Below, in pieces: positions 1-64,000 of a stretch of 64,000 bases of DNA (its first letter is position 1; each line of letters opens with the position of its first letter). This stretch comes from Kineococcus sp. NBC_00420 (GTDB lineage Bacteria > Actinomycetota > Actinomycetes > Actinomycetales > Kineococcaceae). The notes under the pieces were generated by a model, which worked only from the letters and a program-made list of their open reading frames with translations, was not told where the DNA came from and searched no databases. Where the stretch lies: the NCBI RefSeq assembly GCF_036021035.1, contig NZ_CP107930.1, positions 1,612,001 to 1,676,000 of the forward strand. The letters run 5' to 3'. Position numbers and translations under genes: made by a program.

Positions 1-266
1 CCACCCGTGGGCAGCGGTTCCTCGCCGCCACCTGGCCGCAGGGCCTGCCCGCGGTCATCAGCAGTTCGATGTACCTGGTGGACACCAACGTCCGCGCGGC
101 GACGATCCTGGGCATCGTCGGGGGCAGCGGCATCGGCTTCTACCTCACCAACGCCTCCAGCGTGCTGACCCTGCACGGTCAGGTGACCACCCTGGTGGCC
201 ATGGTGTTCGTGACCGTCCTCCTGGTGGAGGGACTCGCGGTGTGGTTGCGGCGGGTCTACCGATGA
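1..266 (+). CDS. phnE: Phosphonate ABC transporter permease PhnE, C-terminal part
   Basis: The reading frame is open from the window edge (frame of base 3) to a TGA at 264-266, giving about 87 residues of a membrane protein. The visible part has the permease EAA-loop tail (TWPQGLPAVISSSMYLVDTN) followed by VRAATILGIVGGSGIGFYL and a last hydrophobic helix ending WLRRVYR. This is the usual end of PhnE, the inner-membrane channel of the phosphonate/phosphite importer. Its partners phnC and phnD would lie upstream, outside the window. The gene converges on and overlaps the end of phnF by 10 bases. The identification rests on these motifs plus the C-P lyase genes next door. Confidence 0.85.
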   Translation, partial: TRGQRFLAATWPQGLPAVISSSMYLVDTNVRAATILGIVGGSGIGFYLTNASSVLTLHGQVTTLVAMVFVTVLLVEGLAVWLRRVYR

Positions 267-1063
267 TCCTCGGCCGTCGGCCGTCCCGGGCGCCGACCCG
301 CGGGGGGTGAGACCTCAGGGTGGTCGACGTCGAGTTCGACACGATCCGCCGCGAACCGCGTGACGTTGAAGAGCAACGGCCGCCCGTCGGGGTGGGTGTC
401 CAGCGCGCGGACGACGAGGACGACGGAACCCGCCGGCAGCTGCAGGTCCTCGGCCTCGGCGGCCGTCGCGAGGCGACCACTCACGCTCGTGGCGGCCCGC
501 ACGTAGTCGGGCACACCCGAGTTGCGCAGCGCGACCGTCATGGACCCGACCTCCCGGTACTCCTCCGCGATGCCGGGGAGCGTCCCGGCGTCGAACCAGG
601 ACGTCACCCGCGAGATCGGGCGGCCCTCCACCGACCGCACGACCTCGAGCCGGCGCGCGGCACCGTCGCCGAGGCCGAGGCGGCGCGCGACGTCCGCGGG
701 CGGGTCGGGTTCGACCGCCGTCTCGATCAGTCGACCGGGCGCCGTCAGCCCTCTCGGGCCCAGGCTGTCGTTGAGGCGGGTGCGGACCCCGATGCGGTGC
801 ACCACGACGTCGTGCTCGGCCACGAAGGTCCCGCTGCCGCGACGGGCCACCACCAGCTGCTCGGCCGCCAGCGCCGCCACGGCCTGGCGCACGGTGTGCC
901 GGTGGACCTCGAAGCGCTGGGCGAGCTCGCTCTCGGAGGGCAGTTTCGACCCGACCGGCACGACCCCGGCCACGATCTCGCCGCGGAGCTCCTCCGCGAT
1001 GAGCCGCCAGGCGGAGTAACCGCTCGGGGTCCGGCCCTGCGCGGGCCTGCTCCGGGTGACCAT
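257..1063 (-). CDS. phnF: GntR/HutC-family repressor PhnF
   Basis: This 268-residue protein has an N-terminal winged-helix domain (about residues 15-80; GSKLPSESELAQRFEVHRHT, then VRQAVAALAAEQLVVARRGS) and a C-terminal UTRA ligand domain (about 100-245). That is the HutC-subfamily layout of PhnF, a known local repressor of phosphonate genes. The start is the ATG at 1063. The gene lies 46 bases downstream of the hexapeptide transferase on the same strand and is divergent from phnG. It probably binds the palindrome at 1070-1080 and possibly the inverted repeat at 1887-1912. The ligand cannot be told from sequence. Confidence 0.85.
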   Translation of the reverse strand: MVTRSRPAQGRTPSGYSAWRLIAEELRGEIVAGVVPVGSKLPSESELAQRFEVHRHTVRQAVAALAAEQLVVARRGSGTFVAEHDVVVHRIGVRTRLNDSLGPRGLTAPGRLIETAVEPDPPADVARRLGLGDGAARRLEVVRSVEGRPISRVTSWFDAGTLPGIAEEYREVGSMTVALRNSGVPDYVRAATSVSGRLATAAEAEDLQLPAGSVVLVVRALDTHPDGRPLLFNVTRFAADRVELDVDHPEVSPPAGRRPGRPTAEDHR

Positions 1064-1069
1064 GGTCCA

Positions 1070-1080
1070 GGTACTCTACC
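1070..1080. promoter_or_regulatory. Candidate PhnF operator
   Basis: GGTACTCTACC is a palindrome of form GGTA-CTC-TACC lying 6 bases upstream of the phnF ATG. HutC-type GntR repressors usually bind short inverted repeats with GT..AC outer bases, so autoregulation is plausible. A GC hairpin (CCGGCCC, 1079-1085, pairing with GGGCCGG, 1092-1098) overlaps it. Confidence 0.35.
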
Positions 1081-1109
1081 GGCCCTGCCCGGGGCCGGCC
1101 CCGCGCGGA

Positions 1110-1805
1110 TCAGCCGCCGTGCTTCTCCAGGAACGCCTCGACCTCGAGGTGGCGGAAGTCCTCGAGGTGCCGGCGCAGCACCTCGTGGTCCCAGTCCCAC
1201 CAGGCCAGGGCCTTCAGCCGTTCGGCGATCTCCGGCGGCTGACGCAGCCGGATCACCCGCGCCGGGACCCCCGCCACGACCGCGTAGTCGGGCACGTCCC
1301 GGGTCACGACCGCACCGGCGGCCACCACGGCACCGTCTCCGAGCACGACCTCGGGTTTGACCATCGCGCCGTGCCCGATCCAGGTGTCGTGCCCGATCCT
1401 GGTCCGCCGGGCCGCACGTCGCTCGAACCAGTCCGGGTCGTCGGCGACGTCCTCGAAGTAGTAGGAACTCCGGTAGGAGAAGTGGTGCAGGGTCGCGCGG
1501 TCCAGCGGGTGGTCGGTCGCGCCGATGCGGACGGAACTCGCGATGTTCGAGAACTTCCCGATGTCGGTGTTCGCGAAGTCGCAGAGCCGGTCGCAGTAGC
1601 TGTAGTCCCCGAGAACGGTGTTCAGCAGGCGCGTACCCGCGCCGACCTGCGTCCACCGGCCGAGCGAACTCTCGACCACGCTCACCTCCTCGTCGATCTC
1701 CGGGACGTTCTCCGACAGACGCGGTGCGTTCACGCTGTTCCTCCGGTTCCTGGCGGTAGCGGTGTCCTCCCGGAAGGTTTCCGGGAGGTGCGACGGTTCC
1801 GCCAC
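1110..1805 (-). CDS. Phosphonate-locus hexapeptide-repeat transferase
   Basis: A 231-residue left-handed beta-helix protein. Hexapeptide repeats run from about residue 50 ([20 protein letters not shown]) through [20 protein letters not shown] to [20 protein letters not shown]. It matches the hexapeptide acyltransferase family regularly found in phn operons, with the internal [17 protein letters not shown] loop typical of that group. The natural acceptor is not established; acetylation of aminophosphonates is a reasonable guess. The GTG start at 1805 has AGGA about 9 bases upstream. The gene is divergent from phnG and precedes phnF on the same strand. The first 35 residues look unstructured, so a later start is possible. 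Confidence 0.75.
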
Positions 1806-1808
1806 CTC

Positions 1809-1830
1809 GTTCCTGCAACGTTCACCGGCC
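1809..1830 (+). promoter_or_regulatory. Candidate PHO box (PhoP direct repeats)
   Basis: Two adjacent 11-base units, GTTCCTGCAAC and GTTCACCGGCC, lie between the divergent transferase and phnG genes. The second is close to the GTTCACC core of the actinobacterial PhoP direct-repeat unit; the first keeps only GTTC. This suggests phosphate-starvation control of the phn genes on top of PhnF. Confidence 0.4.
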
Positions 1831-1886
1831 GTGAAGGGGTTCTTCGCCGACGGGGGTGCCCGGTGTCCGGAACCTAGGCTAGCCTC

Positions 1887-1912
1887 GAGTTGTCTGCTTC
1901 ACCAGACAACTC
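1887..1912. promoter_or_regulatory. Perfect 10-bp inverted repeat upstream of phnG
   Basis: GAGTTGTCTG and CAGACAACTC are perfect inverted copies separated by 6 bases. The right arm ends 38 bases before the phnG ATG. A TAGGCT hexamer at 1875-1880 could be a -10 element, which would put the repeat at or just after the transcription start, where a repressor would block. The best candidate binder is PhnF, although the arms differ from the palindrome at 1070-1080. An RNA hairpin in the leader is the alternative. Confidence 0.6.
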
Positions 1913-1950
1913 ATCCCGGAGCCGCACGACGAGACACGGAGGAGGTCGCG

Positions 1951-2424
1951 ATGCAGGACGACGCGACGAGAACGGCGCGACGCCAGGGGTGGATGCGGAC
2001 CCTGGGGGCCGCGACGACCACCGAACTCGACACGGCCTGGCGGGATTGGCACCCGAAACCCGAGGTCCAGGACGTCCGCGGTCCTGAGGCGGGGCTCGTC
2101 ATGGTGCGCGGACGCATCGACGCGGGCGGCGGACGGTTCAACCTCGGCGAGGCGACCGTCACCCGCTCGACCGTGCGGCTCCACGGAACCGGGCTGTCCG
2201 GTGACCTGATGGGCAGTTCCTACCTGCTCGGCACCGACCTGGAGCACGCACGGCTCGCCGCGGTCTTCGACGGCCTCCTCACCGACGCGACCCTGCACGA
2301 CCGCGTGCAGACCGAGGTCGTCGCTCCCCTCGCCCGGCGACAGGACGCCCGCGACGAGGTTCGGCACCAGGAGGCGCGCAGCACGCTCGTCGACTTCTTC
2401 ACCGTCTCCCGGGAGCACGCGTGA
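1951..2424 (+). CDS. phnG: C-P lyase subunit PhnG
   Basis: This 157-residue protein is a subunit of the cytoplasmic PhnGHIJ core, which transfers phosphonates onto ribose and then breaks the C-P bond. The start is the ATG at 1951 with GGAGG 6 bases upstream. Recognisable features are the RQGWMRTL start, the conserved VMVRGRIDAGGGRFNLGEAT segment and GLSGDLMGSSY. Length matches the family. It is first in an operon whose next gene starts inside its stop codon (GTGA at 2421). Confidence 0.92.
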   Translation: MQDDATRTARRQGWMRTLGAATTTELDTAWRDWHPKPEVQDVRGPEAGLVMVRGRIDAGGGRFNLGEATVTRSTVRLHGTGLSGDLMGSSYLLGTDLEHARLAAVFDGLLTDATLHDRVQTEVVAPLARRQDARDEVRHQEARSTLVDFFTVSREHA

Positions 2425-3047
2425 CCACGCGCACCAGCACCATCCCCGCCCCGGGTTTCTCCGAACCCACGCGGCAGGCCCAGCAGACGTTCCGCGCCGT
2501 GCTCGACGCGCTCTCGCGACCCACCCGCCCCCTCCCCGTCGCCGGTCCCCCCGAGGCACCCACGTCACTGGGACCGGCCCTCGCGGCGGTCCTCCTCACC
2601 CTCCTCGACGAGGAGTGCAGCGCGTGGCTCGGTGGCCGGTTCGCCGACGACGCCGAGCTCGACGCCTGGCTGGCCTTCCACACCGGGGTCCGCCGGGCCC
2701 GCACCGCGGCCGAGGCCGACTTCGTGGTCGTCGACGCCGCGGCCGTACCGGCCCTCGAGGACCTGGCCCAGGGCAGCGACGAAGAACCGCACCGCTCCGC
2801 GACCGTCGTCCTCGACGCACGCGGCTGCACCGGGGACCGCCGGTGGTCGGCGCACGGGCCGGGCATCGAGGGTTTCGCCGTCCTGGTCGCACCGTGGGCC
2901 GACGCGGAGTTCTTCGGCCGCTGGACCCGCAACGCGGCGCAGTTCCCCCGCGGCGTCGACCTGCTGGTCCTCGACGCCGGTTCCGTCACGGGGCTGCCGC
3001 GCACGACCCGGCTCGGTCCCACCGCACCCACCACCGAGGAGGACTGA
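2421..3047 (+). CDS. phnH: C-P lyase subunit PhnH
   Basis: This 208-residue protein begins with GTG overlapping the phnG stop. The conserved N-terminal segment PGFSEPTRQAQQTFRAVLDA is the hallmark of PhnH, and FARWxRNAAQFPRGVDLLV appears near the C-terminus as GRWTRNAAQFPRGVDLLVLD. PhnH has a PLP-transferase-like fold without PLP chemistry and forms the central dimer of the C-P lyase core. The usual length is about 190-200 residues. phnI follows after one base. Confidence 0.92.
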   Translation: MTTRTSTIPAPGFSEPTRQAQQTFRAVLDALSRPTRPLPVAGPPEAPTSLGPALAAVLLTLLDEECSAWLGGRFADDAELDAWLAFHTGVRRARTAAEADFVVVDAAAVPALEDLAQGSDEEPHRSATVVLDARGCTGDRRWSAHGPGIEGFAVLVAPWADAEFFGRWTRNAAQFPRGVDLLVLDAGSVTGLPRTTRLGPTAPTTEED

Positions 3048-3048
3048 C

Positions 3049-4152
3049 GTGTACGTCGCCGTCAAGGGCGGGGAGCGCGCCATCGCCAACGCACACGCCC
3101 TGCTCGCCCAGGTCGGACGCGGGGACACCACCACCCCGGCGATCGACCCCGGCCAGGTCGCCGGTCAGCTCGGCGTGCTCGTCTCACGCGTCATGACCGA
3201 GGGTTCGCTGTACGACCCCGCCCTCGCGGCGCGGGCCCTGCTGCAGTCGCAGGGCGACGTCCTCGAAGCCGTGACGCTGCTGCGCAGCTACCGCACCACG
3301 TTGCCGCGCTTCGGGTACACGCAACCGCTGGACACCGCGGGGCTGCCGCCGCAGCGACGGATCTCCGCTACGTTCAAAGACCTGCCCGGCGGGCAGCAGC
3401 TCGGCGCGACCTTCGACTACACCCACCGATTGTTCTCCTCCGCCCCCACCGACGGACCGCAGACCCGGGTCGACGACGAGGGACCCGCGGCCATGCCCCG
3501 CGTCGCGGACCTCCTCGGCTCCTCCGCGCTCATCGAACCCGATGCCCACCCCGGCCAGGACGACGTCGAACCGGGCGACCTGACCCGGGAACCGACGGTG
3601 TTCCCGATGACCCGCGCCGAGCGGCTGCAGGCCCTGGCGCGCGGTGACGAGGGTTTCCTGCTGGGGCTCGGGTACTCGACGCAGCGGGGGTTCGGCAACA
3701 ACCACCCCTTCGCGGGCGAGGTCCGCGTGGGCGAGGTCGAGGTCGAGTTCGACGCCCCGGAACTCGGGTTCGCGGTCCCGCTGGGCCGTGTCGAGGTCAC
3801 GGAGTGCCAGATGGTCAACCAGTTCACCGGCTCGGTCGACACCCCCGCCCAGTTCACCCGGGGCTACGGTCTCGCGTTCGGGCGCAGCGAGCGGAGGGCG
3901 ATGTCGATGTCGCTGGTCGACCGCGCACTGCGCGCCGAGGAACTCGGCGAGCGGGCGACCGCCCCCGCCCAGGACGAGGAGTTCGTCATCAGCCACAGCG
4001 ACAACGTGCAGGCCACCGGTTTCGTCGAGCACCTCAAACTGCCGCACTACGTCGACTTCCAGGCCGAACTCGTCCTGGTGCGCCGCCTCAACCGGGAGTT
4101 CGCCGAACGCAGCGCGACCGCGCCGGCGACCGCCGAGGAGGTGCCCGCGTGA
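3049..4152 (+). CDS. phnI: C-P lyase subunit PhnI
   Basis: The GTG start at 3049 gives 367 residues beginning MYVAVKGGERAIANAHALL, the standard PhnI N-terminus. In-frame sequence upstream is only overlap with phnH. Conserved stretches include ATFKDLPGGQQLGATFDYTH, GYSTQRGFGNNHPFAGEVR, TECQMVNQFTG and SHSDNVQATGFVEHLKLPHY. PhnI, with G, H and L, catalyses phosphonate attack on the N-glycosidic bond of ATP to form alpha-D-ribose-1-methylphosphonate-5-triphosphate. phnJ starts in its stop codon (GTGA at 4149). Confidence 0.93.
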   Translation: MYVAVKGGERAIANAHALLAQVGRGDTTTPAIDPGQVAGQLGVLVSRVMTEGSLYDPALAARALLQSQGDVLEAVTLLRSYRTTLPRFGYTQPLDTAGLPPQRRISATFKDLPGGQQLGATFDYTHRLFSSAPTDGPQTRVDDEGPAAMPRVADLLGSSALIEPDAHPGQDDVEPGDLTREPTVFPMTRAERLQALARGDEGFLLGLGYSTQRGFGNNHPFAGEVRVGEVEVEFDAPELGFAVPLGRVEVTECQMVNQFTGSVDTPAQFTRGYGLAFGRSERRAMSMSLVDRALRAEELGERATAPAQDEEFVISHSDNVQATGFVEHLKLPHYVDFQAELVLVRRLNREFAERSATAPATAEEVPA

Positions 4153-5009
4153 ACCCCGGACCCATCGTCTACAACGTCGGCTACCTCGACGAGCAGACCA
4201 AACGGATGATCCGCCGGGCGCTGCTCAAGGCCGTCGCCGTCCCCGGTTTCCAGGTCCCCTTCGCGAGCCGCGAGGTTCCGATGCCTCGCGGTTGGGGCAC
4301 CGGCGGCGTGCAGGTGACCGCAGCCGTCATCGGCGAGGACGACGTCCTCAAGGTCATCGACCAGGGTGCGGACGACACGACGAACGCCGTCTCCATCCGG
4401 GCGTTCTTCGCCGACGTCGCCCACGTGCGCACCACCACGCGCACCGACGAGGCGACACTGATCCAGACCCGCCACCGCATCCCCGAGACCCCGCTCGCAC
4501 CGGGGCAGGTGATCGTCTACCAGGTCCCGCTGCCCGAACCCCTGCGGTTCCTGGAACCCCGCGAGACCGAGACCCGGCGCCTGCACGCGCTCGAGGAGTA
4601 CGGGCTGATGTACGTCAAGCTTTACGAGGACATCGCCCGGTTCGGGCACATCGCCAAGACCTACGACTACCCCGTGCTGGTGGGTGGACGCTACCTCATG
4701 GCCCCCTCCCCCATCCCGAGCTTCGACAACCCCAAGATGGACATGAACCCCGCCCTGCAACTGTTCGGCGCGGGCCGCGAGAAGCGCATCTACGCGGTGC
4801 CGCCGTTCACGAAGGTCGAGAGCCTCGGTTTCGAGGACTTCCCCTTCGAGCCGCAGCGCTTCGACCGACCGTGCGAGATCTGCGGCTCGAACGGCGTCTA
4901 CCTCGACGAGGTCATCACCGACGACGCCGGCGGGGCCGTGTTCGTGTGCTCAGACACCGACCACTGCGAACGCACGCTGAGCAGTCACGACCAGGAGGTC
5001 CCCGCGTGA
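4149..5009 (+). CDS. phnJ: C-P lyase radical SAM enzyme PhnJ
   Basis: This 286-residue protein cleaves the C-P bond of ribose-1-phosphonate-5-phosphate using S-adenosylmethionine and a 4Fe-4S cluster. The C-terminal cysteines have the exact PhnJ spacing C-x2-C-x21-C-x5-C (CEIC...C...C), where the first three hold the cluster and the last is the radical-carrying cysteine in the E. coli enzyme. Other conserved parts are YNVGYLDEQTKRMIRRALLK, REVPMPRGWGTGG and LVGGRYLMAPSPIPSFDNPK. GTG start in the phnI stop. No key residue is missing, so activity is expected. Confidence 0.95.
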   Translation: MNPGPIVYNVGYLDEQTKRMIRRALLKAVAVPGFQVPFASREVPMPRGWGTGGVQVTAAVIGEDDVLKVIDQGADDTTNAVSIRAFFADVAHVRTTTRTDEATLIQTRHRIPETPLAPGQVIVYQVPLPEPLRFLEPRETETRRLHALEEYGLMYVKLYEDIARFGHIAKTYDYPVLVGGRYLMAPSPIPSFDNPKMDMNPALQLFGAGREKRIYAVPPFTKVESLGFEDFPFEPQRFDRPCEICGSNGVYLDEVITDDAGGAVFVCSDTDHCERTLSSHDQEVPA

Positions 5010-5785
5010 TCGACGAGCTGCCGCTGCTGCAGGTCCGAGGGGCGGGCCACCGCTACGGCGATCGGTTCGGCTGCCGCGACGTCGACCTCGACCTGTGGCC
5101 CGGTGAGGTGCTCGCGGTGGTGGGCGAGTCGGGCTCGGGCAAGTCGACGCTGCTCGGGGTCCTCTCCCAGCGCCTCGGACTCAGCGAGGGGAGCGTCGCC
5201 TACCGGAACGCCGACGGCGAGACCCTCGACCTGGGCACCCTCGGCGAAGGCGCCGTGCGCCGGTTGTGGCGCAGCGAGTGGGGCTTCGTGCACCAGGACG
5301 CCGCCGACGGCCTGCGCATGCACGTCAGTGCGGGCGGGAACGTCGGCGAGCCCCTCATGACCAACGGGTGGCGCAACTACGCCGAGATCCGCGCTACGGC
5401 GACCGAGTGGCTGCGTCGCGTCGAGATCCCCGTGGACCGCATCGACGACCACCCCACGACGTTCTCCGGCGGCATGCGCCAGCGGCTGCAGATCGCCCGC
5501 AACCTCGTCGTCTCGCCCCGGCTGGTGTTCATGGACGAGCCGACGAGCGGGCTCGACGTGTCGGTGCAGGCGCGGTTGCTCGATCTGCTGCGCAGCCTCG
5601 TCACCGAGTTCGGGCTCGCCGTCGTCATCGTCACCCACGACCTCGCCGTGGCCCGGCTCATCTCCCACCGCACGATCGTCATGAAGGACGGTCACGTCAT
5701 CGAGTCCGGTCTGACCGACCGCGTCCTCGACGACCCGCACGCGCCCTACACCCAGCTGCTCGTCTCCTCGATCCTGCAAGGATGA
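5006..5785 (+). CDS. phnK: C-P lyase ABC-type ATPase PhnK
   Basis: This 259-residue ABC protein has Walker A GESGSGKST, a signature near FSGGMRQRLQIARNLV, Walker B LVFMDEPTSGLD and the H-loop VTHDLAVARL. It carries the PhnK-typical HQDAADGLRMHVSAGGNVGE segment. PhnK is not a transporter subunit; it docks on the PhnGHIJ core and with PhnL is needed for in vivo C-P cleavage. GTG start at 5006 overlaps the phnJ stop. phnL follows after 7 bases. Confidence 0.92.
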   Translation: MIDELPLLQVRGAGHRYGDRFGCRDVDLDLWPGEVLAVVGESGSGKSTLLGVLSQRLGLSEGSVAYRNADGETLDLGTLGEGAVRRLWRSEWGFVHQDAADGLRMHVSAGGNVGEPLMTNGWRNYAEIRATATEWLRRVEIPVDRIDDHPTTFSGGMRQRLQIARNLVVSPRLVFMDEPTSGLDVSVQARLLDLLRSLVTEFGLAVVIVTHDLAVARLISHRTIVMKDGHVIESGLTDRVLDDPHAPYTQLLVSSILQG

Positions 5786-5792
5786 CCCGCCC

Positions 5793-6527
5793 GTGACCGG
5801 AAACCCCGTCCCCCGTCCGGTGTTGACCGTCTCCGCCGTCGACAAGACGTTCACCATGCACCTGCAGGGCGGTCAGCGGCTCGCCGTGCTGAACCACCTC
5901 GACCTCGTCGTCCACCACGGCGAGTGCGTCGTGCTCGGCGGCACCTCCGGCGCCGGCAAGAGCACGATCCTCAAGATGGTCTACGGAAACTACTCCGCGG
6001 ACAGCGGCCGCATCCTGCTGCACCGCGACAGCGTCGACGACGTCATCGACCTGGCGGGGGCGGACGCCCGCGAGGTGCTCGCGGCCCGCCGCGACACCAT
6101 GGGGTACGTCAGCCAGTTCCTGCGGTGCGTCCCCCGCGTCCCCGCGCTGGACATCGTGGCCGAACCCCTGGTGGAGCGAGGCGTCGACCTGCCCTCGGCG
6201 CGCGACCGCGCGGCCCAGGTGCTGACCCGGTTGTCCATCCCCGAGCGGCTCTGGTCCCTACCTCCCGCGACGTTCTCGGGGGGTGAGCAGCAGCGCGTCA
6301 ACATCGCCCGGGGTTTCCTGCCCGATCTGCCGCTGCTGCTGCTCGACGAACCCACGGCGTCCCTCGACGCCCGCAACCGCGACGTCGTGGTGGAACTCAT
6401 CGCCGAGAAACGGGCACAGGGCGTCGGCCTGCTCGGCATCTTCCACGACCTCGAGGTGCGCGACGCGGTCGCCGACCGGGTCGTCGACGTCGAGGCCTTC
6501 GCCCCCCACGCGGCGGTTCCGGCGTGA
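5793..6527 (+). CDS. phnL: C-P lyase ABC-type ATPase PhnL
   Basis: This 244-residue protein has Walker A GGTSGAGKST, signature FSGGEQQRVNIARGF, Walker B LLLLDEPTASLD, and the PhnL-specific YVSQFLRCVPRVPALDIVAE and RLWSLPPATFSGGEQQ segments. It acts with PhnG, H and I in the nucleosidase step and binds over PhnK in the assembled complex. GTG start at 5793. The next gene begins in its stop codon (6524). Confidence 0.92.
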   Translation: MTGNPVPRPVLTVSAVDKTFTMHLQGGQRLAVLNHLDLVVHHGECVVLGGTSGAGKSTILKMVYGNYSADSGRILLHRDSVDDVIDLAGADAREVLAARRDTMGYVSQFLRCVPRVPALDIVAEPLVERGVDLPSARDRAAQVLTRLSIPERLWSLPPATFSGGEQQRVNIARGFLPDLPLLLLDEPTASLDARNRDVVVELIAEKRAQGVGLLGIFHDLEVRDAVADRVVDVEAFAPHAAVPA

Positions 6528-7276
6528 CGCAGCGGGTCGCCCTCTACGCCCTGCCCGGAGCGGGCACGGGCGACGACGTCGGTGACCTCCTGCGCGCCCG
6601 GGCCGAGTCCTGGCTCGGGCGCCGGGTGGACGGTTCGGTCCCCGACGCCGCGCCCCCACCGGGGTGGAACCGTTCCGAGCTCGACGCCGTCACCGTGCAG
6701 GCTCGGCGGTACGGGTTCCACGGCACGCTCAAGGCGCCGTTCCGGCTCGCGCCGGGGCGGACGCTGGAGGAGCTGGCGGACGGCGTGAGCCGGTTCGCCG
6801 CGGCTCGGGCAGCCGTCGACGTGCCGGACCTGGCGCTGCTGCGCCTCAGCGGGTTCTTCGCCCTCGTCCCCGGCCGCCCGGTCAGTGCCCTCCACGCGCT
6901 GGCCGACGCCCTCGTGACGACGTTCGACGAGTTCCGTGCGCCCCTGACGGAGGCGGAGAGCGCCCGCCGCGACCCTGCCGCGCTCACCCCCCGGCAGCGG
7001 GAGCTGCTGGCGAGGTGGGGGTACCCGTACGTGCTGGAGGAGTTCCGCTTCCACTTCACCCTCACCGATCGGATCGACCCCGATCTGGAACCCCGGGTCC
7101 GGGACGCCCTGACGGGATGGTTCGCGCCCCTCCTCGGGCGTGGCGTGTGCCTCGACGCCGTCGCGGTGTTCACCGAGGACGAGCCGGGCGCGCCCTTCCT
7201 CCTCCGTTCGCTGCACCCGCTCCGGACCGCTTCCGGGACGGAACTCCCCCACCTCGAGACCGGAAGGGTCCGATGA
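6524..7276 (+). CDS. DUF1045 2H-phosphoesterase-like phosphonate protein
   Basis: This 250-residue protein of the DUF1045 family, found almost only in phn operons, has two HxT/S motifs typical of 2H phosphoesterases: YGFHGTLKAPF (about residue 65) and FRFHFTLTDRID (about 175). It starts RVALYALP, the usual N-terminus. It overlaps phnL and phnM by four bases each, so it is translated with them. E. coli uses PhnP to open the cyclic ribose phosphate product; no PhnP gene is visible here, and a 2H enzyme could do that job. The role is inference; the family assignment is secure. Confidence 0.85.
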   Translation: MTQRVALYALPGAGTGDDVGDLLRARAESWLGRRVDGSVPDAAPPPGWNRSELDAVTVQARRYGFHGTLKAPFRLAPGRTLEELADGVSRFAAARAAVDVPDLALLRLSGFFALVPGRPVSALHALADALVTTFDEFRAPLTEAESARRDPAALTPRQRELLARWGYPYVLEEFRFHFTLTDRIDPDLEPRVRDALTGWFAPLLGRGVCLDAVAVFTEDEPGAPFLLRSLHPLRTASGTELPHLETGRVR

Positions 7277-8442
7277 ACCACGAGACCGTCCTCACCCACG
7301 CCCGCGTCGTCCTCGACGACGGCATCCTCGACGGTTCCGTCCTGCTGCGCGACGGCCTGATCGCCGACATCACCCCGGGCCCGGTCGCGGGCGGTGTGGA
7401 CCTCGACGGCGACCTGCTGCTGCCCGGTCTGGTGGAACTGCACACCGACCACCTGGAGGCACACGCCCGCCCGCGCCCGGGCACGGACTGGGACCCGGTG
7501 CCCGCCGTGCTGGCGCACGACGTGCAGCTCAGCGGGGCCGGCGTCACCACGGTGTTCGACGCCGTCCGCATCGGCTCGGAGGGACACGGCGACACGTTGA
7601 CGGAACGCGCCCGCTCGCTCGCCGAGGCCGTCGAGCACGCCGAGCGGGCGGGCCTCACCCGAGCCGAGCACTTCATCCACCTGCGGTGCGAGGTGGCGGC
7701 ACCCCAGACGGTCGCCGAGTTCGAGGCTCTGGAGGACCTGACCTCGGTCCGCCTCGCCTCGCTGATGGACCACACACCCGGTCAGCGCCAGTACGCCGAC
7801 GTAGAGGCCTTCCGGCGCTACGTCGTCGGCAAGGGGCAGGTCGCCCCCGACGGCGTGGAGGCGCTGATGGCGCGGCTCGAGGTCATCGCGGAGGAGTTCT
7901 CCGTGCCCAACCGGAAGGAGATCGCGCGGCGCGCCTCGGCGCGGGGCATCACCCTCGCCGCCCACGACGACGCGACGCTCGACCACGTCGAGGAGTCGCA
8001 GTCGTTCGGCGTCCGGATCTCGGAGTTCCCGACCACCGAGGTCGCGGCGAAGGCGGCGCGCGAGCACGGACAACTGATCGTCATGGGCGCGCCGAACATC
8101 GTGCGCGGCGGCAGCCAGTCGGGCAACGTCGCCGCCGCGACCCTGCTCGACCAGGGCCTGCTCGACGTCCTGTCCTCGGACTACGTCCCCGCGAGCCCGT
8201 TGCAGGCGATCGTGCAGCTGGACGCCGACGGTCGTTGCCCGCTCGTCGAGGGGGTGAAGCTCGTGAGCGGGAACCCCCCGCGCGCGGTCGGCCTGGAGGA
8301 CCGCGGAACCATCGTCGTCGGACGCCGCGCCGACCTGGTGCGCGTCCACACCCACGCCCTGCCCGCCACCGAACGCCACGTCCGTGGGCGCGTGGTGCCG
8401 GTGGTGCGCGGGGTGTTCCGCGGCGGATCGCGCGTGCTGTGA
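7273..8442 (+). CDS. phnM: Ribose-1-phosphonate-5-triphosphate diphosphatase PhnM
   Basis: This 389-residue amidohydrolase-fold protein removes pyrophosphate from the phosphonate-ribose triphosphate made by PhnGHIL. The metal-site motif LPGLVELHTDHLEAHARPRP is present, with further conserved pieces LMDHTPGQRQY, LAAHDDATLDHVEES, FPTTEVAAKAAREHG, MGAPNIVRGGSQSGN and LSSDYVPASPLQA. Length fits the family (about 380). ATG start at 7273 overlaps the previous stop as ATGA. phnN overlaps its end. Confidence 0.93.
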   Translation: MNHETVLTHARVVLDDGILDGSVLLRDGLIADITPGPVAGGVDLDGDLLLPGLVELHTDHLEAHARPRPGTDWDPVPAVLAHDVQLSGAGVTTVFDAVRIGSEGHGDTLTERARSLAEAVEHAERAGLTRAEHFIHLRCEVAAPQTVAEFEALEDLTSVRLASLMDHTPGQRQYADVEAFRRYVVGKGQVAPDGVEALMARLEVIAEEFSVPNRKEIARRASARGITLAAHDDATLDHVEESQSFGVRISEFPTTEVAAKAAREHGQLIVMGAPNIVRGGSQSGNVAAATLLDQGLLDVLSSDYVPASPLQAIVQLDADGRCPLVEGVKLVSGNPPRAVGLEDRGTIVVGRRADLVRVHTHALPATERHVRGRVVPVVRGVFRGGSRVL

Positions 8443-9038
8443 AGCTGGGGCCCGGCGCGTTCATCGCGGTCACCGGGGCCAGCGGGGTGGGCAAGGACGC
8501 GGTCCTCGCCGCCGCCCGCGCGGTCGCCGGCGACGACGCGCACTTCCCGACCCGGGTGATCACGCGGCGCCCGGGGGGCGGTGAGGAGTCCACGCCGGTG
8601 GACGAGGCCGAGTTCCGGCGTGCCCGGGAGGCCGGGGCCTTCGCCGTCTGGTGGCAGGCGCACGGGTTGTCCTACGCGATCCCCGTCTCGGCCGACGCGG
8701 CCGTCCTCGAGGGCCGGGTCGTCGTGGCGAACGTGTCCCGTGGCGCGCTGGACGCGCTCGAGGAGCGGTACGCGCGCCTCGTCGTGGTGGGCGTCACCGT
8801 GTCCGACGCCGTGCGAGCGCAACGGTTGCGGGCCCGCGGACGGGAGGACGGCGAGGCCGTCGACCGGCGGTTGTCCCGGCCCGACCCCGCGCCCGGCCGG
8901 GTCCCCGACCAGATGATCCGCAACGACGGCACGATCGGCGAGGGGGGCGCGCAGTTGCTGCGCGTCATCTCGTCCGTCCAGCGGGGTTCGACCGCGAGGG
9001 CGCGCCTTCGACCGACGGTTCCGGGGGGACGTCCGTGA
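8439..9038 (+). CDS. phnN: Ribose 1,5-bisphosphokinase PhnN
   Basis: This 199-residue guanylate-kinase-like protein has the P-loop variant GASGVGKDAVL at about residue 13 and the PhnN segments HFPTRVITRRP, FAVWWQAHGLSYAIP and VVANVSRGALDALEERYARL. It phosphorylates ribose 1,5-bisphosphate to PRPP, returning the sugar to nucleotide metabolism. GTG start lies in the phnM stop codon. The C-terminal 15 residues (RGSTARARLRPTVPGGRP) extend beyond the usual end and are low complexity. Confidence 0.9.
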   Translation: MKLGPGAFIAVTGASGVGKDAVLAAARAVAGDDAHFPTRVITRRPGGGEESTPVDEAEFRRAREAGAFAVWWQAHGLSYAIPVSADAAVLEGRVVVANVSRGALDALEERYARLVVVGVTVSDAVRAQRLRARGREDGEAVDRRLSRPDPAPGRVPDQMIRNDGTIGEGGAQLLRVISSVQRGSTARARLRPTVPGGRP

Positions 9039-9919
9039 ACCCGAGCGTCGCCGTCGTGGGCCCGGGCGCGATCGGCACGACCGTCGCGGCCGCGTTGCAC
9101 GAGGTCGGTCGCACCCCGGTGCTGTGCGGCCGCACGGCCCGCGAGCAGCTGGAACTGCGCGACGACGCCGGCTCCGTCGTCGTCCCGGGGCCGGTGCTCA
9201 CCGACCCCGCGCGCGTGGCGGGTCGCGTGGACCTCGTCCTGCTCGCGGTGAAGACCACCCACGTCGAGGCGAGCGCAGCGTGGCTGGCGGCGTTGTGCCG
9301 CCCGGACACCGTGGTGTGCGTCCTGCAGAACGGAGTCGAGCAGGTGTCGAGCGTCGCCCCGCACGTCCCGGGCGGGCCGGTGCTCCCCGCCGTCGTCTGG
9401 TTCCCCGCGCAGACGCAGCCCGACGGTTCCGTGTGGTTGCGCGCCCGACCCCGCGTCACCGTTCCCGACGTGCCGGCCGCCCGGGTGGTCCTCGACGCGT
9501 TGCGCGACAGCCGGTGCACGGCGGAGCCGGCCGCCGACTTCACGACCCTCGCCTGGCGCAAACTGCTGCAGAACTCCGTCGCCGGGTTGATGGCGCTCAC
9601 CGGCCGGCGCGCAGGGATGTTCCGCCGCGACGACGTGGGCGGATTGGCCCTCGCCTACCTGGCCGAGTCCCTCGCGGTGGCCCGGGCCGAGGGCGCACTC
9701 CTGGGCGAGGACGTCGCGCAGGAGGTCCTCGACTCCTTCCGCGCCCACCCCGCCGACCTGGGAACCTCGATCCTCGCCGACCGGGACGCCGGACGGCCGC
9801 TGGAGTGGGACGTCCGCAACGGTGTCATCCAGCGCCGTGGCCGGTCGCACGGGATCAGAACACCGGTCAGCGACGTCGTGGTGGCCCTGCTGGCGGCCGC
9901 CAGCGACGGGCCCGGCTGA
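9035..9919 (+). CDS. Ketopantoate reductase-like NAD(P)-dependent oxidoreductase
   Basis: This 294-residue protein of the PanE/ApbA fold has an N-terminal dinucleotide site VGPGAIGTTVAAALHEVG, the conserved LLAVKTTHVEA and CVLQNGVEQ stretches, and the C-terminal helical domain containing AWRKLLQNSVAGLMALTGRR, which includes the family's catalytic lysine region. Its GTG start overlaps the phnN stop, so it is the last gene of the phn operon. True PanE makes pantoate for coenzyme A; many PanE relatives act on other 2-keto or hydroxymethyl compounds. Operon placement suggests work on a phosphonate side group or its cleavage product, but nothing proves that. No terminator is evident after it; a short near-duplication (GCTGATCC...GCTGTCGCG) follows. 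Confidence 0.75.
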   Translation: MNPSVAVVGPGAIGTTVAAALHEVGRTPVLCGRTAREQLELRDDAGSVVVPGPVLTDPARVAGRVDLVLLAVKTTHVEASAAWLAALCRPDTVVCVLQNGVEQVSSVAPHVPGGPVLPAVVWFPAQTQPDGSVWLRARPRVTVPDVPAARVVLDALRDSRCTAEPAADFTTLAWRKLLQNSVAGLMALTGRRAGMFRRDDVGGLALAYLAESLAVARAEGALLGEDVAQEVLDSFRAHPADLGTSILADRDAGRPLEWDVRNGVIQRRGRSHGIRTPVSDVVVALLAAASDGPG

Positions 9920-9959
9920 TCCCGCGCTGTCGCGGCTGATCCACGCTGTCGCGTCGGGG

Positions 9960-11576
9960 TCAGTAGCGGAAGACGCTGACCAGACCCTCCAGTTCCCGTG
10001 CCGTGTCGGCCACGTCGTTCGCGGTCCTGGCGGTGTCGCCGGCGCTGCGGGTCGCCTCGGCGGCAGACGCCGCCATCCCGGAGACGTTCGCGGCGATCTC
10101 CTGGGACCCGCCGGACACCTCGGTGACGTTGCGGACCATCTCCGAGGTCGTGGCCGACTGCTCCTCCACGGCCGCGGCGATGGTGGCCTGCAAGGCGTCG
10201 ATGCGGGCGATGACCTCACCGATGTCGGCGATGGCGGCCGCGGCGGCGACGGCGTCGGTCTGCGTGGCCCCGACCCGGCTGGTGATGTCCTCGGTGGCAC
10301 GGGCGGTCTGCTGGGCCAGTTCCTTGACCTCCCCGGCGACGACCGCGAAACCCTTCCCGGCGTCGCCGGCCCGGGCCGCTTCGATGGTGGCGTTGAGGGC
10401 GAGCAGGTTCGTCTGCTCGGCGATGGAGGTGATGAGCTTGACGACGTCGCCGATCTCCCGGGAGGAGGCGGACAGGCGGTCCAACGTCGCGGAGGCCTCG
10501 CTCGCGGAGGCGACCGCAGCCGCGGCCACGGAGGACGCCTCGGCGGTCGAGGCCGCGATCTCGCGGATGGCCGAACTCATCTCGTCGCCCGCGGCGGCCA
10601 CGGTGCCGATGTTGGCCGAGATCTCCTCCGTCGCAGCGGAGACGACCTGGGACTGGTCAGCCGACTGCTCCGCGCCCACGGAGAGCTGGGTGGACACCTG
10701 CGTCAGCTGCCCGGCGTAGGCGGCCAGCTGACCGGCGCTACCGGTGATCTGCTGCATGGCGCCGCGGAAACGGAGCGTGGAGTGGTCGAGGGCGCGGGCC
10801 ATGGTCCCGATCTCGTCGCGGCTGGACAGGTCGACCGTGGCCCCGAGGTCGCCGTCCGCGACCCGCGAGAGGACGTCGGTGACACGGGTCAGCGGGGAGA
10901 CGATGCTGCGACGGACGACGAGGGCGGCCCCGACCGCGACGGCCAGGCTGACCAGCAGCAGCGTCAGGACGACGAGCTGGCCGTGACGCACCGTGGCGGC
11001 GAAGTCCTGCCCGGCGGCGAGAGCGGTACCGGCGCGCTCCGTCTCCTTGCTCAGCGCTGCCTCGTAGGCCTTCCGCGCGTCACGGTTGACCCCGAACGAG
11101 GCGGTGACCGCCGCGTCCCGGTCGGTGCCGGCGAGGGTGTACTCCGCGCTCAGGGCCTCGAACCAGGCGTCGACGTCCTTCTGGATGGTGTCGACGGTCG
11201 CTCGCTGCGCCGCACTGTCGGCTGCTGCGCGCGACGTGGCCATCGCGGTGTCGAAACCCTTCTGGCGTCCCAGGCTCTCGTCGACGTACTTCTGCTCGGC
11301 GGTGATGAAGAAACCCCGCTCGTCGGTGGCCGCCGACTTCGCCGCCAGGGCGGCCTGCTGCAGACCGGTGATGTAGGGGACGGCGCGGCCCACCTCGCGC
11401 TGGCGTTGCGTCTGCAGGCTCTGCATCACCGACAGGCTGACGAGACCGACGACCAGGGCCGCGACGGCGACCAGGGCGGTAGCCGCCAGCAGCCGGGTCC
11501 CCACGCGACGGTTGGCGAGCCAGCCGCCCGCTGCACCGACACCCGCTCGATCCGAACGCACCTGCTGCTGACCCAT
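9960..11576 (-). CDS. Methyl-accepting chemotaxis protein
   Basis: This 538-residue transmembrane chemoreceptor has a TM helix at about 28-50, a periplasmic four-helix-type sensor region to about 200, a second TM at about 208-230, a HAMP domain ([20 protein letters not shown]) and a long coiled-coil signalling domain. The hairpin tip is intact ([20 protein letters not shown], then [15 protein letters not shown]). There is no C-terminal CheR-binding pentapeptide; the protein ends LVSVFRY. The ligand is unknown. ATG start at 11576, with GGAGGG upstream. No che genes are nearby, so it reports to an array encoded elsewhere. It is convergent with the phn operon. Confidence 0.92.
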
Positions 11577-12308
11577 GTTCTCGTTGCCACCCTCCGAACG
11601 CCGACCGGTTCAGCGTTGCACCACTGCACATCGACGACGATCCGGGCCGCGCGAGCCGCCGGGACGGAGTTCACGACGTGTTCACCTCCACGGGGCGCGA
11701 ACCGTCTCGAGTCCTCCACCCCGCTCCGCGGTGACCTTCCGTCCTCCCTTCGCGCAGTTCGTGACACCCGATGGGCCGGGAGGGTGATCCTGGAGCCGGG
11801 TCCCGGGAACGGGAACCGGCCGGGGTCCGGAGCCGCTGCACCGGCGACAGCGTGTCGAGCAGCGGGCCGCCCACCGCGTGCGCCCGACCGTGCCGAACCG
11901 AGGAAGAACACCTGTGCGGACCGCCCTCTGCTGCGTCGCCCTGGTCGTCACGGCGGTCTACGCCGCGATCCGCACGGGTGGACGCAGCACGTCAGCTGGA
12001 GGCGGTCTCCCGCCCCTCCAGCAGGACGGTCTGAACCGGAGAAACCCACCGCCCGGGTGGAGGCACACCTCCCGGACCGTTCCTCGTTCCGCTCTGAGTT
12101 GCGGACGCGCCGGGGAAGGCAACGATGGGCATCGGCAAGACCGGCGAGGAGATCGACCCCGCACAGCACCGATCACGTTCCGACGCTGAAGACGCTGATG
12201 AAGACGCTGAGGTCGATCACCTCGACGCCGGGTCCAGACCGAGGGCTCACGCACTGCTCCACGACCCGGGGCGGACGTCTCGGGAAAACGGCCCGGAAGG
12301 AAACACCC
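11577..12308. other. 732-base region without a convincing gene
   Basis: This stretch separates the divergent chemoreceptor and PRC-barrel genes and presumably holds both promoters. Open frames here have arginine/proline-rich shadow composition and no ribosome binding sites. A short GACGCTGAA-type repeat occurs three times at 12182-12211, and a small hairpin (CCACC-GCCCG-GGTGG) at about 12044-12060. I recognise no RNA family or promoter with confidence. Confidence 0.5.
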
Positions 12309-13217
12309 ATGAACCGCGACTACACCCCCGACACCCTGTTCGACGCCACCGTCACCGGTAGCGACGGGGACAAGATCGGCAAGGTCGACGAGGTCTACCT
12401 CGACAACCGCAGCGGCGACCCGGAGTGGATCTCCGTGAAGACCGGGCTCTTCGGCTCGAACGTCTCCCTGCTGCCGCTCGCCCAGGCCACCGTGTCCGGT
12501 GACACCGTCACCGTCCCCTTCGACAAGACCATGGTGAAGAACGCCCCCCACCACGACCCGGGTGCGGAACTCAGCGAGGCCGACGAGGCCGACCTCTACC
12601 GCTACTACGGGATGGACGAAACCCACGGGTCCGTCGGCGACACCTCGGACGCGAACACCCGCACGGGTGAGCACGCGACGGGTGAGCACACCTCGACCGA
12701 CCGGGAGAACACCCTCGGGACCGCCGGGCAGACGACGGGCCGCACCGCGGGGACGACCCAGGAGTTCACCGAGGGCTCGGGCCGCGGGCACGACACGTCC
12801 GGCCCCGACACCGACAACGCGATGACCCGCTCCAAGGAAGAACTCCGCGTCGGCACCGAGACCCGCGAGGCGGGCCGGGCACGCCTGCGCAAGTACATCA
12901 CCACCGAGAACGTCTCCCGCACCGTGCCGGTCTCGCACGAAGAGGTCGTCGTCACCCGGGAACCCATCACCGAGACGAACCGCGGCGCGGCTCTCTCCGG
13001 TGGCGACCTCACCGAGGAGGAGCACGAAGTCGTCCTCACCGAGGAGCGCGCCGTCGTCGAGAAGGACGTCGTCCCCGTCGAGCGCGTCCAGGTCGGCACC
13101 AAGACCGTCGAGAGCACCGAGACCGTCCAGGCGGAGGTGCGCGAGGAGCGGATCGACCTCGACGCCGACAGCACCGTCAAGACCGGCACCACGGGGAAGC
13201 ACGACCCCCGCGACTGA
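12309..13217 (+). CDS. PRC-barrel and DUF2382 (YsnF/AvaK) stress protein
   Basis: This 302-residue protein has an N-terminal PRC-barrel domain (about 5-80; LFDATVTGSDGDKIGKVDEV, VKTGLFGSNVSLLPL) and a C-terminal DUF2382 domain (about 190-295; LRKYITTENVSRTVPVSHEE, VVLTEERAVVEKDVVPVERV). The linker is a glycine/threonine-rich, low-complexity stretch with repeated RTGEHATGEH/TTGRTAGTT. ATG at 12309 with GGAAGGA upstream. Such proteins are often stress or desiccation induced in actinobacteria; the biochemical role is not known. It is followed by a second, single-domain DUF2382 gene, 40 bases downstream, probably in the same operon. Confidence 0.85.
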   Translation: MNRDYTPDTLFDATVTGSDGDKIGKVDEVYLDNRSGDPEWISVKTGLFGSNVSLLPLAQATVSGDTVTVPFDKTMVKNAPHHDPGAELSEADEADLYRYYGMDETHGSVGDTSDANTRTGEHATGEHTSTDRENTLGTAGQTTGRTAGTTQEFTEGSGRGHDTSGPDTDNAMTRSKEELRVGTETREAGRARLRKYITTENVSRTVPVSHEEVVVTREPITETNRGAALSGGDLTEEEHEVVLTEERAVVEKDVVPVERVQVGTKTVESTETVQAEVREERIDLDADSTVKTGTTGKHDPRD

Positions 13218-13257
13218 CCCGTACCGCCTCGCACCGACCTCGACGTCAGGACACACG

Positions 13258-13683
13258 ATGGAGAACCCGAACTCGGCCCAGGAGGGTTTCCTCCCCGGAA
13301 ACTCCTCCGCCGCAGCTGATGTCGGCGCCGAGGTCGGTGCGGAAGTGGTGCTGCACCAGGAACGACTGAGCATCACCACCCGACGGGTCCCGGTCGAGAG
13401 GGTGCGTTTCACGAAACGGATCGTCACGACCACGCGAACCATCCAGGTCCCCGTCCGGGTGGAGCAACTCGTGGTCACCCACGAGCCCCTGTCGGACGAG
13501 TTCCCCGTCACGGGCGGCGAGTTCCCCCCGGAACTCGTCATCGTCCTGCACGAGGAAGTTCCCGAGGTCACCCTCCGGGTCGTCCCCGTCGAACGGGTCT
13601 CGGTGGCGGTCAGGACCGTGACCCGGGACGAGGTGGTCGTGGCGGAACTCGCCACCGAGGTGGTCGACGTCACCCGTACGTGA
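13258..13683 (+). CDS. DUF2382 domain protein
   Basis: This 141-residue protein consists of one DUF2382 domain, seen as two half-repeats: VVLHQERLSITTRRVPVERV with VRFTKRIVTTTRTIQVPVRV, then VIVLHEEVPEVTLRVVPVER with VRTVTRDEVVVAELATEVVD. It resembles the C-terminal half of the preceding gene, so the pair probably arose by duplication with loss of the PRC barrel. ATG at 13258. Function unknown; general stress co-expression is inferred from the family. Confidence 0.8.
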   Translation: MENPNSAQEGFLPGNSSAAADVGAEVGAEVVLHQERLSITTRRVPVERVRFTKRIVTTTRTIQVPVRVEQLVVTHEPLSDEFPVTGGEFPPELVIVLHEEVPEVTLRVVPVERVSVAVRTVTRDEVVVAELATEVVDVTRT

Positions 13684-14072
13684 CGCGCTCGCCGGCACAG
13701 CACGCTGAAGAACACCGGCGCCCCGGACGACACCGCCTGCGAGCACGTGCGCCCTCGCCACCTGGGGCACCTCACGACCCGCGTTCAACTCCGAACTCCT
13801 GGCTCAGGACGTCGACCGGCTCGTGCACCGCCTCACCACCGCGTGGTCCGGACCGGACGCGGTGTGGGCGACGTCGACCACCCGGTACCCCGGCCTCGTC
13901 GCCCACGCCCTGGCCTCCGACGCCTCGGAGTTCGCGTCGAGCACCGGGTGCGTCGGGGGCCGGGGGGTCCGCACGGTGGACGGTGACCCCGACCTCGGGC
14001 CGGTCGACTGACCCCCCGCAGACCCCACCCAGACCCCACGGCGGAGCACGCCGCGCCGCCGCCGGACGGCGG
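13684..14072. other. 389-base region, at most one doubtful short frame
   Basis: Between the DUF2382 gene and the convergent acidic-protein gene. A GTG at 13823 opens a 62-codon frame ending at 14011 with a plausible composition (TTAWSGPDAVWATSTTRYPG), and the same frame stays open about 75 bases upstream without a start. It has no ribosome binding site and I do not recognise it, so I leave it uncalled. Confidence 0.4.
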
Positions 14073-15242
14073 TCAGGCCTCGGTCACGCCGTCCGCGTCC
14101 TCCAGGTCGTCCGCGTCGTCCGCGTCGTCCGCTTCGTCCGCTTCGTCTTCGTCGGGCCCGAAGAACCCGTCGACGACGTCGAGCACCGCACCGGCCAGAC
14201 CGGGGCGGGCCGTCCACGGCTCCACCGACGACAGCACCCCGAGGTCGACGATCCGCCCGACGAGCGCCGACGTCGTCTCGAACTCGTCCTCGTCACCGTT
14301 CTCGGTGAGCAGCTCCCGCAGCCGGCCCGAGGTCATCGGGTCCAGCACGGAGGCGGTCACGGCGGAGAGCGCACCGACGATCGCGGCCGGCGACTCCGAC
14401 GCGGCCAGGGTCCCGCTGACGGCCGAGGCCAGGATCGTCGTCGCCACGTCGCAGCGGTGGTCGACGTCGTCCAGCGCCGGCACGGTGGTCTTCCCGTCCA
14501 CCACGACGACGACCTCGTGGGTCAGCAGCTCGGCCCACTCCACCAGGGGGTCGAGGGCGGGCGCGAAGGGTTCGAGGTGGCGGCGGAGGACGTCGATCGC
14601 CGGACTCGCCTCGGGCTCGCCCGCCTCGACGCCGAGGGCCAGTTCGCCGAGGGCGGCGAGTCCGGCCGCCACGACCGGGAGTGAGGAGAGGTCCTCCAGC
14701 CGGGTCGCCGTGGGGACGGCGAGCTCCGCGGCCTGCAGGGCGTCGAGGACGGTGCCCCGCCCGGAGGTGGTGCCCGCGACACCCCCGGAGGCGACGTCGA
14801 GGCAGTCGGCGAGCTCCTCGGGCTCACCGGCCCACTCCTCCGTCTCCCCGAGGAACATCAGGTAGGACGTCCACGCGACGCGGCTCTCGTCCACGAGTTC
14901 CTGGGCGTCGAGCTCGTTGTGCTCGGCCACCGCGGGGACGATCTCGGTGAAGAGTTCCTGCAGCTCCTCGGGGTGGAACCGGCGCGCGGCGGCCGGGGTC
15001 AGGTCGAGCTCCAGGGACAGGACCAGCCAGCCCAGGGACTCCATGAGCCTCGCCTCGAGGTCACCGACCTCCAGGGGTGCTTCGCCGGCCTCGGCGTCGT
15101 CGAGGAGCTCGGCTTCCAGGAAGCGCCGGAACGGCACCTGCAGGTCGCCGAGGACCTTGCCACCGGCCCGCAACGGGGACATCTGGGTGCCGGTGACGGC
15201 CCGCTGCGCGGGGTGGCCGTGGGACTTCTTCTTCTTCGGCAC
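14073..15242 (-). CDS. Unrecognised protein with acidic repeat tail
   Basis: This 389-residue, mostly helical, acidic protein starts at the GTG at 15242 (VPKKKKSHGHPAQRAVTG), a basic head unlike the rest. The middle is rich in leucine, alanine and glutamate (LDLTPAAARRFHPEELQELF, EHNELDAQELVDESRVAWTS) and contains no transmembrane helix or signal peptide. The C-terminus is a run of Asp/Glu/Ala repeats made by 9-base DNA units (14109-14153). I do not recognise a family. A basic N-terminus plus acidic tail could bind nucleic acid or protein partners, but that is a guess. An upstream start is unlikely because it would run into the GNAT gene. Confidence 0.7.
   Translation of the reverse strand: MPKKKKSHGHPAQRAVTGTQMSPLRAGGKVLGDLQVPFRRFLEAELLDDAEAGEAPLEVGDLEARLMESLGWLVLSLELDLTPAAARRFHPEELQELFTEIVPAVAEHNELDAQELVDESRVAWTSYLMFLGETEEWAGEPEELADCLDVASGGVAGTTSGRGTVLDALQAAELAVPTATRLEDLSSLPVVAAGLAALGELALGVEAGEPEASPAIDVLRRHLEPFAPALDPLVEWAELLTHEVVVVVDGKTTVPALDDVDHRCDVATTILASAVSGTLAASESPAAIVGALSAVTASVLDPMTSGRLRELLTENGDEDEFETTSALVGRIVDLGVLSSVEPWTARPGLAGAVLDVVDGFFGPDEDEADEADDADDADDLEDADGVTEA
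14109..14153 (-). repeat. Five 9-base in-frame tandem units
   Basis: Units GTCCGCGTC, GTCCGCGTC, GTCCGCTTC, GTCCGCTTC and GTCTTCGTC read on the + strand. On the coding strand they encode alternating DEADEADDADD-type residues near the C-terminus of the acidic protein. The near identity suggests slippage expansion. Confidence 0.85.
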
Positions 15243-15322
15243 GGGTACCTCTGGGCCGGGGACGGTCGGAGGCCCCAGCGTAGTGGTGGCCCGCGGCGCC
15301 ACCTCCGCGACGGCGTGGCGCT

Positions 15323-16090
15323 TCAGCCGGCGGTGCGGACGTCGAGCGCCTCGACCTCGGTGAACCCCAGCCGCGCGTACACCCGGGCGGCGCGGTCGTC
15401 GTCGGGTTGCAGGTGGGCCAGTGCGGCGCCCCGGGCGAACGCGCGCCCGAGCAGCCAGGACGACAACCCCGCCGCGATCCCCCGCCGCCGGGCCGCGGGG
15501 AGGACGGCCACCCCCGCCAGCAGCACCGCCGGCCCGGCCCGGCCGTCGGAGCGCACGGTGTGGGCGCTCGCCACGGGGACCCCGTCGAGGTGGGCGATCG
15601 CGACCTCGACGCGCCCGTTCGCGAGCAGCCCGCCGAGCCACTCCCGGGCCGCCCCGGGCGGGCCGCCGAAGGCCGCGACGTCGATGGCCACGACGGCGTC
15701 CAGGTCCCCCGGCTGCCCCGCGGACGCGGTCCGCACCGAGGTCCCGGCCGGGACGCCGACCGGCCGGAAGCTCGCGGGCCACAGGCCCGCGAGGCGTTGA
15801 CGGACGATCGGTTCCCCGCCCGGCCACCCGGGCGGCCAGGGCGTCGAGGCCGGCAGCCGCCAGGCCCACGGGGTCGCGCGGGCCGCGAACCAGGCCGCGA
15901 CGGCGAGGGGGTCGGTCCGGGCGGGGTCGTCCAGGTCGGCCGCGTTGTACTGGGCGAAGTCCGTTCCGCTGCAGGCGGTCCGGGCCCCGCCGAACTCGGC
16001 GTGGGCGCCACCGGGCCGGCCGCCGGAGCTCACGGCCCAGGCGTCGGCGTGGGCGGTGTGCACGAGCGGTCCGGGGATCTCCACGGGCAC
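15323..16090 (-). CDS. GNAT-family N-acetyltransferase
   Basis: This 255-residue protein has a C-terminal GNAT domain (about 135-250). The acetyl-CoA loop is present as LLAGVAVLPAARRRGIAAGL with RRRGIAAG as the Q/RxxGxG/A motif, followed by ALAHLQPDDDRAARVYARLG with the usual LGF ending. The N-terminal half (AAWFAARATPWAWRLPAS) looks like a degenerate second GNAT-like domain, common in actinobacterial two-domain acetyltransferases. The GTG at 16090 is chosen; a GTG at 16084 is equally possible. It is divergent from the small gene at 16112, leaving only 21 bases between starts. Substrate unknown. Confidence 0.75.
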   Translation of the reverse strand: MPVEIPGPLVHTAHADAWAVSSGGRPGGAHAEFGGARTACSGTDFAQYNAADLDDPARTDPLAVAAWFAARATPWAWRLPASTPWPPGWPGGEPIVRQRLAGLWPASFRPVGVPAGTSVRTASAGQPGDLDAVVAIDVAAFGGPPGAAREWLGGLLANGRVEVAIAHLDGVPVASAHTVRSDGRAGPAVLLAGVAVLPAARRRGIAAGLSSWLLGRAFARGAALAHLQPDDDRAARVYARLGFTEVEALDVRTAG

Positions 16091-16111
16091 AGCCTGTGCG
16101 ACGCTGGCGCC

Positions 16112-16324
16112 GTGGACCAGCGCGTTTCGCAGTGGTGGGCCGAGGCCGACGCACGAACCCGGCGCGCGGTCGCCGGGATCGCCGACGGCCAGCCCCTCCC
16201 TCCGCACCTGGCGTGGTCGTTGCAGGCGGCCGGGTTGCACGCCCCCTCGATCGGACAGGGGGCCTACGCCCAGCCCCCGGAGTTCGCCGCGGCTCTCGGG
16301 GAACTGCGGGCGGAACCCGGCTGA
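16112..16324 (+). CDS. Small WW-motif protein, unknown
   Basis: This 70-residue protein (VDQRVSQWWAEADARTRRAV...) from a GTG at 16112. It aligns with the first half of the 111-residue protein at 17273-17608: both have D-x4/5-WW, then TRxA, a G-x2-L, a run of alanines and AAGL/ATGL followed by P. Two related small genes flank the epimerase gene. No domain is recognised. The start lies 21 bases from the divergent GNAT start, so the transcript may be leaderless. Confidence 0.6.
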   Translation: MDQRVSQWWAEADARTRRAVAGIADGQPLPPHLAWSLQAAGLHAPSIGQGAYAQPPEFAAALGELRAEPG

Positions 16325-16360
16325 TCGCCCCCACCTGCCCGTGGTGGTGGTGCAGCGCGG

Positions 16361-17221
16361 TCACGCGGTCCGTGGTCGTTCGGCGGCGGTGATCACCGGG
16401 TCGTCGTCGGCGGCGTCCCAGCCGAGCTCGCGGGCGGCGACGTCGGTGGCGTAGAAGGACGAGTTCCCCGTCGGGGCGGACCGCCAGGGAACTCCCGGGT
16501 GGAACCGCGCCGCGAGTTCGGCGGTCGGGACCGGGCTGACGGTGCGGGCGCCGACGACGTTGGCCACGACGTGCCCGGGCCGGCGGCGTCCCAGCGCGCG
16601 CAGGCACGCCGCGGAGGCCGCGGCGAAGGACACCCAGCCCCAGAGGTCCTTGCGCCGCTCGGCCTCCCGTCCCGGGTCGTCCTGCCCGTACCGCTCGCGC
16701 AGGCCGTGGAAGCGGAGACTGGTGAGGACCGCCGCGCGACGGCGACGGGCGAAGGCGTCGGCCGCCTGCTCGCCGAGGAACTTGGAGATCGCGTAGGGGT
16801 CCTCGCTGTAGCTGGGGTGGGACTCCTCGACCGGGAACCAGTCGTAGCGGGGGGCGGCGCTGAACGCGGCGCCGGTGGCGTTGACGCTGGAGGCCAGGCA
16901 GACATGCTCCACCCCGGCGGTCTCGGCGGCCAGCAGCACCGCCAACGTGCCGCCGACGTTCAGCGAGAGGACGTCGTGCGGGTCGTGCCCGAGCGGGCTC
17001 GGCCGGGCGGCGAGGTGGACTACGCCACCCGCCCCCGCGAAGGCCTCGGCCAGGGCGACCGGGTCGGTGACGTCCACGGAGCAGGGCTCGACGCCCTCGG
17101 ACTCCGGCACGGCTCGTCCGGTGTCCAGGGCGAGGACCTCCCACCCGGCCCGGACCGCGCGCGGGACCAGCCGCGCACCCAGCGCCCCGCCGGCGCCCGT
17201 CACCACCAACCGTCTGCTCAC
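16361..17221 (-). CDS. NAD-dependent epimerase/dehydratase family protein
   Basis: This 286-residue extended-SDR protein has the Rossmann motif VTGAGGALGARLV at residue 7, the VVHLAARPSP segment, the LASSVNATG catalytic serine region and the YAISK catalytic Tyr-Lys pair (SEDPYAISKFLGEQ). It resembles uronate dehydrogenase/NAD-epimerase relatives that lack an obvious sugar-nucleotide site. Substrate unknown. ATG or GTG start at 17221; the 3' end is convergent with the small gene ending at 16324. Confidence 0.8.
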   Translation of the reverse strand: MSRRLVVTGAGGALGARLVPRAVRAGWEVLALDTGRAVPESEGVEPCSVDVTDPVALAEAFAGAGGVVHLAARPSPLGHDPHDVLSLNVGGTLAVLLAAETAGVEHVCLASSVNATGAAFSAAPRYDWFPVEESHPSYSEDPYAISKFLGEQAADAFARRRRAAVLTSLRFHGLRERYGQDDPGREAERRKDLWGWVSFAAASAACLRALGRRRPGHVVANVVGARTVSPVPTAELAARFHPGVPWRSAPTGNSSFYATDVAARELGWDAADDDPVITAAERPRTA

Positions 17222-17272
17222 CGGCCCATCCCACCGCCTCGGCGGGGGGAGCGCACCCGGGTGCGGCCGGGG

Positions 17273-17608
17273 TCAGACGAGGCGACGCTCGGAGTGGTTC
17301 AGCCGCACCCGCAGCACGGTCGCGATGACGTCGCGGGAGGCGATGCGACGTCGCACCCGGCGTCCCTCCTCGACGACGACGACCTCGGGGCAGACGAGTC
17401 CGGTCGCGGCGAGCGCTCCCGCCGCCTCCCGGGAGAGCACCTCACCGGGACGCACCGCGGCCAGCGCCGAGCGGGTCGTGATGGGCAACGCCTGCCACCA
17501 GGCCGCGAGCGCGGGGTCCAGCTCCTGCCGGACGTAGCCCGTGCCACCCCAGGTACCCGAACCGGGGCCGCGGTCGTGGTTCCCGGTCGCCTGCACGTTC
17601 TCACTCAC
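17273..17608 (-). CDS. Small WW-motif protein, unknown
   Basis: This 111-residue protein has a GTG start at 17608 (VSENVQATGNHDRG). It has a central WW motif (LDPALAAWWQALPITTRSAL) shared with the protein at 16112-16324, then PGEVLSREAAGALAATGLVC and a charged C-terminal segment (EEGRRVRRRIASRDV) absent from the shorter relative. No known family is recognised. It lies 51 bases upstream of the epimerase on the same strand and may be co-transcribed with it. Confidence 0.6.
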   Translation of the reverse strand: MSENVQATGNHDRGPGSGTWGGTGYVRQELDPALAAWWQALPITTRSALAAVRPGEVLSREAAGALAATGLVCPEVVVVEEGRRVRRRIASRDVIATVLRVRLNHSERRLV

Positions 17609-17740
17609 GCCAGCAGTGTGGTCGACGTTCGAACATCGCGCCTCCGGAGCTGGCTCCGGACCCGTTCGGACCCTCAACTCCGGCGACCGCGCTGCCGAGG
17701 ACGAGGGGACGGGACGACGCACCACCAGGAGGACATCGAC

Positions 17741-19912
17741 GTGTTGGCGGCTCTCATCGTGCTGCGCACCCTCGTCGTCGTCGCGTCGTTCCTCGTCGTC
17801 GCCCGGCGGGCGTCGCGGGAGAGCGGTGCACGGACCCAGGTCCGGGGGTCGTGGCGGTCCTACCGCGCCGGTCTGGGCCTGCTGGCCGCGAGCAGCGCGC
17901 TCGAGACGGTCCCGGTGCTCCTCGGGCAGTCCGTCGGACGCGTCGGTCTCGGTCTCGTCCTGGTGCTGCGGGTGACCAGCACCACCGGCTGCTTCTTCCT
18001 CTACCACGGCATCTCCCGGTGGTACCGGGCACACGACAAGGGGCGTCCCTCCGGACGCGTCGACTGGCTGGTCGGGATCAGCTGCGTCCTGGGGGTCGCC
18101 GGACTGGCCAACGTCGTCCTGGTCGTCCCGGACGGCGGCACCGGTCTGGCCCAGCAGCTGCGGATCGTGCACGTCGCCTCGATCGCGGTGCTGCTGAGCG
18201 CCGTGGCGTTCTTCGCCCTGACCATGCCGCGCGATCTGCGTGGCCGGTCCACGATGGTCGCCGCGGCCGTCGCGCTCGTCCTGGTCACCCAGGTCGTCTA
18301 CCTCCTGCACGGGCCGCAGCTCGGAATCGTCCTCGCCTGCTGGACGGCGTGGGCCTACCTGGCCGTCGCCTACGCGATCGCCGCCTGCCTGCCCGCCGTG
18401 ACGCTGGGCCACCAGCACCACCGCATCCTGTCGGTGCCCGTCGTCAGCTCCGCCGGTCTGGTGCTCGGTCTCGTGAGCCTCCTCGGCGCCGGGCTGGTCC
18501 CGCGGCCCACGCACTGGGCCCTGTGGTTCGGGGCCGCGGCCATCGCCGGGTCGGGCGTGCGGCTGGTGCGACTGGTCCGCGATCTCGCCGACCACGACCG
18601 GGCCCGCCGCCAGGCCCGCACCGACGACCTCACCGGTCTCGCCAACCGCCGTGAGTTCCTCGACCACCTGCGCCGCGCCGCCGGCGAAGGCGCTCCGTTC
18701 GCCGTGCTGCTGCTGGACCTCGACCGGTTCAAGGAGGTCAACGACCAGCACGGTCACGCCGCGGGTGACGAGCTGCTCACCGCCACCGCCATCCGGCTCG
18801 GCTCCGTCCTGCCCCACCCGGCCCTGCTCGCCCGCCTCGGCGGCGACGAGTTCGCCGTCCTGCTGCCCGGTGCCGACGCGGCCGAGGCCGTCACGACGGC
18901 GGGTTCGATGCTCGCCGCCGTGTCCCGGGTCGACGTCGTGCTCGGTTCCGTCGTCGCCCACACCGTCGGGGCCAGCGTCGGCGTCGCCACCAGCAGCGGT
19001 TCCGACGGCCTGAGCGGCGAGGAGCTGCTGCGCCGCGCCGACGGGGCGATGTACACGGCGAAGGTCGGTGGGCTCGGCGTCGCGCTGCACGACGAGGTCA
19101 CCGACCGCGCCTGGCGCAGCCGGGTGCTGCTGTCGGAGGAACTGCACGACGCGCTGGGCGTGGACGCCGGACCCTGTGCCGCGGACGCGTTCGAGGTGCA
19201 CTACCAACCGCAGGTCTCCCTGGTCGACGACGAGGTCGTCGGCGTCGAGGCCCTCGTGCGGTGGAACCACCCACGCCTCGGTCTGCTGGCCCCCGGCGCG
19301 TTCCTCGACGTCCTCGAGGAACGCGGCATGATGCCCGCCCTCACCGTCCACGTCGCCCGCCGCGCGGTGACCGACCTGGCGGCCTGGCGCGCGGCGGGGT
19401 ACGACCTGCGGCTCTCCATCAACACGTCGAGCACCTACCTGTCCAACCCGCAGCTGCTGGAACTCCTCGACGAACTGGCCGAGGGGACCGACCCCTCGCG
19501 CATCGTCGTCGAGGTCACCGAGACCTCGTTGATGAACGAACCCGAACGGGCCCTCGCGACGTGCCGCGACATCACCGCCCGCGGGTTCTCGCTGAGCATC
19601 GACGACTTCGGCACCGGTTACTCCTCGCTGGCCTACCTGGCCAACCTGCCCGCCACCGAGCTGAAGATCGACCGGGCGTTCACCTCCCGGGCCCTCGTCG
19701 ACGACCGGATCACCGCGATCGTCGCGGGCACCGTGGACCTCGCCCACCACCTCGGTCTGCGGGTGGTCGCCGAGGGCGTCGAGGACACCGGCACCCTGGA
19801 GCTGCTGCGCGGGCTCGGCATCGAGGAGTCGCAGGGCTACCTGCACAGCCGGCCCGTCCCGGCGGGCGAGTTCCTGCGGTGGCTGCGCGGACGCACTCCC
19901 GCGGTCGTGTGA
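17741..19912 (+). CDS. Membrane GGDEF-EAL c-di-GMP turnover protein
   Basis: This 723-residue protein has eight or so hydrophobic helices (1-280), then a GGDEF domain with intact LARLGGDEFAVLL (GGDEF at about 367-371) and DDLTGLANRREF, then an EAL domain with GVEALVRWNH (about 502), DDFGTGYSSLAYL and VVAEGVED. It could both make and degrade c-di-GMP. No RxxD inhibitory site precedes GGDEF. In the EAL domain the usual NLSA is NTSS, while the EVTE motif is intact. GTG at 17741 has AGGAGG 9 bases upstream. It is convergent with the response regulator, 3 bases apart. The N-terminal sensor region is not a named family. Confidence 0.9.
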   Translation: MLAALIVLRTLVVVASFLVVARRASRESGARTQVRGSWRSYRAGLGLLAASSALETVPVLLGQSVGRVGLGLVLVLRVTSTTGCFFLYHGISRWYRAHDKGRPSGRVDWLVGISCVLGVAGLANVVLVVPDGGTGLAQQLRIVHVASIAVLLSAVAFFALTMPRDLRGRSTMVAAAVALVLVTQVVYLLHGPQLGIVLACWTAWAYLAVAYAIAACLPAVTLGHQHHRILSVPVVSSAGLVLGLVSLLGAGLVPRPTHWALWFGAAAIAGSGVRLVRLVRDLADHDRARRQARTDDLTGLANRREFLDHLRRAAGEGAPFAVLLLDLDRFKEVNDQHGHAAGDELLTATAIRLGSVLPHPALLARLGGDEFAVLLPGADAAEAVTTAGSMLAAVSRVDVVLGSVVAHTVGASVGVATSSGSDGLSGEELLRRADGAMYTAKVGGLGVALHDEVTDRAWRSRVLLSEELHDALGVDAGPCAADAFEVHYQPQVSLVDDEVVGVEALVRWNHPRLGLLAPGAFLDVLEERGMMPALTVHVARRAVTDLAAWRAAGYDLRLSINTSSTYLSNPQLLELLDELAEGTDPSRIVVEVTETSLMNEPERALATCRDITARGFSLSIDDFGTGYSSLAYLANLPATELKIDRAFTSRALVDDRITAIVAGTVDLAHHLGLRVVAEGVEDTGTLELLRGLGIEESQGYLHSRPVPAGEFLRWLRGRTPAVV

Positions 19913-19915
19913 CGC

Positions 19916-20572
19916 TCACCCCGTCAACCCGTTCTCGTAGGCGAAGACCACGATCTGCACCCGGTCCCGCAGCCCGAGCTTGCGCAGGATCGCCCCGACG
20001 TGCGTCTTCACCGTCGACTCCGAGACGAACACCAGCCGGCCGGCCTCCGCGTTCGACAACCCGCGGGCGACGGCGTCGAACACCTCGCGCTCCTTCGCCG
20101 TCAGGGCGAGGAACTGCGGCGGCGGGGGTCTCGTCGCGGTGAGGTCGCGTTCCAGCAGCCGCGTCAGGTCCCCCGGGGCCAGGACGGCGTTGCCGGCGTG
20201 GACGGTGCGGATGGCGTCGGCGAGCTGCGCGGGCGTGGTGTCCTTCAGCAGGAAACCGCTGGCCCCGTACCGGATGGCCGTGGCCGCCCGGTCGTCGAGG
20301 TCGAACGTCGTCAGCACGATCACCCGCACCGGCGCGGCCCGCCGCGCCACCCGTTCGGGCAGGAAGATCTGCCGGGTCGCCTCGACCCCGTCCATCTCCG
20401 GCATCCGCAGGTCCATCAGCACGACGTCGGGCGAGAGTTCCTCGGTGAAGCGCACCGCCTCCAGCCCGTCGCCCGCGGCACCGACGACGTGCAACCCCTC
20501 CTGCGCGTCGACGATGACCCGGACCCCGGCCCGGAACAGGTCCTGGTCGTCGACCAGCAGCACCGAGATCAC
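19916..20572 (-). CDS. NarL/LuxR-type response regulator
   Basis: This 218-residue protein has a receiver domain with acidic DDQD at 8-11 and phosphoacceptor Asp54 (VVLMDLRMPEMDG), T and K switch residues (VLTTFD, FLLKDTTP), and a C-terminal GerE HTH (LTAKEREVFDAVARGLSNAE, STVKTHVGAILRKLG). GTG start overlaps the kinase stop as GTGA. It is the last gene of an operon that also holds D-Ala ligase, alanine racemase and a VanX-like dipeptidase, so it may control them. Van-type regulators are usually OmpR-family, so this is not a VanR ortholog. Confidence 0.9.
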   Translation of the reverse strand: MISVLLVDDQDLFRAGVRVIVDAQEGLHVVGAAGDGLEAVRFTEELSPDVVLMDLRMPEMDGVEATRQIFLPERVARRAAPVRVIVLTTFDLDDRAATAIRYGASGFLLKDTTPAQLADAIRTVHAGNAVLAPGDLTRLLERDLTATRPPPPQFLALTAKEREVFDAVARGLSNAEAGRLVFVSESTVKTHVGAILRKLGLRDRVQIVVFAYENGLTG

Positions 20573-21789
20573 GCGCGCACCGGAACCCGCGCCGTCACCG
20601 AGAACCGCCCCGCCGGGCCGGGCGCGACCTCCAGGCCGCCACCGACGCCTTCGAGGCGCCGCCGCATCCCCTCGACGCCCCGCCCACCCGCCGAGGTCGT
20701 GCCTCCCGCAGCGGGGATCCCGTTGCTCACGTGCAGCTCCAACCACTGGTTCCCGGGGCCGGAGGACTCCCCCGGCCACCGCTGGACGACGGTCACGGGG
20801 GCGTCGCGGTCCCCGTGCCGCAGGGCGTTGGTCAGCATCTCCTGCAGCACCCGGTAGGCGACGGCCGCGAGTTCCGGCGGCAACGGACGCTCGGCCCCCG
20901 AGGTCGAGGAGACGATGCGGAAACCCGTCCCCCGCGCACCCTCGACCAGGCTCTGCAACCGCCCCGGCGCCGGGGCCTCCGCCGAGGCCGAGAGGACCTG
21001 CTGGACGTCGCGCAACGACGCCCGGGCCGTCCCGGCGATGGTGCCGAGCGTCGCCTTCAACGCCGCCGGGTCGTGGTCGGGGAGGAACTGACCCGACTCC
21101 GCCTGGGCCAGGATCACGGCCAGGGAGTGCCCGACGACGTCGTGGACGTCGCGGGCCAGGCGGGCCTGCTCCTCGCGCAACCGCGCGATCTCGTACGCCT
21201 GCGCGGTCTCCAGGTGGGCCTGGGCCGATTCCCGTTCGGCGGCGACGCGTTCCCGCCGCGACGTCGCGGCACTGCCCTGGAAACGCAGCGCGAGCCCCGC
21301 CAGCCAGGCGGCGGCCAGCACGAGCAGCAGGACGACCAGCGTCGCCGCCGTCCCGAACAGGTTGAAGGCGAACTCCACCTGACGCCGGACGAGGATCCCC
21401 GGGTAGTAGTACCCGCTGAACAGCGCCCCCGCAGCCACGAGGGTGCCCGTGACGATCGAGACGCCGGACAACCCCAGGACGAGGGGACCACCCCACCGCG
21501 CCGCCGAGAACGCGACGAAGAGCATGAAGGCCTGCGACAGCAGCATCGGGACGGAGTGGGTCAGCTGCAGCACACCCGTCAGCCAGGTCAGGCCCAACGC
21601 GATCCCCGGCAACGGCCGGGCGATCCCCACGGTCAACGCGACGAGGAGGACGAAGAACGGGCTCGCGCTCTCGTAGCCCGAGTCGGTCCGGACCCGGAGT
21701 TCCGCCAGCCCCGCGGCGGCGGTGAGGAGACCGAGCAGCACGTCGGGACCGAACCGGCGCACCGGGGTCGTCTCGTCGAGGTCGTCCAT
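20569..21789 (-). CDS. HisKA_3 sensor histidine kinase
   Basis: This 406-residue protein has about five hydrophobic helices (15-170), a coiled coil (176-210), the phosphoacceptor box RLARDVHDVVGHSLAVI with His216, and an ATPase domain with VAYRVLQEMLTNALRHG and GGRGVEGMRRRLEGVGG. It belongs to the NarX/DesK-type group matching its regulator. The extracellular part is tiny, so sensing is probably within the membrane. I chose the ATG at 21789; a GTG at 21819 would overlap the ligase stop as GTGA, which would fit the tight operon even better. Confidence 0.88.
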   Translation of the reverse strand: MDDLDETTPVRRFGPDVLLGLLTAAAGLAELRVRTDSGYESASPFFVLLVALTVGIARPLPGIALGLTWLTGVLQLTHSVPMLLSQAFMLFVAFSAARWGGPLVLGLSGVSIVTGTLVAAGALFSGYYYPGILVRRQVEFAFNLFGTAATLVVLLLVLAAAWLAGLALRFQGSAATSRRERVAAERESAQAHLETAQAYEIARLREEQARLARDVHDVVGHSLAVILAQAESGQFLPDHDPAALKATLGTIAGTARASLRDVQQVLSASAEAPAPGRLQSLVEGARGTGFRIVSSTSGAERPLPPELAAVAYRVLQEMLTNALRHGDRDAPVTVVQRWPGESSGPGNQWLELHVSNGIPAAGGTTSAGGRGVEGMRRRLEGVGGGLEVAPGPAGRFSVTARVPVRA

Positions 21790-21815
21790 CGGGACCACCG
21801 TAGTCTCCCGGACGC

Positions 21816-22793
21816 TCACACCAGGGCGTCGCGGACGAGCACGTCGAGGAGGTCCCCGTAGCCGAGACCACCCGCCGCGAACATCAACGGCGCCGCCGAG
21901 TGCGCCGTGAACCCCGGCGTCGTGTTCACCTCGTTCAGCACCACCCCGTCGGCGGTGAGGAAGAAGTCCACCCGGGCCAGCCCCCGGCAGCCGAGGGCGT
22001 CGAAGACGGCGACCGCCGCCGCCTCCAGCGCGCCCGCCTCGGACGGGCTGACATCGGCCGGCAGCCGGATGTCGGGGTGGCCGCCGTACTTCGCCGCGTG
22101 GTCGAAGATGCCGTCCCGCACGACCTCCTCGATCGGCGCGGTCCGCCGCGTCCCGTCCGGCCGGGCCAGGACCGCGACGCAGAACTCCCGGCCCACGACG
22201 AACTCCTCCACGAGCACCCGGTCGTCCAGCGCGACGGCGCTCGCGAGCGCCGCGGGCAGTTCGCCGGGTCTCCGGACCAGCGACACCCCGAGGCTGGAAC
22301 CCGCCGTGACGGGTTTCACCACCACGGGTCCGCCCCAGGGTGCGGCGAGGAGTTCCTCCCGGTCCGCGGAACCGGCCAGCAGCCGGCCGGGGGCGGTGGC
22401 GACGCCGACGGCCCCGGCGACCAGTTTCGTCGCCCACTTGTCCAGGGCCAGCGCGCCCGCGCCGACGCCGGAACCGACGTAGCGGACCCCGGCGAGTTCG
22501 CAGAGCGCGGCGAGGGTGCCGTCCTCCCCGTGGACGCCGTGCAGGACGGGGAACACGACGTCGCAGGTCTGCAGGACGCGCACGGCCCCGGCGAGGCCGA
22601 GCGGGCGCAGTTCGTCGTCGCGCCAGAGACCGTCGCGGTCGACGGTCAACCGGACGACCCGGTGGTGGCCGGTCTCCTCGAGTCCGGCGGCGACGGCGGC
22701 GGCCGAGGCGAGGGAGACGTCGTGCTCGCCGTTGCGGCCGCCGCCGACGACCGCGACCCGGATCTGCCCCTGGTCAAGGGTGGAACTGTTCAC
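21816..22793 (-). CDS. ddl: D-alanine--D-alanine (or D-Ala-D-X) ligase
   Basis: This 325-residue ATP-grasp ligase has the N-terminal VAVVGGGRNGEHDVSLASA, the substrate loop VFPVLHGVHGEDGTLAALCE, ATP-site VVKPVTAGSSLGVSLV, omega loop GIFDHAAKYGG and metal site RVDFFLTADGVVLNEVNTTP. The C-terminal block LGCRGLARVD...VLNEVNT.PGFT is also shared with VanA/VanG-type ligases, and the omega-loop KY pair is as in D-Ala-D-Ala ligases. The second substrate cannot be settled by eye. It sits between the racemase (38 bases upstream) and the kinase. Because a D-Ala-D-Ala dipeptidase is in the same operon, a product other than D-Ala-D-Ala should be considered. Confidence 0.88.
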   Translation of the reverse strand: MNSSTLDQGQIRVAVVGGGRNGEHDVSLASAAAVAAGLEETGHHRVVRLTVDRDGLWRDDELRPLGLAGAVRVLQTCDVVFPVLHGVHGEDGTLAALCELAGVRYVGSGVGAGALALDKWATKLVAGAVGVATAPGRLLAGSADREELLAAPWGGPVVVKPVTAGSSLGVSLVRRPGELPAALASAVALDDRVLVEEFVVGREFCVAVLARPDGTRRTAPIEEVVRDGIFDHAAKYGGHPDIRLPADVSPSEAGALEAAAVAVFDALGCRGLARVDFFLTADGVVLNEVNTTPGFTAHSAAPLMFAAGGLGYGDLLDVLVRDALV

Positions 22794-22831
22794 GTCGGAG
22801 AACTCCGTTTCTCTCCCCCGCGGTGCGGGGG

Positions 22832-23947
22832 TCAGGTGGTGCTGCGGTGGACCCGGCGGCCGAAGCCGACGAGGAGTTCGGCGTCGAGGCGGCCGCTCCA
22901 GCGCGCCCAGTCCGACAGTCGCGGTTCGCCGTGGTCACCGGGGCCGAAGACGGTCACGTCGGCGCCGAGGAGGAGTTCGGGGGCGGGCAGGTCCGCCAGC
23001 TGCCCGAGGTCCACGACCGTCTGGTCCATCGACACCCGCCCGACGACGCGGCAGCGGCGGCCGGCGACGCTGACCTCGGCCTCGGCGGCGAGGTCGCGCG
23101 GGACGCCGTCGGCGTAGCCGAGGGGGAGCAGCCCGAGGGTCGTGTCCCGCGGCGCGTACCAGGTGTGGCCGTAGCCGACGGGGGTTCCCGCCCGCACCCG
23201 GCGCACCGCGGTCAGCGGCGCCCGGAACGTGACGGCCCCGCGCAGCGGAACCGTCCCGGTGGGGTCGATCCCCAGCAACCCGGCGCCGATCCGCACGAGG
23301 TCGTGGTGCGACGAGGGGTCGGCGAAGGTGCCGGCGGTGGCGGCCAGGTGCGCGTCGGGTTCCAGTCCCGCACGTCGCGCGACGCGGAGGCCTTCCTCGA
23401 ACCGGCTGCGCTGCAGCGCGTTCTCCCGAAGATCCTCGGCGCAGGCGAGGTGCGACATGACCCCGACGACGTGGAGGCGGCCGGAGCGTTGCGCGGCGGC
23501 GGCCTGTTCGCACAACCGTGCCCACTCCCCCACCGCGGCGCCGTCGCGGGTCATCCCGGTGTCCAGGTGCAGGTGCACGCGGGCCCCGCGCGGCATGCCG
23601 AGCAGGTGGGCGAGACCGGGGACGGCGAGGTCGACGCCGGCGGCCACGGCGGGGCGGAAGTCGGTGCCCGAGGGGTTCAGCCAGCTCAGCACGGGCGCGG
23701 TCACGCCCTGCGCGCGCAACGCCAGGGCCTCCGCCACACCGGTCACCCCGAGCGACGTGGCCCCGCCGGCCAGGGCGGCGCGGGCGACGGCGAGGGCCCC
23801 GACGCCGTACCCGTCGGCCTTCACGACCGCCATCACGGCCGCCGACGTGCGGGCCCGGACGAGGCGGGTGTTGCGGGTCACGGCCGCGAGGTCGAGTTCC
23901 ACGATCGCCGACCCCGTGCGGGGCGCCGCGGCGAGGGTGGAGTTCAC
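22832..23947 (-). CDS. alr: Alanine racemase (PLP, fold type III)
   Basis: This 371-residue enzyme interconverts L- and D-alanine. The PLP lysine is Lys43 in VMAVVKADGYGVGA. Other family blocks are VGVMSHLACAED, RIGAGLLGIDP, VGYGHTWYAPRDTTLGLLPL with GYADGVPR, and SMDQTVVDLG with the second-subunit tyrosine region (GYGHTW). It lacks the membrane domain of VanT serine racemases. GTG start at 23947 overlaps the dipeptidase stop. Racemases of this class can also act on serine, relevant if the neighbouring ligase uses D-serine. Confidence 0.92.
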   Translation of the reverse strand: MNSTLAAAPRTGSAIVELDLAAVTRNTRLVRARTSAAVMAVVKADGYGVGALAVARAALAGGATSLGVTGVAEALALRAQGVTAPVLSWLNPSGTDFRPAVAAGVDLAVPGLAHLLGMPRGARVHLHLDTGMTRDGAAVGEWARLCEQAAAAQRSGRLHVVGVMSHLACAEDLRENALQRSRFEEGLRVARRAGLEPDAHLAATAGTFADPSSHHDLVRIGAGLLGIDPTGTVPLRGAVTFRAPLTAVRRVRAGTPVGYGHTWYAPRDTTLGLLPLGYADGVPRDLAAEAEVSVAGRRCRVVGRVSMDQTVVDLGQLADLPAPELLLGADVTVFGPGDHGEPRLSDWARWSGRLDAELLVGFGRRVHRSTT

Positions 23948-24567
23948 GACCGCACCTCCTCGAGGGGACCGTGCAGCGCGTGCTCCGCTCCGGTGACGGC
24001 GGCCCAGTAGCGGTCCCCGAAGCTCCAGTGCCACCACTCGGTGGGGTAGTTCACGAACCCCGCGGCGAGCAGCACGTCCCCCAGGACCTCGCGGTGGCGG
24101 CGGGCGGTCGCACCGACGGGCGCGGCGGTGGCGCACGCGCCGCGGGAGTCCTCGGGCGTCGCGTCGATCGGGGTGCCCAGGTCGAGTTCCCGGCCCCGCT
24201 CGTCGACGAGGGTGAGGTCGACGGCGGAACCGGCGACGTGCGGGGCGACCGCGACGGGGGCGACGAACCGGCTGGTGAGGTGGTGCACGAGGTCGTCGTC
24301 GGCGTCGGGGTGGGCGGCACGGACCTGCGCGGAGTACCTGGCGATGATCGCCCGCTGGGCGGAGAGTTCCCGGAGACCCTCGACCACCCGCAAGGAGGTG
24401 CCCCGGGGCAAGCCGTCCTGGGCGAGGGCGAGCCGGACCGCGACGGCACGGCGCACCCGGGCGCCGGCGGGCCCGAACCCGGGACCCAGGACGACCAGCG
24501 GGTCGCCGTCCTCCCGCACGGGGACCGCGGCCACCACCGGGTCGCTCATCAGCAGTTCGACGTTCAT
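23944..24567 (-). CDS. VanX-like D-Ala-D-Ala dipeptidase (peptidase M15)
   Basis: This 207-residue zinc peptidase has the metal and catalytic residues of VanX at identical spacing: His110 and Asp117 (PHVAGSAVDLTL), Glu177 and His180 (YPTEWWHWSFGD). Arg65 in VVEGLRELSAQ probably corresponds to the VanX transition-state arginine. No signal peptide is present, so it is cytoplasmic like VanX rather than a secreted VanY carboxypeptidase. It would hydrolyse free D-Ala-D-Ala. ATG at 24567 (MNVELLMSDP) is chosen over an in-frame ATG at 24609. It is the first gene of the dipeptidase-racemase-ligase-kinase-regulator operon and is divergent from the murF-like gene. Confidence 0.85.
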   Translation of the reverse strand: MNVELLMSDPVVAAVPVREDGDPLVVLGPGFGPAGARVRRAVAVRLALAQDGLPRGTSLRVVEGLRELSAQRAIIARYSAQVRAAHPDADDDLVHHLTSRFVAPVAVAPHVAGSAVDLTLVDERGRELDLGTPIDATPEDSRGACATAAPVGATARRHREVLGDVLLAAGFVNYPTEWWHWSFGDRYWAAVTGAEHALHGPLEEVRS

Positions 24568-24677
24568 CACGTCCTCAGCCTGCGGTGAACACGGGTACCG
24601 CGGGATCACCCGCAGGTACCGACGTCCGGTCCTCGAGGTGGAGGCGTCCCCACCCGCCGGTGCGGCAGCGTCGGGGT

Positions 24678-25976
24678 GTGCTCGAGATGACGCTGCAGCA
24701 GATCGCCACCGCCGTGGACGGCCTCGTCGTGGGTGACCCCGACCTCCTGGTCCGCGGGTCCGCCTACCTCGACACGCGTCGTGCCGTCGGGGACGGGCTC
24801 TTCGTCGCGGTGGCGGGGACGCGGGTCGACGGCCACGACCACGCGGGCGGGGCCCACGCCGTCCTCGGCTCCCGGCCGACGTCCGCGCCGACGGTGGTCG
24901 TCGCGGACACGACCGTGGCGCTCGGCCGGCTGGCCCGCGCGGTCGTCGCGCGCCGGGCGCCCCGGGTCCTCGCCGTGACGGGCTCGCACGGCAAGACGGC
25001 GGTGAAGGAGTTCCTGGCCGCGATCCTGCCGGGCGCGACGGCGACGCACGGCAACCAGAACAACGAGCTCGGGGTCGCCCTCACCGCGTTGCGGTTGCCC
25101 GCCCACGGCGGCGACCTGGTGGTGGAGATGGGGGCCCGCGCCGTCGGGCACCTGACCTACCTGGCCGGGATCACCCCGCCGGACCTCGGCGCCGTCACGG
25201 CGCTCGGGCACTCCCACCTCGAGCGGTTCGGTGGCCCGCACCTGCTGGAGGCGGCGAAGCGCGAACTGCCGCAGGCGACCTCGGGGGTCTGCGTGCTGAA
25301 CGCCGACGACCCGCGGGTGCTGGCGATGGCCGCCCACACCTGGGCGCGGGTCGTGACGTTCGGAACCCGCGGGGACGTCGGCTGGAGCGCGGTGACGCTG
25401 GACGAGGTCGGCCGGGCGAGCTTCCTGCTGCACCCCGGGGGCGCACCGGTGGCGGTGCGCCTGGGGGTGGTCGGCGCGCACCAGGTCGCCAACGCGGCCT
25501 GCGCCGCCGCCCTCGCCCTGGCCGCGGGAACCCCGGTGGAGGCGGTCGTGGCCGGTCTGGAACGCACGGGCGCGGGCGAACGCCGGTTGCAGCCCCGACG
25601 TCGTGACGACGGCGGGTTGCTGCTCGACGACTGCTACAACGCGGCTCCCGCCTCGATGGCCGCCGCGCTGCGGGCCCTCGCCGCGGTGGCCGGTTCCGGG
25701 CACCGGGTGGCCGTCCTGGGCGCCATGCGGGAACTGGGCGAGGCGAGCGGGAGGGGGCACCGGATGGTGGGCGCGCTGGCCCGCCGCCTCGGGGTCGACG
25801 TCGTCGGGGTCGGTCCCGGCGCGCAGGACCTCGCGGCGGGCGGCACGTGGGTCGCGGACCCCGGGGCCGCGCTGGAGGTGTTGCGGGAGAGGCTGTCCCC
25901 CGACGACGTCGTGCTGGTCAAGGCGTCACGGACGGAACGGCTGGAACGCGTCGCCGACGCCCTGCTCCCCCGGTAG
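24678..25976 (+). CDS. murF: MurF-like UDP-MurNAc-tripeptide:D-Ala-D-Ala ligase
   Basis: This 432-residue Mur ligase has the ATP loop VTGSHGKTAVKEFLA, the family segments HGNQNNELGVALTALRL, VVEMGARAVGHLTYLAGITP, ALGHSHLERFGGP and the C-terminal DDCYNAAPASMAAALRAL. MurF adds the D-Ala-D-Ala dipeptide to the cytoplasmic wall precursor. It is about 20-30 residues shorter than common MurF and stands alone rather than in a dcw cluster, so it is probably a second, accessory copy working with the divergent dipeptide genes. GTG at 24678 or ATG at 24687 are both possible. Its last 51 bases overlap the convergent murQ gene. Confidence 0.85.
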   Translation: MLEMTLQQIATAVDGLVVGDPDLLVRGSAYLDTRRAVGDGLFVAVAGTRVDGHDHAGGAHAVLGSRPTSAPTVVVADTTVALGRLARAVVARRAPRVLAVTGSHGKTAVKEFLAAILPGATATHGNQNNELGVALTALRLPAHGGDLVVEMGARAVGHLTYLAGITPPDLGAVTALGHSHLERFGGPHLLEAAKRELPQATSGVCVLNADDPRVLAMAAHTWARVVTFGTRGDVGWSAVTLDEVGRASFLLHPGGAPVAVRLGVVGAHQVANAACAAALALAAGTPVEAVVAGLERTGAGERRLQPRRRDDGGLLLDDCYNAAPASMAAALRALAAVAGSGHRVAVLGAMRELGEASGRGHRMVGALARRLGVDVVGVGPGAQDLAAGGTWVADPGAALEVLRERLSPDDVVLVKASRTERLERVADALLPR

Positions 25977-26942
25977 CGCGACGGCGGCGCGCACGGAACC
26001 GTCCGTCCGCGCCAGCGCCTCCCGGGCCGCGGCGGGGTCGCGGCCGGTGAGCGCCACGACCAGCGCGGTGGGCAGTTCACCGTCCGCCCGGGCGAGGGTC
26101 TCCGCGGCGGCGGCCGCGGTCAGTCCCGTGATCTCCTGCAGGACGCGGACGCTGCGCGCCTCGAGCTTGGCGTTGGTGGCGACCAGGGACACCATCAGGT
26201 TGGAGTAGGTGCGGCCCAGCCCGACCATGACGGCGGTCGAGAACCCGTTGAGCACCATCTTCGTCGCCGTCCCGGCCTTCAACCGGGTCGAGCCGGTGAG
26301 GACCTCGGGACCGGTGTCGACGGCGAGGACGTGGTCGGCGAGCCCAGCGAGGCGCGGTGCGGGGACGTTCGCGACCAGCGCCGTGGTGGCCCCGCGGGCG
26401 CGGGCCGCGCGCAACGCCCCGGCCACGAAGGGGGTCCGGCCCGACGCGGCGATCCCGACCACCACGTCGTCGGGACCGAGCGACGCCACCGCCGCGGCTC
26501 CGGCGTCCTCGTCGTCCTCCGCGTTCTCGACCGCGTCGGTGAGGGCGCGCTCGCCCCCCGCGAGGTGGGCGACGAACCGGCCGGGTTCGAGGGTGAAGGT
26601 GGGGCGCAGCTCCGCGGCGTCGAGCACCGCGAGCCGCCCGGAGGTGCCCGCGCCGACGTAGTGGACGCCGCCCCCGCGCCGCAGGGCCGCGACGGTCGCG
26701 TCGACGAGGGCCGCGAGCTGAGGGAGCACGGCCGTCACGGCGTCGGCGACCCCGCGGTCGGCGTCGTTGAGCATCCGCAGCACCTCGAGGCTGTCGACCT
26801 CGTCGAGGTGGGCGGTGCCGGGGTGGCGCTGCTCGGTCGGCAGGCCTTCGGTCTCGGAGGCTGCGGTCTCGGAGGCTGCGGTTTCGGAGGCTGCGGTCTC
26901 GGACGCCGAGGTCGGGCTGGTCACCGGCTCAGGCTCGCACAC
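25926..26942 (-). CDS. murQ: N-acetylmuramic acid 6-phosphate etherase MurQ
   Basis: This 338-residue SIS-domain enzyme removes lactate from MurNAc-6-P to give GlcNAc-6-P in wall recycling. Family blocks are PTEQRHPGTAHLDEVDSLEV, GGGVHYVGAGTSGRLAVLDA with the ELRPTF continuation, GIAASGRTPFVAGALRAARA, STRLKAGTATKMVLNGFSTA and VATNAKLEARSVRVL. The first about 30 residues are a SETAA repeat that is not part of the fold; a GTG at 26924 would trim six residues of the leader. It ends antisense to murF and begins 6 bases from the tRNA gene. Confidence 0.92.
   Translation of the reverse strand: MCEPEPVTSPTSASETAASETAASETAASETEGLPTEQRHPGTAHLDEVDSLEVLRMLNDADRGVADAVTAVLPQLAALVDATVAALRRGGGVHYVGAGTSGRLAVLDAAELRPTFTLEPGRFVAHLAGGERALTDAVENAEDDEDAGAAAVASLGPDDVVVGIAASGRTPFVAGALRAARARGATTALVANVPAPRLAGLADHVLAVDTGPEVLTGSTRLKAGTATKMVLNGFSTAVMVGLGRTYSNLMVSLVATNAKLEARSVRVLQEITGLTAAAAAETLARADGELPTALVVALTGRDPAAAREALARTDGSVRAAVALPGEQGVGDAFQPFRP
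26850..26909 (-). repeat. Four 15-base in-frame tandem units in murQ
   Basis: GGTCTCGGAGGCTGC occurs twice exactly, then once with a single change (GGTTTC...), then as a diverged copy GGTCTCGGACGCCGA. On the coding strand the units encode SETAA repeats in the unstructured MurQ N-terminus. The near identity implies recent expansion. Confidence 0.9.
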
Positions 26943-26948
26943 GCGGGG

Positions 26949-27021
26949 AGCCCCAGGCCGGAGTCGAACCGGCGACCATCCGCTTACAAGGCGGGCGCTC
27001 TGGCCTCTGAGCTACTGGGGC
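26949..27021 (-). tRNA. tRNA-Thr (anticodon TGT)
   Basis: On the minus strand the 73-base sequence starts GCCCCAG and ends CTGGGGC plus discriminator T, giving a seven-pair acceptor stem. It has the D-arm TAGCTCAGAGGCCAGAGC, an anticodon loop CTTGTAA (anticodon TGT, reading ACA) within paired CCGC/GCGG, and a T-arm GCCGG-TTCGACT-CCGGC. CCA is not encoded. It lies between murQ and the ATPase-domain gene. Confidence 0.93.
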
Positions 27022-27072
27022 GTGGGTCGTGCCCCGCAAGTCTGGCACACGGGGATCACCGTCCGTGGCCCC

Positions 27073-28065
27073 TCAGAGCAGGGTGTCGAGGTCCCACTCG
27101 GCCAGGTCGAGCAGCGGTTCGGCGTCGAGCACCCGCGGTTCGAACCAGACGACCTTGCCCGGGCCCGGGGACAGCTGCTCCACGCCCCAGTTCGTCGAGA
27201 GCGAGGCGACCAGTTGCAGACCGCGGCCGGTGGTCGCGGTCGTGGCGAAGTGCCGCGGTTGCAGGGGCGCCGGCGAGGAGTCCCGGACCTCGATCCGGAC
27301 CCGGCCCGAGGGCAGCGTCCGGACCGCGAGGGAGAAGTCGGTGCGAGCGTGCAGGACGGCGTTGGTGACCAGTTCGGAGACCGCGAGCTCCGCGGCCTCC
27401 TCCAGGTCCTCGGCGTCGAGACCGCGCAGCACCCCGCGCACGTAGCGACGGGCCGAGGCGACGCTGCTGGCCATCGACTCCATGACCATCGGTTCCCCCA
27501 CCAGGTCCCCCGCGCTCTCGCCGACACCGTCGGGCCGGGGGCCGGGGCGCGGGGCGAGCGAGTGCGCCGACGGCCGCGGGCCGGGAACGAACGAGGTCCC
27601 GGCCGGGGGACGCCAGGCGCGCGGTTCCTCGCCGGCCAGCTGACGCACCGACTCCTCGACGAACCACCGCCGGTAGGCGACCACCTCCTGGGAGGCGGGC
27701 AGGCTGAGGAGCTGCTCGGACCGGCAGAAGGCGTCGGCCTCCTCGAGGACCCGGCCCAGCCCCTGGACGAAGACGCCCGCGCTGAGCGGCACGGTGTAGG
27801 TGACGTCGCAGAAGTCGTCCCCCGCGGCGAGCGCGGCGGCGATCACGGCGTCCGGCGCCGCCCGGAAGGCGACGTAGGTGGTGTCGAGCTCCGCGGCGAT
27901 CTGCAGCAACCGCAGCGGCAGGCTCGGATCCTCGCCGTCCTGGGCCGCGATGCGGATGAGGGAGAGCTCGCGCGTGAGTTCCTGCAGGTGCTGGCCGAAC
28001 CGCACGCGGGCCTGGACGGGGAGTCCGAGCAGGTGCACCTGGACGAAGCGCTCCGGTCCCTCCAC
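27073..28065 (-). CDS. Unknown domain fused to anti-sigma-type HATPase
   Basis: This 330-residue protein has a C-terminal GHKL ATPase (about 205-325) with N box ELAVSELVTNAVLHAR and G boxes EVRDSSPAP and TTGRGLQLVASLSTNWGVEQ, as in RsbW/SpoIIAB-type kinases. The first about 150 residues (VHLLGLPVQARVRFGQHLQE, LQIAAELDTTYVAFRAAPDA) form a helical domain I do not recognise. A proline-rich linker joins the two. It could bind or phosphorylate a sigma-factor partner, with the N-terminal part as sensor. The GTG at 28065 is tentative since GGAGG directly abuts it; a GTG about 30 bases downstream (VHLLGLP) has better spacing. Confidence 0.75.
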   Translation of the reverse strand: MEGPERFVQVHLLGLPVQARVRFGQHLQELTRELSLIRIAAQDGEDPSLPLRLLQIAAELDTTYVAFRAAPDAVIAAALAAGDDFCDVTYTVPLSAGVFVQGLGRVLEEADAFCRSEQLLSLPASQEVVAYRRWFVEESVRQLAGEEPRAWRPPAGTSFVPGPRPSAHSLAPRPGPRPDGVGESAGDLVGEPMVMESMASSVASARRYVRGVLRGLDAEDLEEAAELAVSELVTNAVLHARTDFSLAVRTLPSGRVRIEVRDSSPAPLQPRHFATTATTGRGLQLVASLSTNWGVEQLSPGPGKVVWFEPRVLDAEPLLDLAEWDLDTLL

Positions 28066-28164
28066 CCTCCGAGTGTTGCACGGGGGCACGCTCGACGGTC
28101 CGTCGACGTTTCGCCGTGTCGGTCGCGGGGTGCGCGACCCCCGTCGCGGGGTGAGGCTGTCGGG

Positions 28165-29127
28165 GTGCCCGCCCTGCGAGACCCCTCGCGCCCCACCTCC
28201 GACCTCGCCCGGCGCGTTCGTCAGGCCTTCCGCAGCCGCGTCTCCGGCGATCCCACCGGGGTACCGGACTGGGTGCGCGACATCGCCCTCGTCGGGACCG
28301 GGCCCGGGTGGTTCGACCCCGAGGGCGTGGTCTGGCGGGTCCACGGCGACCTCTCGACCCTCGTCGGCGGGATCGCGGCCCTGCTCGGGCAGGGCGCGCA
28401 CCCGCTGGCCTCGGCGGGGGTGCAGCGTCACTCCTCCTACCGCAGCGACCCGTGGGCCCGGCTCGCCGGGACGGCCCGCTGGCTGGTGCTGACGACGTTC
28501 GGCTCGGCGGAGCTCGCCGAGCGCGAGGCCGGCCGGGTGCGGGCGATGCACGAACGGGTGCGCGGCACGACGGCCGCGGGCCGGGCCTACTCGGCGTCCG
28601 ACCCGGAACTGCTGCGCTGGGTCCACCTGACCTTCACCGACGCCTTCCTGGCCGCGCAGACCGCCGTCGGGCAGGACCTCGCACCGCGGTTCGGCCGGGC
28701 CTGGGGCGACGACTACGTCGCGGACTGGGCGCGCAGTGCCCGGGCGCTCGGGGCGGAGGACCTCCCGTCCTCGCGGGCCGGGCTGGCGGAGGCCCTGCGG
28801 GAGCTGGAACCGCACCTGGAACCGGTGCCGGCGGAGCTGCTGGGTTTCATCGCCGACCCGAGCGGTCTGAACCGCGTCGAACGAGGTTTCTACGCCGAGC
28901 TGGGGCGGGCGGCGCAGCTGGTGGTCTCCCCGTCGGTGGCGCGCTTCGCCGGGGTCCCCGGCCGGGGTGACCGCTCGCCCGCGGCCCGGGCCCGTCTCCT
29001 CCGCGCCCGGTGGGAGCTGCGGGCGCTGCACCTGACCCTCGGCCGGTTCAGCCCCTCGGAGGAGGCGGCCCGGTTCCGCACCGGGTCGGCGCCCCGGCCG
29101 GACTGGCTCGACGCACACCCCGCCTGA
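28165..29127 (+). CDS. MpaB-like (DUF2236) oxygenase family protein
   Basis: This 320-residue protein matches the DUF2236/MpaB family of heme-dependent oxygenases (relatives include latex-clearing protein). The conserved core is RVRAMHERVRGTTAAGRAYS followed by SDPELLRWVHLTFTDAFL, with the histidines expected for heme binding, preceded by LSTLVGGIAALLGQGAHPLA and SSYRSDPWARL. GTG start at 28165. The enzyme's substrate in actinobacteria is generally unknown. It is followed 55 bases later by the luciferase-like oxidoreductase on the same strand. Confidence 0.82.
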   Translation: MPALRDPSRPTSDLARRVRQAFRSRVSGDPTGVPDWVRDIALVGTGPGWFDPEGVVWRVHGDLSTLVGGIAALLGQGAHPLASAGVQRHSSYRSDPWARLAGTARWLVLTTFGSAELAEREAGRVRAMHERVRGTTAAGRAYSASDPELLRWVHLTFTDAFLAAQTAVGQDLAPRFGRAWGDDYVADWARSARALGAEDLPSSRAGLAEALRELEPHLEPVPAELLGFIADPSGLNRVERGFYAELGRAAQLVVSPSVARFAGVPGRGDRSPAARARLLRARWELRALHLTLGRFSPSEEAARFRTGSAPRPDWLDAHPA

Positions 29128-29182
29128 CGGTCCGGAGGGGCGTCGTACGGTGGGGACCGGCCCACCCCGAGGAGAACCGCCC

Positions 29183-30205
29183 ATGCACGTCGGAGTCGAC
29201 AACTTCGTCTCGGCCATCACCGACCCGGCGACCGGTCAGGTGGTCGGGCCGGAGGAGCGGATGCAGGACCTCCTCGACGAGATCGTCCTCGCCGACCAGT
29301 CCGGGGTCCACGCCTTCGGGATCGGCGAGCACCACCGACCCGAGTTCTACGACTCGGCCCCCGTCGTGGTGCTGGCCGCGGCCGCCGCGCGCACCACCCG
29401 CATCCGCCTCGCCAGCGCCGTCCTGGTCCTCAGCGCCGCGGACCCGGTCCGGGTGTTCCAGGAGTTCTCCACCCTCGACCTCATCGCCCACGGCCGCACC
29501 GACCTCGTCGTCGGCCGGGGTTCGTTCACCGAGGCCTACCCGTTGTTCGGTCTCGACCTGCGCGACTACGCCTCCCTGTTCGAGGAGAAGCTCGACCTGC
29601 TGCTGCGGCTGCGCGCCTCCGAGAAGGTGACCTGGTCCGGCCGCCACCGCCCGGAACTGCTCGACCAGGGCGTCTACCCGCGTCCGGTGCAGCACCCGCT
29701 GCCCGTGTGGGTGGGGGTCGGGGGGACCCCGGAGTCCTTCGTCCGCGCGGGGCTCCTCGGGCTGCCCCTGGTGGTCGCCATCATCGGCGGTGAACCGGCC
29801 CGGTTCCGCCCGCTCGTCGACCTCTACCGCCGCGCCGGTGCCGAGGCCGGGCACGCCCCCGAGACCCTGCGGGTGGCCCTGCACCTGCCGGGGTTCGTCG
29901 ACCACACCTCCGCGGCGGCCCGGGACGCGTTCTTCCCCGGCTGGTTCGAGATGATGGGCCGCATCGGGCGGGAACGGGGTTTCGCCCCGCCGAACCGGGC
30001 CCAGTTCGAGCAGCAGGCCGGACCCGAGGGGGCCTTCGTCATCGGCGACCCCGACACGGTGGCCGGGAAGCTCACCCGGATCGCGGCGTCGCTCGGCGGG
30101 GTGGAACGCATCTCGCTGCAGATGACCAACCCGCAGACCTCGCACGCGAGCCTGATGCGCAGCATCGAACTGCTCGGCAGCGCGGTGGTTCCCGCGGTCG
30201 CCTGA
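29183..30205 (+). CDS. LLM-class flavin-dependent monooxygenase
   Basis: This 340-residue bacterial-luciferase-like protein starts MHVGVDNFVSAITDPATGQ; core elements are FGIGEHHRPEFYDSAPVVVL, TRIRLASAVLVLSAADPVRV and GRTDLVVGRGSFTEAYPLFG, with VGVGGTPESFVRAGLLGLPL later. These are the FMN-binding barrel strands of the group. ATG 29183 is preceded by GAGGAG. Substrate is not evident. The gene ends 3 bases before the convergent EamA remnant. Confidence 0.88.
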   Translation: MHVGVDNFVSAITDPATGQVVGPEERMQDLLDEIVLADQSGVHAFGIGEHHRPEFYDSAPVVVLAAAAARTTRIRLASAVLVLSAADPVRVFQEFSTLDLIAHGRTDLVVGRGSFTEAYPLFGLDLRDYASLFEEKLDLLLRLRASEKVTWSGRHRPELLDQGVYPRPVQHPLPVWVGVGGTPESFVRAGLLGLPLVVAIIGGEPARFRPLVDLYRRAGAEAGHAPETLRVALHLPGFVDHTSAAARDAFFPGWFEMMGRIGRERGFAPPNRAQFEQQAGPEGAFVIGDPDTVAGKLTRIAASLGGVERISLQMTNPQTSHASLMRSIELLGSAVVPAVA

Positions 30206-30208
30206 CCC

Positions 30209-30540
30209 TCAGGCGGTCGCCGGCGGGGCCGGCGGGGCCGCTCGCTCCCCCGCGCGGACCACGACGACGCCGGTGCGGACCAGCGCCCCGCCGGCGAGCT
30301 GGATCCCCCGGGGCAGTTCGTCGAGGAGGATCCAGGCCAGCACGACGGCCGAGACCACCTCGAGCAGGGCGACGAACGAGGCGAGGCGGGACCCGAGGCG
30401 AGGACGTTGCGGCGCCGGGGCTCCAGCCGCTGTCGAGGAGGCCGCGCCCACGGGCCGGAGAGCGAGAAGCCGACCGCGGAGAGCCCGGCGAGGGCGAGCC
30501 CGCCCGCGGCCCGGGAGTCCGGTCCGGTCACCCGCTGCAC
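30209..30540 (-). pseudogene. Decayed EamA/DMT transporter (internal deletion, frameshift)
   Basis: On the minus strand the first about 35 codons from 30540 encode a transporter-like N-terminus (AAGGLALAGLSAVGFSLSGP, then WARPP). Near 30450 the homology moves to another frame, where the last two EamA helices are readable (LASFVALLEVVSAVVLAWIL, LDELPRGIQLAGGALV). A full EamA protein has about 300 residues; about 200 from the middle are missing. This looks like one deletion leaving two ends out of frame. An intact EamA gene is at 35002-35841, but its sequence is not a close match. The remnant is immediately upstream of the aldo/keto reductase stop on the same strand. Confidence 0.75.
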
Positions 30541-30559
30541 GACGGGGCGTGCGGCGCCG

Positions 30560-31549
30560 TCAGCGCGTTCCGCGCGCGGCCGCGCCCGCCAGCCGGGCGA
30601 TCCCCGCGTCGCGCAGCAGACGCACCGGCGACGCCGGGTTGAACGAGCGCGCCGCCTCGGTCAGGGCCGCCAGCGCCGCGGGTTCCAGCCGGACCTGCGC
30701 GGCCTCGACGTTGAACTCCAGCTGCTCGACGCTGGAGGCCCCCGGGATCACGACCACCCGGGGTTGGGCCACCAGCCAGGCCAGCGCCGCCTGGGCCGGG
30801 CGGACCCCGTGCCCGGCCGCGACCTCGCGCAGGGTGTCGAGCAGCGGCTGGGCGCGCCGCAGGTTGTCGACCGCGAACAACGGGTTCGCCGCCCGGACCC
30901 CACCGGGGCGGTTCGCCTCGGAGTACCTCCCACCCAGCAGCCCCTGCGCCAGCGGGCTGTAGGCGATGACGATCCGGTCGTTCGCCGCGGCGAAGGGCAC
31001 CAGGTCCGCCAGCGGCCCGGGGTGGGCCAGGGAGAACTGCACCTGGTTGCTGACCACCGGGACGCCGAGCGCCCGGTCCGCCTGCCGCCAGCGCGCGAGG
31101 GAGTAGTTCGAGACCCCCACGGCGCCGATGCGTCCTTCGGCCAGCAGACGCTGCAGGCCGGGCATGACGACGGTGTCCGGGAAGACCGGGTTCGCCTGGT
31201 GCACCTGGTAGAGCGGGATCCGGTCGAGACCGAGACGGCGCGCGCTCGCCACCGCCCGCTGGTGGACGACGGCGGGCAGCGGCAGGACCGGGAAGACCTT
31301 GCTCGCGACGACGACGTCGCGACGGCTTCCCCCGAGCGCGTCACCCAGGATCCGTTCGCTGCGCCCGAAGGCGTAGACCTCGGCCGTGTCGAAGAGGGTC
31401 ACCCCGAGTTCCAGGGCCCGGCGCACGATCTCACCCGCGGGACCGTCGGCGTACTGCGTGCCGTAGCCCCACTCCCGCGAGCCGAACTGCCACGTGCCCA
31501 GCCCGACGCGCGAGACCGGGCCGAGCCCGGCCACCTCGAGGGTTTCCAT
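30560..31549 (-). CDS. Aldo/keto reductase
   Basis: This 329-residue TIM-barrel NADPH-dependent reductase has the catalytic Asp and Tyr in TLFDTAEVYAFGRSERILG, Lys in VVVASKVFP and His in LYQVHQANPV. The cofactor end is present as AYSPLAQGLLGGRY and VVVIPGASSVEQLEFNVEAA. It starts METLEVAGLGPVSRVGLGTW, the normal family start. Substrate cannot be inferred. It lies downstream of the CelD-like acetyltransferase (divergent, 49 bases). Confidence 0.9.
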   Translation of the reverse strand: METLEVAGLGPVSRVGLGTWQFGSREWGYGTQYADGPAGEIVRRALELGVTLFDTAEVYAFGRSERILGDALGGSRRDVVVASKVFPVLPLPAVVHQRAVASARRLGLDRIPLYQVHQANPVFPDTVVMPGLQRLLAEGRIGAVGVSNYSLARWRQADRALGVPVVSNQVQFSLAHPGPLADLVPFAAANDRIVIAYSPLAQGLLGGRYSEANRPGGVRAANPLFAVDNLRRAQPLLDTLREVAAGHGVRPAQAALAWLVAQPRVVVIPGASSVEQLEFNVEAAQVRLEPAALAALTEAARSFNPASPVRLLRDAGIARLAGAAARGTR

Positions 31550-31598
31550 GTCCGTCAGTCTCCGCCGCCGGGTGGCCCCCGCAACCCCGGGGTGACGG

Positions 31599-32597
31599 TC
31601 ACCAGCCGCGGAGCACCAACCGCCGCTCGGAACCGGTGACGGCCAGCAGCGTCTCCGGGGCGACCCCGGTCATCCAGTCCAGCAGCTCGGCCCCGTGCTC
31701 GGCGAACGCCCGGACCAGGACCTCGTGCTCCAGCAACCGACCCGGCGAGTAGCGCGCCCAGCGGGTCACGAACCGCCCCTCGAACACGCCGTAGCGCGCC
31801 CCGTCCCGGACGCCCACGACGTAGGCCGCGAGGTCGCCGTCGAGGCGCAGGACCGCGAGTTCACGCCGGCCGAGGTCGCCCAGCGCGGCCAGCCGGTGCC
31901 GCCAGGTGTCGCGTCCGGACGGGGTGTCCAGCGCGCACACGAGGCCGTGCGCCGCGTCGCGGTCCCGGTAGGCCGCCTCGAGGTCGGGCAGCGTCGCCTC
32001 GAACGTCGCCGCGTCGTCGCTGAACTCGAACTCGAGGTGCACCCCGTCGTGGACGATCCGGTTGTGGGTCTTGCGCAGGTTCTTCCGCATCCCCCCGCTC
32101 ACCAGCGGGGCGCCGTCCTGCGGGCGCAGCACGAAGGGCACCGGGGCCAGGTCGAGCAGCCGGGCCCCGGCCCCGGCGGCCAGGGCGTGCACGCGCGGGT
32201 CGTCGGGCAGTTCGGCCAGGTGCAGTTCGCTCCCCCGGCGCCGTGCCTCTTCCGCCAGGACCACCCCGAGCCGGTCGGCGACCTCCGGGGACGTGGCCGG
32301 GAAGGAGGCGGCGTACCCGCCGCCCCCCGCGAGGAGTTCGCTGACCCGGCCGCTGTCGTGCACGCGGTCGACGACGACGACGGCCGCCTCGTCCTGCCCC
32401 TGCCGGACGTGCACGGCCCAGACCGAGGCGGGCGGCGCGACGTCGAGGACCCTGCGCAACCAGGCCGTGGTGGCCGTGGCGGGAGTTCCCGGACGGCCGT
32501 GCAGGTCGTGGGAACGCGCCAGGTGCGCGGCCACCTCGGCGCGGCCTTCCAGCACGGTGTGGTCGGGTGCGAGCCGGCGCACCGACGACGTGGTCAC
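31599..32597 (-). CDS. CelD/BioF2-like GNAT acyltransferase
   Basis: This 332-residue protein of the Acetyltransf_6 type has the basic GGMRKNLRKTHNRIVHDG segment that starts the C-terminal GNAT-like half, then LAYVVGVRDGARYGVF-like strands (DLAAYVVGVRDGARYGVFEG) and YSPGRLLEHEVLVRAFAEHG. Members transfer acyl or aminoacyl groups in polysaccharide or cell-envelope work. GTG start at 32597 overlaps the stop of the GGDEF-EAL gene as GTGA, so translation is coupled and the pair may function together, for example envelope modification under c-di-GMP control (inference). Confidence 0.78.
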   Translation of the reverse strand: MTTSSVRRLAPDHTVLEGRAEVAAHLARSHDLHGRPGTPATATTAWLRRVLDVAPPASVWAVHVRQGQDEAAVVVVDRVHDSGRVSELLAGGGGYAASFPATSPEVADRLGVVLAEEARRRGSELHLAELPDDPRVHALAAGAGARLLDLAPVPFVLRPQDGAPLVSGGMRKNLRKTHNRIVHDGVHLEFEFSDDAATFEATLPDLEAAYRDRDAAHGLVCALDTPSGRDTWRHRLAALGDLGRRELAVLRLDGDLAAYVVGVRDGARYGVFEGRFVTRWARYSPGRLLEHEVLVRAFAEHGAELLDWMTGVAPETLLAVTGSERRLVLRGW

Positions 32598-34918
32598 GAG
32601 GAACCTCCAGGAGAAGCGGTCAGGACGGGCGTGGTGAGCGGGTGGCTGGGAACGGTGGCCGGGTCGTGCTCGGTCAGCCACCGTTCGAGTTCGTGCGCGG
32701 GGAGGGCCTTGGCGTAGAGCCAGCCCTGCAGGACGTCGCACCCGGCGGCGGCGAGTTCCCGGCTCGTCGCCTCGTCCTCGACGCCCTCGGCCACCAGCCG
32801 CAGGCCGAGGGAGTGCGCGAGCATGATCGTCGACTGGACGATCGCGAGCGCCCGGGTGTCCCCCACGAGGTCGGTGAGGAAGGACTTGTCGAGCTTGAGG
32901 TCGTCGATGGGCAGTTCCCGCAGGTAGGCCAGCGAGGAGTACCCGGTGCCGTAGTCGTCGACGGCGACCCGGATGCCTCTGGCGCGCAACCCTTCGAGGA
33001 TCCCCTGGGCCCGTTCGCGGTCCACCATGAGGAAGTCCTCGGTGATCTCGATCTCCAGCAGTCTCGCCGGCAGCTGTCGTTCGGTCAGCAGTTTCGAGAC
33101 CCGGTCGGGCAGGTCCTGGTCCCCCAACGACGACGCGGAGAGGTTCACCGCGATCGCGAGGGGTTTCCCGGCCCGCCACCACACGGCGGCCTGGTCGAGG
33201 GCCTGCTCGAGCACGGCGCGGGTCAGGTCCTCCATCAGCCCCGCGGTCTCCACGACCGGGAGGAACGCGTCCGGCATCAGCAGGCCGCGCCGCGGGTGCT
33301 GCCAGCGGACGAGCGCCTCGACGCTGTCCACGGCGCCCGTCGCGACGTCGACCTTCGGCTGGTAGTGCAGGAGGAGGCGGCGCGCGGCGATGTCGGCGCG
33401 GAGGAGTTCCGCGGTCTCCAACCGCTCCCCCGACGCGAACTCGTCGACGTCGGCGGTGTAGGCGAACGTGCCGAGGTGGCGGGTCTTCGCGTGGTACATC
33501 GCGACGTCGGCCTGGCGCAGCAGGGTGGGGAGTTCCGCGGAACCCACCGGCAGGACGGAGATCCCGATGCTCGTGCGGGCCCGGACCTGCACCCCTTCGA
33601 GGGTGTACGCCTGCATCAGCGACGTGTGGATGGCGTCGGCCAGTTCCTGGGCGGGCGCGAGCCCGGCCCCGATCCGTGCAATGGCGAACTCGTCACCGCC
33701 CAGGCGGGTCACGACGGTGTCCGGGGCGTCGGCGACCTCGCGCAGGCGCCGGGCGACGTCGCGCAGCAGGGAGTCGCCGGCCTGGTGACCCAGGCTGTCG
33801 TTGACCTCCTTGAAACCGTCGAGGTCGAGCAGCAGCAGGGCCACGGGCGTGTCGGGTCCGGCCGCGGCCAGGAGTTCCGGCGTGCGCCGGTACAGGGCCC
33901 GGCGGTTGCCGAGGCCGGTGAGTTCGTCCGTCAGCGCGAGTTCGCGGTGCTCGGCGAGGCGGGTGACCTCGCGGAAGGTGAAGAGCAGCCGGCCCAGCGC
34001 GCTGAGGACGACGGCGGCGGCGAGGGCGACCGCGACCGGGTGCAGGGGGTGCAGGTGGTCGACGACGAACACGGCGAGGGCGACGAGGGTGGAGAGGACC
34101 GGGATCGAGAGCAGCGCCCACCCGGGCAGTCGCGGACCGCTGGGCGCGGAGGGCCAGCCGGGGGTGAAACCCATGAGGACGACGCCGAGGACCCAGACCC
34201 CGTCGGTGGGACCGCCGGGGGTGTAGGTGCCCTGGGCGGTGGAGAACAGGTAGGCGAGGTCGGCGACGACGAACACCACGAGTCCCGCCGCCAGCAGCCA
34301 CAACCCCTTCGGCGGGCGCCAGCCGTGGAGGGAGAGGACCGCGGCGAGGACGAGGAGCAGGACCAGGTCGAGCGCGGGGTAGGCCGACGTCGTCGCGACC
34401 GCCGCCCACGAGCCGGAGGCGGAGACGATGGGACCGATCACCGCGGCCGCGGCGACGGCGCCGACCGCGAGGCCGCCGACGACCCCGTCCAGCCACAGGC
34501 TGCGCGCGTGCCGCGCGTCGCGGCGCTGGGCGAGCAGGATGAGCAGGACGAAGATCGAGGGGTAGAACAGGAGGAACCCCACGTCGGCCCCGGAGGGGTA
34601 GGGCTGGTCGGCCAGGGGACGGACGAAGATCGTCCAGTACACGTTGCCGGAACCGTAGACCGCCAGGGCCGCGCTCAGCAGGTACCCGCCCCGCCGGGAG
34701 CCCTGGATCTGCAGGGTGCGGAGGAGGCAGAGCGCCGCGGCCGACTCGTAGGCGAGGTTGTTCAGCAGCCCGTCGAGCAGGAACGAGTACCCCTCGTGGG
34801 GTCGGACCCCCGGGATCGTCGAGAGGGCGAAGGCGAGGGGTGGGCTGAGCAGCACGGCGTGCAACGGCAGCGACCAACGCGTCAGCGTGGGCCGGGTCTG
34901 CCCGCGTCGAACGAACAC
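32594..34918 (-). CDS. Membrane GGDEF-EAL c-di-GMP turnover protein
   Basis: This 774-residue protein has about nine hydrophobic helices (15-320) forming a membrane sensor, then GGDEF (LTDELTGLGNRRALY, VVTRLGGDEFAIA) and EAL (SVEALVRWQH, VNLSASSL, EIEITEDFLM, DDYGTGYSSLAYL, LVAEGVEDE). Both active sites look intact; there is no RxxD inhibitory site. It ends with an unstructured tail. ATG at 34918 with GGAGG upstream. The following acyltransferase gene overlaps its stop. Confidence 0.9.
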   Translation of the reverse strand: MFVRRGQTRPTLTRWSLPLHAVLLSPPLAFALSTIPGVRPHEGYSFLLDGLLNNLAYESAAALCLLRTLQIQGSRRGGYLLSAALAVYGSGNVYWTIFVRPLADQPYPSGADVGFLLFYPSIFVLLILLAQRRDARHARSLWLDGVVGGLAVGAVAAAAVIGPIVSASGSWAAVATTSAYPALDLVLLLVLAAVLSLHGWRPPKGLWLLAAGLVVFVVADLAYLFSTAQGTYTPGGPTDGVWVLGVVLMGFTPGWPSAPSGPRLPGWALLSIPVLSTLVALAVFVVDHLHPLHPVAVALAAAVVLSALGRLLFTFREVTRLAEHRELALTDELTGLGNRRALYRRTPELLAAAGPDTPVALLLLDLDGFKEVNDSLGHQAGDSLLRDVARRLREVADAPDTVVTRLGGDEFAIARIGAGLAPAQELADAIHTSLMQAYTLEGVQVRARTSIGISVLPVGSAELPTLLRQADVAMYHAKTRHLGTFAYTADVDEFASGERLETAELLRADIAARRLLLHYQPKVDVATGAVDSVEALVRWQHPRRGLLMPDAFLPVVETAGLMEDLTRAVLEQALDQAAVWWRAGKPLAIAVNLSASSLGDQDLPDRVSKLLTERQLPARLLEIEITEDFLMVDRERAQGILEGLRARGIRVAVDDYGTGYSSLAYLRELPIDDLKLDKSFLTDLVGDTRALAIVQSTIMLAHSLGLRLVAEGVEDEATSRELAAAGCDVLQGWLYAKALPAHELERWLTEHDPATVPSHPLTTPVLTASPGGSS

Positions 34919-35001
34919 GAGGTCCTCCTGGGGTCACAGGAGTTGTCGGTGCCCCGGGCCCCCACCTCGACCCGCCGAACGGGTGCCTCGCTGCACAGGT
35001 G

Positions 35002-35841
35002 TCAGCCCAGGGCGCAGAAGGCGGCACCCACGAGGACCACCACGACCCCACCGGACTGGACGCCACTCAGTCGCTCGCCGTGGAACCGGCGCGCCAGCAG
35101 CAGGGTCACGGCCGGGTAGAGCGAGGCCAGGACGGCGACGACGCTGACCAGTCCGCTGCTGGAGGCCACCGCGTAGGCGGCCGTCGCGGCGAGGTCGAGG
35201 ACCCCGAGGCCCAGCAGCGGAGGCAGGTCGCCCCGGACGACCGGTGGCGACTGCCGTCGCTTCGCCAGCGCCACCCCGAGGACCACGACGACCGAGGAGA
35301 GCCGCATGCCGAGCAGGGAACCCGGCACGGAGACCTCGCTCCCCCGGGCCAGGGCGTAGATCTCGACGCCGAAGAGCACCGCGGCGAGCAGGGCGAGGGT
35401 GATCGCCCGGCCCTGCCCCTTCTTCGCGGCCGTGACGTCCGGTCCGGCGGTGGCGACGACGCCGAGGATCGCGAGCGCCGCTCCCAGCACCTGCAGCGTC
35501 GCGGGTCGTTCACCGCCGGCCACCGAGATGACGAAGGGGACGAGCATGCCGCAGGAGGCGATGGGGGCGACGACGCCCATGGTCCCGATGGCGAGCGCCG
35601 TGTAGAGCGCGCCCATCGCCGCGGCCCACGTCACGCCGGCCAGGACCGACCAGCCGATCCAGTTCCCGTCCGGGGCGGAGACCTGACCCGTCGCCACGAG
35701 GACGACCAGCAGGACCAGCGCCGAGAGGACCTGGGAGACGGCGAGCACCTGGACGGCCCGCAGCCGTCGGCTGACGCTGCCCCCCAGGAAGTCCGACGTG
35801 CCCCACAGCACGCTGGCGAGGAGGGCGAGGACGGCGCTCAC
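35002..35841 (-). CDS. EamA-family (DMT) permease
   Basis: This 279-residue protein has ten predicted hydrophobic helices in two five-helix repeats. First-repeat features are ASVLWGTSDFLGGSVSRR and LYTALAIGTMGVVAPIASCG; second-repeat features are LLGLGVLDLAATAAYAVASS and VAVLASLYPAVTLLLARRFH. GTG start at 35841. Such proteins export metabolites or amino acids; specificity is unknown. It is 41 bases downstream of the PP2C gene on the same strand. Confidence 0.88.
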   Translation of the reverse strand: MSAVLALLASVLWGTSDFLGGSVSRRLRAVQVLAVSQVLSALVLLVVLVATGQVSAPDGNWIGWSVLAGVTWAAAMGALYTALAIGTMGVVAPIASCGMLVPFVISVAGGERPATLQVLGAALAILGVVATAGPDVTAAKKGQGRAITLALLAAVLFGVEIYALARGSEVSVPGSLLGMRLSSVVVVLGVALAKRRQSPPVVRGDLPPLLGLGVLDLAATAAYAVASSSGLVSVVAVLASLYPAVTLLLARRFHGERLSGVQSGGVVVVLVGAAFCALG

Positions 35842-35882
35842 GAGGGACGGTTCTGCGGCAAGAGGTGCACGAGGGTGCTTCG

Positions 35883-37157
35883 TCAGCGCGGGGCGCGTCC
35901 TTGAGGACCTCCCTCGAGGGTGTGGCTGGCGCGCGCGGTGTCGGCCCCGGCCGAGGTGGACCGGGGGCTGGCGTGGTCCCCGAACCAGTCGACGACGAGG
36001 ATCGTCGCGTCGTCCTCCAGCGTTCCGCCGGTCTGGCGCAGGACGGCGTCCGCCAGCGCGCGGACGGCCTCGCGGACGTGCAGGGGCGCGGCGGCCGCCA
36101 CCTGGGCGTCCAGGTCCAGGTGTTCCGCGTTGCGCTCGAGCATGCCGTCGGTCAGCAGCACGATCCGGTCCCCGGGCCGCAGCGTCACCTCGCTCGCGCG
36201 GTAGCCGCTGCCCGGGAGGAGGCCGAAGGGGAGGTCCGCCGCGAGGCCCAGTTCGACCACCTTCCCGGCCCGCACGAGCAGGGGCTGGACGTGGCCGGCG
36301 TTGACCAGGCTGAGGACGCCCGTCCGCAGGTCGAGACGTCCGAGGATCCCCGTCACGAAACCCTCGGAGGGCTGTGGTCCGGGACCGTCGTGCTCGAGGA
36401 GCGCCGCGTCGGCCGCCTGCGCCATCTCGACCAGACCCGCCCCACCGCGCCGCGCCAGGCGCAACGCGTTGACGCACAGGGTGGCCGTCAGCGCCGCGCC
36501 CACGCCGTGGCCCATCGCGTCGGTGAGGCTGAGGTGGAGCACGTCGCGCGCCACGCTGTAGTCGAACGTGTCCCCGCCGACGCTGGCGGCCGGTTCGAGC
36601 CAGCCGGCCAGGCTGAACGAGGACGCCTCGCACGTGGAGGCCGCGGGCAGCAGCCGGCGCTGGATCTCGGCGGAGAGGGTGAACGGCGTGCTGCGCTGAC
36701 TCCACTCGAAGAGGTCGGTGTGGCGCCGGTTCGCGATGACGACGAAGGCGAGGGCGTGCGCCGTGGCCCGGACCTCCGCCACCGTCGCGGCGTCGGGCTC
36801 CCCGGGCAGGGTGAGCTGGAGCAGTCCGACGACCTCGCCCCGTTCGGTCACGGGGGCGTGGACCTGCCAGCGGTCCCGGTCCCCCTCCAGCGGCAGCACC
36901 CGGACCGTCTGGGTCCGGATCGCCTCGCTCGCCGGGGCGTGGGCCTGCAGCGGCAGGGGCGAGGACCCCGCCCGGGACGGGTCCCCCAGGCGGACGAGGG
37001 CCCGCCCGGTGAGGTCGCTCATGAGGAACGAGACGTCGGTGGCGCCGAGGACCGCACCCAGCCGTTCGGTGACGGCCTCGACGGCGTCCACCGGTGCCGC
37101 GTCCTCGGCGGCGTCCAGCACGGCCCGCAGCGCCCGTCCGGGCGTGTCCTCGCTCAC
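35883..37157 (-). CDS. GAF-SpoIIE (PP2C) phosphatase
   Basis: This 424-residue protein has an N-terminal GAF-like sensor (about 15-165) and a C-terminal SpoIIE/RsbU phosphatase domain (about 190-395). Metal-site motifs are ASVGGDTFDYSVARD, LTDAMGHGVGAALTATL, LVNAGHVQPLLVRAG, RIVLLTDGMLERNAEH and DDATILVVDWFGD. The phosphatase would reactivate a STAS anti-anti-sigma factor. The GTG at 37157 is chosen; 24 further in-frame codons upstream look random. It is divergent from the MFS gene. It has no HATPase or STAS gene next to it, so its partner is elsewhere, perhaps at 52 kb. Confidence 0.88.
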   Translation of the reverse strand: MSEDTPGRALRAVLDAAEDAAPVDAVEAVTERLGAVLGATDVSFLMSDLTGRALVRLGDPSRAGSSPLPLQAHAPASEAIRTQTVRVLPLEGDRDRWQVHAPVTERGEVVGLLQLTLPGEPDAATVAEVRATAHALAFVVIANRRHTDLFEWSQRSTPFTLSAEIQRRLLPAASTCEASSFSLAGWLEPAASVGGDTFDYSVARDVLHLSLTDAMGHGVGAALTATLCVNALRLARRGGAGLVEMAQAADAALLEHDGPGPQPSEGFVTGILGRLDLRTGVLSLVNAGHVQPLLVRAGKVVELGLAADLPFGLLPGSGYRASEVTLRPGDRIVLLTDGMLERNAEHLDLDAQVAAAAPLHVREAVRALADAVLRQTGGTLEDDATILVVDWFGDHASPRSTSAGADTARASHTLEGGPQGRAPR

Positions 37158-37282
37158 CCGGTCAACGTAACCGGGGCGGGGTCCGACAACGCTGCCGACG
37201 AGCGTCCGCCGCCGGGCTCGTCCTGACATGCTGGCGGCGTTTCCCTGGACGACGCCCTGGACGGGGCCGGAGGAGGTGGGTC

Positions 37283-38779
37283 GTGACCGAGTCCTCGCCG
37301 GCCGGGGTCGGCGTCGCGTACGCGAGCGGTCCCGGGCGCTGGATCCTGCTCACCACGATCCTCGGGTCGGGACTGGCCTCGCTGGACGCCAGCGTCGTCG
37401 GGGTCGCCCTGCCCACCATCGGGCGGGAGCTGCACGTCGACCTCGCCGCGCTGCAGGGGGTCGTCAACGGCTACACCCTCACCCTGGCCGGTCTGCTGCT
37501 GCTCGGCGGTGGCCTCGGTGACCGCTTCGGGCGACGACGGGTGTTCCAGGTCGGGGTCGTGTGGTTCGCGCTGGCCTCGCTCTTGTGCGGGCTGGCCCCG
37601 GACGCCCCGGTCCTCGTCGCCGCCCGGGCGTTGCAGGGGGTGGGTGCCGCGTTGCTGACCCCGGGGAGCCTGGCCGTCCTGCACGCGGCGTTCCGCGCGG
37701 AGGACCGCTCCCGGGCCGTCGGGGCGTGGTCGGGTCTGGGGGGTGTCGCCGTCGCCGTCGGCCCCTTCCTGGGCGGCTGGATCCTCGGGGTGGGGTCCTG
37801 GCGCTGGCTGTTCCTCATCAACCTCCCCGTCGCGGTCGTCGTCGTGCTGGTGTCCTCCCGCCACGTGCCGGAGTCCCGGGCGCCGCACGTCGACGGACGC
37901 CTCGACGTGCTCGGCGCGCTGACGATCACCGCCACCCTGGCCGCCCTCACCTACGGACTCGTCGAGGGTCCCGGCCGGGGGTGGTCCTCCGCCGCCGTCC
38001 TGGGGAGCCTGCTGGCTGCGGTGCTGCTGTTCGGGGCGTTCCTGCTCCGCGAGGCCCGGGCGCGGAACCCGTTGCTGCCGCTGGGGTTGTTCCGCCGACG
38101 GCAGTTCTCCGCGGTGAACGCGGTGACGTTCGTCGTCTACGCCGCGCTGGGCGGGACGTTCTTCCTGCTGCCCGTCGTGCTGCAGACCGCTGTCGGCTAC
38201 AGCCCGCTGGCCGCCGGGACGTCCCTGTTGCCGGTGACCGTCGTCATGCTGCTGCTGTCGTCGCGGTCGGGGGCGCTCGCCGCGCGTCGCGGGCCCCGGC
38301 TGCAGTTGAGCGCGGGGCCGCTGATCGCCGGGGCCGGGTTGCTGCTGCTCACCCGCCTCGACGCCTCGGGGTCCTACCCGACGCAGGTGCTGCCCGCGGT
38401 CCTGGTCTTCGGGCTCGGGCTGGCCGTCACCGTCGCCCCGTTGACCTCGACCGCGCTGGACGCCGCGCCGGACGCGCAGGCGGGGATCGCCTCCGCCACC
38501 AACACCGTCGTCGCCCGGACCGCGGGCCTCGTCGCCGTGGCGGTGCTCCCCGCCGCCGCCGGCATCAGCGGCGACGACTACCTGCGCCCGGTGGCCCTGC
38601 TCGGAGGTTTCCACGCGGCCGTCGTGATCGCCGCGATCGTCTGCGCCGCAGGGGGAGTGCTGGCTGCACTGACGCTGCGCACCGGCACCGGCACCGACAC
38701 CGACCAGAGCGAGGCACCCGCCCCGCACGAGATGAGCTGCGCGCTCGACGCACCGCCGCTGCGCCGAGGGGGGCGGTGA
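37283..38779 (+). CDS. MFS drug transporter, 14-helix DHA2 family
   Basis: This 498-residue transporter has motif LASLDASVVGVALPTIGREL in helix 1, GGGLGDRFGRRRVFQVGVVW after helix 2, RALQGVGAALLTPGSLAVL and AVGPFLGGWILGVGSWRWLF. These are hallmarks of the proton-driven DHA2 efflux family. GTG at 37283 follows a strong GGAGGAGGTGGG. It probably exports lipophilic toxins; substrate unknown. The C-terminal 40 residues are soluble and low complexity. Possibly co-transcribed with the next MFS gene 34 bases on. Confidence 0.9.
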   Translation: MTESSPAGVGVAYASGPGRWILLTTILGSGLASLDASVVGVALPTIGRELHVDLAALQGVVNGYTLTLAGLLLLGGGLGDRFGRRRVFQVGVVWFALASLLCGLAPDAPVLVAARALQGVGAALLTPGSLAVLHAAFRAEDRSRAVGAWSGLGGVAVAVGPFLGGWILGVGSWRWLFLINLPVAVVVVLVSSRHVPESRAPHVDGRLDVLGALTITATLAALTYGLVEGPGRGWSSAAVLGSLLAAVLLFGAFLLREARARNPLLPLGLFRRRQFSAVNAVTFVVYAALGGTFFLLPVVLQTAVGYSPLAAGTSLLPVTVVMLLLSSRSGALAARRGPRLQLSAGPLIAGAGLLLLTRLDASGSYPTQVLPAVLVFGLGLAVTVAPLTSTALDAAPDAQAGIASATNTVVARTAGLVAVAVLPAAAGISGDDYLRPVALLGGFHAAVVIAAIVCAAGGVLAALTLRTGTGTDTDQSEAPAPHEMSCALDAPPLRRGGR

Positions 38780-38813
38780 AGGCACTCCGGGTGCGGGCGA
38801 GGAGGCTCACCCG

Positions 38814-39968
38814 GTGAACCGCCTGCTCGTCCCCTCCGCGGCCCTGTTCTGGGGTCTGCAGTTCGCCTTCCTCAACCCCGCCCTGGCCCTGCTGCTCGTC
38901 GCGCTCTACGACGCCGACGCCCGGCAGGTGGGGTTGGTGCTGGCCCTCTACAACGTCGGCGGTTTCGCGGCCTCCCTGCTGGTGCCCGCCTACGCCGACC
39001 GCCGGGGTGACTACCTGCGGCCGATGCTCGGCTGCGGGGTGATGACCGTCGCGCTGGCGGTGGTGCTCGGACTCAGCCGCAGCCTCCCCCTCGCCGTCGT
39101 CGCGCTCGTCGTGCTCGGCGGCCCCGCCGGGGTCGGCAACTCCCTGCTCTTCGCCCACCTGCGCCACTCCGGGGCGAGCTCCTCCGACGTCATCGGCACC
39201 CGCGCCATCGCGTCGTTCGCCTGGGTGGCGGGTCCCCCGGTCGCCACCCTGGTCATCGGCGCGTTCGGCGACCGGGCCGTGCTGGTCCCGCTGGCCGTCG
39301 TCGCCGCGCTGACCGTCGGGACGGCGACGCTGATGCTGCGGGCCGACCGCTCGCGCACCCCCGGGACGAGGTCCGGCGCCGCCGACGACCACGAGCCGAC
39401 GACGCGCGCGGCCGTGGCCGGCATCGTCGTGGCCTTCGTCCTGCTGCAGGCGACGAACAGCGCCGCCGTCTCGGTCATGAGCCTGTTCACCACCCGGGAC
39501 CTCGGTCTGCCGGTGGCGTGGGCCGGCGCCGCCCTCGGGCTGGCCGCGGGTCTGGAGATCCCGGCGCTGCTGCTGGTCGCGCGGTTGACGAAGCGCTTCA
39601 CGAACTTCGCGTTGCTGGTCGCGGGCTGCCTGGCCGGGATCGCGTACTACGCGGCGATGACGTTCGTCGGGGGTCCCGTCACGCTCCTGTGCGCCCAGGC
39701 CCTCAACGCCTGCTTCTTCGCCGTCGTCGCCGGGGTCGGGCTCACCCTCTTCCAGCAGGTGATCCCGCGCCCGGGGCTGGCCTCGGGCCTCTACGTGAAC
39801 ACCCGCCGGGTCGGCGCCGTGATCTCCGGCCCGCTCATCGCCTTCGGCGCGGGCACCTCGCGCGGGTACGGCGGGATCTACGCCGTCTGCGCGGTGCTCA
39901 CGGCGCTCAGCCTGGTGACCGTCCTGGTGCTGCGCCGGGGACGTCGTCCGACCGCCACCGCGGGCTGA
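38814..39968 (+). CDS. MFS sugar-efflux-type transporter (SetA-like)
   Basis: This 384-residue, 12-helix protein has the family features FAFLNPALALLLVALYDADA, AYADRRGDYLRPMLGCGVMT, GTRAIASFAWVAGPPVATLV and QVIPRPGLASGLYVNTRRVG. It resembles the SetA sugar efflux branch of the MFS. GTG start at 38814. It shares no clear similarity in sequence length or motif with the preceding DHA2 transporter, although the two are adjacent. Confidence 0.85.
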   Translation: MNRLLVPSAALFWGLQFAFLNPALALLLVALYDADARQVGLVLALYNVGGFAASLLVPAYADRRGDYLRPMLGCGVMTVALAVVLGLSRSLPLAVVALVVLGGPAGVGNSLLFAHLRHSGASSSDVIGTRAIASFAWVAGPPVATLVIGAFGDRAVLVPLAVVAALTVGTATLMLRADRSRTPGTRSGAADDHEPTTRAAVAGIVVAFVLLQATNSAAVSVMSLFTTRDLGLPVAWAGAALGLAAGLEIPALLLVARLTKRFTNFALLVAGCLAGIAYYAAMTFVGGPVTLLCAQALNACFFAVVAGVGLTLFQQVIPRPGLASGLYVNTRRVGAVISGPLIAFGAGTSRGYGGIYAVCAVLTALSLVTVLVLRRGRRPTATAG

Positions 39969-39986
39969 TAGGAGGACCTCCCGGGG

Positions 39987-40295
39987 TCAGCCGAGGTGCT
40001 CGACGTGGGCGAGCAGGCGGCTCGCCTCGTCCACCCAGCCCTTGGACCGGGCGTGGCCGAGCATCCCGTCGAAACCCCGCTGCCAGTCGTCCGACGCCGA
40101 CGTCCCCGCGGCGAGGCGCAGGAACCCGGGTTCGACGGCGACCTGCTCCGCCGAGTGCCCGGTGCCGGCTCCGGCCGACTCCAGGGCCGCGACGACCGCC
40201 GCCATCGTCAGCCCCGACGCCTCGACGTGGAACCGGTCGAGCACGTCGACGTCCTCGACCGCGACGGACCCGTCGTCCCCGACCCGGACGATCAT
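39987..40295 (-). CDS. Small unrecognised protein (102 residues)
   Basis: ATG at 40295 has a strong GAGGAGGAGG ribosome site 7 bases upstream, so this is a translated gene although I do not recognise it. It starts MIVRVGDDGSVAVEDVDVLD, contains the alanine-rich LTMAAVVAALESAGAGTGHS, and ends in a helical, charged segment WQRGFDGMLGHARSKGWVDE. No membrane helix, signal or metal motif. The second half resembles hypothetical proteins of about 100 residues common in actinobacteria. It lies directly downstream of the TetR gene on the same strand. Confidence 0.7.
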   Translation of the reverse strand: MIVRVGDDGSVAVEDVDVLDRFHVEASGLTMAAVVAALESAGAGTGHSAEQVAVEPGFLRLAAGTSASDDWQRGFDGMLGHARSKGWVDEASRLLAHVEHLG

Positions 40296-40338
40296 CTCGT
40301 TCCTCCTCCTCGACGGGGCTCTCACCCCGGTGGACACG

Positions 40339-40917
40339 TCAACCGAGTGCGGCGCCGGCGGCGCGCAGTTCCTCCAGGGCGGTGGACGCGTGCGGCCACA
40401 ACCCTCCGGCCTCGTCCGGCGCGGCGTCGGCCCACCGGGCGTACCCGAGCTTGAAGGCCATGACGCCCATCTCGGCGGCCAGGTGGGCGGCGGTCGAGGG
40501 GACTCCCCGCCCGACGAGGGCCTCCGTCATCGCCGCGGCCATCCCCACGCTCTTGAGCGCGTCCCGCTCCCGCAGTTCCGCGCTGGCCGCCACGGCGGCC
40601 TTGAGCCGGGGTCCGAGTTCGCGGTTCGCGGGGCCCATCTCGGCGCAGGCGCGTTCGAGACCCGCGGCGACGGCCGCCAGTGGAGCGGCCTCGGGGGGTG
40701 CCGTGGTGATCCCGTCGGCCAGCAGGCCGCTCAGCGTCTCCTGCCCCGCGACGAGCAGTTCCCGCTTGTCCGGGAAGTGGCGGAAGAAGGTGCTCTTGGT
40801 GACCCCGGCCCGGTCGGCGATCTGCGCGACCGTCGTGGCGTCGTAGCCCTGCTCGACGAACAGGTCCACGGCCGCGACGACGAGGCGTTCGCGAGCGCCG
40901 GGTTCCCATCGAGCCAT
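40339..40917 (-). CDS. TetR-family repressor
   Basis: This 192-residue protein has an N-terminal TetR HTH (LVVAAVDLFVEQGYDATTVA, IADRAGVTKSTFFRHFPDKR) and an effector domain of the usual length. ATG start at 40917. It is divergent from the NAD-dependent reductase gene at 41002, with two copies of one palindrome in the 84 bases between them, so it most likely represses both itself and that gene. Confidence 0.92.
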   Translation of the reverse strand: MARWEPGARERLVVAAVDLFVEQGYDATTVAQIADRAGVTKSTFFRHFPDKRELLVAGQETLSGLLADGITTAPPEAAPLAAVAAGLERACAEMGPANRELGPRLKAAVAASAELRERDALKSVGMAAAMTEALVGRGVPSTAAHLAAEMGVMAFKLGYARWADAAPDEAGGLWPHASTALEELRAAGAALG

Positions 40918-40930
40918 GACGACATCATAG

Positions 40931-40952
40931 GTGACGGGACTTTTGTCCCATC
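40931..40952. promoter_or_regulatory. TetR operator copy A
   Basis: GTGACGGGACTTTTGTCCCATC reads as two arms: GTGACGGGAC, then TTTT, then GTCCCATC. It is a palindrome centred at 40941.5 with matching GGGAC/GTCCC arms. The same site occurs at 40965-40986 in inverted orientation, 34 bases centre to centre. Confidence 0.75.
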
Positions 40953-40964
40953 AGGCTGTACGGT

Positions 40965-40986
40965 GATGAGACAAGAGTCCCATCAC
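40965..40986. promoter_or_regulatory. TetR operator copy B
   Basis: GATGAGACAAGAGTCCCATC (then AC) matches the reverse complement of copy A at 18 of 22 positions or better. It lies 15 bases before the GTG of the reductase gene. Two such sites could bind two TetR dimers cooperatively, one at each promoter. Confidence 0.75.
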
Positions 40987-41001
40987 TCGAGAGGCCCTCC
41001 C

Positions 41002-41883
41002 GTGCGCGTCTTCCTCACCGGCGGAACCGGAACGATCGGATCGGCCGTCACGGCCGAACTGCTGGCCCACGGTCACACCGTCCTCGCCCTCGCCCGTTCC
41101 GAGGACTCCGCCCGCACCCTCACGGCCGCGGGCGCCGAACCCCTGCGCGGCTCGCTGAGCGACCTCGACGTCCTGCGCGCCGGGGCGGCGGCGAGCGACG
41201 GGGTGATCCAGCTCGCCTTCAGCCGCGACTACTCCACCGCCGACTCCGTGATCGCCGGGGTCGCCGAGGAGACCACCGCGCTGACCACGCTCGGCGAGGC
41301 GCTCGTCGGGAGCGACCGTCCCCTCGTCACGGTCTCGGGAACCCCGTGGATCCCGGGACGGGCGTCCACGGAGGCCGACCCGCTGCCCACCGAGGGCCCG
41401 GTCGGCGGTCGCGGCGCGACCGTCACGGCGATCCTGCGCCTCGCCGAGCGCGGCGTGCGGGCCAGTGCCGTGCGGATGCCGCGCACGGTCCACGACCAGG
41501 GCCGGGGCGGCTTCGCCGGGATGCTCACCGACGCGGCCCGCCGTACCGGGGTGGCCGGCTACCCCGGCGACGGGACCCAGCGCTGGCCGGCCGTCCACGC
41601 GGGCGACGCCGCGTCGCTGTTCCGCCTGGCCCTGGAGGACGCGCCCGGCGGAACCGCCTGGCACGCCGTCGCCGACGAGGGTGACGCGGTGCGCGACATC
41701 GCGGCGGTGATCGGTCGCCGGCTGGGCCTGCCCGTCGCCGCGGTGCCGGAGGAGACGTTCGGTCCGTTCGGCCCGATCTTCGCGATGGACCAGCCCGCCT
41801 CGAGTGCCGCCACCCGCGCGGGGCTCGGCTGGGAACCGGTGCACCCGAGCCTGCTCGCGGACCTGGAGAACCTCGAACCCTGA
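41002..41883 (+). CDS. NAD-dependent epimerase/reductase under TetR control
   Basis: This 293-residue atypical SDR starts MRVFLTGGTGTIGSAVTAEL with an intact GxxGxxG site. The region GVIQLAFSRDYSTADSVIAG and TVSGTPWIPGRASTEADPLP with VRMPRTVHDQGRG resembles the NmrA/NAD(P)-epimerase group repeatedly found beside TetR genes. No canonical YxxxK is obvious. It may be a reductase involved in detoxification or it may act as a redox sensor. GTG start at 41002. Confidence 0.82.
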   Translation: MRVFLTGGTGTIGSAVTAELLAHGHTVLALARSEDSARTLTAAGAEPLRGSLSDLDVLRAGAAASDGVIQLAFSRDYSTADSVIAGVAEETTALTTLGEALVGSDRPLVTVSGTPWIPGRASTEADPLPTEGPVGGRGATVTAILRLAERGVRASAVRMPRTVHDQGRGGFAGMLTDAARRTGVAGYPGDGTQRWPAVHAGDAASLFRLALEDAPGGTAWHAVADEGDAVRDIAAVIGRRLGLPVAAVPEETFGPFGPIFAMDQPASSAATRAGLGWEPVHPSLLADLENLEP

Positions 41884-41887
41884 CGGC

Positions 41888-43012
41888 TCAGGCCGGCGGC
41901 AGGACGCCCGCCGTGCGGTAGCGGTCGACCAGGCGCAGCAGCGCCCGCTCGGTGCTGACGTAGCCGGTGAACCCGGCGACCCGGCTGCGGGTCATGTCGG
42001 CCAGCACCTCGACGTCACGGCCGAGGTCGCTGTCGCTGTGCCACCAGGACGCCACCTTGGACAGGTCGGGTTCGACCAGGCCGTGCTCGGCGACGAGCCT
42101 GTCCCACACCGGTTCCGAGTCGGCCATCTGCTGCTCCAACGGCAGCGGCGTCTCCTCCGGCCCGGCCGGTTCGACCCCCAGGTGGGCGGCGAGCCGGGGC
42201 CAGAGGCGACGCCACCGGATGACGTCGCCGTTGACGACGTTGAACGCGGTGTCCGCCACCTCGGGGGTGGTGGCGGCCCAGAGCTGGTGGTCGGCCAGCT
42301 GGTCGGCGTCGGTGATGTCCACGACGCCGTTCCACTGGGTGAGCGAGCCGGGGAACGTGAACTTCCGCCCGCTCGCCCGCACGATCGCGCCGTAGGCCCC
42401 GAGGGTGGGCACCAGGTTCATGGCGTTGCCGACGGCGAACCCCACGACGGTGTGCGCGCGGTGGACGGACCAGCCGAAACCGTGAGCCGCTGCGGCGGCG
42501 AAGAGTTCGTCCTCCTGCGCGTAGTAGAAGTTCTCCACCGGCAGGCGTTCGGCGTCCTCGAGGAAGGGGGTGTCGGGCAGGTCGCCCTGCCCGTAGGCCT
42601 CGAACGGGCCGAGGTAGTGCTTGAGCCCGGTCACGAGGGCGACGTGGCGCACCGAACCCTGCGGGCCGAGCACCGCGAGCAGGTCGCGGACCATGGCTCC
42701 GTTGACCCGGACGTTCTCGGCCTCGGTGTCCTGGCGCGCCCACGCCGTGATGAACACGTGGGTCGGGGCCAGCCCGGCGAGCTTCTCCTCCAGATCGCCG
42801 CGGGAGAACAGGTCCGCGGCGACGTGCTCGACCCCGTCGACGGTGGGCGGGCGGCGCGACAGGCCCGAGGTGCGCCAGCCGGAGGCGATCAGGCGTTCCG
42901 CCAGGGCGCCCCCGGTGATCCCGGTCGCACCGACGACGAGGGCGTGGGCACCGGGCGGCGGCGTGCGGACCGGGACGGGCGCCCGGTCGGGCAGGATTTC
43001 GGGGGTCGACAT
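41888..43012 (-). CDS. PRISE-type SDR (progesterone 5-beta-reductase/iridoid synthase like)
   Basis: This 374-residue atypical SDR has the GATGITGGALAERL Rossmann motif and the family's diagnostic VENFYYAQEDELF (NFYYxxED), followed by the HRAHTVVGFAVGNAMNLVPT and GSLTQWNGVVDITDADQLAD blocks. PRISE enzymes reduce activated C=C bonds of enones, usually with NADPH. ATG at 43012. It is divergent from the XRE-cupin gene, with only 16 bases between the called starts. Confidence 0.85.
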   Translation of the reverse strand: MSTPEILPDRAPVPVRTPPPGAHALVVGATGITGGALAERLIASGWRTSGLSRRPPTVDGVEHVAADLFSRGDLEEKLAGLAPTHVFITAWARQDTEAENVRVNGAMVRDLLAVLGPQGSVRHVALVTGLKHYLGPFEAYGQGDLPDTPFLEDAERLPVENFYYAQEDELFAAAAAHGFGWSVHRAHTVVGFAVGNAMNLVPTLGAYGAIVRASGRKFTFPGSLTQWNGVVDITDADQLADHQLWAATTPEVADTAFNVVNGDVIRWRRLWPRLAAHLGVEPAGPEETPLPLEQQMADSEPVWDRLVAEHGLVEPDLSKVASWWHSDSDLGRDVEVLADMTRSRVAGFTGYVSTERALLRLVDRYRTAGVLPPA

Positions 43013-43028
43013 GAGCACCACAGTACGC

Positions 43029-43622
43029 ATGCCTGTCGCTATGCTGCCCATCGTGGCCGACGACGAACTCACCCCGCGACTCGCCGAGGTGCTCCGTTCG
43101 TCCCGGCTGAGCCGCGGGTTGAGCACCGCCGCGCTGGCCGAGGGCTCCGGCGTCTCCCGCGCCTCGATCGTGAAGCTCGAACGGGCCGAGTCACAACCGT
43201 CGGCGGCACTGCTGGGACGCCTCTGCCCCCCGCTCGGGCTGACCCTGTCGGAGTTGTTCGCGCGCGTCGAACGTCCGCGCGAGGACAGCGGCCGGTTGCT
43301 GCGCGCCGGCCAGGCGCCCGTCTGGACCGATCCCGCGTCGGGCTACCGCCGGGTCTCCCGGTCCCCGCTGGCAGGCGGACCGTTGCAGCTGACCGAGATC
43401 GAACTCCCCCCGGGCGCCTCGATCACCTATCCCGCCGACGCCTACCGCGACATCCACCAGCAGGTCTGGGTCCTGGCCGGTGACCTGGAACTCGTGGAGG
43501 ACGGGCGGCGCCACGAACTCGGCGCCGGCGACTGCCTCGAACTGGGGCCGGCCGCCGACTGCACGTTCACCAACCACCGCGACCGCGCGACCCGGTACCT
43601 GGTGGCCGTGGCCCGCCGCTGA
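43029..43622 (+). CDS. XRE-family regulator with cupin domain
   Basis: This 197-residue protein has an N-terminal HTH (STAALAEGSGVSRASIVKLE, then RAESQPSAALLGRLCPPLG) and a C-terminal cupin fold (PLQLTEIELPPGASITYPAD, WVLAGDLELVEDGRRHELGA). It is typical of regulators that respond to a small carboxylate or metal ligand. Starts at 43041 (ATG) and 43053 (GTG) are also possible; a TATGCT hexamer at 43040-43045 would make a leaderless start at 43053. It probably controls the divergent PRISE reductase. Confidence 0.85.
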   Translation: MPVAMLPIVADDELTPRLAEVLRSSRLSRGLSTAALAEGSGVSRASIVKLERAESQPSAALLGRLCPPLGLTLSELFARVERPREDSGRLLRAGQAPVWTDPASGYRRVSRSPLAGGPLQLTEIELPPGASITYPADAYRDIHQQVWVLAGDLELVEDGRRHELGAGDCLELGPAADCTFTNHRDRATRYLVAVARR

Positions 43623-43632
43623 CGCCACGCAC

Positions 43633-43662
43633 GAGAGCCCCGGCCGGACGGCCGGGGCTCTC
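43633..43662. terminator. Strong hairpin terminator
   Basis: GAGAGCCCCGGCC pairs perfectly over 13 bases with GGCCGGGGCTCTC, with loop GGAC, starting 11 bases after the XRE-cupin stop. There is no T tract, which is normal in GC-rich actinobacteria. It can work for both converging genes. Confidence 0.85.
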
Positions 43663-43683
43663 GCGGTCAGCTGAGCGGAGTTC

Positions 43684-43830
43684 TCACTCGCCGATCTTGC
43701 CGTCGGCGGCTTCCTGGGCCTTGTCGACCTGCTCGGCGTGCTTGCCGCCGGTCTTCTCGTCGGCCGCGTCCCCCGCCTTGTCGATCGCGGCGTCGCTGGC
43801 CTTCTCGGTGATGTCGCCGAAGTCGGGCAT
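43684..43830 (-). CDS. MT0933/Rv0909-type antitoxin-like small protein
   Basis: This 48-residue protein starts at ATG 43830 with AGAGGAG 6 bases upstream. The sequence is charged and helical: DITEKASDAAIDKAGDAADE, KTGGKHAEQVDKAQEAADGK, ending IGE. This is the composition and order of the MT0933-like antitoxin family (AIDKAGD...DEKTGGKHxxQxDK), also seen as stress-induced CsbD-like proteins. No toxin gene is adjacent, so antitoxin function is doubtful here. It converges with the terminator of the XRE gene. Confidence 0.8.
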   Translation of the reverse strand: MPDFGDITEKASDAAIDKAGDAADEKTGGKHAEQVDKAQEAADGKIGE

Positions 43831-43911
43831 GGTCACTCCTCTGGTCGTCGGGTGGAACTCAGGTCGAACTGTGCGCCCGCACCGGGGGCCCCGCCACTCG
43901 AAACGGAACCC

Positions 43912-44265
43912 TCAGGCGGGCGGGGCGTAGAACTGCAGGTCGTTGCCCTCGGTGTCCTTGAACGGCGCGATGCGACCCCAGTCGTGCTCGCTGATCCCCC
44001 CGGTGAAGCGGACGCCCTGGGCCATCAGCCGGGACACCTCCTCGTCGAGGGTTCCGTCGGGCTGGAACGTGATGACCGCCCCGCCGTCCGCGGTGGCGGA
44101 CGTGCCCTCCCGGGCGTTCAGCCCGAGCATCACGCCGTTGGCGTCGATCTCGCTCCAGTCCGGTCCGGTCGAGGTCACCGTCAGGCCGAGCACCTCGCCG
44201 TAGAAGTGCACCGCCCGGTCCATGTCGTCGACGGGAACCCACACGCTCGCCACACCAGTCGCCAT
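43912..44265 (-). CDS. VOC/glyoxalase-family protein
   Basis: This 117-residue protein is a single glyoxalase/bleomycin-resistance fold: SVWVPVDDMDRAVHFYGEVL, LGLTVTSTGPDWSEIDANGV and GRIAPFKDTEGNDLQFYAPP. The final D-x3-G-N-D-L-QFY block is the canonical second metal-half motif. Metal residue set (H/E/Q) is incomplete by eye, so a non-enzymatic or metal-free role is possible. ATG start at 44265. Confidence 0.88.
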   Translation of the reverse strand: MATGVASVWVPVDDMDRAVHFYGEVLGLTVTSTGPDWSEIDANGVMLGLNAREGTSATADGGAVITFQPDGTLDEEVSRLMAQGVRFTGGISEHDWGRIAPFKDTEGNDLQFYAPPA

Positions 44266-44445
44266 CTCTGCTCCTCCGCAGTGGTCCCGTTCCTGAGAAC
44301 GTCCCCAGGGAACGCTCCGGCGGGCTGCTCCACCGGCGGCCGCCGGACGCGGCCAGGGCCACCTTGACCCCGCCCCCGCGACCCTGCACCCGGAAACGGC
44401 TGCTCAGCCCGTGTGCGAACCCCGCGGTGCGGGTAGAGGAACACC

Positions 44446-45327
44446 ATGGCTCCTGACCAGCACACCCCGACCGACCCGACCACGCAGCACCCCGACAGCA
44501 CCCCCGGACAGACCCTCACCCACCCCGGCGCCACGTCGCGGATGACGCCCGCCCCGGACCACGGCGAGGACAGCTACGTCGGCACCGGCAAGCTCACCGG
44601 ACGCCGGGCCGTCATCACCGGCGGGGACTCCGGCATCGGTCGCGCCGTCGCCATCGCCTACGCCCGCGAGGGTGCCGACGTCCTCATCGTCCACCTCCCC
44701 GAGGAACAGGAGGACGCCGACGCCACGGTGGCCCTCGTCGAGGCCGCCGGACGCCGCGGGATCAGCGTTCCCGGCGACCTGCGCCAGGAGGAGTTCTGCC
44801 GCAGCGTGATCGACCGCGCCGTCCAGGAGTTCGGGGGCCTCGACCTCCTCGTCAACAACGCCGCCTACCAGATGAGCGTCGAGGGCATCGAGGACCTCAC
44901 CACGGAACAACTGCTGCGCACGTTCACGACGAACGTCTTCGCCACGTTCTGGCTGTGCAAGGCGGCGGTCCCGCACCTCGCCCCGGGGTCCGCCATCGTC
45001 AACACCGTCTCCGTCCAGGCCGACACGCCCTCCCCCGCGCTGCTCGACTACGCGATGACGAAGGCCGCCCTGGTGAACTTCACCCTGAACCTCGCCCAGG
45101 AACTCGGGGAGAAGGGCATCCGCGTCAACGCCGTCGCCCCCGGCCCGGTGTGGACCCCGCTCATCCCCGCGACCATGCCCGAGGACCAGGTCGAGGACTT
45201 CGGCACCCAGACCCCGCTGGGCCGGGCCGGCCAGCCCGCGGAACTCGCCCCCGCCTACGTGTTCCTCGCCTCGCAGGAGTCCAGCTACAGCACGGGAGCC
45301 GTGATCCGCGTCGCGGGCGGGAACTGA
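44446..45327 (+). CDS. SDR-family general stress oxidoreductase
   Basis: This 293-residue classical SDR has a 40-residue low-complexity N-terminus, then VITGGDSGIGRAVAIAYARE, LLVNNAAYQMSVEGIED, the catalytic tyrosine and lysine in LLDYAMTKAALVNFTLNLAQ, and VNAVAPGPVWTPLIPATM. This arrangement (long N-terminus, GGDSGIG, YAMTKAAL) matches the YhdG/YhxC-like group often induced by general stress. Oxidation substrate unknown. ATG at 44446 with GAGGA upstream. Confidence 0.9.
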   Translation: MAPDQHTPTDPTTQHPDSTPGQTLTHPGATSRMTPAPDHGEDSYVGTGKLTGRRAVITGGDSGIGRAVAIAYAREGADVLIVHLPEEQEDADATVALVEAAGRRGISVPGDLRQEEFCRSVIDRAVQEFGGLDLLVNNAAYQMSVEGIEDLTTEQLLRTFTTNVFATFWLCKAAVPHLAPGSAIVNTVSVQADTPSPALLDYAMTKAALVNFTLNLAQELGEKGIRVNAVAPGPVWTPLIPATMPEDQVEDFGTQTPLGRAGQPAELAPAYVFLASQESSYSTGAVIRVAGGN

Positions 45328-45356
45328 CGCGTCGTGCGGTGACCGCGTCCTGATCG

Positions 45357-45656
45357 TCAGGACGCGGTGCCGCTGCCGAGTTCTTCGACGTCGAAACGTC
45401 GCTGGACGCTGTCGTCGGCGAGGTCGTCGTCGAGGTCGTCGTCGAGGTCGTCGTCGAGGTCGTCCAGCGTCGTCGACGTGGCGAAGGCGTGCGCCCGCAG
45501 GATCGAGAGGGCCTGCTGGCTGGTCACGGTGAAGCCGAGCCCCACCATCCCGGTGGCCACCCGCACCTGTCGCCGGCGGATCGTCTCGGGGCTGTCGGAC
45601 CAGTCCACGTGGACCCCGGCCGGAGTTCCCGCCCGTGTCCAGGCTTTCGTGAGCAC
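45357..45656 (-). CDS. Probable ANTAR-domain protein with acidic repeat
   Basis: The frame encodes up to 99 residues from a GTG at 45656; a GTG at 45608 would give 83. The core VRVATGMVGLGFTVTSQQAL and SILRAHAFATSTTLDDL resembles the three-helix ANTAR fold that binds RNA antiterminator hairpins, although the usual A-x-G-I-L start is altered (ATGMVGLG). The third helix runs into a DDLD repeat encoded by 12-base units (45421-45456), then SVQRRFDVEELG. A repeat expansion inside the ANTAR fold is unusual and might have broken it. No GAF or other sensor is attached. Confidence 0.55.
   Translation of the reverse strand: MLTKAWTRAGTPAGVHVDWSDSPETIRRRQVRVATGMVGLGFTVTSQQALSILRAHAFATSTTLDDLDDDLDDDLDDDLADDSVQRRFDVEELGSGTAS
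45421..45456 (-). repeat. Three 12-base in-frame tandem units
   Basis: AGGTCGTCGTCG occurs three times in a row, with a partial fourth copy (AGGTCGTCC) at 45457. On the coding strand it encodes (D)DDLDDDL. It is pure enough to suggest slippage within the ANTAR-like gene. Confidence 0.9.
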
Positions 45657-45893
45657 CTCCCCGGGCGAACCGGAAACGCTCGGCCGACGAGTTCGTGTCC
45701 CGGTCCCCCGGTGCCGTCCGGCCGCCGTCGCACCCGGTGTTCGCCGCGCACCACGGCGCAGCTCTCCTCGTCGTCGACCGCCGCGCCCTCGCGGGGCGGC
45801 ACGGTGGGAGACGGATCGCAGGCCTGCAGCCGGAAACGGGACACGGTGCTGAAGCCCTGTGCAGGACCCTCGCGGGCGCGGTACAACTCTCGG

Positions 45894-46178
45894 GTGTCGG
45901 ACGAGCACCCTCTGCGCCATCGCGCCCTGGCCGTACGTGGTCTCCTGGGCGACGTGTGGGGCAACGGGATGCCCGACACCCCGGACCCGTGGCTCACGAT
46001 GACGACCGACGGGATCGCCTGCGACGACCTGGTGGGACGCGAGCACGGCTACGTCGTGCTCGGCGACGGCCTGGCCCTGGAGACGCTGGCGGCCCTGCTG
46101 CGGGCCCACCCCGATCCGGTGGCCGCCCGCGCCGCTCTCCCCCCGGCGCTGCGGAACCGCCTGGAGGTCACTGGTTGA
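45894..46178 (+). CDS. Small unrecognised protein (94 residues)
   Basis: A GTG at 45894 opens a 94-codon frame (MSDEHPLRHRALAVRGLLGD, VWGNGMPDTPDPWLTMTTDG) with normal actinobacterial codon bias. There is no ribosome binding site, but a TACAACT sequence at 45882-45888 sits 6 bases before the start, which would suit a leaderless transcript. No family recognised. A hairpin follows 22 bases after the stop. Confidence 0.5.
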   Translation: MSDEHPLRHRALAVRGLLGDVWGNGMPDTPDPWLTMTTDGIACDDLVGREHGYVVLGDGLALETLAALLRAHPDPVAARAALPPALRNRLEVTG

Positions 46179-46199
46179 CCGGGGACCACTGGTGCCAGA

Positions 46200-46221
46200 C
46201 TGGCCCCCCGAAGGGGGCCAG
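46200..46221. terminator. Hairpin, probable terminator or leader structure
   Basis: CTGGCCCCC pairs with GGGGGCCAG around a CGAA loop. It ends 18 bases before the ATG of the HTH gene at 46240, so it either ends the preceding transcript or folds in the HTH leader, next to its ribosome site. Confidence 0.55.
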
Positions 46222-46239
46222 CGACCGGTGAGGTGGGAG

Positions 46240-46443
46240 ATGAGCGGAGAACGTCGGGATCTCGACGAGGACCAGGTGCGCCTGCTGGGCCGGTTCGACG
46301 GCGCGAGCGCCGCCGAGGTCGCCGAGCGCCTCGGGTGCAGCCTCTCCGAACTCGCCGAGCGGCTGGTGGCCATCCGCAGCGCCCTGAGCGTGGACAGCAC
46401 GGCGGCCGCCGTGCAGGCCGTGCGGGCCCGCGGCCTCATCTGA
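46240..46443 (+). CDS. Small GerE-like HTH-only protein
   Basis: This 67-residue protein is essentially one helix-turn-helix: DLDEDQVRLLGRFDGASAAE, VAERLGCSLSELAERLVAIR and VDSTAAAVQAVRARGLI. It resembles the C-terminal LuxR DNA-binding domain without a receiver domain. ATG at 46240 has GAGGTGGGAG upstream. A clear relative is at 50808-51056; both precede a partner-switching phosphatase by a few kilobases. It converges on zwf. Confidence 0.65.
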   Translation: MSGERRDLDEDQVRLLGRFDGASAAEVAERLGCSLSELAERLVAIRSALSVDSTAAAVQAVRARGLI

Positions 46444-46455
46444 GCTGTACGAACC

Positions 46456-48000
46456 TCAGACCGCGGGGAAGTCCGCGGTCGCCTCGGGGCCGTCGCTCCC
46501 GGCGGGGTAGGTCTCCAGCGGCACCTCGTCGGCCTTCCACGCCGCGATCACCGGGGCCAGGATGCGCCAGCAGTCCTCCGCGGTGTCCCCGCGCACCGAG
46601 AGCAACGGGTCGCCGTCGAGCACGCCGGCCAGCACCTCCCCGTAGGCGGGGAGGTCGGAGTCCCCCAGGCGGGCGGTCAGCGTCGCCTCGTCGAGGTCGA
46701 ACGGGTCGCCCGGGGCGTTCACGTTCAGGTCCAGGCTCACGGTGTCGGGTTTGAAACCGAGCCGGAGCCGGGTGGGGACCGGTGTGCCCAGCAGTCCGGC
46801 CATGAGGTGCGGGACGGGCTTGTAGGTGATGACGGCCTCCTTGCGGGCCCGGCCGAGGGCCTTGCCGGACCGCAGGCGGAACGGGACCCCGGCCCAGCGC
46901 CAGGTGTCGATGTGCAGGACGACCTCGGCCAACGTCTCGGTCTGGCGGGCGGGGTCCACGCCCTGCTCGGCGGTGTAGTCGGGCAGGTCGCGGTCCCCGA
47001 GGCGACCCGCGGTGTACCGGGCCCGTCGACTGGCCTGCGCGGGAGGACCGGCGAGGCGGGTCGCCCGCAGCAACTGCGCCTTCCGGTCGCGGAACTCCCG
47101 CTCGTCCAGTGCCGAGGGGGCGTCCATCGCCAGCATCGCGAGCACCTGCAGCAGGTGGCTCTGGATCATGTCGATGAGGGCGCCCGCGTGGTCGTAGTAC
47201 CCGGCGCGGCCCTCGAGCGCGAGGTCCTCGTCGTAGAACACGTCGACGCGTTCCACGTGGCCCGCGTTCCAGGTGGGTTCGAAGATGCGGTTCGCGAAGC
47301 GCACCCCGACGGTGCCGAGCACCGTGGAGGTGCCGAGGAAGTGGTCGACCCGGTGCACGTGCTCCTCCGGGACCAGGCGCGCGACGACCTGGTTGAGCTC
47401 GTGCGCCGAGGCCTCGTCGGAGCCGAAGGGCTTCTCCATGACCAGCCGGGTGCTGGCCGGCAGGTCCCGGCCGACCAGACCCGCGCACGCCTTCGCCGTG
47501 ATCGCGGGCGGGAGGGCGAAGTACACCGCGACCGGGGCGGTGCAGGAGCCCATCAGGGCCAGGAGGGCGTCGGGATCGGTGACGTCGACCTGCGCGTAGC
47601 GGCTGGTGTCGCGCACCGTCCGGGCGGCGTCCGCCGACTCCTCGCCCGCGTCCAGCGCGTCACCGAAGGCCTTCGTCACCACCTCGCGCCACCGGTCGTC
47701 GTCCCAGTCCTCCGCACCGGCGCCGACCAGTTCGAGCGAGGAGCCGTGACCGTGCGCGGGGTCCTCGTTGCGTCCGGAGACCAGGAGCCGGGCCAGGCCG
47801 GGCATCAGCAGCCGGGAGGCGAGGTCACCACTGGCCCCCAGGATGAGCAGCGTCGCGACGGGGTCCTGCCCGGAGCGCCCGTCCTGAGCGGCTCCGGCCG
47901 CGCCGTGGCCGCCGCCGGCCCCCGCCGGGTCGTCGCCGCGGCTCTCGCTGCCGCCGGTGGCCGGGTGGTCGTCGTGGTGCCGGTCGCTGTGGTTGCTCAC
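46456..48000 (-). CDS. zwf: Glucose-6-phosphate dehydrogenase, divergent
   Basis: This 514-residue protein oxidises glucose 6-phosphate to 6-phosphogluconolactone with NADP in the pentose phosphate pathway. The nucleotide site LLILGASGDLASRLLMPGLA, the substrate segment LVMEKPFGSDEASAHELNQ, HRVDHFLGTSTVLGTVGVRF and ALIDMIQSHLLQVLAMLAMD are present. The substrate lysine of the usual DHYLGK is threonine (DHFLGT), so it may be a slower or altered enzyme; the general-base histidine of the second motif (SHLLQ) is kept. The first about 55 residues (SDRHHDDHPATGGSESRGDD) are low complexity. GTG start at 48000. It has no gnd, pgl or opcA neighbour. Confidence 0.88.
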   Translation of the reverse strand: MSNHSDRHHDDHPATGGSESRGDDPAGAGGGHGAAGAAQDGRSGQDPVATLLILGASGDLASRLLMPGLARLLVSGRNEDPAHGHGSSLELVGAGAEDWDDDRWREVVTKAFGDALDAGEESADAARTVRDTSRYAQVDVTDPDALLALMGSCTAPVAVYFALPPAITAKACAGLVGRDLPASTRLVMEKPFGSDEASAHELNQVVARLVPEEHVHRVDHFLGTSTVLGTVGVRFANRIFEPTWNAGHVERVDVFYDEDLALEGRAGYYDHAGALIDMIQSHLLQVLAMLAMDAPSALDEREFRDRKAQLLRATRLAGPPAQASRRARYTAGRLGDRDLPDYTAEQGVDPARQTETLAEVVLHIDTWRWAGVPFRLRSGKALGRARKEAVITYKPVPHLMAGLLGTPVPTRLRLGFKPDTVSLDLNVNAPGDPFDLDEATLTARLGDSDLPAYGEVLAGVLDGDPLLSVRGDTAEDCWRILAPVIAAWKADEVPLETYPAGSDGPEATADFPAV

Positions 48001-48053
48001 GCGCACACCCTGCCGAGGTTCCACGTCCCGCGCGCGACGACCCGCCCGGGAGC

Positions 48054-50648
48054 TCAGCGCGGAACGGGCGGCGTGGCCGGAGGGGTCCGCTCCGGACCGG
48101 CCTCGGCCGGGCGGGCACCGTCGAGGCGGTGCAGCCGGACGGCGACGAGGGCGACGTCGTCCTCGTGCTCGCCCGGCAGCATCCGCTCCAGCACCCCGTC
48201 GACGAGCTCGTCCAACGTGGCGGCGGCCAGGTCCGCGACGGCCTCGCGCAACCGCAGCAACCCCTCGTCGAGAGAACGGTCGCGGCGTTCGACGAGGCCG
48301 TCGGTGAACATGAGGATCGTCGACCCGCGGTCGACCGTGATCGCCGCGTCGGCCCGGGAGGTCGAGGGGTCGATGCCGAGCAGCAGTTGGGCCGGGAGGG
48401 AGGCCAGGGAGCTCACCGTGCCGTCGGGGGTGAGCAGCACGGGCGCCGGGTGCCCGGCGTTGGCCCACCGGAACCGGGTGATGTCGCGGTGCCGCTCGTC
48501 CTCGGTCTGCTCCAGCCGGCCCACGACCACGGTGGCGGTGGTGTCCACCGCGAGGCCCGCCATGGCCGCGTCCAGCCCGGACAGGACCCCGGCGGGACTC
48601 GCGCCCGTCGTGTACGCGATGCCCCGCAGCAGCGAACGGACCTGGCTCATCCCCGCGGCGGCGGTGATGTCGTGTCCCATCACGTCGCCGATGACCAGCA
48701 CGGTGGCGCCGTCGGGCGTCAGGAACGCGTCGTACCAGTCCCCGCCGACCTCGGCCGCGTGCGCGGCAGGCTGGTACCGCACCACGATCTGCACGTGGTC
48801 CGGTTCGACCGGGGACGTCAGGAGGCTGCGCTGCAACGCTTCCGCCATCCGGTGCTGCGCCTCGTAGAGCCGGGCGTTGTCCAGCGCCAACCCGGCGCGG
48901 TCGGCGATCTCGGTCGCCAGCAGGAGGTCCTCCGCGCCGAGCTCGCCGCGCTCGACGCCGTGGAACAACGTGATCAGCCCGACGGTGCGCCCGCGCGCCC
49001 GCAACGGCACGCACTCGAACGACTCCGGCGCCAGACGCCGGATGAGTTCCCGGGCCGGACTGTCGGCGGCCAGCACCCGGAGGATCTCGGCCGTCGCGCC
49101 CCGGGTGACGCCCGCCGGGCGCGCGCTCCGCCAGACCCGGTACAGGTAGGAGTCCTGGGCCAGCGCGGAGAGCCGGGTGTCGCGGTAGGCGAGGACGACG
49201 TCGCGCAGCGCCGGGTCCACGTGGTGGCAGCCGACGTCGCGCAGCCCGCCCTGCTCGTCGACCAGCGTCACCAGGCACCAGTCGGCGACCGCCGGGACGA
49301 GGTGCTGGGCCAGGCGGGCCACCGCCTCCTGGACGTCGAGGGTCGCCGTGAGGTCCTCGCTGACGGTCACGATGAGGCGCAGCCGCTCGGCCGCCGCGGC
49401 CGCCGCCGCGTGCGCGGCCTCGAGCTCCCTGCGCGCCCGCCGACCGGCGGTGACGTCGAGGAAGTAGACGGAGACGCCGTCCGGGTCCGGCCACGCGCGC
49501 ACCTCGAACCAGGCGTCCAGCGGGGGCGGGTAGTAGGCCTCGAAGGTCGCCGGCTCACCGGTCGCCGCGACCCCGCGGTAGTGCGTCTCGAACGGCGACC
49601 CCACCGCGTCGGGGAAGAGCTCCCACACGCTGCCGCCGAGCAGCTCCTGCCGCGGGCGGCCCAGGACACGCTCGGCCTCGGCGTTGACGTAGCTGAAGCG
49701 GAAGTCCCGGTCCAGGGAGAAGAACGCGGACGCCATCGACTCCAGCACCCGCGCGACCCGCGCGTCGTCGGTGCGGGTGGCGGTGGTGTCGTAGGCCGCG
49801 CCGAGGAGCCGGACGCTGCGGCCGGACTCGTCGGCCAGCGCCTGCCCCCGGGCCCGCACCCAGCGGGTGGTGCCGTCGGGGCGCACGACCCGGTACTCGG
49901 CCTCGAAGGGGCCGCACTCCTCGATCGCCCGCTGCAGCGCCGCCCCGACCCGCGGCAGGTCGTCGGGGTGCAGCCGCGCGTTGAACGCCTCGATGTCGCG
50001 GCCGAAGTCGTCGGCGGCGTACCCGAACATCTCGAGCAGCCGCTCGTCCCAGCGCAGCTCCCCGGTGGCGAGGTCCCAGTCGAACGTGCCGATCCCCCCG
50101 GCGGCGACGGCGAGCTCCGAGCGCACCCGGGCGGCCTCGAAGTCGACCGCGAGCGCCGTGAGCTCGAGCTCGGTGACCGCGGCGGCGGCCAGGTCGCCCA
50201 GCACGGCGACGTCGGTCTCGCTCCAGTCCCGGGCCTGCGGACCGAAGACGCACAGCGCGCCGACGACGAAGCCGTCCTGCCCGCGCATCGGGACCCCGAG
50301 GTAGGCGCGCACGTCGCCGGAGGTGACCGACGGCAGCTGCGCGACGCGGTCGTCGGCGCTCGCGTCGGTCACGACGAGCGGCTCCCCCGCCGTGGCCGTG
50401 ACGGAGCACAACGAGTCCGCCAGCGCCGTCACGCCGCGATCCTGCGCGTCGAGACCCGCTGCGGCGGAGATCGTCTGGACGTCGGAGAGGAGCGACACCT
50501 GGGCGGCCGGGGCGCCCAGCAGGCGCGCCGCGAGTTCGGCGAGCCGGTCCAGGGCCGGGTTCGCCGTCGTGGTCACCAGCCGTCGCGCCGACCGCAGCCG
50601 GGCGGTGTCGGTCTCGAGAGCGGCCAGCGCCCGTCCGTCCTCGTTCAC
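48054..50648 (-). CDS. GAF-PAS-PAS-GAF-SpoIIE phosphatase
   Basis: This 864-residue sensor phosphatase has GAF (about 20-165; LAELAARLLGAPAAQVSLLS), PAS (about 180-295; GTFDWDLATGELRWDERLLE), PAS (about 300-410; SMASAFFSLDRDFRFSYVNA), GAF (about 430-620) and PP2C/RsbU (about 650-850; EVGGDWYDAFLTPDGATVLV, GDVMGHDITAAAGM, RWANAGHPAPVLL, TILMFTDGLVERRDRSLDEG). The metal aspartates are present. GTG at 50648 has GGAGGGG 8 bases upstream. It is divergent from the HTH-only gene at 50808. Its substrate is likely a STAS protein such as the one at 52095. Confidence 0.9.
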   Translation of the reverse strand: MNEDGRALAALETDTARLRSARRLVTTTANPALDRLAELAARLLGAPAAQVSLLSDVQTISAAAGLDAQDRGVTALADSLCSVTATAGEPLVVTDASADDRVAQLPSVTSGDVRAYLGVPMRGQDGFVVGALCVFGPQARDWSETDVAVLGDLAAAAVTELELTALAVDFEAARVRSELAVAAGGIGTFDWDLATGELRWDERLLEMFGYAADDFGRDIEAFNARLHPDDLPRVGAALQRAIEECGPFEAEYRVVRPDGTTRWVRARGQALADESGRSVRLLGAAYDTTATRTDDARVARVLESMASAFFSLDRDFRFSYVNAEAERVLGRPRQELLGGSVWELFPDAVGSPFETHYRGVAATGEPATFEAYYPPPLDAWFEVRAWPDPDGVSVYFLDVTAGRRARRELEAAHAAAAAAAERLRLIVTVSEDLTATLDVQEAVARLAQHLVPAVADWCLVTLVDEQGGLRDVGCHHVDPALRDVVLAYRDTRLSALAQDSYLYRVWRSARPAGVTRGATAEILRVLAADSPARELIRRLAPESFECVPLRARGRTVGLITLFHGVERGELGAEDLLLATEIADRAGLALDNARLYEAQHRMAEALQRSLLTSPVEPDHVQIVVRYQPAAHAAEVGGDWYDAFLTPDGATVLVIGDVMGHDITAAAGMSQVRSLLRGIAYTTGASPAGVLSGLDAAMAGLAVDTTATVVVGRLEQTEDERHRDITRFRWANAGHPAPVLLTPDGTVSSLASLPAQLLLGIDPSTSRADAAITVDRGSTILMFTDGLVERRDRSLDEGLLRLREAVADLAAATLDELVDGVLERMLPGEHEDDVALVAVRLHRLDGARPAEAGPERTPPATPPVPR

Positions 50649-50807
50649 CGACGTCGACCCCTCCACCTGACGGGCGGCGGACGCGCACCCTCCGCCCGAT
50701 CGTCGCACGCGTCCTGCCCACCACGGACGGGTGGCGTGTGGAACGGTGGGGTGGGGGACGTCGGTCGAGCAGCGGCCGGGGGCTCCGTCGCAGGACGAGG
50801 TCGGACC

Positions 50808-51056
50808 GTGTCCCAGCACCCCCCGCACTCCCGGCCCACCACCGACGACCCGCCGGGTGACCTGAGTCCGCTGCAGGTCGCCGTCGGTCGGATGCTCGTG
50901 CTCGGGTACTCGGGTACGGAGATCGCCAGCCGGCTGCGCTGCGACCTCGACGAGGTGGTCGCGGTGGCGCGGTCGCTGCGGGCCCGCTACGACGTCGCCA
51001 GCACGGCGGAGGCGGTGCGGCGGGCGGTGGTCGGCCAGGACCTCTTCCGGCCCTGA
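50808..51056 (+). CDS. Small GerE-like HTH-only protein
   Basis: This 82-residue protein with GTG start at 50808 has a disordered head (SQHPPHSRPTTDDPPGDLSP) and an HTH (LQVAVGRMLVLGYSGTEIAS, RLRCDLDEVVAVARSLRARY, DVASTAEAVRRAVVGQDL). It shares the DL-x3-QV...G-S/T-x-E-x-A-x-RL-x-C...STA-x-AV pattern with the protein at 46240. It is divergent from the PAS-GAF phosphatase (159 bases) and ends 15 bases before the ANTAR gene. Confidence 0.65.
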   Translation: MSQHPPHSRPTTDDPPGDLSPLQVAVGRMLVLGYSGTEIASRLRCDLDEVVAVARSLRARYDVASTAEAVRRAVVGQDLFRP

Positions 51057-51071
51057 CCGCTCCGGGTCCGG

Positions 51072-51818
51072 CTAGTGCCCGGGACGCCCGGCGGCGTTCT
51101 CGACGACCTCCGTCGCGATGTCGCGCAGCTTGCGGTTCCGGTGCTGGGACTGGGTCGCCAGGTGGGTGAAGGCCTCCTCGGGCGTGCAGCCCAGACGGCC
51201 GACGAGCACCCCCTTCGCCTGCTCGATGACCGCGCGGCTGTTCATGGCGGTCTGCAGGTTGACCGCCAGGTCGGCCGTCGAGGCGTAGAGCGCCGCGTTG
51301 GCCAGCGCGACGGCCGCGTAGCCGGCGAAGGCCGTCGCCAACTGCTCCGCCTCGGCGTCGAGGGGTGCAGCGCCGAAGCGGTAGACGTTGATGGCGCCCA
51401 GCACCCGCTGCGGCATGGGGAGGCCGATGCTGAGGGTGCTGCGGACCCCCTGCCGCGCGGCGGCCGCCGCGAAGCCGGCGTAGAGCTCCTCGTGGGCGGT
51501 GTCGTCGATGCGCAGGTGCTGGCCGCTCTGCGCGGCGTCCAGGCACGGCCCGAACCCGTCGTCGTACTGCCGTTCGTCCAGCGAGGCCGCCAGCGACCCC
51601 GTGAAGGCCGCCGAGGCGGTCTTGTCCCCGTCCACCAGCGTCACCGAGACCTCGTCGGCTCCGGGGATGCACGCGACCACGAGGTCGGCGATCCGCCGCA
51701 GGACCACGCCCAGCGGTTGGCCCAGCACGATGGCGCCGAGCTCGGCGAGGACCTCCTGCGGTTCCCTCCGCGGTCGGGTGTCGGACGTGACGTCCTCACC
51801 CTGGTCGTCCGTGGTCAC
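51072..51818 (-). CDS. GAF-ANTAR transcription antiterminator
   Basis: This 248-residue protein has a GAF domain (about 25-180; LGVVLRRIADLVVACIPGAD, DDGFGPCLDAAQSGQHLRID) and a C-terminal ANTAR domain (about 188-245; NSRAVIEQAKGVLVGRLGCT, PEEAFTHLATQSQHRNRKLR). ANTAR proteins of this layout bind paired hairpins in nascent transcripts. ATG or GTG start at 51818. It is convergent with the HTH gene and lies divergent from the STAS gene after 276 bases that hold no recognised gene. Confidence 0.9.
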   Translation of the reverse strand: MTTDDQGEDVTSDTRPRREPQEVLAELGAIVLGQPLGVVLRRIADLVVACIPGADEVSVTLVDGDKTASAAFTGSLAASLDERQYDDGFGPCLDAAQSGQHLRIDDTAHEELYAGFAAAAARQGVRSTLSIGLPMPQRVLGAINVYRFGAAPLDAEAEQLATAFAGYAAVALANAALYASTADLAVNLQTAMNSRAVIEQAKGVLVGRLGCTPEEAFTHLATQSQHRNRKLRDIATEVVENAAGRPGH

Positions 51819-52094
51819 GGTGCACCTCCTGCTGCTCGCCCGCCGGCTGCAGACGGCGGGGTGGGACTACCACCCGGGCGGCGGCCGTGCGCCGGGGCTG
51901 CTGGTCGAACCCCTGCAGCCGGTGGCCTCGTGGGGAACGGCTCCGCGCGCGCCGTGGGCCGACCCTAGCCCCGCGGGGCCCCGAGGCAGCGCTCTCGCCA
52001 GCCGCGGCCGACCGCGCTAGCGTGACCCCCCGGTCGAACGGTGGCTCCGGTGTCGAGGGTGGGCGCTACCCGCACTGTCCTCCGGGAGCCTCTC

Positions 52095-52442
52095 GTGGAC
52101 TCCTCCGTTCGACGTCGCACCGTAGGAGAACTGGGTGTCCTGGAACTGGAGGGCGACGTGGACGCCGAGAGCGTCGCCGCGTTCGAGGCCTGCGTGCTCG
52201 ACCTCCTCGCCGAGGTCCCTCACGTCGTGGTCGACCTGCAGGACACCGCCTTCGTCGACTGCCGTGGGCTCTCCAGCCTCCTCTCCCCGTCCCGGCTCGC
52301 CCGCTCGGCGGGTGGCACGTTGCGGGCAGCCGGGGCCCGGCCCGTCGTGACCCTCTGGTTCGACACCCTCGGCGTGAGGGGTTCCCTCGGTGTCGACGAG
52401 GTCGGCCTGTCGGCAGCCCCTTCCCGACGGGTCGGACCGTGA
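52095..52442 (+). CDS. STAS-domain anti-anti-sigma factor (altered)
   Basis: This 115-residue STAS protein has the strands VGELGVLELEGDVDAESVAA, LAEVPHVVVDLQDTAFVDCR and GLSSLLSPSRLARSAGG. In family members the central loop is DSSG, with the phosphorylatable serine; here it is DCRG, so the serine is cysteine. It might be locked in the unphosphorylated state or be redox-sensitive. GTG at 52095 follows GGGAG; a longer start at 52041 is possible. The GGDEF-EAL gene begins in its stop codon. Confidence 0.8.
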   Translation: MDSSVRRRTVGELGVLELEGDVDAESVAAFEACVLDLLAEVPHVVVDLQDTAFVDCRGLSSLLSPSRLARSAGGTLRAAGARPVVTLWFDTLGVRGSLGVDEVGLSAAPSRRVGP

Positions 52443-54310
52443 CCGCCTCCGACGACCCACCCCGGCAGTCGCTCCTGGACGCCCTGGCCGCCCTGGCCGG
52501 GATCGCGGCGGGCGACGTCGGGACCGAGGACCTGCTGGTCGGCCTGGTCGACCTCGCCGCGCGGCACCTGGTGGTCGACGGGGCCGGGGTCGTGATCTGC
52601 GAGGGCGAGGACGTCCGGTTCGTGCACGCCAGCGACCAGGTCTTCGACGGCCCTGAGCTCGTGCAGCAGCTCCACCGGGAGGGGCCCTGCCGCGACGCGA
52701 TCGCCTTCGCGGTCGAGGTCGTCGTCGACGACCTGCGGGACCCCGTCCAGACGGCGTGGCCGACGTACGTGGACCGGACCCTCGCCGTCGGCTTCCTGTC
52801 CGTGGTGGCCGTCCCCCTGGTGAGCGACGGACGGGTGTGGGGGGCTCTGGACCTCTACCGCCGCCAGGCGGGAACCTGGCAGCCCGAGGAGCTGCAGTGG
52901 GTCCGGTTGCTGGCGCACCTGGCGGCGTCCTACCTGGAGATCGCCGCCGACCGCGACGCCGCGCGCAGCGCCCAGCGGGAGCTGGCGCACGCCAGCACCC
53001 ACGACGCGCTGACCGGTCTGCCGAACCGGGCCCTGCTCTTCGACCGGCTCGAGCACGCCCTGCACACCGCGCAGCGCCACCGCCGCGTCGTCGCGGTGAT
53101 GTTCGTCGACCTCGACCGCTTCAAGGGCGTCAACGACACCTTCGGCCACGCCGCGGGCGACCTGGTGCTCACGACCGTCGCGGCCCGGATGGGCGCCACC
53201 CTGCGCCAGGGCGACACGTTGGCCCGGCTCGCGGGTGACGAGTTCGTGCTGGTGTGCGAGGACCTGCCGCAGTCCGGCGCCGCCGAGCTGCAGCAGAGCG
53301 TCGAGGCGGTCGTGGCACGGCTGCGTCAGGCCCTGGGGCGCTCCATCCCCGTCGGCGAGGTCGACCTCGTCGTCTCCGCCAGCATCGGCGTCGCCCTCAG
53401 CGACCAGCGCACCGACGCCGACGGGCTGCTGGCCGACGCCGACGGCGCCATGTACGTCGCCAAGCAGCACACCCCGGGACGGCTGGGCGAGTTCGCCCGC
53501 GAGACGGGACCGAACGGGCAGCCGCTGCGGCCCCCGCTGCGTCTGCTGGAGCACCAGCTCGCCGAGGCCGAAGGGCTGCGGCAGCTGCGGATCCACTACC
53601 AGCCCATCGTGGACGCCGCCGGTGCGCTGCACGCCGTGGAGGCGCTCGTGCGCTGGCAGCACCCCGTCCACGGTCTGCTGCCGGCGGCGGAGTTCATCGA
53701 CCTGGCCACCCACAGCGGGTCCATCGTGGGGATCGGGCGCTGGGTGATCGCCCAGACCTGCGCGCAGATGGCGCTCTGGCGGGACCGGCTGGGTCCCGCG
53801 GCGCCCGCCACGGTCTACGTCAACGTCTGCGCCCGCGAACTGGTCGACCCCCTGCTGGGCCCCACCATCAGCGCGGCCCTGGAGCGCCACGGCCTGGACC
53901 CCGGGCACCTGGGTCTCGAACTCCTCGAGAGCAGCTTCATCGACCCCCAGGTCCTCGTCGGCCTGCAGGAGCAGCAGCGCCTCGGTCACCCGTTGTCCGT
54001 CGACGACTTCGGCACCGGGTACTCCTCGCTGTCCCGGCTCGTGGAACTCCCCGTGCGGCTCGCCAAGATCGACAAGTCGTTCGTCGCCGGGATCACCACC
54101 GACCCGCGCCGCCGTGCCCTGGTCGCCGCCGTGGTCACCGTCGCCGCCAGCCTCGACCTGCGGGTGATCGCCGAAGGGGTGGAGACCGAGGCCCAGGCGC
54201 TGGAGGTCGCCGCCGCGGGCTGCGACTACCTGCAGGGGTACTGGTGCGGGAAGCCGCAACCGGCCGAGGCCCTCACGGCGCGGTGGCTGAGCTCGACCGC
54301 CCACCGCTGA
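52439..54310 (+). CDS. GAF-GGDEF-EAL c-di-GMP turnover protein
   Basis: This 623-residue soluble protein has GAF (about 15-165), GGDEF (about 180-345; LTGLPNRALLFDRLEHAL, LARLAGDEFVLVCEDLPQ) and EAL (about 365-615; HAVEALVRWQHPVHGLLPAA, VDDFGTGYSSLSRLVELPV, VIAEGVETEAQ). The catalytic GGDEF reads AGDEF and the NLSA segment reads NVCA; the EAL EVTE motif reads ELLE. Thus cyclase may be reduced and the phosphodiesterase could be inactive or altered. GTG start overlaps the STAS stop, so both are made together, an unusual STAS/c-di-GMP pairing. It overlaps the convergent next gene by 38 bases. Confidence 0.88.
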   Translation: MTASDDPPRQSLLDALAALAGIAAGDVGTEDLLVGLVDLAARHLVVDGAGVVICEGEDVRFVHASDQVFDGPELVQQLHREGPCRDAIAFAVEVVVDDLRDPVQTAWPTYVDRTLAVGFLSVVAVPLVSDGRVWGALDLYRRQAGTWQPEELQWVRLLAHLAASYLEIAADRDAARSAQRELAHASTHDALTGLPNRALLFDRLEHALHTAQRHRRVVAVMFVDLDRFKGVNDTFGHAAGDLVLTTVAARMGATLRQGDTLARLAGDEFVLVCEDLPQSGAAELQQSVEAVVARLRQALGRSIPVGEVDLVVSASIGVALSDQRTDADGLLADADGAMYVAKQHTPGRLGEFARETGPNGQPLRPPLRLLEHQLAEAEGLRQLRIHYQPIVDAAGALHAVEALVRWQHPVHGLLPAAEFIDLATHSGSIVGIGRWVIAQTCAQMALWRDRLGPAAPATVYVNVCARELVDPLLGPTISAALERHGLDPGHLGLELLESSFIDPQVLVGLQEQQRLGHPLSVDDFGTGYSSLSRLVELPVRLAKIDKSFVAGITTDPRRRALVAAVVTVAASLDLRVIAEGVETEAQALEVAAAGCDYLQGYWCGKPQPAEALTARWLSSTAHR

Positions 54311-56591
54311 GCGCGGGCGCGGACCGGCCGCGCACCCAGGCGGGCACGTCGGCCGGCGCCAACGGGCGGCTGTGCAGGTACCCCTGGGTCTCGTCGACCC
54401 CGAGCGAGCGCAGCACCTCCAGCGTCGCCTCGTCCTCCACCCCCTCGGCGACCACCCGCAGGCCGAGGCGGTGCGCGAGTTCCACGGTGCCGGCCACGAT
54501 CTGGCGCACCCGCTCGTCACCGCAGAGCCGCACCGTGAAGGACCGGTCGAGCTTCACCTCCGTCGCCGGGAGGTCGACGAGGTAGGACAGCGACGAGTAC
54601 CCCGTCCCGTAGTCGTCGATGCTCAGCCCGAAGCCGCGGTGACGGATCTCCCGGGTCATCTCCACCGCCTGCTCGGGGTTGCTCATGAGCAGCGTCTCGG
54701 TGACCTCGAGGACGACGGAGCCCGGGTCCAGGCCCTCGGCGAGCAGTTCGTCGAGCAGGACGAGGAGACCCGGGTCGGCCAGCGAGCTCGCGGACAGGTT
54801 CACGGACACCCGGACCTCGCCCGTCCACGGCGCCGCCCTCGCCCACGCCGTCGCCTCCCGCAGCACGAACTCGGTGAGGTCGGCCATGTGACCTCCGCGC
54901 TCGACGAGGTCGAGGAAGGCGGCCGGCGCGAGCAGACCGAGGCGGGGGTGCTGCCAGCGCACGAGGGCCTCGACCCCGGCGACCGCTCCGGACGCGAGGT
55001 CGAGCTGCGGCTGGTAGTGCACCCGGAACTGCCGGCCGGCGTCCCCGGTGTCGAAGGCGCAGGACAGCTCGTCGGCCATCAGGGCCTCCTCGCGGCCGGC
55101 GCGGTCGATGACGTCGTCGTAGAGGCGCACGACCTCCCCCGTCGACTTCGCCTGGTACATGGCGGCGTCGGCGCGGCGCAGCAGCTCGCCCCCGTCCAGC
55201 GTCCCCGCCGGGTCCTCGGCGCGGGTCGGGAGGGCGATCCCGACGCTCGCGGACACCTGACCGGTGCCCTCGACCCCACCGGCACCCTGCACGGCGGCCG
55301 CCAGCTCGTGCGCGAAGCGCACGGCACCCACCGCGTCCGCACCGGGCAGGAGCAGGGCGAACTCGTCCCCGCCGAGACGCGCCAGCACCGCGCCCGCCGG
55401 GACGACGGCCGCCAACCGGCCCGCCGTGCGCTGCAGCAGCCGGTCGCCGACCGCGTGGCCGAACCGGTCGTTGACCTCCTTGAACCGGTCGAGGTCCAGG
55501 AGGTAGACGGCGACGTCGTCGCCGCCCTCCGCGGCGCGGTCCAGCTGCTGGCCGAAGGCGCGCCGGTTCGCCAGACCGGTGAGGTCGTCGGTGAGGGCGT
55601 CCTGCCGCGTCTGCGCCAACGTCGAGAGGTCCGAGACGAGCCGCACCACACGGGTGCTGACCCCGACCACGGCCAGCCCTCCGCAGATCACGGCGACGCC
55701 CGTGGACTGCGGGGGCAGCCGGGTGGCGAGCAGGATGATCGCGACGCTGGCCAGCAGCACGACGAACGTGCCGACGGTGAGCGACTGGGTCGTGGCCTCC
55801 TGGGGCCGCACCGGCCGCGCCCGCACCGTCGAGGCCCAGGCCACGACGACGCAGAACAGCCCCCACCCCGACGACGACCACGCGCCGTGCAGGAGGTCGA
55901 ACGCCGTCGCCACCTCCACCGCCATGAGGAACACCACGCCGAGGGCGATCACCCAGATCCGCGGGTCCCGGACCAGGCCGGCCATGATCGCGACGGTCAG
56001 GGTCGTCCCCAGGACGATGAAGAGGGCGGAGGAACGGGCCACCGACAGGTCGAGGACCCACCAGGGCAGCAACTGCTCGCGACCTCCGGCGCGCCAGGCG
56101 ATCACGAGGTGGAGCAGCGCCGAGACGGCCAGGCTCGCACTGATCCCGTTCAGCCAGTCCCCCGGGTCGGCGAGCCTCGTGCTGGTCCGGTTCCAGACGA
56201 TGAGCCCCTGGTACACCAGCACGCACGCGAGCAGGCACGACGCGCTCAGCACGACGTCCCCGGGCAGCTCGAGGCCCGCCCGGCCGCTCGCCCCGGCCAG
56301 GGCGCTCAGTCCGAACTGCGCGAGCGCTCCCGCGCACACCACCGCGGTGGCCCGCGCGAGCCACCGCCACACCGCGCGCTCGTCGTCGGTCGTCCCCGCC
56401 TTGTGACGCAGCACCACGACGGCGAGGCCCACCCCGACCAGGCGCAGACCGGCGGAGACGATCTCCCCGGCGACAGCCGTCGCGGGGAGCAGGACGAGGA
56501 CAGCGCTCACGAGCAGCACGGAACGGAGCAACGCCGGGCGGCGCGCACCGGTGGGTCGCGGCGACGCGGACGGGCTGCTGGGGTGGCGCAC
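54273..56591 (-). CDS. Membrane GGDEF-EAL c-di-GMP turnover protein
   Basis: This 772-residue protein has about nine hydrophobic helices (30-350), then GGDEF (LTDDLTGLANRRAFG, VLARLGGDEFALLLPGADA) and EAL (GVEALVRWQHPRLGLLAPAA, VNLSASSL, LEVTETLLM, IDDYGTGYSSLSYL, VVAEGVEDEA). Both active sites are intact. The GTG at 56591 has GGTGAGG at the right spacing; an ATG at 56651 would add 20 residues. The EAL part is similar to that at 17741, suggesting ancient duplication. Upstream 222 bases separate it from the desaturase. Confidence 0.88.
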   Translation of the reverse strand: MRHPSSPSASPRPTGARRPALLRSVLLVSAVLVLLPATAVAGEIVSAGLRLVGVGLAVVVLRHKAGTTDDERAVWRWLARATAVVCAGALAQFGLSALAGASGRAGLELPGDVVLSASCLLACVLVYQGLIVWNRTSTRLADPGDWLNGISASLAVSALLHLVIAWRAGGREQLLPWWVLDLSVARSSALFIVLGTTLTVAIMAGLVRDPRIWVIALGVVFLMAVEVATAFDLLHGAWSSSGWGLFCVVVAWASTVRARPVRPQEATTQSLTVGTFVVLLASVAIILLATRLPPQSTGVAVICGGLAVVGVSTRVVRLVSDLSTLAQTRQDALTDDLTGLANRRAFGQQLDRAAEGGDDVAVYLLDLDRFKEVNDRFGHAVGDRLLQRTAGRLAAVVPAGAVLARLGGDEFALLLPGADAVGAVRFAHELAAAVQGAGGVEGTGQVSASVGIALPTRAEDPAGTLDGGELLRRADAAMYQAKSTGEVVRLYDDVIDRAGREEALMADELSCAFDTGDAGRQFRVHYQPQLDLASGAVAGVEALVRWQHPRLGLLAPAAFLDLVERGGHMADLTEFVLREATAWARAAPWTGEVRVSVNLSASSLADPGLLVLLDELLAEGLDPGSVVLEVTETLLMSNPEQAVEMTREIRHRGFGLSIDDYGTGYSSLSYLVDLPATEVKLDRSFTVRLCGDERVRQIVAGTVELAHRLGLRVVAEGVEDEATLEVLRSLGVDETQGYLHSRPLAPADVPAWVRGRSAPALSGGRSSSATAP

Positions 56592-56813
56592 GGGAACCTC
56601 ACCGACTCGATCGTGATGATCCCCGGCCTGTTGGAGGAACCCTGGTGTCATCGGCGAACCATCTCCGCAGGTGGAGCGCCCGAACCGGTGACGTGGTGCG
56701 GAATCCACCCCGCTTGCCCTGCTCGCCCGCAGGTGGTGTTGTGACCTCTACAGCGATGTGTTGCCCCGAACCCTGGTGGCGCGTCGGTCACGACGCGGAC
56801 GACAGGAACGGCC

Positions 56814-57902
56814 ATGGCACTCGAGCAGTCCCCGACGGCGGGCGCGACGCGCACCGCGCGAGCGGCCCACCGCAGCACCAGCACGTACACGGCGCTCGCG
56901 CAGCGCGTGCGCGAGGCGGGGCTCATGCGACGCCGCCTGGGCTACTACTGGCGCCGCATCACCACCCTCGTCGTCGTGCTGGCCGTCCTGGCGACGTCCC
57001 TGCAGTTCATCGGCGACACCTGGTGGGTGCTGCTGCTCGCCCCGGTCGTGTCGCTGACGTTGAGCCAGGTCGCCTTCCTGGGCCACGACGCCGCGCACCA
57101 GCAGATCTTCAGCACCCCGAAGTGGAACGCCCTCGCCTCCCGGTGCCTGGCCAGCCTGCTCGGCGGGCTCAGCCACGGCTGGTGGCTGGGCAAGCACAAC
57201 CTCCACCACGCCGCGCCGAACCAGGTCGGGCGCGACACCGACATCAACTCCAAGGTCCTCGCCTTCCACCCGGAGGCGCTGGAGGGGATGGGCCGCACCC
57301 ACCGCTGGCTGCTGACGCACCAGGGTTTCTGGTTCTTCCCGCTGCTGATGCTCGAGGGCTTCAACCTGCACGTCGACAGCGCCTCGGCCCTGTTGCGACG
57401 GGGTGCGATGAAGCGCACCCACGTCGACGTCCTCATGGTCCTGGGCCGGTGGGCGGTCTACGCCACGATCCTGCTGCTCGCGGTCTCCCCGGGGAAGGCC
57501 GCCGCCTTCGTCGCGATCGAGGTGTCCGTCTTCGGGGTCCTGCTGGGCGGGGCCTTCGCCCCCAACCACACGGGGATGCCGTTGCTGGCGCGGGGCGCGA
57601 AGCTCGACTTCCTCAACCGCCAGGTCCTGTCCTCGCGCAACGTGGGGGGCGGCCGCCTCGTCGACTTCTTCATGGGCGGGCTGAACCGCCAGGTCGAGCA
57701 CCACCTCTTCCCGAGCATGCCGCGGCCGAACCTGCGCCTCGTGCAGCCCCTGGTGCGCGCGCACTGCGCCGAGGTCGGCATCCCCTACACCCAGACCAGC
57801 GTCACCGGCGCCTTCGCGGCCGTCGTCACGCACCTCAACACCGTGGGCCTCGCCGGGCGTCGGCAGAACTCCTGCCCGCTGGCGGCACAGCTGCGCAGCT
57901 GA
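56814..57902 (+). CDS. Fatty acid desaturase
   Basis: This 362-residue membrane di-iron enzyme has the three histidine boxes HDAAHQ (about residue 90), HNLHHA (about 128) and QVEHHLFPSM (about 300), and helices between them. It introduces a double bond into fatty acyl chains, probably for membrane fluidity. The first about 45 residues are polar. ATG at 56814, with AGGAAC upstream. The FA_desaturase family is a good match; regiospecificity unknown. It is divergent from the GGDEF-EAL gene. Confidence 0.92.
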   Translation: MALEQSPTAGATRTARAAHRSTSTYTALAQRVREAGLMRRRLGYYWRRITTLVVVLAVLATSLQFIGDTWWVLLLAPVVSLTLSQVAFLGHDAAHQQIFSTPKWNALASRCLASLLGGLSHGWWLGKHNLHHAAPNQVGRDTDINSKVLAFHPEALEGMGRTHRWLLTHQGFWFFPLLMLEGFNLHVDSASALLRRGAMKRTHVDVLMVLGRWAVYATILLLAVSPGKAAAFVAIEVSVFGVLLGGAFAPNHTGMPLLARGAKLDFLNRQVLSSRNVGGGRLVDFFMGGLNRQVEHHLFPSMPRPNLRLVQPLVRAHCAEVGIPYTQTSVTGAFAAVVTHLNTVGLAGRRQNSCPLAAQLRS

Positions 57903-58036
57903 GGCCGCCGGGCGACCCGGCGGGTGCGTGCGGTGGCGCCTCCGTGCGAGCGGCCCCACAGTGGGCACGGACCCGGTCGGGTCCGAGGTGATCGCGCTCC
58001 CCCGGGCCGGCGCTCCGACGAGGGACGGATCAGCAG

Positions 58037-58447
58037 GTGCTCCAGCTCGAACTCCCCACCGAGACCCGGTCGGTGTCGCTGGCCCGTCACCGCGTGCACG
58101 AGTACTGCGTCGGTGACGACTGCGCCGCCGCCTCCACCCGCGGTGGGACCGCGGCGCCCGGCGTCGACCTGTTGCAGGTCGTGGCCCTGCTGACCACCGA
58201 ACTCGTCGCCAACGCCGTCCGGCACGGCGGCGGGGACCGGGTGCGGGTGACGGTGGACTGCTCGGTGGGCGGGGTGCGGGTCACGTGTTCCGACGACAAC
58301 CCCGCCGAGCCGGTCGTGCGCCACGTCGACGCCGACGCGACGAGCGGTCGGGGCATGGCCCTGGTCGACGTCCTCGCCGACAGCTGGGGCAGCGTCCGGG
58401 CGGTCACCGGGAAGCAGGTGTGGTTCCAGGTCGGCGGCGACGCCTGA
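58037..58447 (+). CDS. RsbW-like anti-sigma factor ATPase
   Basis: This 136-residue GHKL protein has N box VALLTTELVANAVRHGGGD, G1 box VTCSDDNPAEPVV and G2 box ATSGRGMALVDVLADSWGSV. It is a serine/threonine kinase of anti-sigma or anti-anti-sigma type, close to the HATPase_c_2 group. GTG at 58037 with GGGACGG upstream. It converges on the LOV phosphatase gene, 12 bases apart, so the kinase and the light-sensing phosphatase probably regulate the same STAS target. Confidence 0.88.
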   Translation: MLQLELPTETRSVSLARHRVHEYCVGDDCAAASTRGGTAAPGVDLLQVVALLTTELVANAVRHGGGDRVRVTVDCSVGGVRVTCSDDNPAEPVVRHVDADATSGRGMALVDVLADSWGSVRAVTGKQVWFQVGGDA

Positions 58448-58459
58448 ACCTGCGACGCC

Positions 58460-60625
58460 TCAGGAGATCCGACCGGGACCCGCCTCGGGCGGACGCGGTC
58501 GGTCCTCCGGGTGGGCCCGGACGGCGAGGATCGCGCAATCGTCCTCGGGCGAATCGCCGACGAGTTCCACCACGAGCCGGTCCAGCAGTTCCTCCAGGGT
58601 GAGGCCGCCGCAGCGGCCCAGGACCCGGCGGAGGTCGGCGAGGCCATCGTCCAGGCTCCGGCCGCGGTGCTCGATGAGGCCGTCGGTGTAGAGGAGCACC
58701 GTGCTGCCCGGCGGCAGGAGGTGCACCTGGTCGGTGCGGACGGTCTCCGGGATCAGCCCGATGAGCAGTTCCGGCTCGGACTCCATGACCTCCGTGCCAC
58801 CGTCGGCGGTCAGGACGACCGGCGGAGGATGGCCGGCGTTCGTCCAGCGGAGCCTGCGCAGCCCCTCCGCGGCGTCCTCCTCGGTCTGCTCGATGCGCGC
58901 CAGGACGAGGGTCGCGAGGCCCTCGACGTGCAGACCCGCGAGCGCCCGGTCGAGGCGGGACACGACCTCCGACGGAGGTTCCAGGCGGTCGAAGGCGAAC
59001 GCGCGCAACAGACCTCGCAGCTGCCCCATGTGCCCCGCGGCGGTCATGTCGTGGCCGGTGACGTCGCCGATGACGACGGTGGTGGCCCCGTCGGGGAGGA
59101 CGACGGCGTCGTACCAGTCCCCGCCCACGTACTCCCCCACCGCAGCGGGGACGTAGCGGGCGCGGATCTCGAGGTGGTCCGGCTCGGGCAACCGGGTCAG
59201 CATCGACTGCTGGAGGATCTCCGCGGCGCTGCGGCGTTCGCTGATGAGGGTCGCGCGCTGCACGGCCTGGGCGGTGTAGCCGGCCAGCGCCTGCAGCGCC
59301 GCCCGCTGCTCCGCGGAGAAGTCCTGAGCCTGGTCCCAGTAGAGGAAGACGGCGCCCACGACGTCGCGCCCGACGACGAGCGGGAGGTTCACCGTCGCCC
59401 CCAGGGAGGGCAGGACGGCGCGGGCCGGGAGGTCCGGGTGCACCGCGAGCAACTGCTCGCGGTCCCGGTGGAAGACCGCTCGCCGGGTGCGGACCGCGGC
59501 GGCCACCGGTGAGTCCTCGTCCCAGGCGACCCGGGCCCAGGAGGGGTTCATGCCGGCCGGCATGTGCTCCAGCGAGCTGAACCGGAGGTGCGTGCGGGCC
59601 GCGTCCGCCAGCAGCAGCCCACCGCCCGCGGCTCCGAGTTCCGCGGCCACGACGTCGGTGATCGTGGCGGCGACCTGGTCCACGGTGATCGTCGCGGTCA
59701 GAGCTTCGCTCAGCGTGAGCAGCAGCCGCCCGAAGCGGCCCGCGTCCTCGGCGGCGGCCTGGGCCGCGCGCGCGGCGGCGGCCTCGGCGAGGGCCGCGTC
59801 GCGCTGCTTCGCGGCCACCACCTGGCCGGTCACGTCGCTCTGGACGCTGACCCGGTGGATGAGGCGGCCCTCGGCGTCGAAGACCGGGGACACGACCACG
59901 TTGTTGTAGAACGCCGACCCGTCCTGGCGGTAGTTCAGCAGGACCTGGCTCACCGTCCTCCCGGCGGCGATGCCGGCGCGCAGGTTCGCGACGGCCTCGG
60001 GGTCGGTGTCCGGCCCCTGCAGGAAGCGGCAGTTGCGCCCCAGCACCTCCGCGGCGTCCCAGCCGGTGAGCTGCTCGAAGTTCCGGCTGACCCAGACGAG
60101 CGGTTCGTCCGGCGCGGCCGGGTCGCTGATGGCCATCGCGAGACCGCTGGAGAGCACCGAGCGGTGGGCCCGGTCGACCACGGCGGCGGCCCGGACCCCG
60201 GCCACGGCGTCGGGGAAGCGCACCGGCAGCAGCACCAGCAGCGAGCGCGCCCGCAACGGCAGCGGCGCGTCGTGCAACGGCATCCCGATGGCCCACAGCG
60301 CCTCCCGGGCCTCGGTCGCCTCCGACCGCAACGCCGCGCTGACCTGGCGGCCGGTGTCGGGATCACCCGCGGCGACCCGGGTGAGCGGGGTGCTGCTCGC
60401 GCTCAGCGGGCTTCCCGGGTCGACCTCGAGTCCCGCCGCGCGCGACCAGTCCTCGACGTCGAGGGGCAGCCGCACGTCCGGGGCCAGCTGGCGGGCCAGG
60501 TCGTTGACGTAGACGACCTTGGTCGACTCGGTGTCGACGAGCAGGACCGCCGCCGGGTAGTCGTGCACCACGGCGGGGAGTTGCCCGACACCGTCCGGCA
60601 ACGCACCCGCAGGCTGATGACTCAC
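58460..60625 (-). CDS. LOV-GAF-SpoIIE blue-light-sensing phosphatase
   Basis: This 721-residue protein has a PAS-like head (1-150), a LOV domain (about 155-268), a coiled-coil linker, GAF (about 300-465) and a PP2C phosphatase (about 490-705). The LOV core GRNCRFLQG with the FMN-reactive Cys199, plus Asn231, Asn241, and Gln262 (NYRQDG, AFYNN, VSVQSDVTG), is complete, so photochemistry is expected. The phosphatase has EYVGGDWYDAVVLPDGATTV, GDVTGHDMTAAGHM, WTNAGHPPPVVL and TVLLYTDGLIEHRGRSLDDG with metal aspartates. It would dephosphorylate a STAS protein in light, releasing a sigma factor. ATG start at 60625. Confidence 0.93.
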   Translation of the reverse strand: MSHQPAGALPDGVGQLPAVVHDYPAAVLLVDTESTKVVYVNDLARQLAPDVRLPLDVEDWSRAAGLEVDPGSPLSASSTPLTRVAAGDPDTGRQVSAALRSEATEAREALWAIGMPLHDAPLPLRARSLLVLLPVRFPDAVAGVRAAAVVDRAHRSVLSSGLAMAISDPAAPDEPLVWVSRNFEQLTGWDAAEVLGRNCRFLQGPDTDPEAVANLRAGIAAGRTVSQVLLNYRQDGSAFYNNVVVSPVFDAEGRLIHRVSVQSDVTGQVVAAKQRDAALAEAAAARAAQAAAEDAGRFGRLLLTLSEALTATITVDQVAATITDVVAAELGAAGGGLLLADAARTHLRFSSLEHMPAGMNPSWARVAWDEDSPVAAAVRTRRAVFHRDREQLLAVHPDLPARAVLPSLGATVNLPLVVGRDVVGAVFLYWDQAQDFSAEQRAALQALAGYTAQAVQRATLISERRSAAEILQQSMLTRLPEPDHLEIRARYVPAAVGEYVGGDWYDAVVLPDGATTVVIGDVTGHDMTAAGHMGQLRGLLRAFAFDRLEPPSEVVSRLDRALAGLHVEGLATLVLARIEQTEEDAAEGLRRLRWTNAGHPPPVVLTADGGTEVMESEPELLIGLIPETVRTDQVHLLPPGSTVLLYTDGLIEHRGRSLDDGLADLRRVLGRCGGLTLEELLDRLVVELVGDSPEDDCAILAVRAHPEDRPRPPEAGPGRIS

Positions 60626-60865
60626 GGTGGGAGCTTACGAGCGTCGCGCCCCGGCCGGCGCCGCCGCAGGCCGCCGGGGCCGCCCGACGCGCTGGACCGG
60701 CTCGACCGCTGCCGGCGAGGGAGGGTGTGACAGGGCCCCCCGGGAGGGCCGTTCCGGCAGTCCCCGACCGCCCCGGTCGTGTTCGACTGGCGTCGGTCCC
60801 GGAGTCGATCACGTAGTCGATACCCGGACCCCACCACCCTTTCGTCCGCGAGGAGAACGCACCGC

Positions 60866-61912
60866 ATGACCACGACCGTGAAGGCCTACGCGGCCACCGC
60901 CGCCGACCAGCCGCTGACCCCGACCACCATCGAGCGTCGCGACGTCGGGCCGCACGACGTCCTGATCGACATCAAGTTCGCCGGCATCTGCCACTCCGAC
61001 ATCCACACCGCCCGCAGCGAGTGGGGCGCCACGAACTACCCGGTCGTCGTCGGCCACGAGATCGCCGGCATCGTCGCCGAGGTCGGCTCCGAGGTCACCA
61101 AGCACTCCGTCGGCGACCGCGTCGGCGTCGGCTGCATGGTCGACTCCTGCGGGGAGTGCGAGTACTGCACGGGCGGCGAGGAGCAGTTCTGCGTCAAGGG
61201 CAACGTCGGCACCTACGCCGGTGTCGGCAAGGACGGCGAGCCCACCCAGGGCGGCTACGCCCAGGCCATCGTCGTGACCGAGGACTTCGTGCTCCGGATC
61301 CCCGAGGGCATCGAGCTCGACGAGGCCGCGCCGCTGCTGTGCGCCGGGATCACCACGTACTCCCCGCTGCGCCACTGGAACGCGGGCCCCGGCAAGAAGG
61401 TCGCCGTCGTCGGCCTCGGCGGGCTCGGCCACATGGCCGTCAAGATCGCCGCCGCCATGGGCGCGGAGGTCACCGTCCTGTCGCAGTCGCTGAAGAAGCA
61501 GGAGGACGGGCTGCGCCTGGGCGCCACGCACTACCACGCGACGTCCGATGAGTCGACGTTCCAGGACCTCGCGAGTTCCTTCGACCTCATCGTGAACACG
61601 GTCAGCGCCGTCGTCGACCTCGACGCCTACCTCTCGCTGCTGCGCGTGGGCGGCACGATGGTGAACGTCGGGGCGCCGGAGAAGCCGTTGTCGCTCGCGG
61701 TGTTCTCGCTCATCATGGCGCGGCGTTCGCTCGCCGGTTCCCCCATCGGCGGGATCCGCGAGACCCAGGAGATGCTCGACTTCTGCGCCGAGCACCACCT
61801 CGGCGCCGAGATCGAGGTCATCGGCGCGGAGCAGGTGAACGAGGCCTACGAACGCGTGCTGGCCTCCGACGTCCGCTACCGGTTCGTCATCGACGTCAGC
61901 ACGCTGGACTGA
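60866..61912 (+). CDS. Zinc-dependent NAD(P) alcohol dehydrogenase (YahK/AdhC type)
   Basis: This 348-residue medium-chain dehydrogenase has catalytic zinc ligands in [15 protein letters not shown] and VGHEIAG, the structural zinc cluster [17 protein letters not shown], and the Rossmann motif [19 protein letters not shown]. The pattern fits cinnamyl-alcohol-dehydrogenase-like YahK/AdhC, which reduce aldehydes with NADPH. ATG 60866 with GAGGAG upstream. The 240 bases before it hold the promoter and a GTCGAT-CACGTA-GTCGAT direct repeat at about 60807-60825. Confidence 0.92.
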
Positions 61913-61926
61913 CGCACCGACGTGCG

Positions 61927-61960
61927 GACGGCCGGTCCTCCCGCGGGAGGGCCGGCCGTC
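61927..61960. terminator. Strong hairpin terminator
   Basis: GACGGCCGG...CCGGCCGTC with an inner CCTCCC-GC-GGGAGG stem, 15 bases after the alcohol dehydrogenase stop and before the convergent small acidic gene. No T tract. Confidence 0.85.
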
Positions 61961-61970
61961 GTCGCGTCGA

Positions 61971-62150
61971 TCAGCCCTGATCGTCCCGCGGGTTGAGGGA
62001 CGCCGGATCGCCGTCCTGGTCCTGATCCTCCGAGCCCTCGTCGTCGCGCGCTCCGTCGCCGGACTCCTCGTCCCGGAGGTCGCGGGGGTTCAGCATCCCC
62101 GGGTCCGCGTCGGCGTCCGGCACTTCCGGGTTCTCTCCTGGTTCCTGCAT
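61971..62150 (-). CDS. Small acidic protein with LNPRD repeat
   Basis: This 59-residue protein starts at the ATG at 62150 (MQEPGENPEVPDADADPGM). It has two copies of the LNPRD motif (PGMLNPRDLRDEE and PASLNPRDDQG) separated by a very acidic, glutamate- and aspartate-rich stretch. No domain is recognised. It is too short to have a stable globular fold by itself, and the motif pair suggests a binding peptide. Purine-rich sequence (AGGAGAG) precedes the start. Confidence 0.6.
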   Translation of the reverse strand: MQEPGENPEVPDADADPGMLNPRDLRDEESGDGARDDEGSEDQDQDGDPASLNPRDDQG

Positions 62151-62234
62151 GGCCCCACTGTGCGCCGCGCACGGTCCCGGCGCGCGGGGAACTCCAACGC
62201 GCGGCCCCGGTCACCGGCTCGTAGCGTCGCCACC

Positions 62235-62633
62235 ATGCCCACCGACCTGTACACGGCCGACGTCACGGCGTCCGCCGGAACCGCCCGCTCCGACGACGGT
62301 CTGCTGGAACTCGACGTCCGCGAGGCGACGTCGAGCGACGACTCCGGCGCCACGAACCCCGAACAGCTGATGGCCGCGGCGCTGAGCACGTGCCTGCTGG
62401 AATCCCTGAAGATCGCCACCAGCACCGCCGGGGGCAGCACCGAGGGCGCTCAGGTGCGTTCCCGGGTCACGCTGGCCCAGGACGACGGCCCCGGGTACTC
62501 GGCCCGCTACGAACTCCTGGTCACCCTCCCCGACGCGGGCGCCGAGCCGGACGACGTCCTGCAGCAGGCCCTCTCGATCTGCCCCTTCACGAAGACGATC
62601 GACGCGACGAGCCTCGACGTGCACCTCGTCTGA
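62235..62633 (+). CDS. Ohr/OsmC-family peroxiredoxin
   Basis: This 132-residue protein has the two redox cysteines of the family: Cys in NPEQLMAAALSTCLLESLKIA and Cys in QALSICPFTKTIDAT. Length matches Ohr, which detoxifies organic hydroperoxides. No OhrR is adjacent. ATG at 62235. It stands upstream of the deacetylase-like gene, whose start lies inside a repeat beginning exactly at this stop. Confidence 0.88.
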   Translation: MPTDLYTADVTASAGTARSDDGLLELDVREATSSDDSGATNPEQLMAAALSTCLLESLKIATSTAGGSTEGAQVRSRVTLAQDDGPGYSARYELLVTLPDAGAEPDDVLQQALSICPFTKTIDATSLDVHLV

Positions 62634-62678
62634 CGCGTTCGACGCCTGACGCGCTCGATGTCTGACGTGCTCGATCCC
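62631..62678 (+). repeat. Three 16-base tandem units at a gene junction
   Basis: TGACGCGTTCGACGCC, TGACGCGCTCGATGTC and TGACGTGCTCGATCCC follow one another. The first unit's TGA is the Ohr stop codon and the second unit holds the ATG (62658) of the next gene. Confidence 0.85.
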
Positions 62679-63668
62679 GGGGAGGTCCGCCGGGCCGCCG
62701 CCGCGATCGCGGCCGAGGACGAGGAACGGGCCGGGGTGGCGATGTTCCTCGGGTTGCAGCCCCCACCGCCCCGTCGCGACGACCCGGCGCACGCCGACGT
62801 GGACCTCGGTCGTCGCCTCGGCGTCGTCTGGGACGTCCTGGCCGCGGCGGATCCCGACGTCACCGTGCAGGACGCCCTCGCGGTGCTCGCCGACCTGGAG
62901 TTCCGGCCCGTCCGCGCCCGGGCGGGGAACGAGGTCCCGGGGCGGTTGGCCGCGTGGCGTCCCGAGGGGTGGCGGACACCTCCCCGGGCCGAACGCGACG
63001 CCGAGGCGGCCCGGGTCCGGGACGCCCTCGTCGGGGGGCGCCTCCTGCGCGTCGTGAACTACCACGACACCCCGCTCTCGCGGCAGGAGGAGTTCCGGGT
63101 GGAGCTCCAGGGCTACGCCGCCCGCTTCGATCCCGTGTCCGCCGCCGACGTCCTCGAGTTCTTCGCCACCGGACGGTGGCGCACCGGGCGACCGGGGATC
63201 GTCCCGGCGTTCTTCGACGGTTTCGCCAGCGCGGTGCGCTGCGCTGCCCCGCTGCTGGCCGAGACGGGACTGACCGGCTGGTTCTACCCGCCCACGGAGT
63301 TCCTGGACGTGCGCCCGGGCGACCAGCAGGAGTTCGCCCGTACCCACGACTACGGCGTGCTCGAAAACCCCGGGGACCGGCTCGCCATGACCTGGGACGA
63401 ACTCGCCCACCTCGCCGAGGACCACGAGGTGTGCGGGCACACGGCCACCCACGCGGCGTCGCCCGACGTGGTGAGCGACGACGACGTCGACCGGCAGGTG
63501 CGTGAACCTGTCCGTCGGCTCACCGAGGTCTGCGGGCGGACGCCCGCGGCGTGGGCCTGGCTGGGCGGTACCCCCTTCGACCCCGGTGCGCCCGGGGACC
63601 GCGCGGTGCTGGCCGCGGGGATCCCGTTGCTGACCTCGAACACGACGCTGGAACGCCTACCGTCCTGA
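62658..63668 (+). CDS. Polysaccharide deacetylase-like protein, catalytic site altered
   Basis: This 336-residue protein has a helical N-terminal part (1-125; ADVDLGRRLGVVWDVLAAAD) and a C-terminal NodB-like barrel. The opening motif RVVNYHDTPLSR, the metal pair region (PAFFDGFAS) and GHTATHAASPDVV are visible. The family's TFDDG motif reads FFDG, missing the first aspartate (general base), though the second is kept; HTATH matches the HxxxH metal histidines. It may be a binding or weak deacetylase. No signal peptide is seen, odd for a wall enzyme. Alternative GTG start at 62667. Confidence 0.72.
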   Translation: MSDVLDPGEVRRAAAAIAAEDEERAGVAMFLGLQPPPPRRDDPAHADVDLGRRLGVVWDVLAAADPDVTVQDALAVLADLEFRPVRARAGNEVPGRLAAWRPEGWRTPPRAERDAEAARVRDALVGGRLLRVVNYHDTPLSRQEEFRVELQGYAARFDPVSAADVLEFFATGRWRTGRPGIVPAFFDGFASAVRCAAPLLAETGLTGWFYPPTEFLDVRPGDQQEFARTHDYGVLENPGDRLAMTWDELAHLAEDHEVCGHTATHAASPDVVSDDDVDRQVREPVRRLTEVCGRTPAAWAWLGGTPFDPGAPGDRAVLAAGIPLLTSNTTLERLPS

Positions 63669-63688
63669 CGGCCGGACGACCGGAGGGT

Positions 63689-64000
63689 TCACTTCAGCCC
63701 GCTGCGGGAGATGCCGGCCACGAACTGCCGTTGGGCGACGCCGAAGAGGACGAGCACGGGCAGGATCGAGACCAGCGCGCCGGCCATCAGCGCCGGGTAG
63801 TCCGTCGTGTACTGCCCCTGCAGGAACGACAACCCCACCGGCAACGTGTACAGGTCGGGGTCGCGCAACGCGACCAGCGGCCAGGCGAACTCGTTCCACC
63901 GGTACATGAACGTCATGACCAGCAGCACCGCGATCAGCGGCCGCGACAACGGCAGCACGATCGACCACAACGTGCGGAACTGTCCCGCCCCGTCCAGCTG
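63689..64000 (-). CDS. Sugar ABC transporter permease (MalG/UgpE type), C-terminal part
   Basis: The window edge cuts the N-terminus. The last about 103 residues include the EAA loop QLDGAGQFRTLWSIVLPLSR, then hydrophobic helices (LIAVLLVMTFMYRWNEFAWP, ALMAGALVSILPVLVLFGVA), ending RQFVAGISRSGLK. This is the second permease of a carbohydrate importer of the CUT1 class, with binding-protein and first-permease genes expected upstream beyond the edge. It converges on the deacetylase-like gene. Confidence 0.88.
   Translation of the reverse strand, partial: QLDGAGQFRTLWSIVLPLSRPLIAVLLVMTFMYRWNEFAWPLVALRDPDLYTLPVGLSFLQGQYTTDYPALMAGALVSILPVLVLFGVAQRQFVAGISRSGLK

Follow-up and report, generated by a model that had tools for sequence, protein, structure and literature searches.

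A probable sensor-controlled, Van-like module for remodelling cell-wall precursor termini in Kineococcus and other Actinomycetota

Here, we describe a gene module in a 64,000-nucleotide stretch of the Kineococcus sp. NBC_00420 genome (the window) which, judging from sequence comparison, probably acts as a sensor-controlled, Van-like system that substitutes D-Ala-D-X for D-Ala-D-Ala on the cell-wall precursor. By analogy with known systems, X would most likely be D-Ser. An earlier note on this DNA had offered a sensor-controlled module changing precursor termini as one of two readings, to be abandoned if the ligase grouped with housekeeping Ddl and the genome held no other ddl, alr or murF. Other copies of all three genes exist in the genome, and the ligase lies outside housekeeping Ddl; together with specificity-site changes across the family, these observations favor that reading. 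The features of the module, in window coordinates, are as follows.

19916..20572, minus strand: NarL/LuxR-type response regulator, 218 aa (Pfam Response_reg and GerE)
20569..21819, minus strand: HisKA_3-type sensor histidine kinase, 416 aa (Pfam HisKA_3; several membrane spans predicted by a simple hydropathy scan)
21816..22793, minus strand: proposed D-Ala-D-X ligase of the Ddl family (Pfam/NCBIfam Ddl; residue alignment; clade)
22832..23947, minus strand: fold-III amino-acid racemase of the Alr family (TIGR00492 above cut-off; residue alignment)
23944..24567, minus strand: VanX-like (M15) D-Ala-D-Ala dipeptidase (Pfam Peptidase_M15 above cut-off; active-site residues aligned)
24600..24647, minus strand: conserved element resembling an operator, between murF and vanX (matrix score; core pattern unique in the genome)
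24678..25976, plus strand: second MurF, proposed UDP-MurNAc-tripeptide:D-Ala-D-X ligase (TIGR01143 above cut-off; MurF clade)

The structural claims of the earlier note hold. All five minus-strand reading frames of the order vanX-alr-ddl-HK-RR are open, as is that of the divergent murF, and the regulator is of the NarL type by its Pfam domains. Where two or three GTGA overlaps had been counted, direct reading of the joins gives three: between the vanX stop and the alr start (23947-23944), between ddl and HK (21819-21816), and between HK and RR (20572-20569). The one gap within the block, between alr and ddl (22794-22831), is indeed 38 bases. The murF-vanX spacing is 110 bases, as noted before, if vanX starts at ATG 24567 and murF at GTG 24678, or 119 bases with the alternative murF start at ATG 24687; the murF frame listed from 24585 is too long, and one of these two starts is the likely one. 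This gene block is not a chance arrangement, since the same gene order is seen in 7 other genomes of this taxonomic order, and a wider scan of genomes gave 80 loci of which 63 have the vanX-alr-ddl triad.

Among 87 related Actinomycetota loci, with genes called by a codon-bias script, the triad is the constant core. It occurs in 70, one of them counted twice, which corresponds to 69 of 86 distinct loci because L081 and L049 are one contig. Kinase and regulator are linked to the triad in 53 of those 70 loci, and murF is linked to the module in only 8 of the 87. An AT3 acyltransferase gene, recognized as a sequence cluster and confirmed by Pfam in all three cases tested, is a neighbor in 32 of the 87 loci; the window block has no AT3 gene, nor is an AT3 membrane domain joined to its racemase. 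With the window included there are 70 triads, from which 69 ligases and 68 racemases were read (the L133 ligase and the L118 and L133 racemases were missed). A phylum sample by VanX alignment returned 17 of 396 genomes, with 7 candidates per genome scored and matches judged on VanX alone, and does not estimate prevalence. In the 21 module genomes tested, at least two ddl genes (21/21) and exactly two alr matches (21/21) are found. In the Kineococcus genome, with its other ddl, alr and murF genes, the module is an accessory set.

The ligase differs from housekeeping enzymes at positions that bear on the second substrate. Residues F230, K235, Y236, S299 and A300 of the window ligase correspond to positions 210, 215, 216, 281 and 282 of E. 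coli DdlB. All 69 module ligases have Phe at the Y210 position, where 24 of the 25 non-Van ligases compared carry Tyr and one carries Leu (residue alignment with duplicates L176, L180 and L182-L184 removed); Phe likewise stands at the VanG F252 position in the window ligase and the other module ligases. At the L282 position, Gln is present in 67 of the 69 and Ala in 2, including the window. Gln is found there in none of the 25 non-Van and none of 5 Van ligases; Ddl enzymes mostly have Met or Leu at this site, and VanA and VanG have Arg. The Ala of the window is uninformative for the window itself, as 2 of the 25 non-Van ligases share it. The Arg of VanG R324 is absent, its position being A300 in the window and Gln in those 67 module ligases. 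In VanC2, F250 and R322 reportedly decide for D-Ser (Healy, Park and Walsh, 1998). In a tree with module ligases thinned from 69 to 37, the module clade is separate from housekeeping Ddl (100/100) and also apart from VanA/VanG and pdx ligases. Tree position and Phe at 210 speak against a housekeeping Ddl duplicate, a reading we rejected. The window ligase passes general, subfamily-level D-Ala-D-Ala ligase models (TIGR01205, 264.8 vs 245.65; NF002528, 267.7 vs 262) and misses the curated D-Ala-D-Ser ligase models (NF000207, 199.7 vs 520 bits; VanG, 215.7 vs 495).

The racemase is altered in a comparable way. It keeps K43, Y259, M307 and D308, and has A356 at the Tyr354 position and S306 at that of Cys311. 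According to the portion consulted of one study, Tyr354 sets alanine specificity; at this site the serine racemase VanT has Asn, and a racemase of broad specificity has Ala (PMC3485190). In the 68 module racemases this position is His in 64, Ala in 2 (the window among them), Asn in 1 and a gap in 1; in 20 other racemases, from which module copies were removed, it is Tyr in 16, Trp in 3 and Glu in 1. The VanT-type Asn is therefore not in the window and in just 1 of the 68. The window enzyme passes the alanine racemase equivalog TIGR00492 (232.9 vs 168) and misses the VanT model NF033131 (169.9 vs 460 bits), on which the housekeeping Alr of this genome, with Trp rather than Tyr at the 354 site, scores higher (241.6).

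The racemase and ligase are separate genes in many actinobacteria and a single fused protein on Streptomyces linear plasmids. Among the matches listed there are at least four such Alr-Ddl fusions, and the three read all carry the His plus Phe/Gln set. Two Promicromonospora loci (L138, L140), excluded from the 68 and 69 above, combine an Asn racemase with a Phe/Gln ligase in another layout. Module ligases, plasmid fusions and the two Promicromonospora ligases form one clade (100/99) in a tree with module ligases thinned to 15 and with L185, L181, the genome's third ligase and DdlB left out.

In the dipeptidase, H110, D117, E177 and H180, singled out in the earlier note as VanX metal and catalytic residues, are invariant when the protein is aligned to the VanX of enterococci and to DdpX of E. 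coli, and so is R66; we take these five to be the Zn ligands and the catalytic Glu and Arg of VanX. The protein misses the cut-off of the curated VanX model NF033115 (35 vs 320 bits). In the MurF tree, from which L219 and duplicates of module rows were left out, two MurF genes near VanA-type ligases join the module MurF clade. The L222 MurF, which lies beside another ligase in G135 and had been marked van-linked beforehand, does not group with the module MurF.

The murF-vanX gap contains an element with the core CCTCGAGGAC-N7-CGGTACCTGCGG at 24610-24638. Its matrix score in the window is 31.9, compared with 8.4 for the best of 1060 mononucleotide shuffles. Of 53 kinase-linked loci, 52 carry the element 5′ of vanX, as does 1 of the 17 loci that lack the kinase pair. 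The figure of 52 is partly circular, since those 53 loci also served to train the matrix; the seed pattern alone gives 27/53 and 1/17. L129, the lone kinase-free positive, is a contig of 3.2 kb and may stop short of a kinase gene. An exact core match occurs once in the 5.43 Mb genome, at the module. In some genomes (G107, G065, G121) the module itself shows no match to the core pattern. A wider regulon was considered and rejected: 63 matches (≤2 mismatches, 10 genomes) are fewer than the 126 for a reversed control pattern, and we thus claim no further targets.

D-Ala-D-Ser van operons consist of a ligase, a D,D-dipeptidase, a racemase and a two-component system, and the module probably works along similar lines. 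The membrane kinase would sense wall stress, and the NarL-type regulator would bind the dedicated element between murF and vanX. VanX, with its conserved residues, would cleave D-Ala-D-Ala made by the housekeeping Ddl. The racemase, its Tyr replaced, would yield some D-amino acid that is not D-Ala, alone or alongside D-Ala, and the ligase, changed at both second-substrate positions examined in nearly all family members, would join this amino acid to D-Ala. The second MurF would then attach D-Ala-D-X to the precursor. The futility that the earlier note saw in pairing a dipeptidase with a ligase would disappear, because the two enzymes would take different dipeptides.

It is conceivable, though we doubt it, that X is some other small D-amino acid, neither D-Ser nor D-Lac, or that the terminus is modified by AT3 in relatives; this variant is part of the Van-like reading, not outside it. 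The Gln or Ala where VanA and VanG have Arg, the His or Ala in place of VanT's Asn, and the separate ligase clade point that way, but no data indicate the amino acid, and the D-Ser logic of VanC and VanG is the nearest precedent. Only tentatively, then, might the module represent a third chemical kind of remodelling, with a co-evolved racemase-ligase pair and its own NarL-type regulon.

Two readings outside remodelling are improbable, to different degrees. Resistance to a dual Alr/Ddl inhibitor of the D-cycloserine type would be conferred by insensitive Alr and Ddl with an extra MurF, the product still being D-Ala-D-Ala and the altered residues inhibitor-escape changes. D-cycloserine targets both enzymes, as stated in the part consulted of a published account (PMC5717164), both are present here as variant copies altered at or beside substrate sites, and both pass general Ddl and Alr models. 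We nevertheless think this unlikely: VanX, part of the constant VanX-Alr-Ddl core in 70 of 87 loci, would destroy the product, and the AT3 partner and MurF kinship to van loci would go unexplained. Less probable still is peptidoglycan recycling or turnover, the other reading of the earlier note, by which VanX would split D-Ala-D-Ala released from the wall, and racemase and ligase would re-use D-Ala together with MurQ. Indeed, murQ adjoins the block in the window, and E. coli DdpX, a VanX homologue, adjoins a putative D,D-dipeptide transporter. However, the 87 related loci gave no match to a MurQ query, no transporter is constant among the neighbor sequence clusters (the one ABC-ATPase cluster appears in 14 of 88 loci, in mixed places), and the altered ligase and racemase positions would be unexpected.

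If the Van-like reading is true, actinobacteria such as Nocardioides, Jiangella, Lentzea, Kineosporia and Cellulomonas have a regulated system for target remodelling, made up of an entire clade of ligases to which the name D-Ala-D-Ala ligase would be given and of racemases that would be called alanine racemase. The portion consulted of a glycopeptide-resistance gene survey of more than 7000 actinobacterial genomes does not describe the module (PMC8698665). The claim can be tested directly through the promoter element and through the residue signatures, Phe/Gln in the ligase and His/Ala in the racemase. The module would also be a further case tying AT3 acyltransferases to racemase-ligase pairs; AT3 is the other domain of VanT, and the excerpt consulted describes the function of this part as still open (PMC12423673).

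Among known systems, vanHAX (D-Ala-D-Lac) shares VanX, a ligase and two-component control with the module, and murF is sometimes nearby, according to the survey sections consulted (PMC8698665). In contrast to vanHAX, the module has a racemase and its ligase keeps KY; a D-Lac operon was rejected, with no VanH within the block and no VanA-type loop in the ligase. The same sections present the pdx operon of Micromonosporales, proposed to recall D-Ala-D-Ser remodelling, and arrangements of racemase, Ddl, vanY and vanRS (PMC8698665). The pdx operon, as outlined there, resembles the module in joining a Ddl-like ligase, a VanX-like dipeptidase, a further enzyme and a two-component pair; however, its PALP-type dehydratase takes the place of the Alr-type racemase (the module block contains no PALP gene), gene order differs, and the module ligase falls in another clade, the four pdx-like ligases seen having Met at L282. 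The vanY arrangements, compared by their partial description only, likewise have racemase, Ddl and a regulatory pair side by side, but with a VanY carboxypeptidase and VanRS-type regulators. The closest parallel is with the D-Ala-D-Ser operons VanC/E/G/L/N, whose ligase, dipeptidase, racemase and two-component system, listed in the parts consulted of two papers (PMC12004154, PMC12423673), recur in the module. The module ligase has the loop Phe and KY of VanG, and relatives in 32 of the 87 loci carry as a separate gene the AT3 part of VanT. Unlike these operons, the module has a ligase in a separate clade with Gln/Ala instead of Arg, a separate, soluble racemase with His/Ala instead of the Asn of VanT, a VanX-like enzyme rather than VanXY, a NarL-type regulator and a second MurF. 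The module would thus act like a D-Ala-D-Ser operon without being filed as one, since its enzymes score below cut-off on the curated models for D-Ala-D-Ser ligase, VanT and VanX and above it on the general Ddl and Alr models.

The block in Kineococcus sp. NBC_00420 is intact: the five genes on the minus strand and murF, which diverges from them, all have open reading frames without interruption. The window sequence bears out the operon layout proposed in the earlier note, with GTGA overlaps at three joins (vanX/alr, ddl/HK and HK/RR), a 38-base gap between alr and ddl, and murF diverging at 110 bases from vanX (vanX ATG at 24567, murF GTG at 24678), or at 119 bases if murF starts at the ATG at 24687. 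The VanX residues picked out in that note, and Arg66, do not vary between the window's protein, enterococcal VanX and E. coli DdpX. The locus and its neighbors are as follows.

about 17500-19912, plus: large gene, presumably with GGDEF and EAL type motifs, convergent with the regulator gene and stopping just short of it
19916-20572, minus: response regulator (RR)
20569-21819, minus: histidine kinase (HK)
21816-22793, minus: ddl
22832-23947, minus: alr
23944-24567, minus: vanX
24600-24647: upstream element, score 31.9 towards vanX; read on the opposite strand, in the murF direction, it scores less (24.1)
24678-25976, plus: murF
25926-26942, minus: murQ (MurNAc-6-P etherase), its 3′ end sharing 51 bases with that of murF

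A search of the genome (5.43 Mb, one contig) for further ddl, alr and murF genes, suggested in the earlier note, found all three, which makes the block a second set. Three ligases match Ddl strongly (the highest-scoring at 1034501, the third at 2717450), a second alr lies at 3728704, and a second murF lies at 4866394 within a run of Mur-ligase genes; M15/VanX has a single match. The third Ddl-type ligase (L065, 5907-8083) sits immediately 3′ of an aminotransferase gene. Duplication is general among 21 module-bearing genomes of our own choosing, all of which have at least two ddl copies and two alr matches; in Frondihabitans (G304) neither alr match belongs to the module, whose own alr copy is truncated. 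All seven of these genomes with a linked murF have at least one further murF. Three of the 21 (those of loci L076, L093 and L121) also carry ligases with the VanA-type (D-Lac) signature (L177, L178, L179), two of them near a MurF gene.

VanX homologues (E ≤ 0.001) occur in 26 of 297 genomes of the order; among the 11 listed genomes of the genus, the window's genome and G162 have one. Of 16 homologue sites in 15 other genomes of the order, read with more flanking sequence, six show the whole block, murF//vanX-alr-ddl-HK-RR, and one (G009) the block without murF. A scan of the genome collection confirmed at least 588 relatives, of which the best 80, plus seven, gave 87 loci (L081 and L049 being the same locus). 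Of these 87, 70 have the vanX-alr-ddl triad and 53 have kinase and regulator in addition, while 32 contain a gene for an AT3 acyltransferase and eight a divergent murF; carriers include Nocardioides, Jiangella, Kineosporia, Lentzea, Cellulomonas, Frankia, Paractinoplanes and Oerskovia. The remaining 17 lack the triad, some being from Micromonospora with the layout of the published pdx operon. One VanX-like gene (L058, 8416-10228) lies without alr or ddl beside a class I/II aminotransferase. The earlier note had offered recycling with murQ as an alternative; murQ does adjoin the block in the window, but it is not conserved with the module, as a MurQ query gave no match across the 87 loci.

The ligases were aligned with E. 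coli DdlB, VanA and VanG. At the position of Y210 (DdlB numbering), all 69 module ligases have Phe; at L282, 67 have Gln and two, those of the window and G162, have Ala. Tyr216 and the preceding Lys are kept in all 69. Twenty-five non-Van ligases (from actinobacterial genomes searched for ddl, plus DdlB and the solved ligase 3r5f) have Tyr (24) or Leu (1) at Y210 and Met (16), Leu (5), Val (2) or Ala (2) at L282, while Phe and Arg occupy the two sites in VanA, VanG and three actinobacterial ligases of the VanA type. Phe plus Gln thus marks the module ligase family. Healy, Park and Walsh reportedly found in 1998 that F250Y and R322M shift VanC2 towards D-Ala-D-Ala, at sites which we take to correspond to Y210 and L282. 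Grouping with housekeeping Ddl, which the earlier note held would, together with a lack of other ddl, alr and murF genes in the genome, refute its reading, is not what the tree returned: 37 module ligases (a thinned set) form one clade (support 100/100) outside the housekeeping, Van and pdx ligases. Ligases of the pdx-like Micromonospora loci L131, L139, L141 and L142 have Phe and Met at the two sites and form their own clade.

The racemases are altered as well. His occupies the position of Tyr354 (Geobacillus Alr numbering) in 64 of 68 module racemases; Ala stands there in two (window and G162) and Asn in one, and one row has a gap. In 20 racemases encoded elsewhere in the alr-searched genomes, the residue is Tyr (16), Trp (3, including the housekeeping Alr of the window's genome) or Glu (1). 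Cys311 is replaced by Ser in 67 of the 70 rows of the raw table, which includes two Promicromonospora racemases with Asn at Tyr354. According to PMC3485190, Tyr354 fixes alanine specificity, and the position is Ala in a broad-specificity racemase and Asn in VanT. Among the rows compared, only the window and G162 have Ala both at L282 of the ligase and at Tyr354 of the racemase, which is a hint only, because the two form one branch. In the Promicromonospora loci (L138, L140), a VanX-like gene lies a few kb from the Asn racemase and a Phe/Gln ligase, which are encoded on opposite strands, an alternative layout of the racemase-ligase pair.

Racemase and ligase also occur fused. Three of four Streptomyces plasmid proteins annotated 'alanine racemase' among the matches listed were read, and these are Alr-Ddl fusions (domains confirmed in one), encoded on linear plasmids.

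L068, 5627-7813: Alr-Ddl fusion, with GNAT and AT3 acyltransferase genes nearby, the GNAT gene 3′
L069, 5612-7813: Alr-Ddl fusion, GNAT gene 3′
L071, 5612-7873: Alr-Ddl fusion, GNAT gene 3′

All three share the module's His in the racemase part and its Phe/Gln pair in the ligase part, and their ligase parts form a clade (100/99) with the module ligases and the two Promicromonospora ligases. Their 7 kb flanks contain no VanX annotation. An AT3 acyltransferase adjoins the fusion in one of the three; VanT, as described in PMC12423673, consists of AT3 plus racemase. These observations support consecutive action of racemase and ligase. The AT3 proteins of the loci are not VanT-specific, the sole NCBIfam match of the three tested being a weak one to SucT. 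Eight module MurF proteins group in one clade (100/99). Two MurF genes located close to VanA-type ligases in Jiangella and Actinopolymorpha, together with the only MurF of one Nocardioides, join that clade (95/94), which fits a MurF that may accept an altered dipeptide.

A 48-base element, its core reading CCTnGAGGACaG..CGGcACCTcAGGnGGAGG, lies upstream of vanX. It scores above 10 in 52 of the 53 kinase-linked loci, window included, with a matrix trained on the loci that it scores; the best of 1060 shuffles reached 8.4. In 50 of the 52, the element starts 68–80 bases before the vanX start. The one kinase-linked locus below 10 is the decayed module of Frondihabitans sucicola (L106), with truncated alr and kinase calls and a score of only 2.4. 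Of the 17 loci lacking the kinase pair, one exceeds 10, and it is a truncated contig. The window's genome contains a single exact copy of the core. The element is putatively the binding site of the regulator.

We consider it fairly probable that this is a Van-like remodelling module in which D-Ala-D-X replaces D-Ala-D-Ala. VanX would cut D-Ala-D-Ala, the racemase and ligase would make D-Ala-D-X, MurF would load it, and the kinase would sense wall stress. The likeliest single candidate for X, by analogy with VanC/VanG, is D-Ser; the Gln/Ala ligase and His/Ala racemase signatures would also be compatible with another residue. Our confidence is reduced because the window's Ala at L282 is shared with two of the 25 ordinary ligases, and because general cut-offs are passed, by the ligase for both TIGR01205 and NF002528 and by the racemase for the alanine racemase equivalog. 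In the profile comparison, the block stayed below the curated cut-offs for D-Ala-D-Ser, VanT and VanX; we therefore term it Van-like and not a van operon.

Among the open papers listed, no title or abstract opening describes vanX-alr-ddl with a NarL-type pair, and the phrase 'alanine racemase' occurs nowhere in PMC9689679. The accessible portion of PMC8698665 reports only vanRSY for Kineosporiales, in one of 12 genomes. The closest published parallels, as far as that portion goes, are the pdx operon of Micromonosporales and the racemase-Ddl-vanY-vanRS groups.
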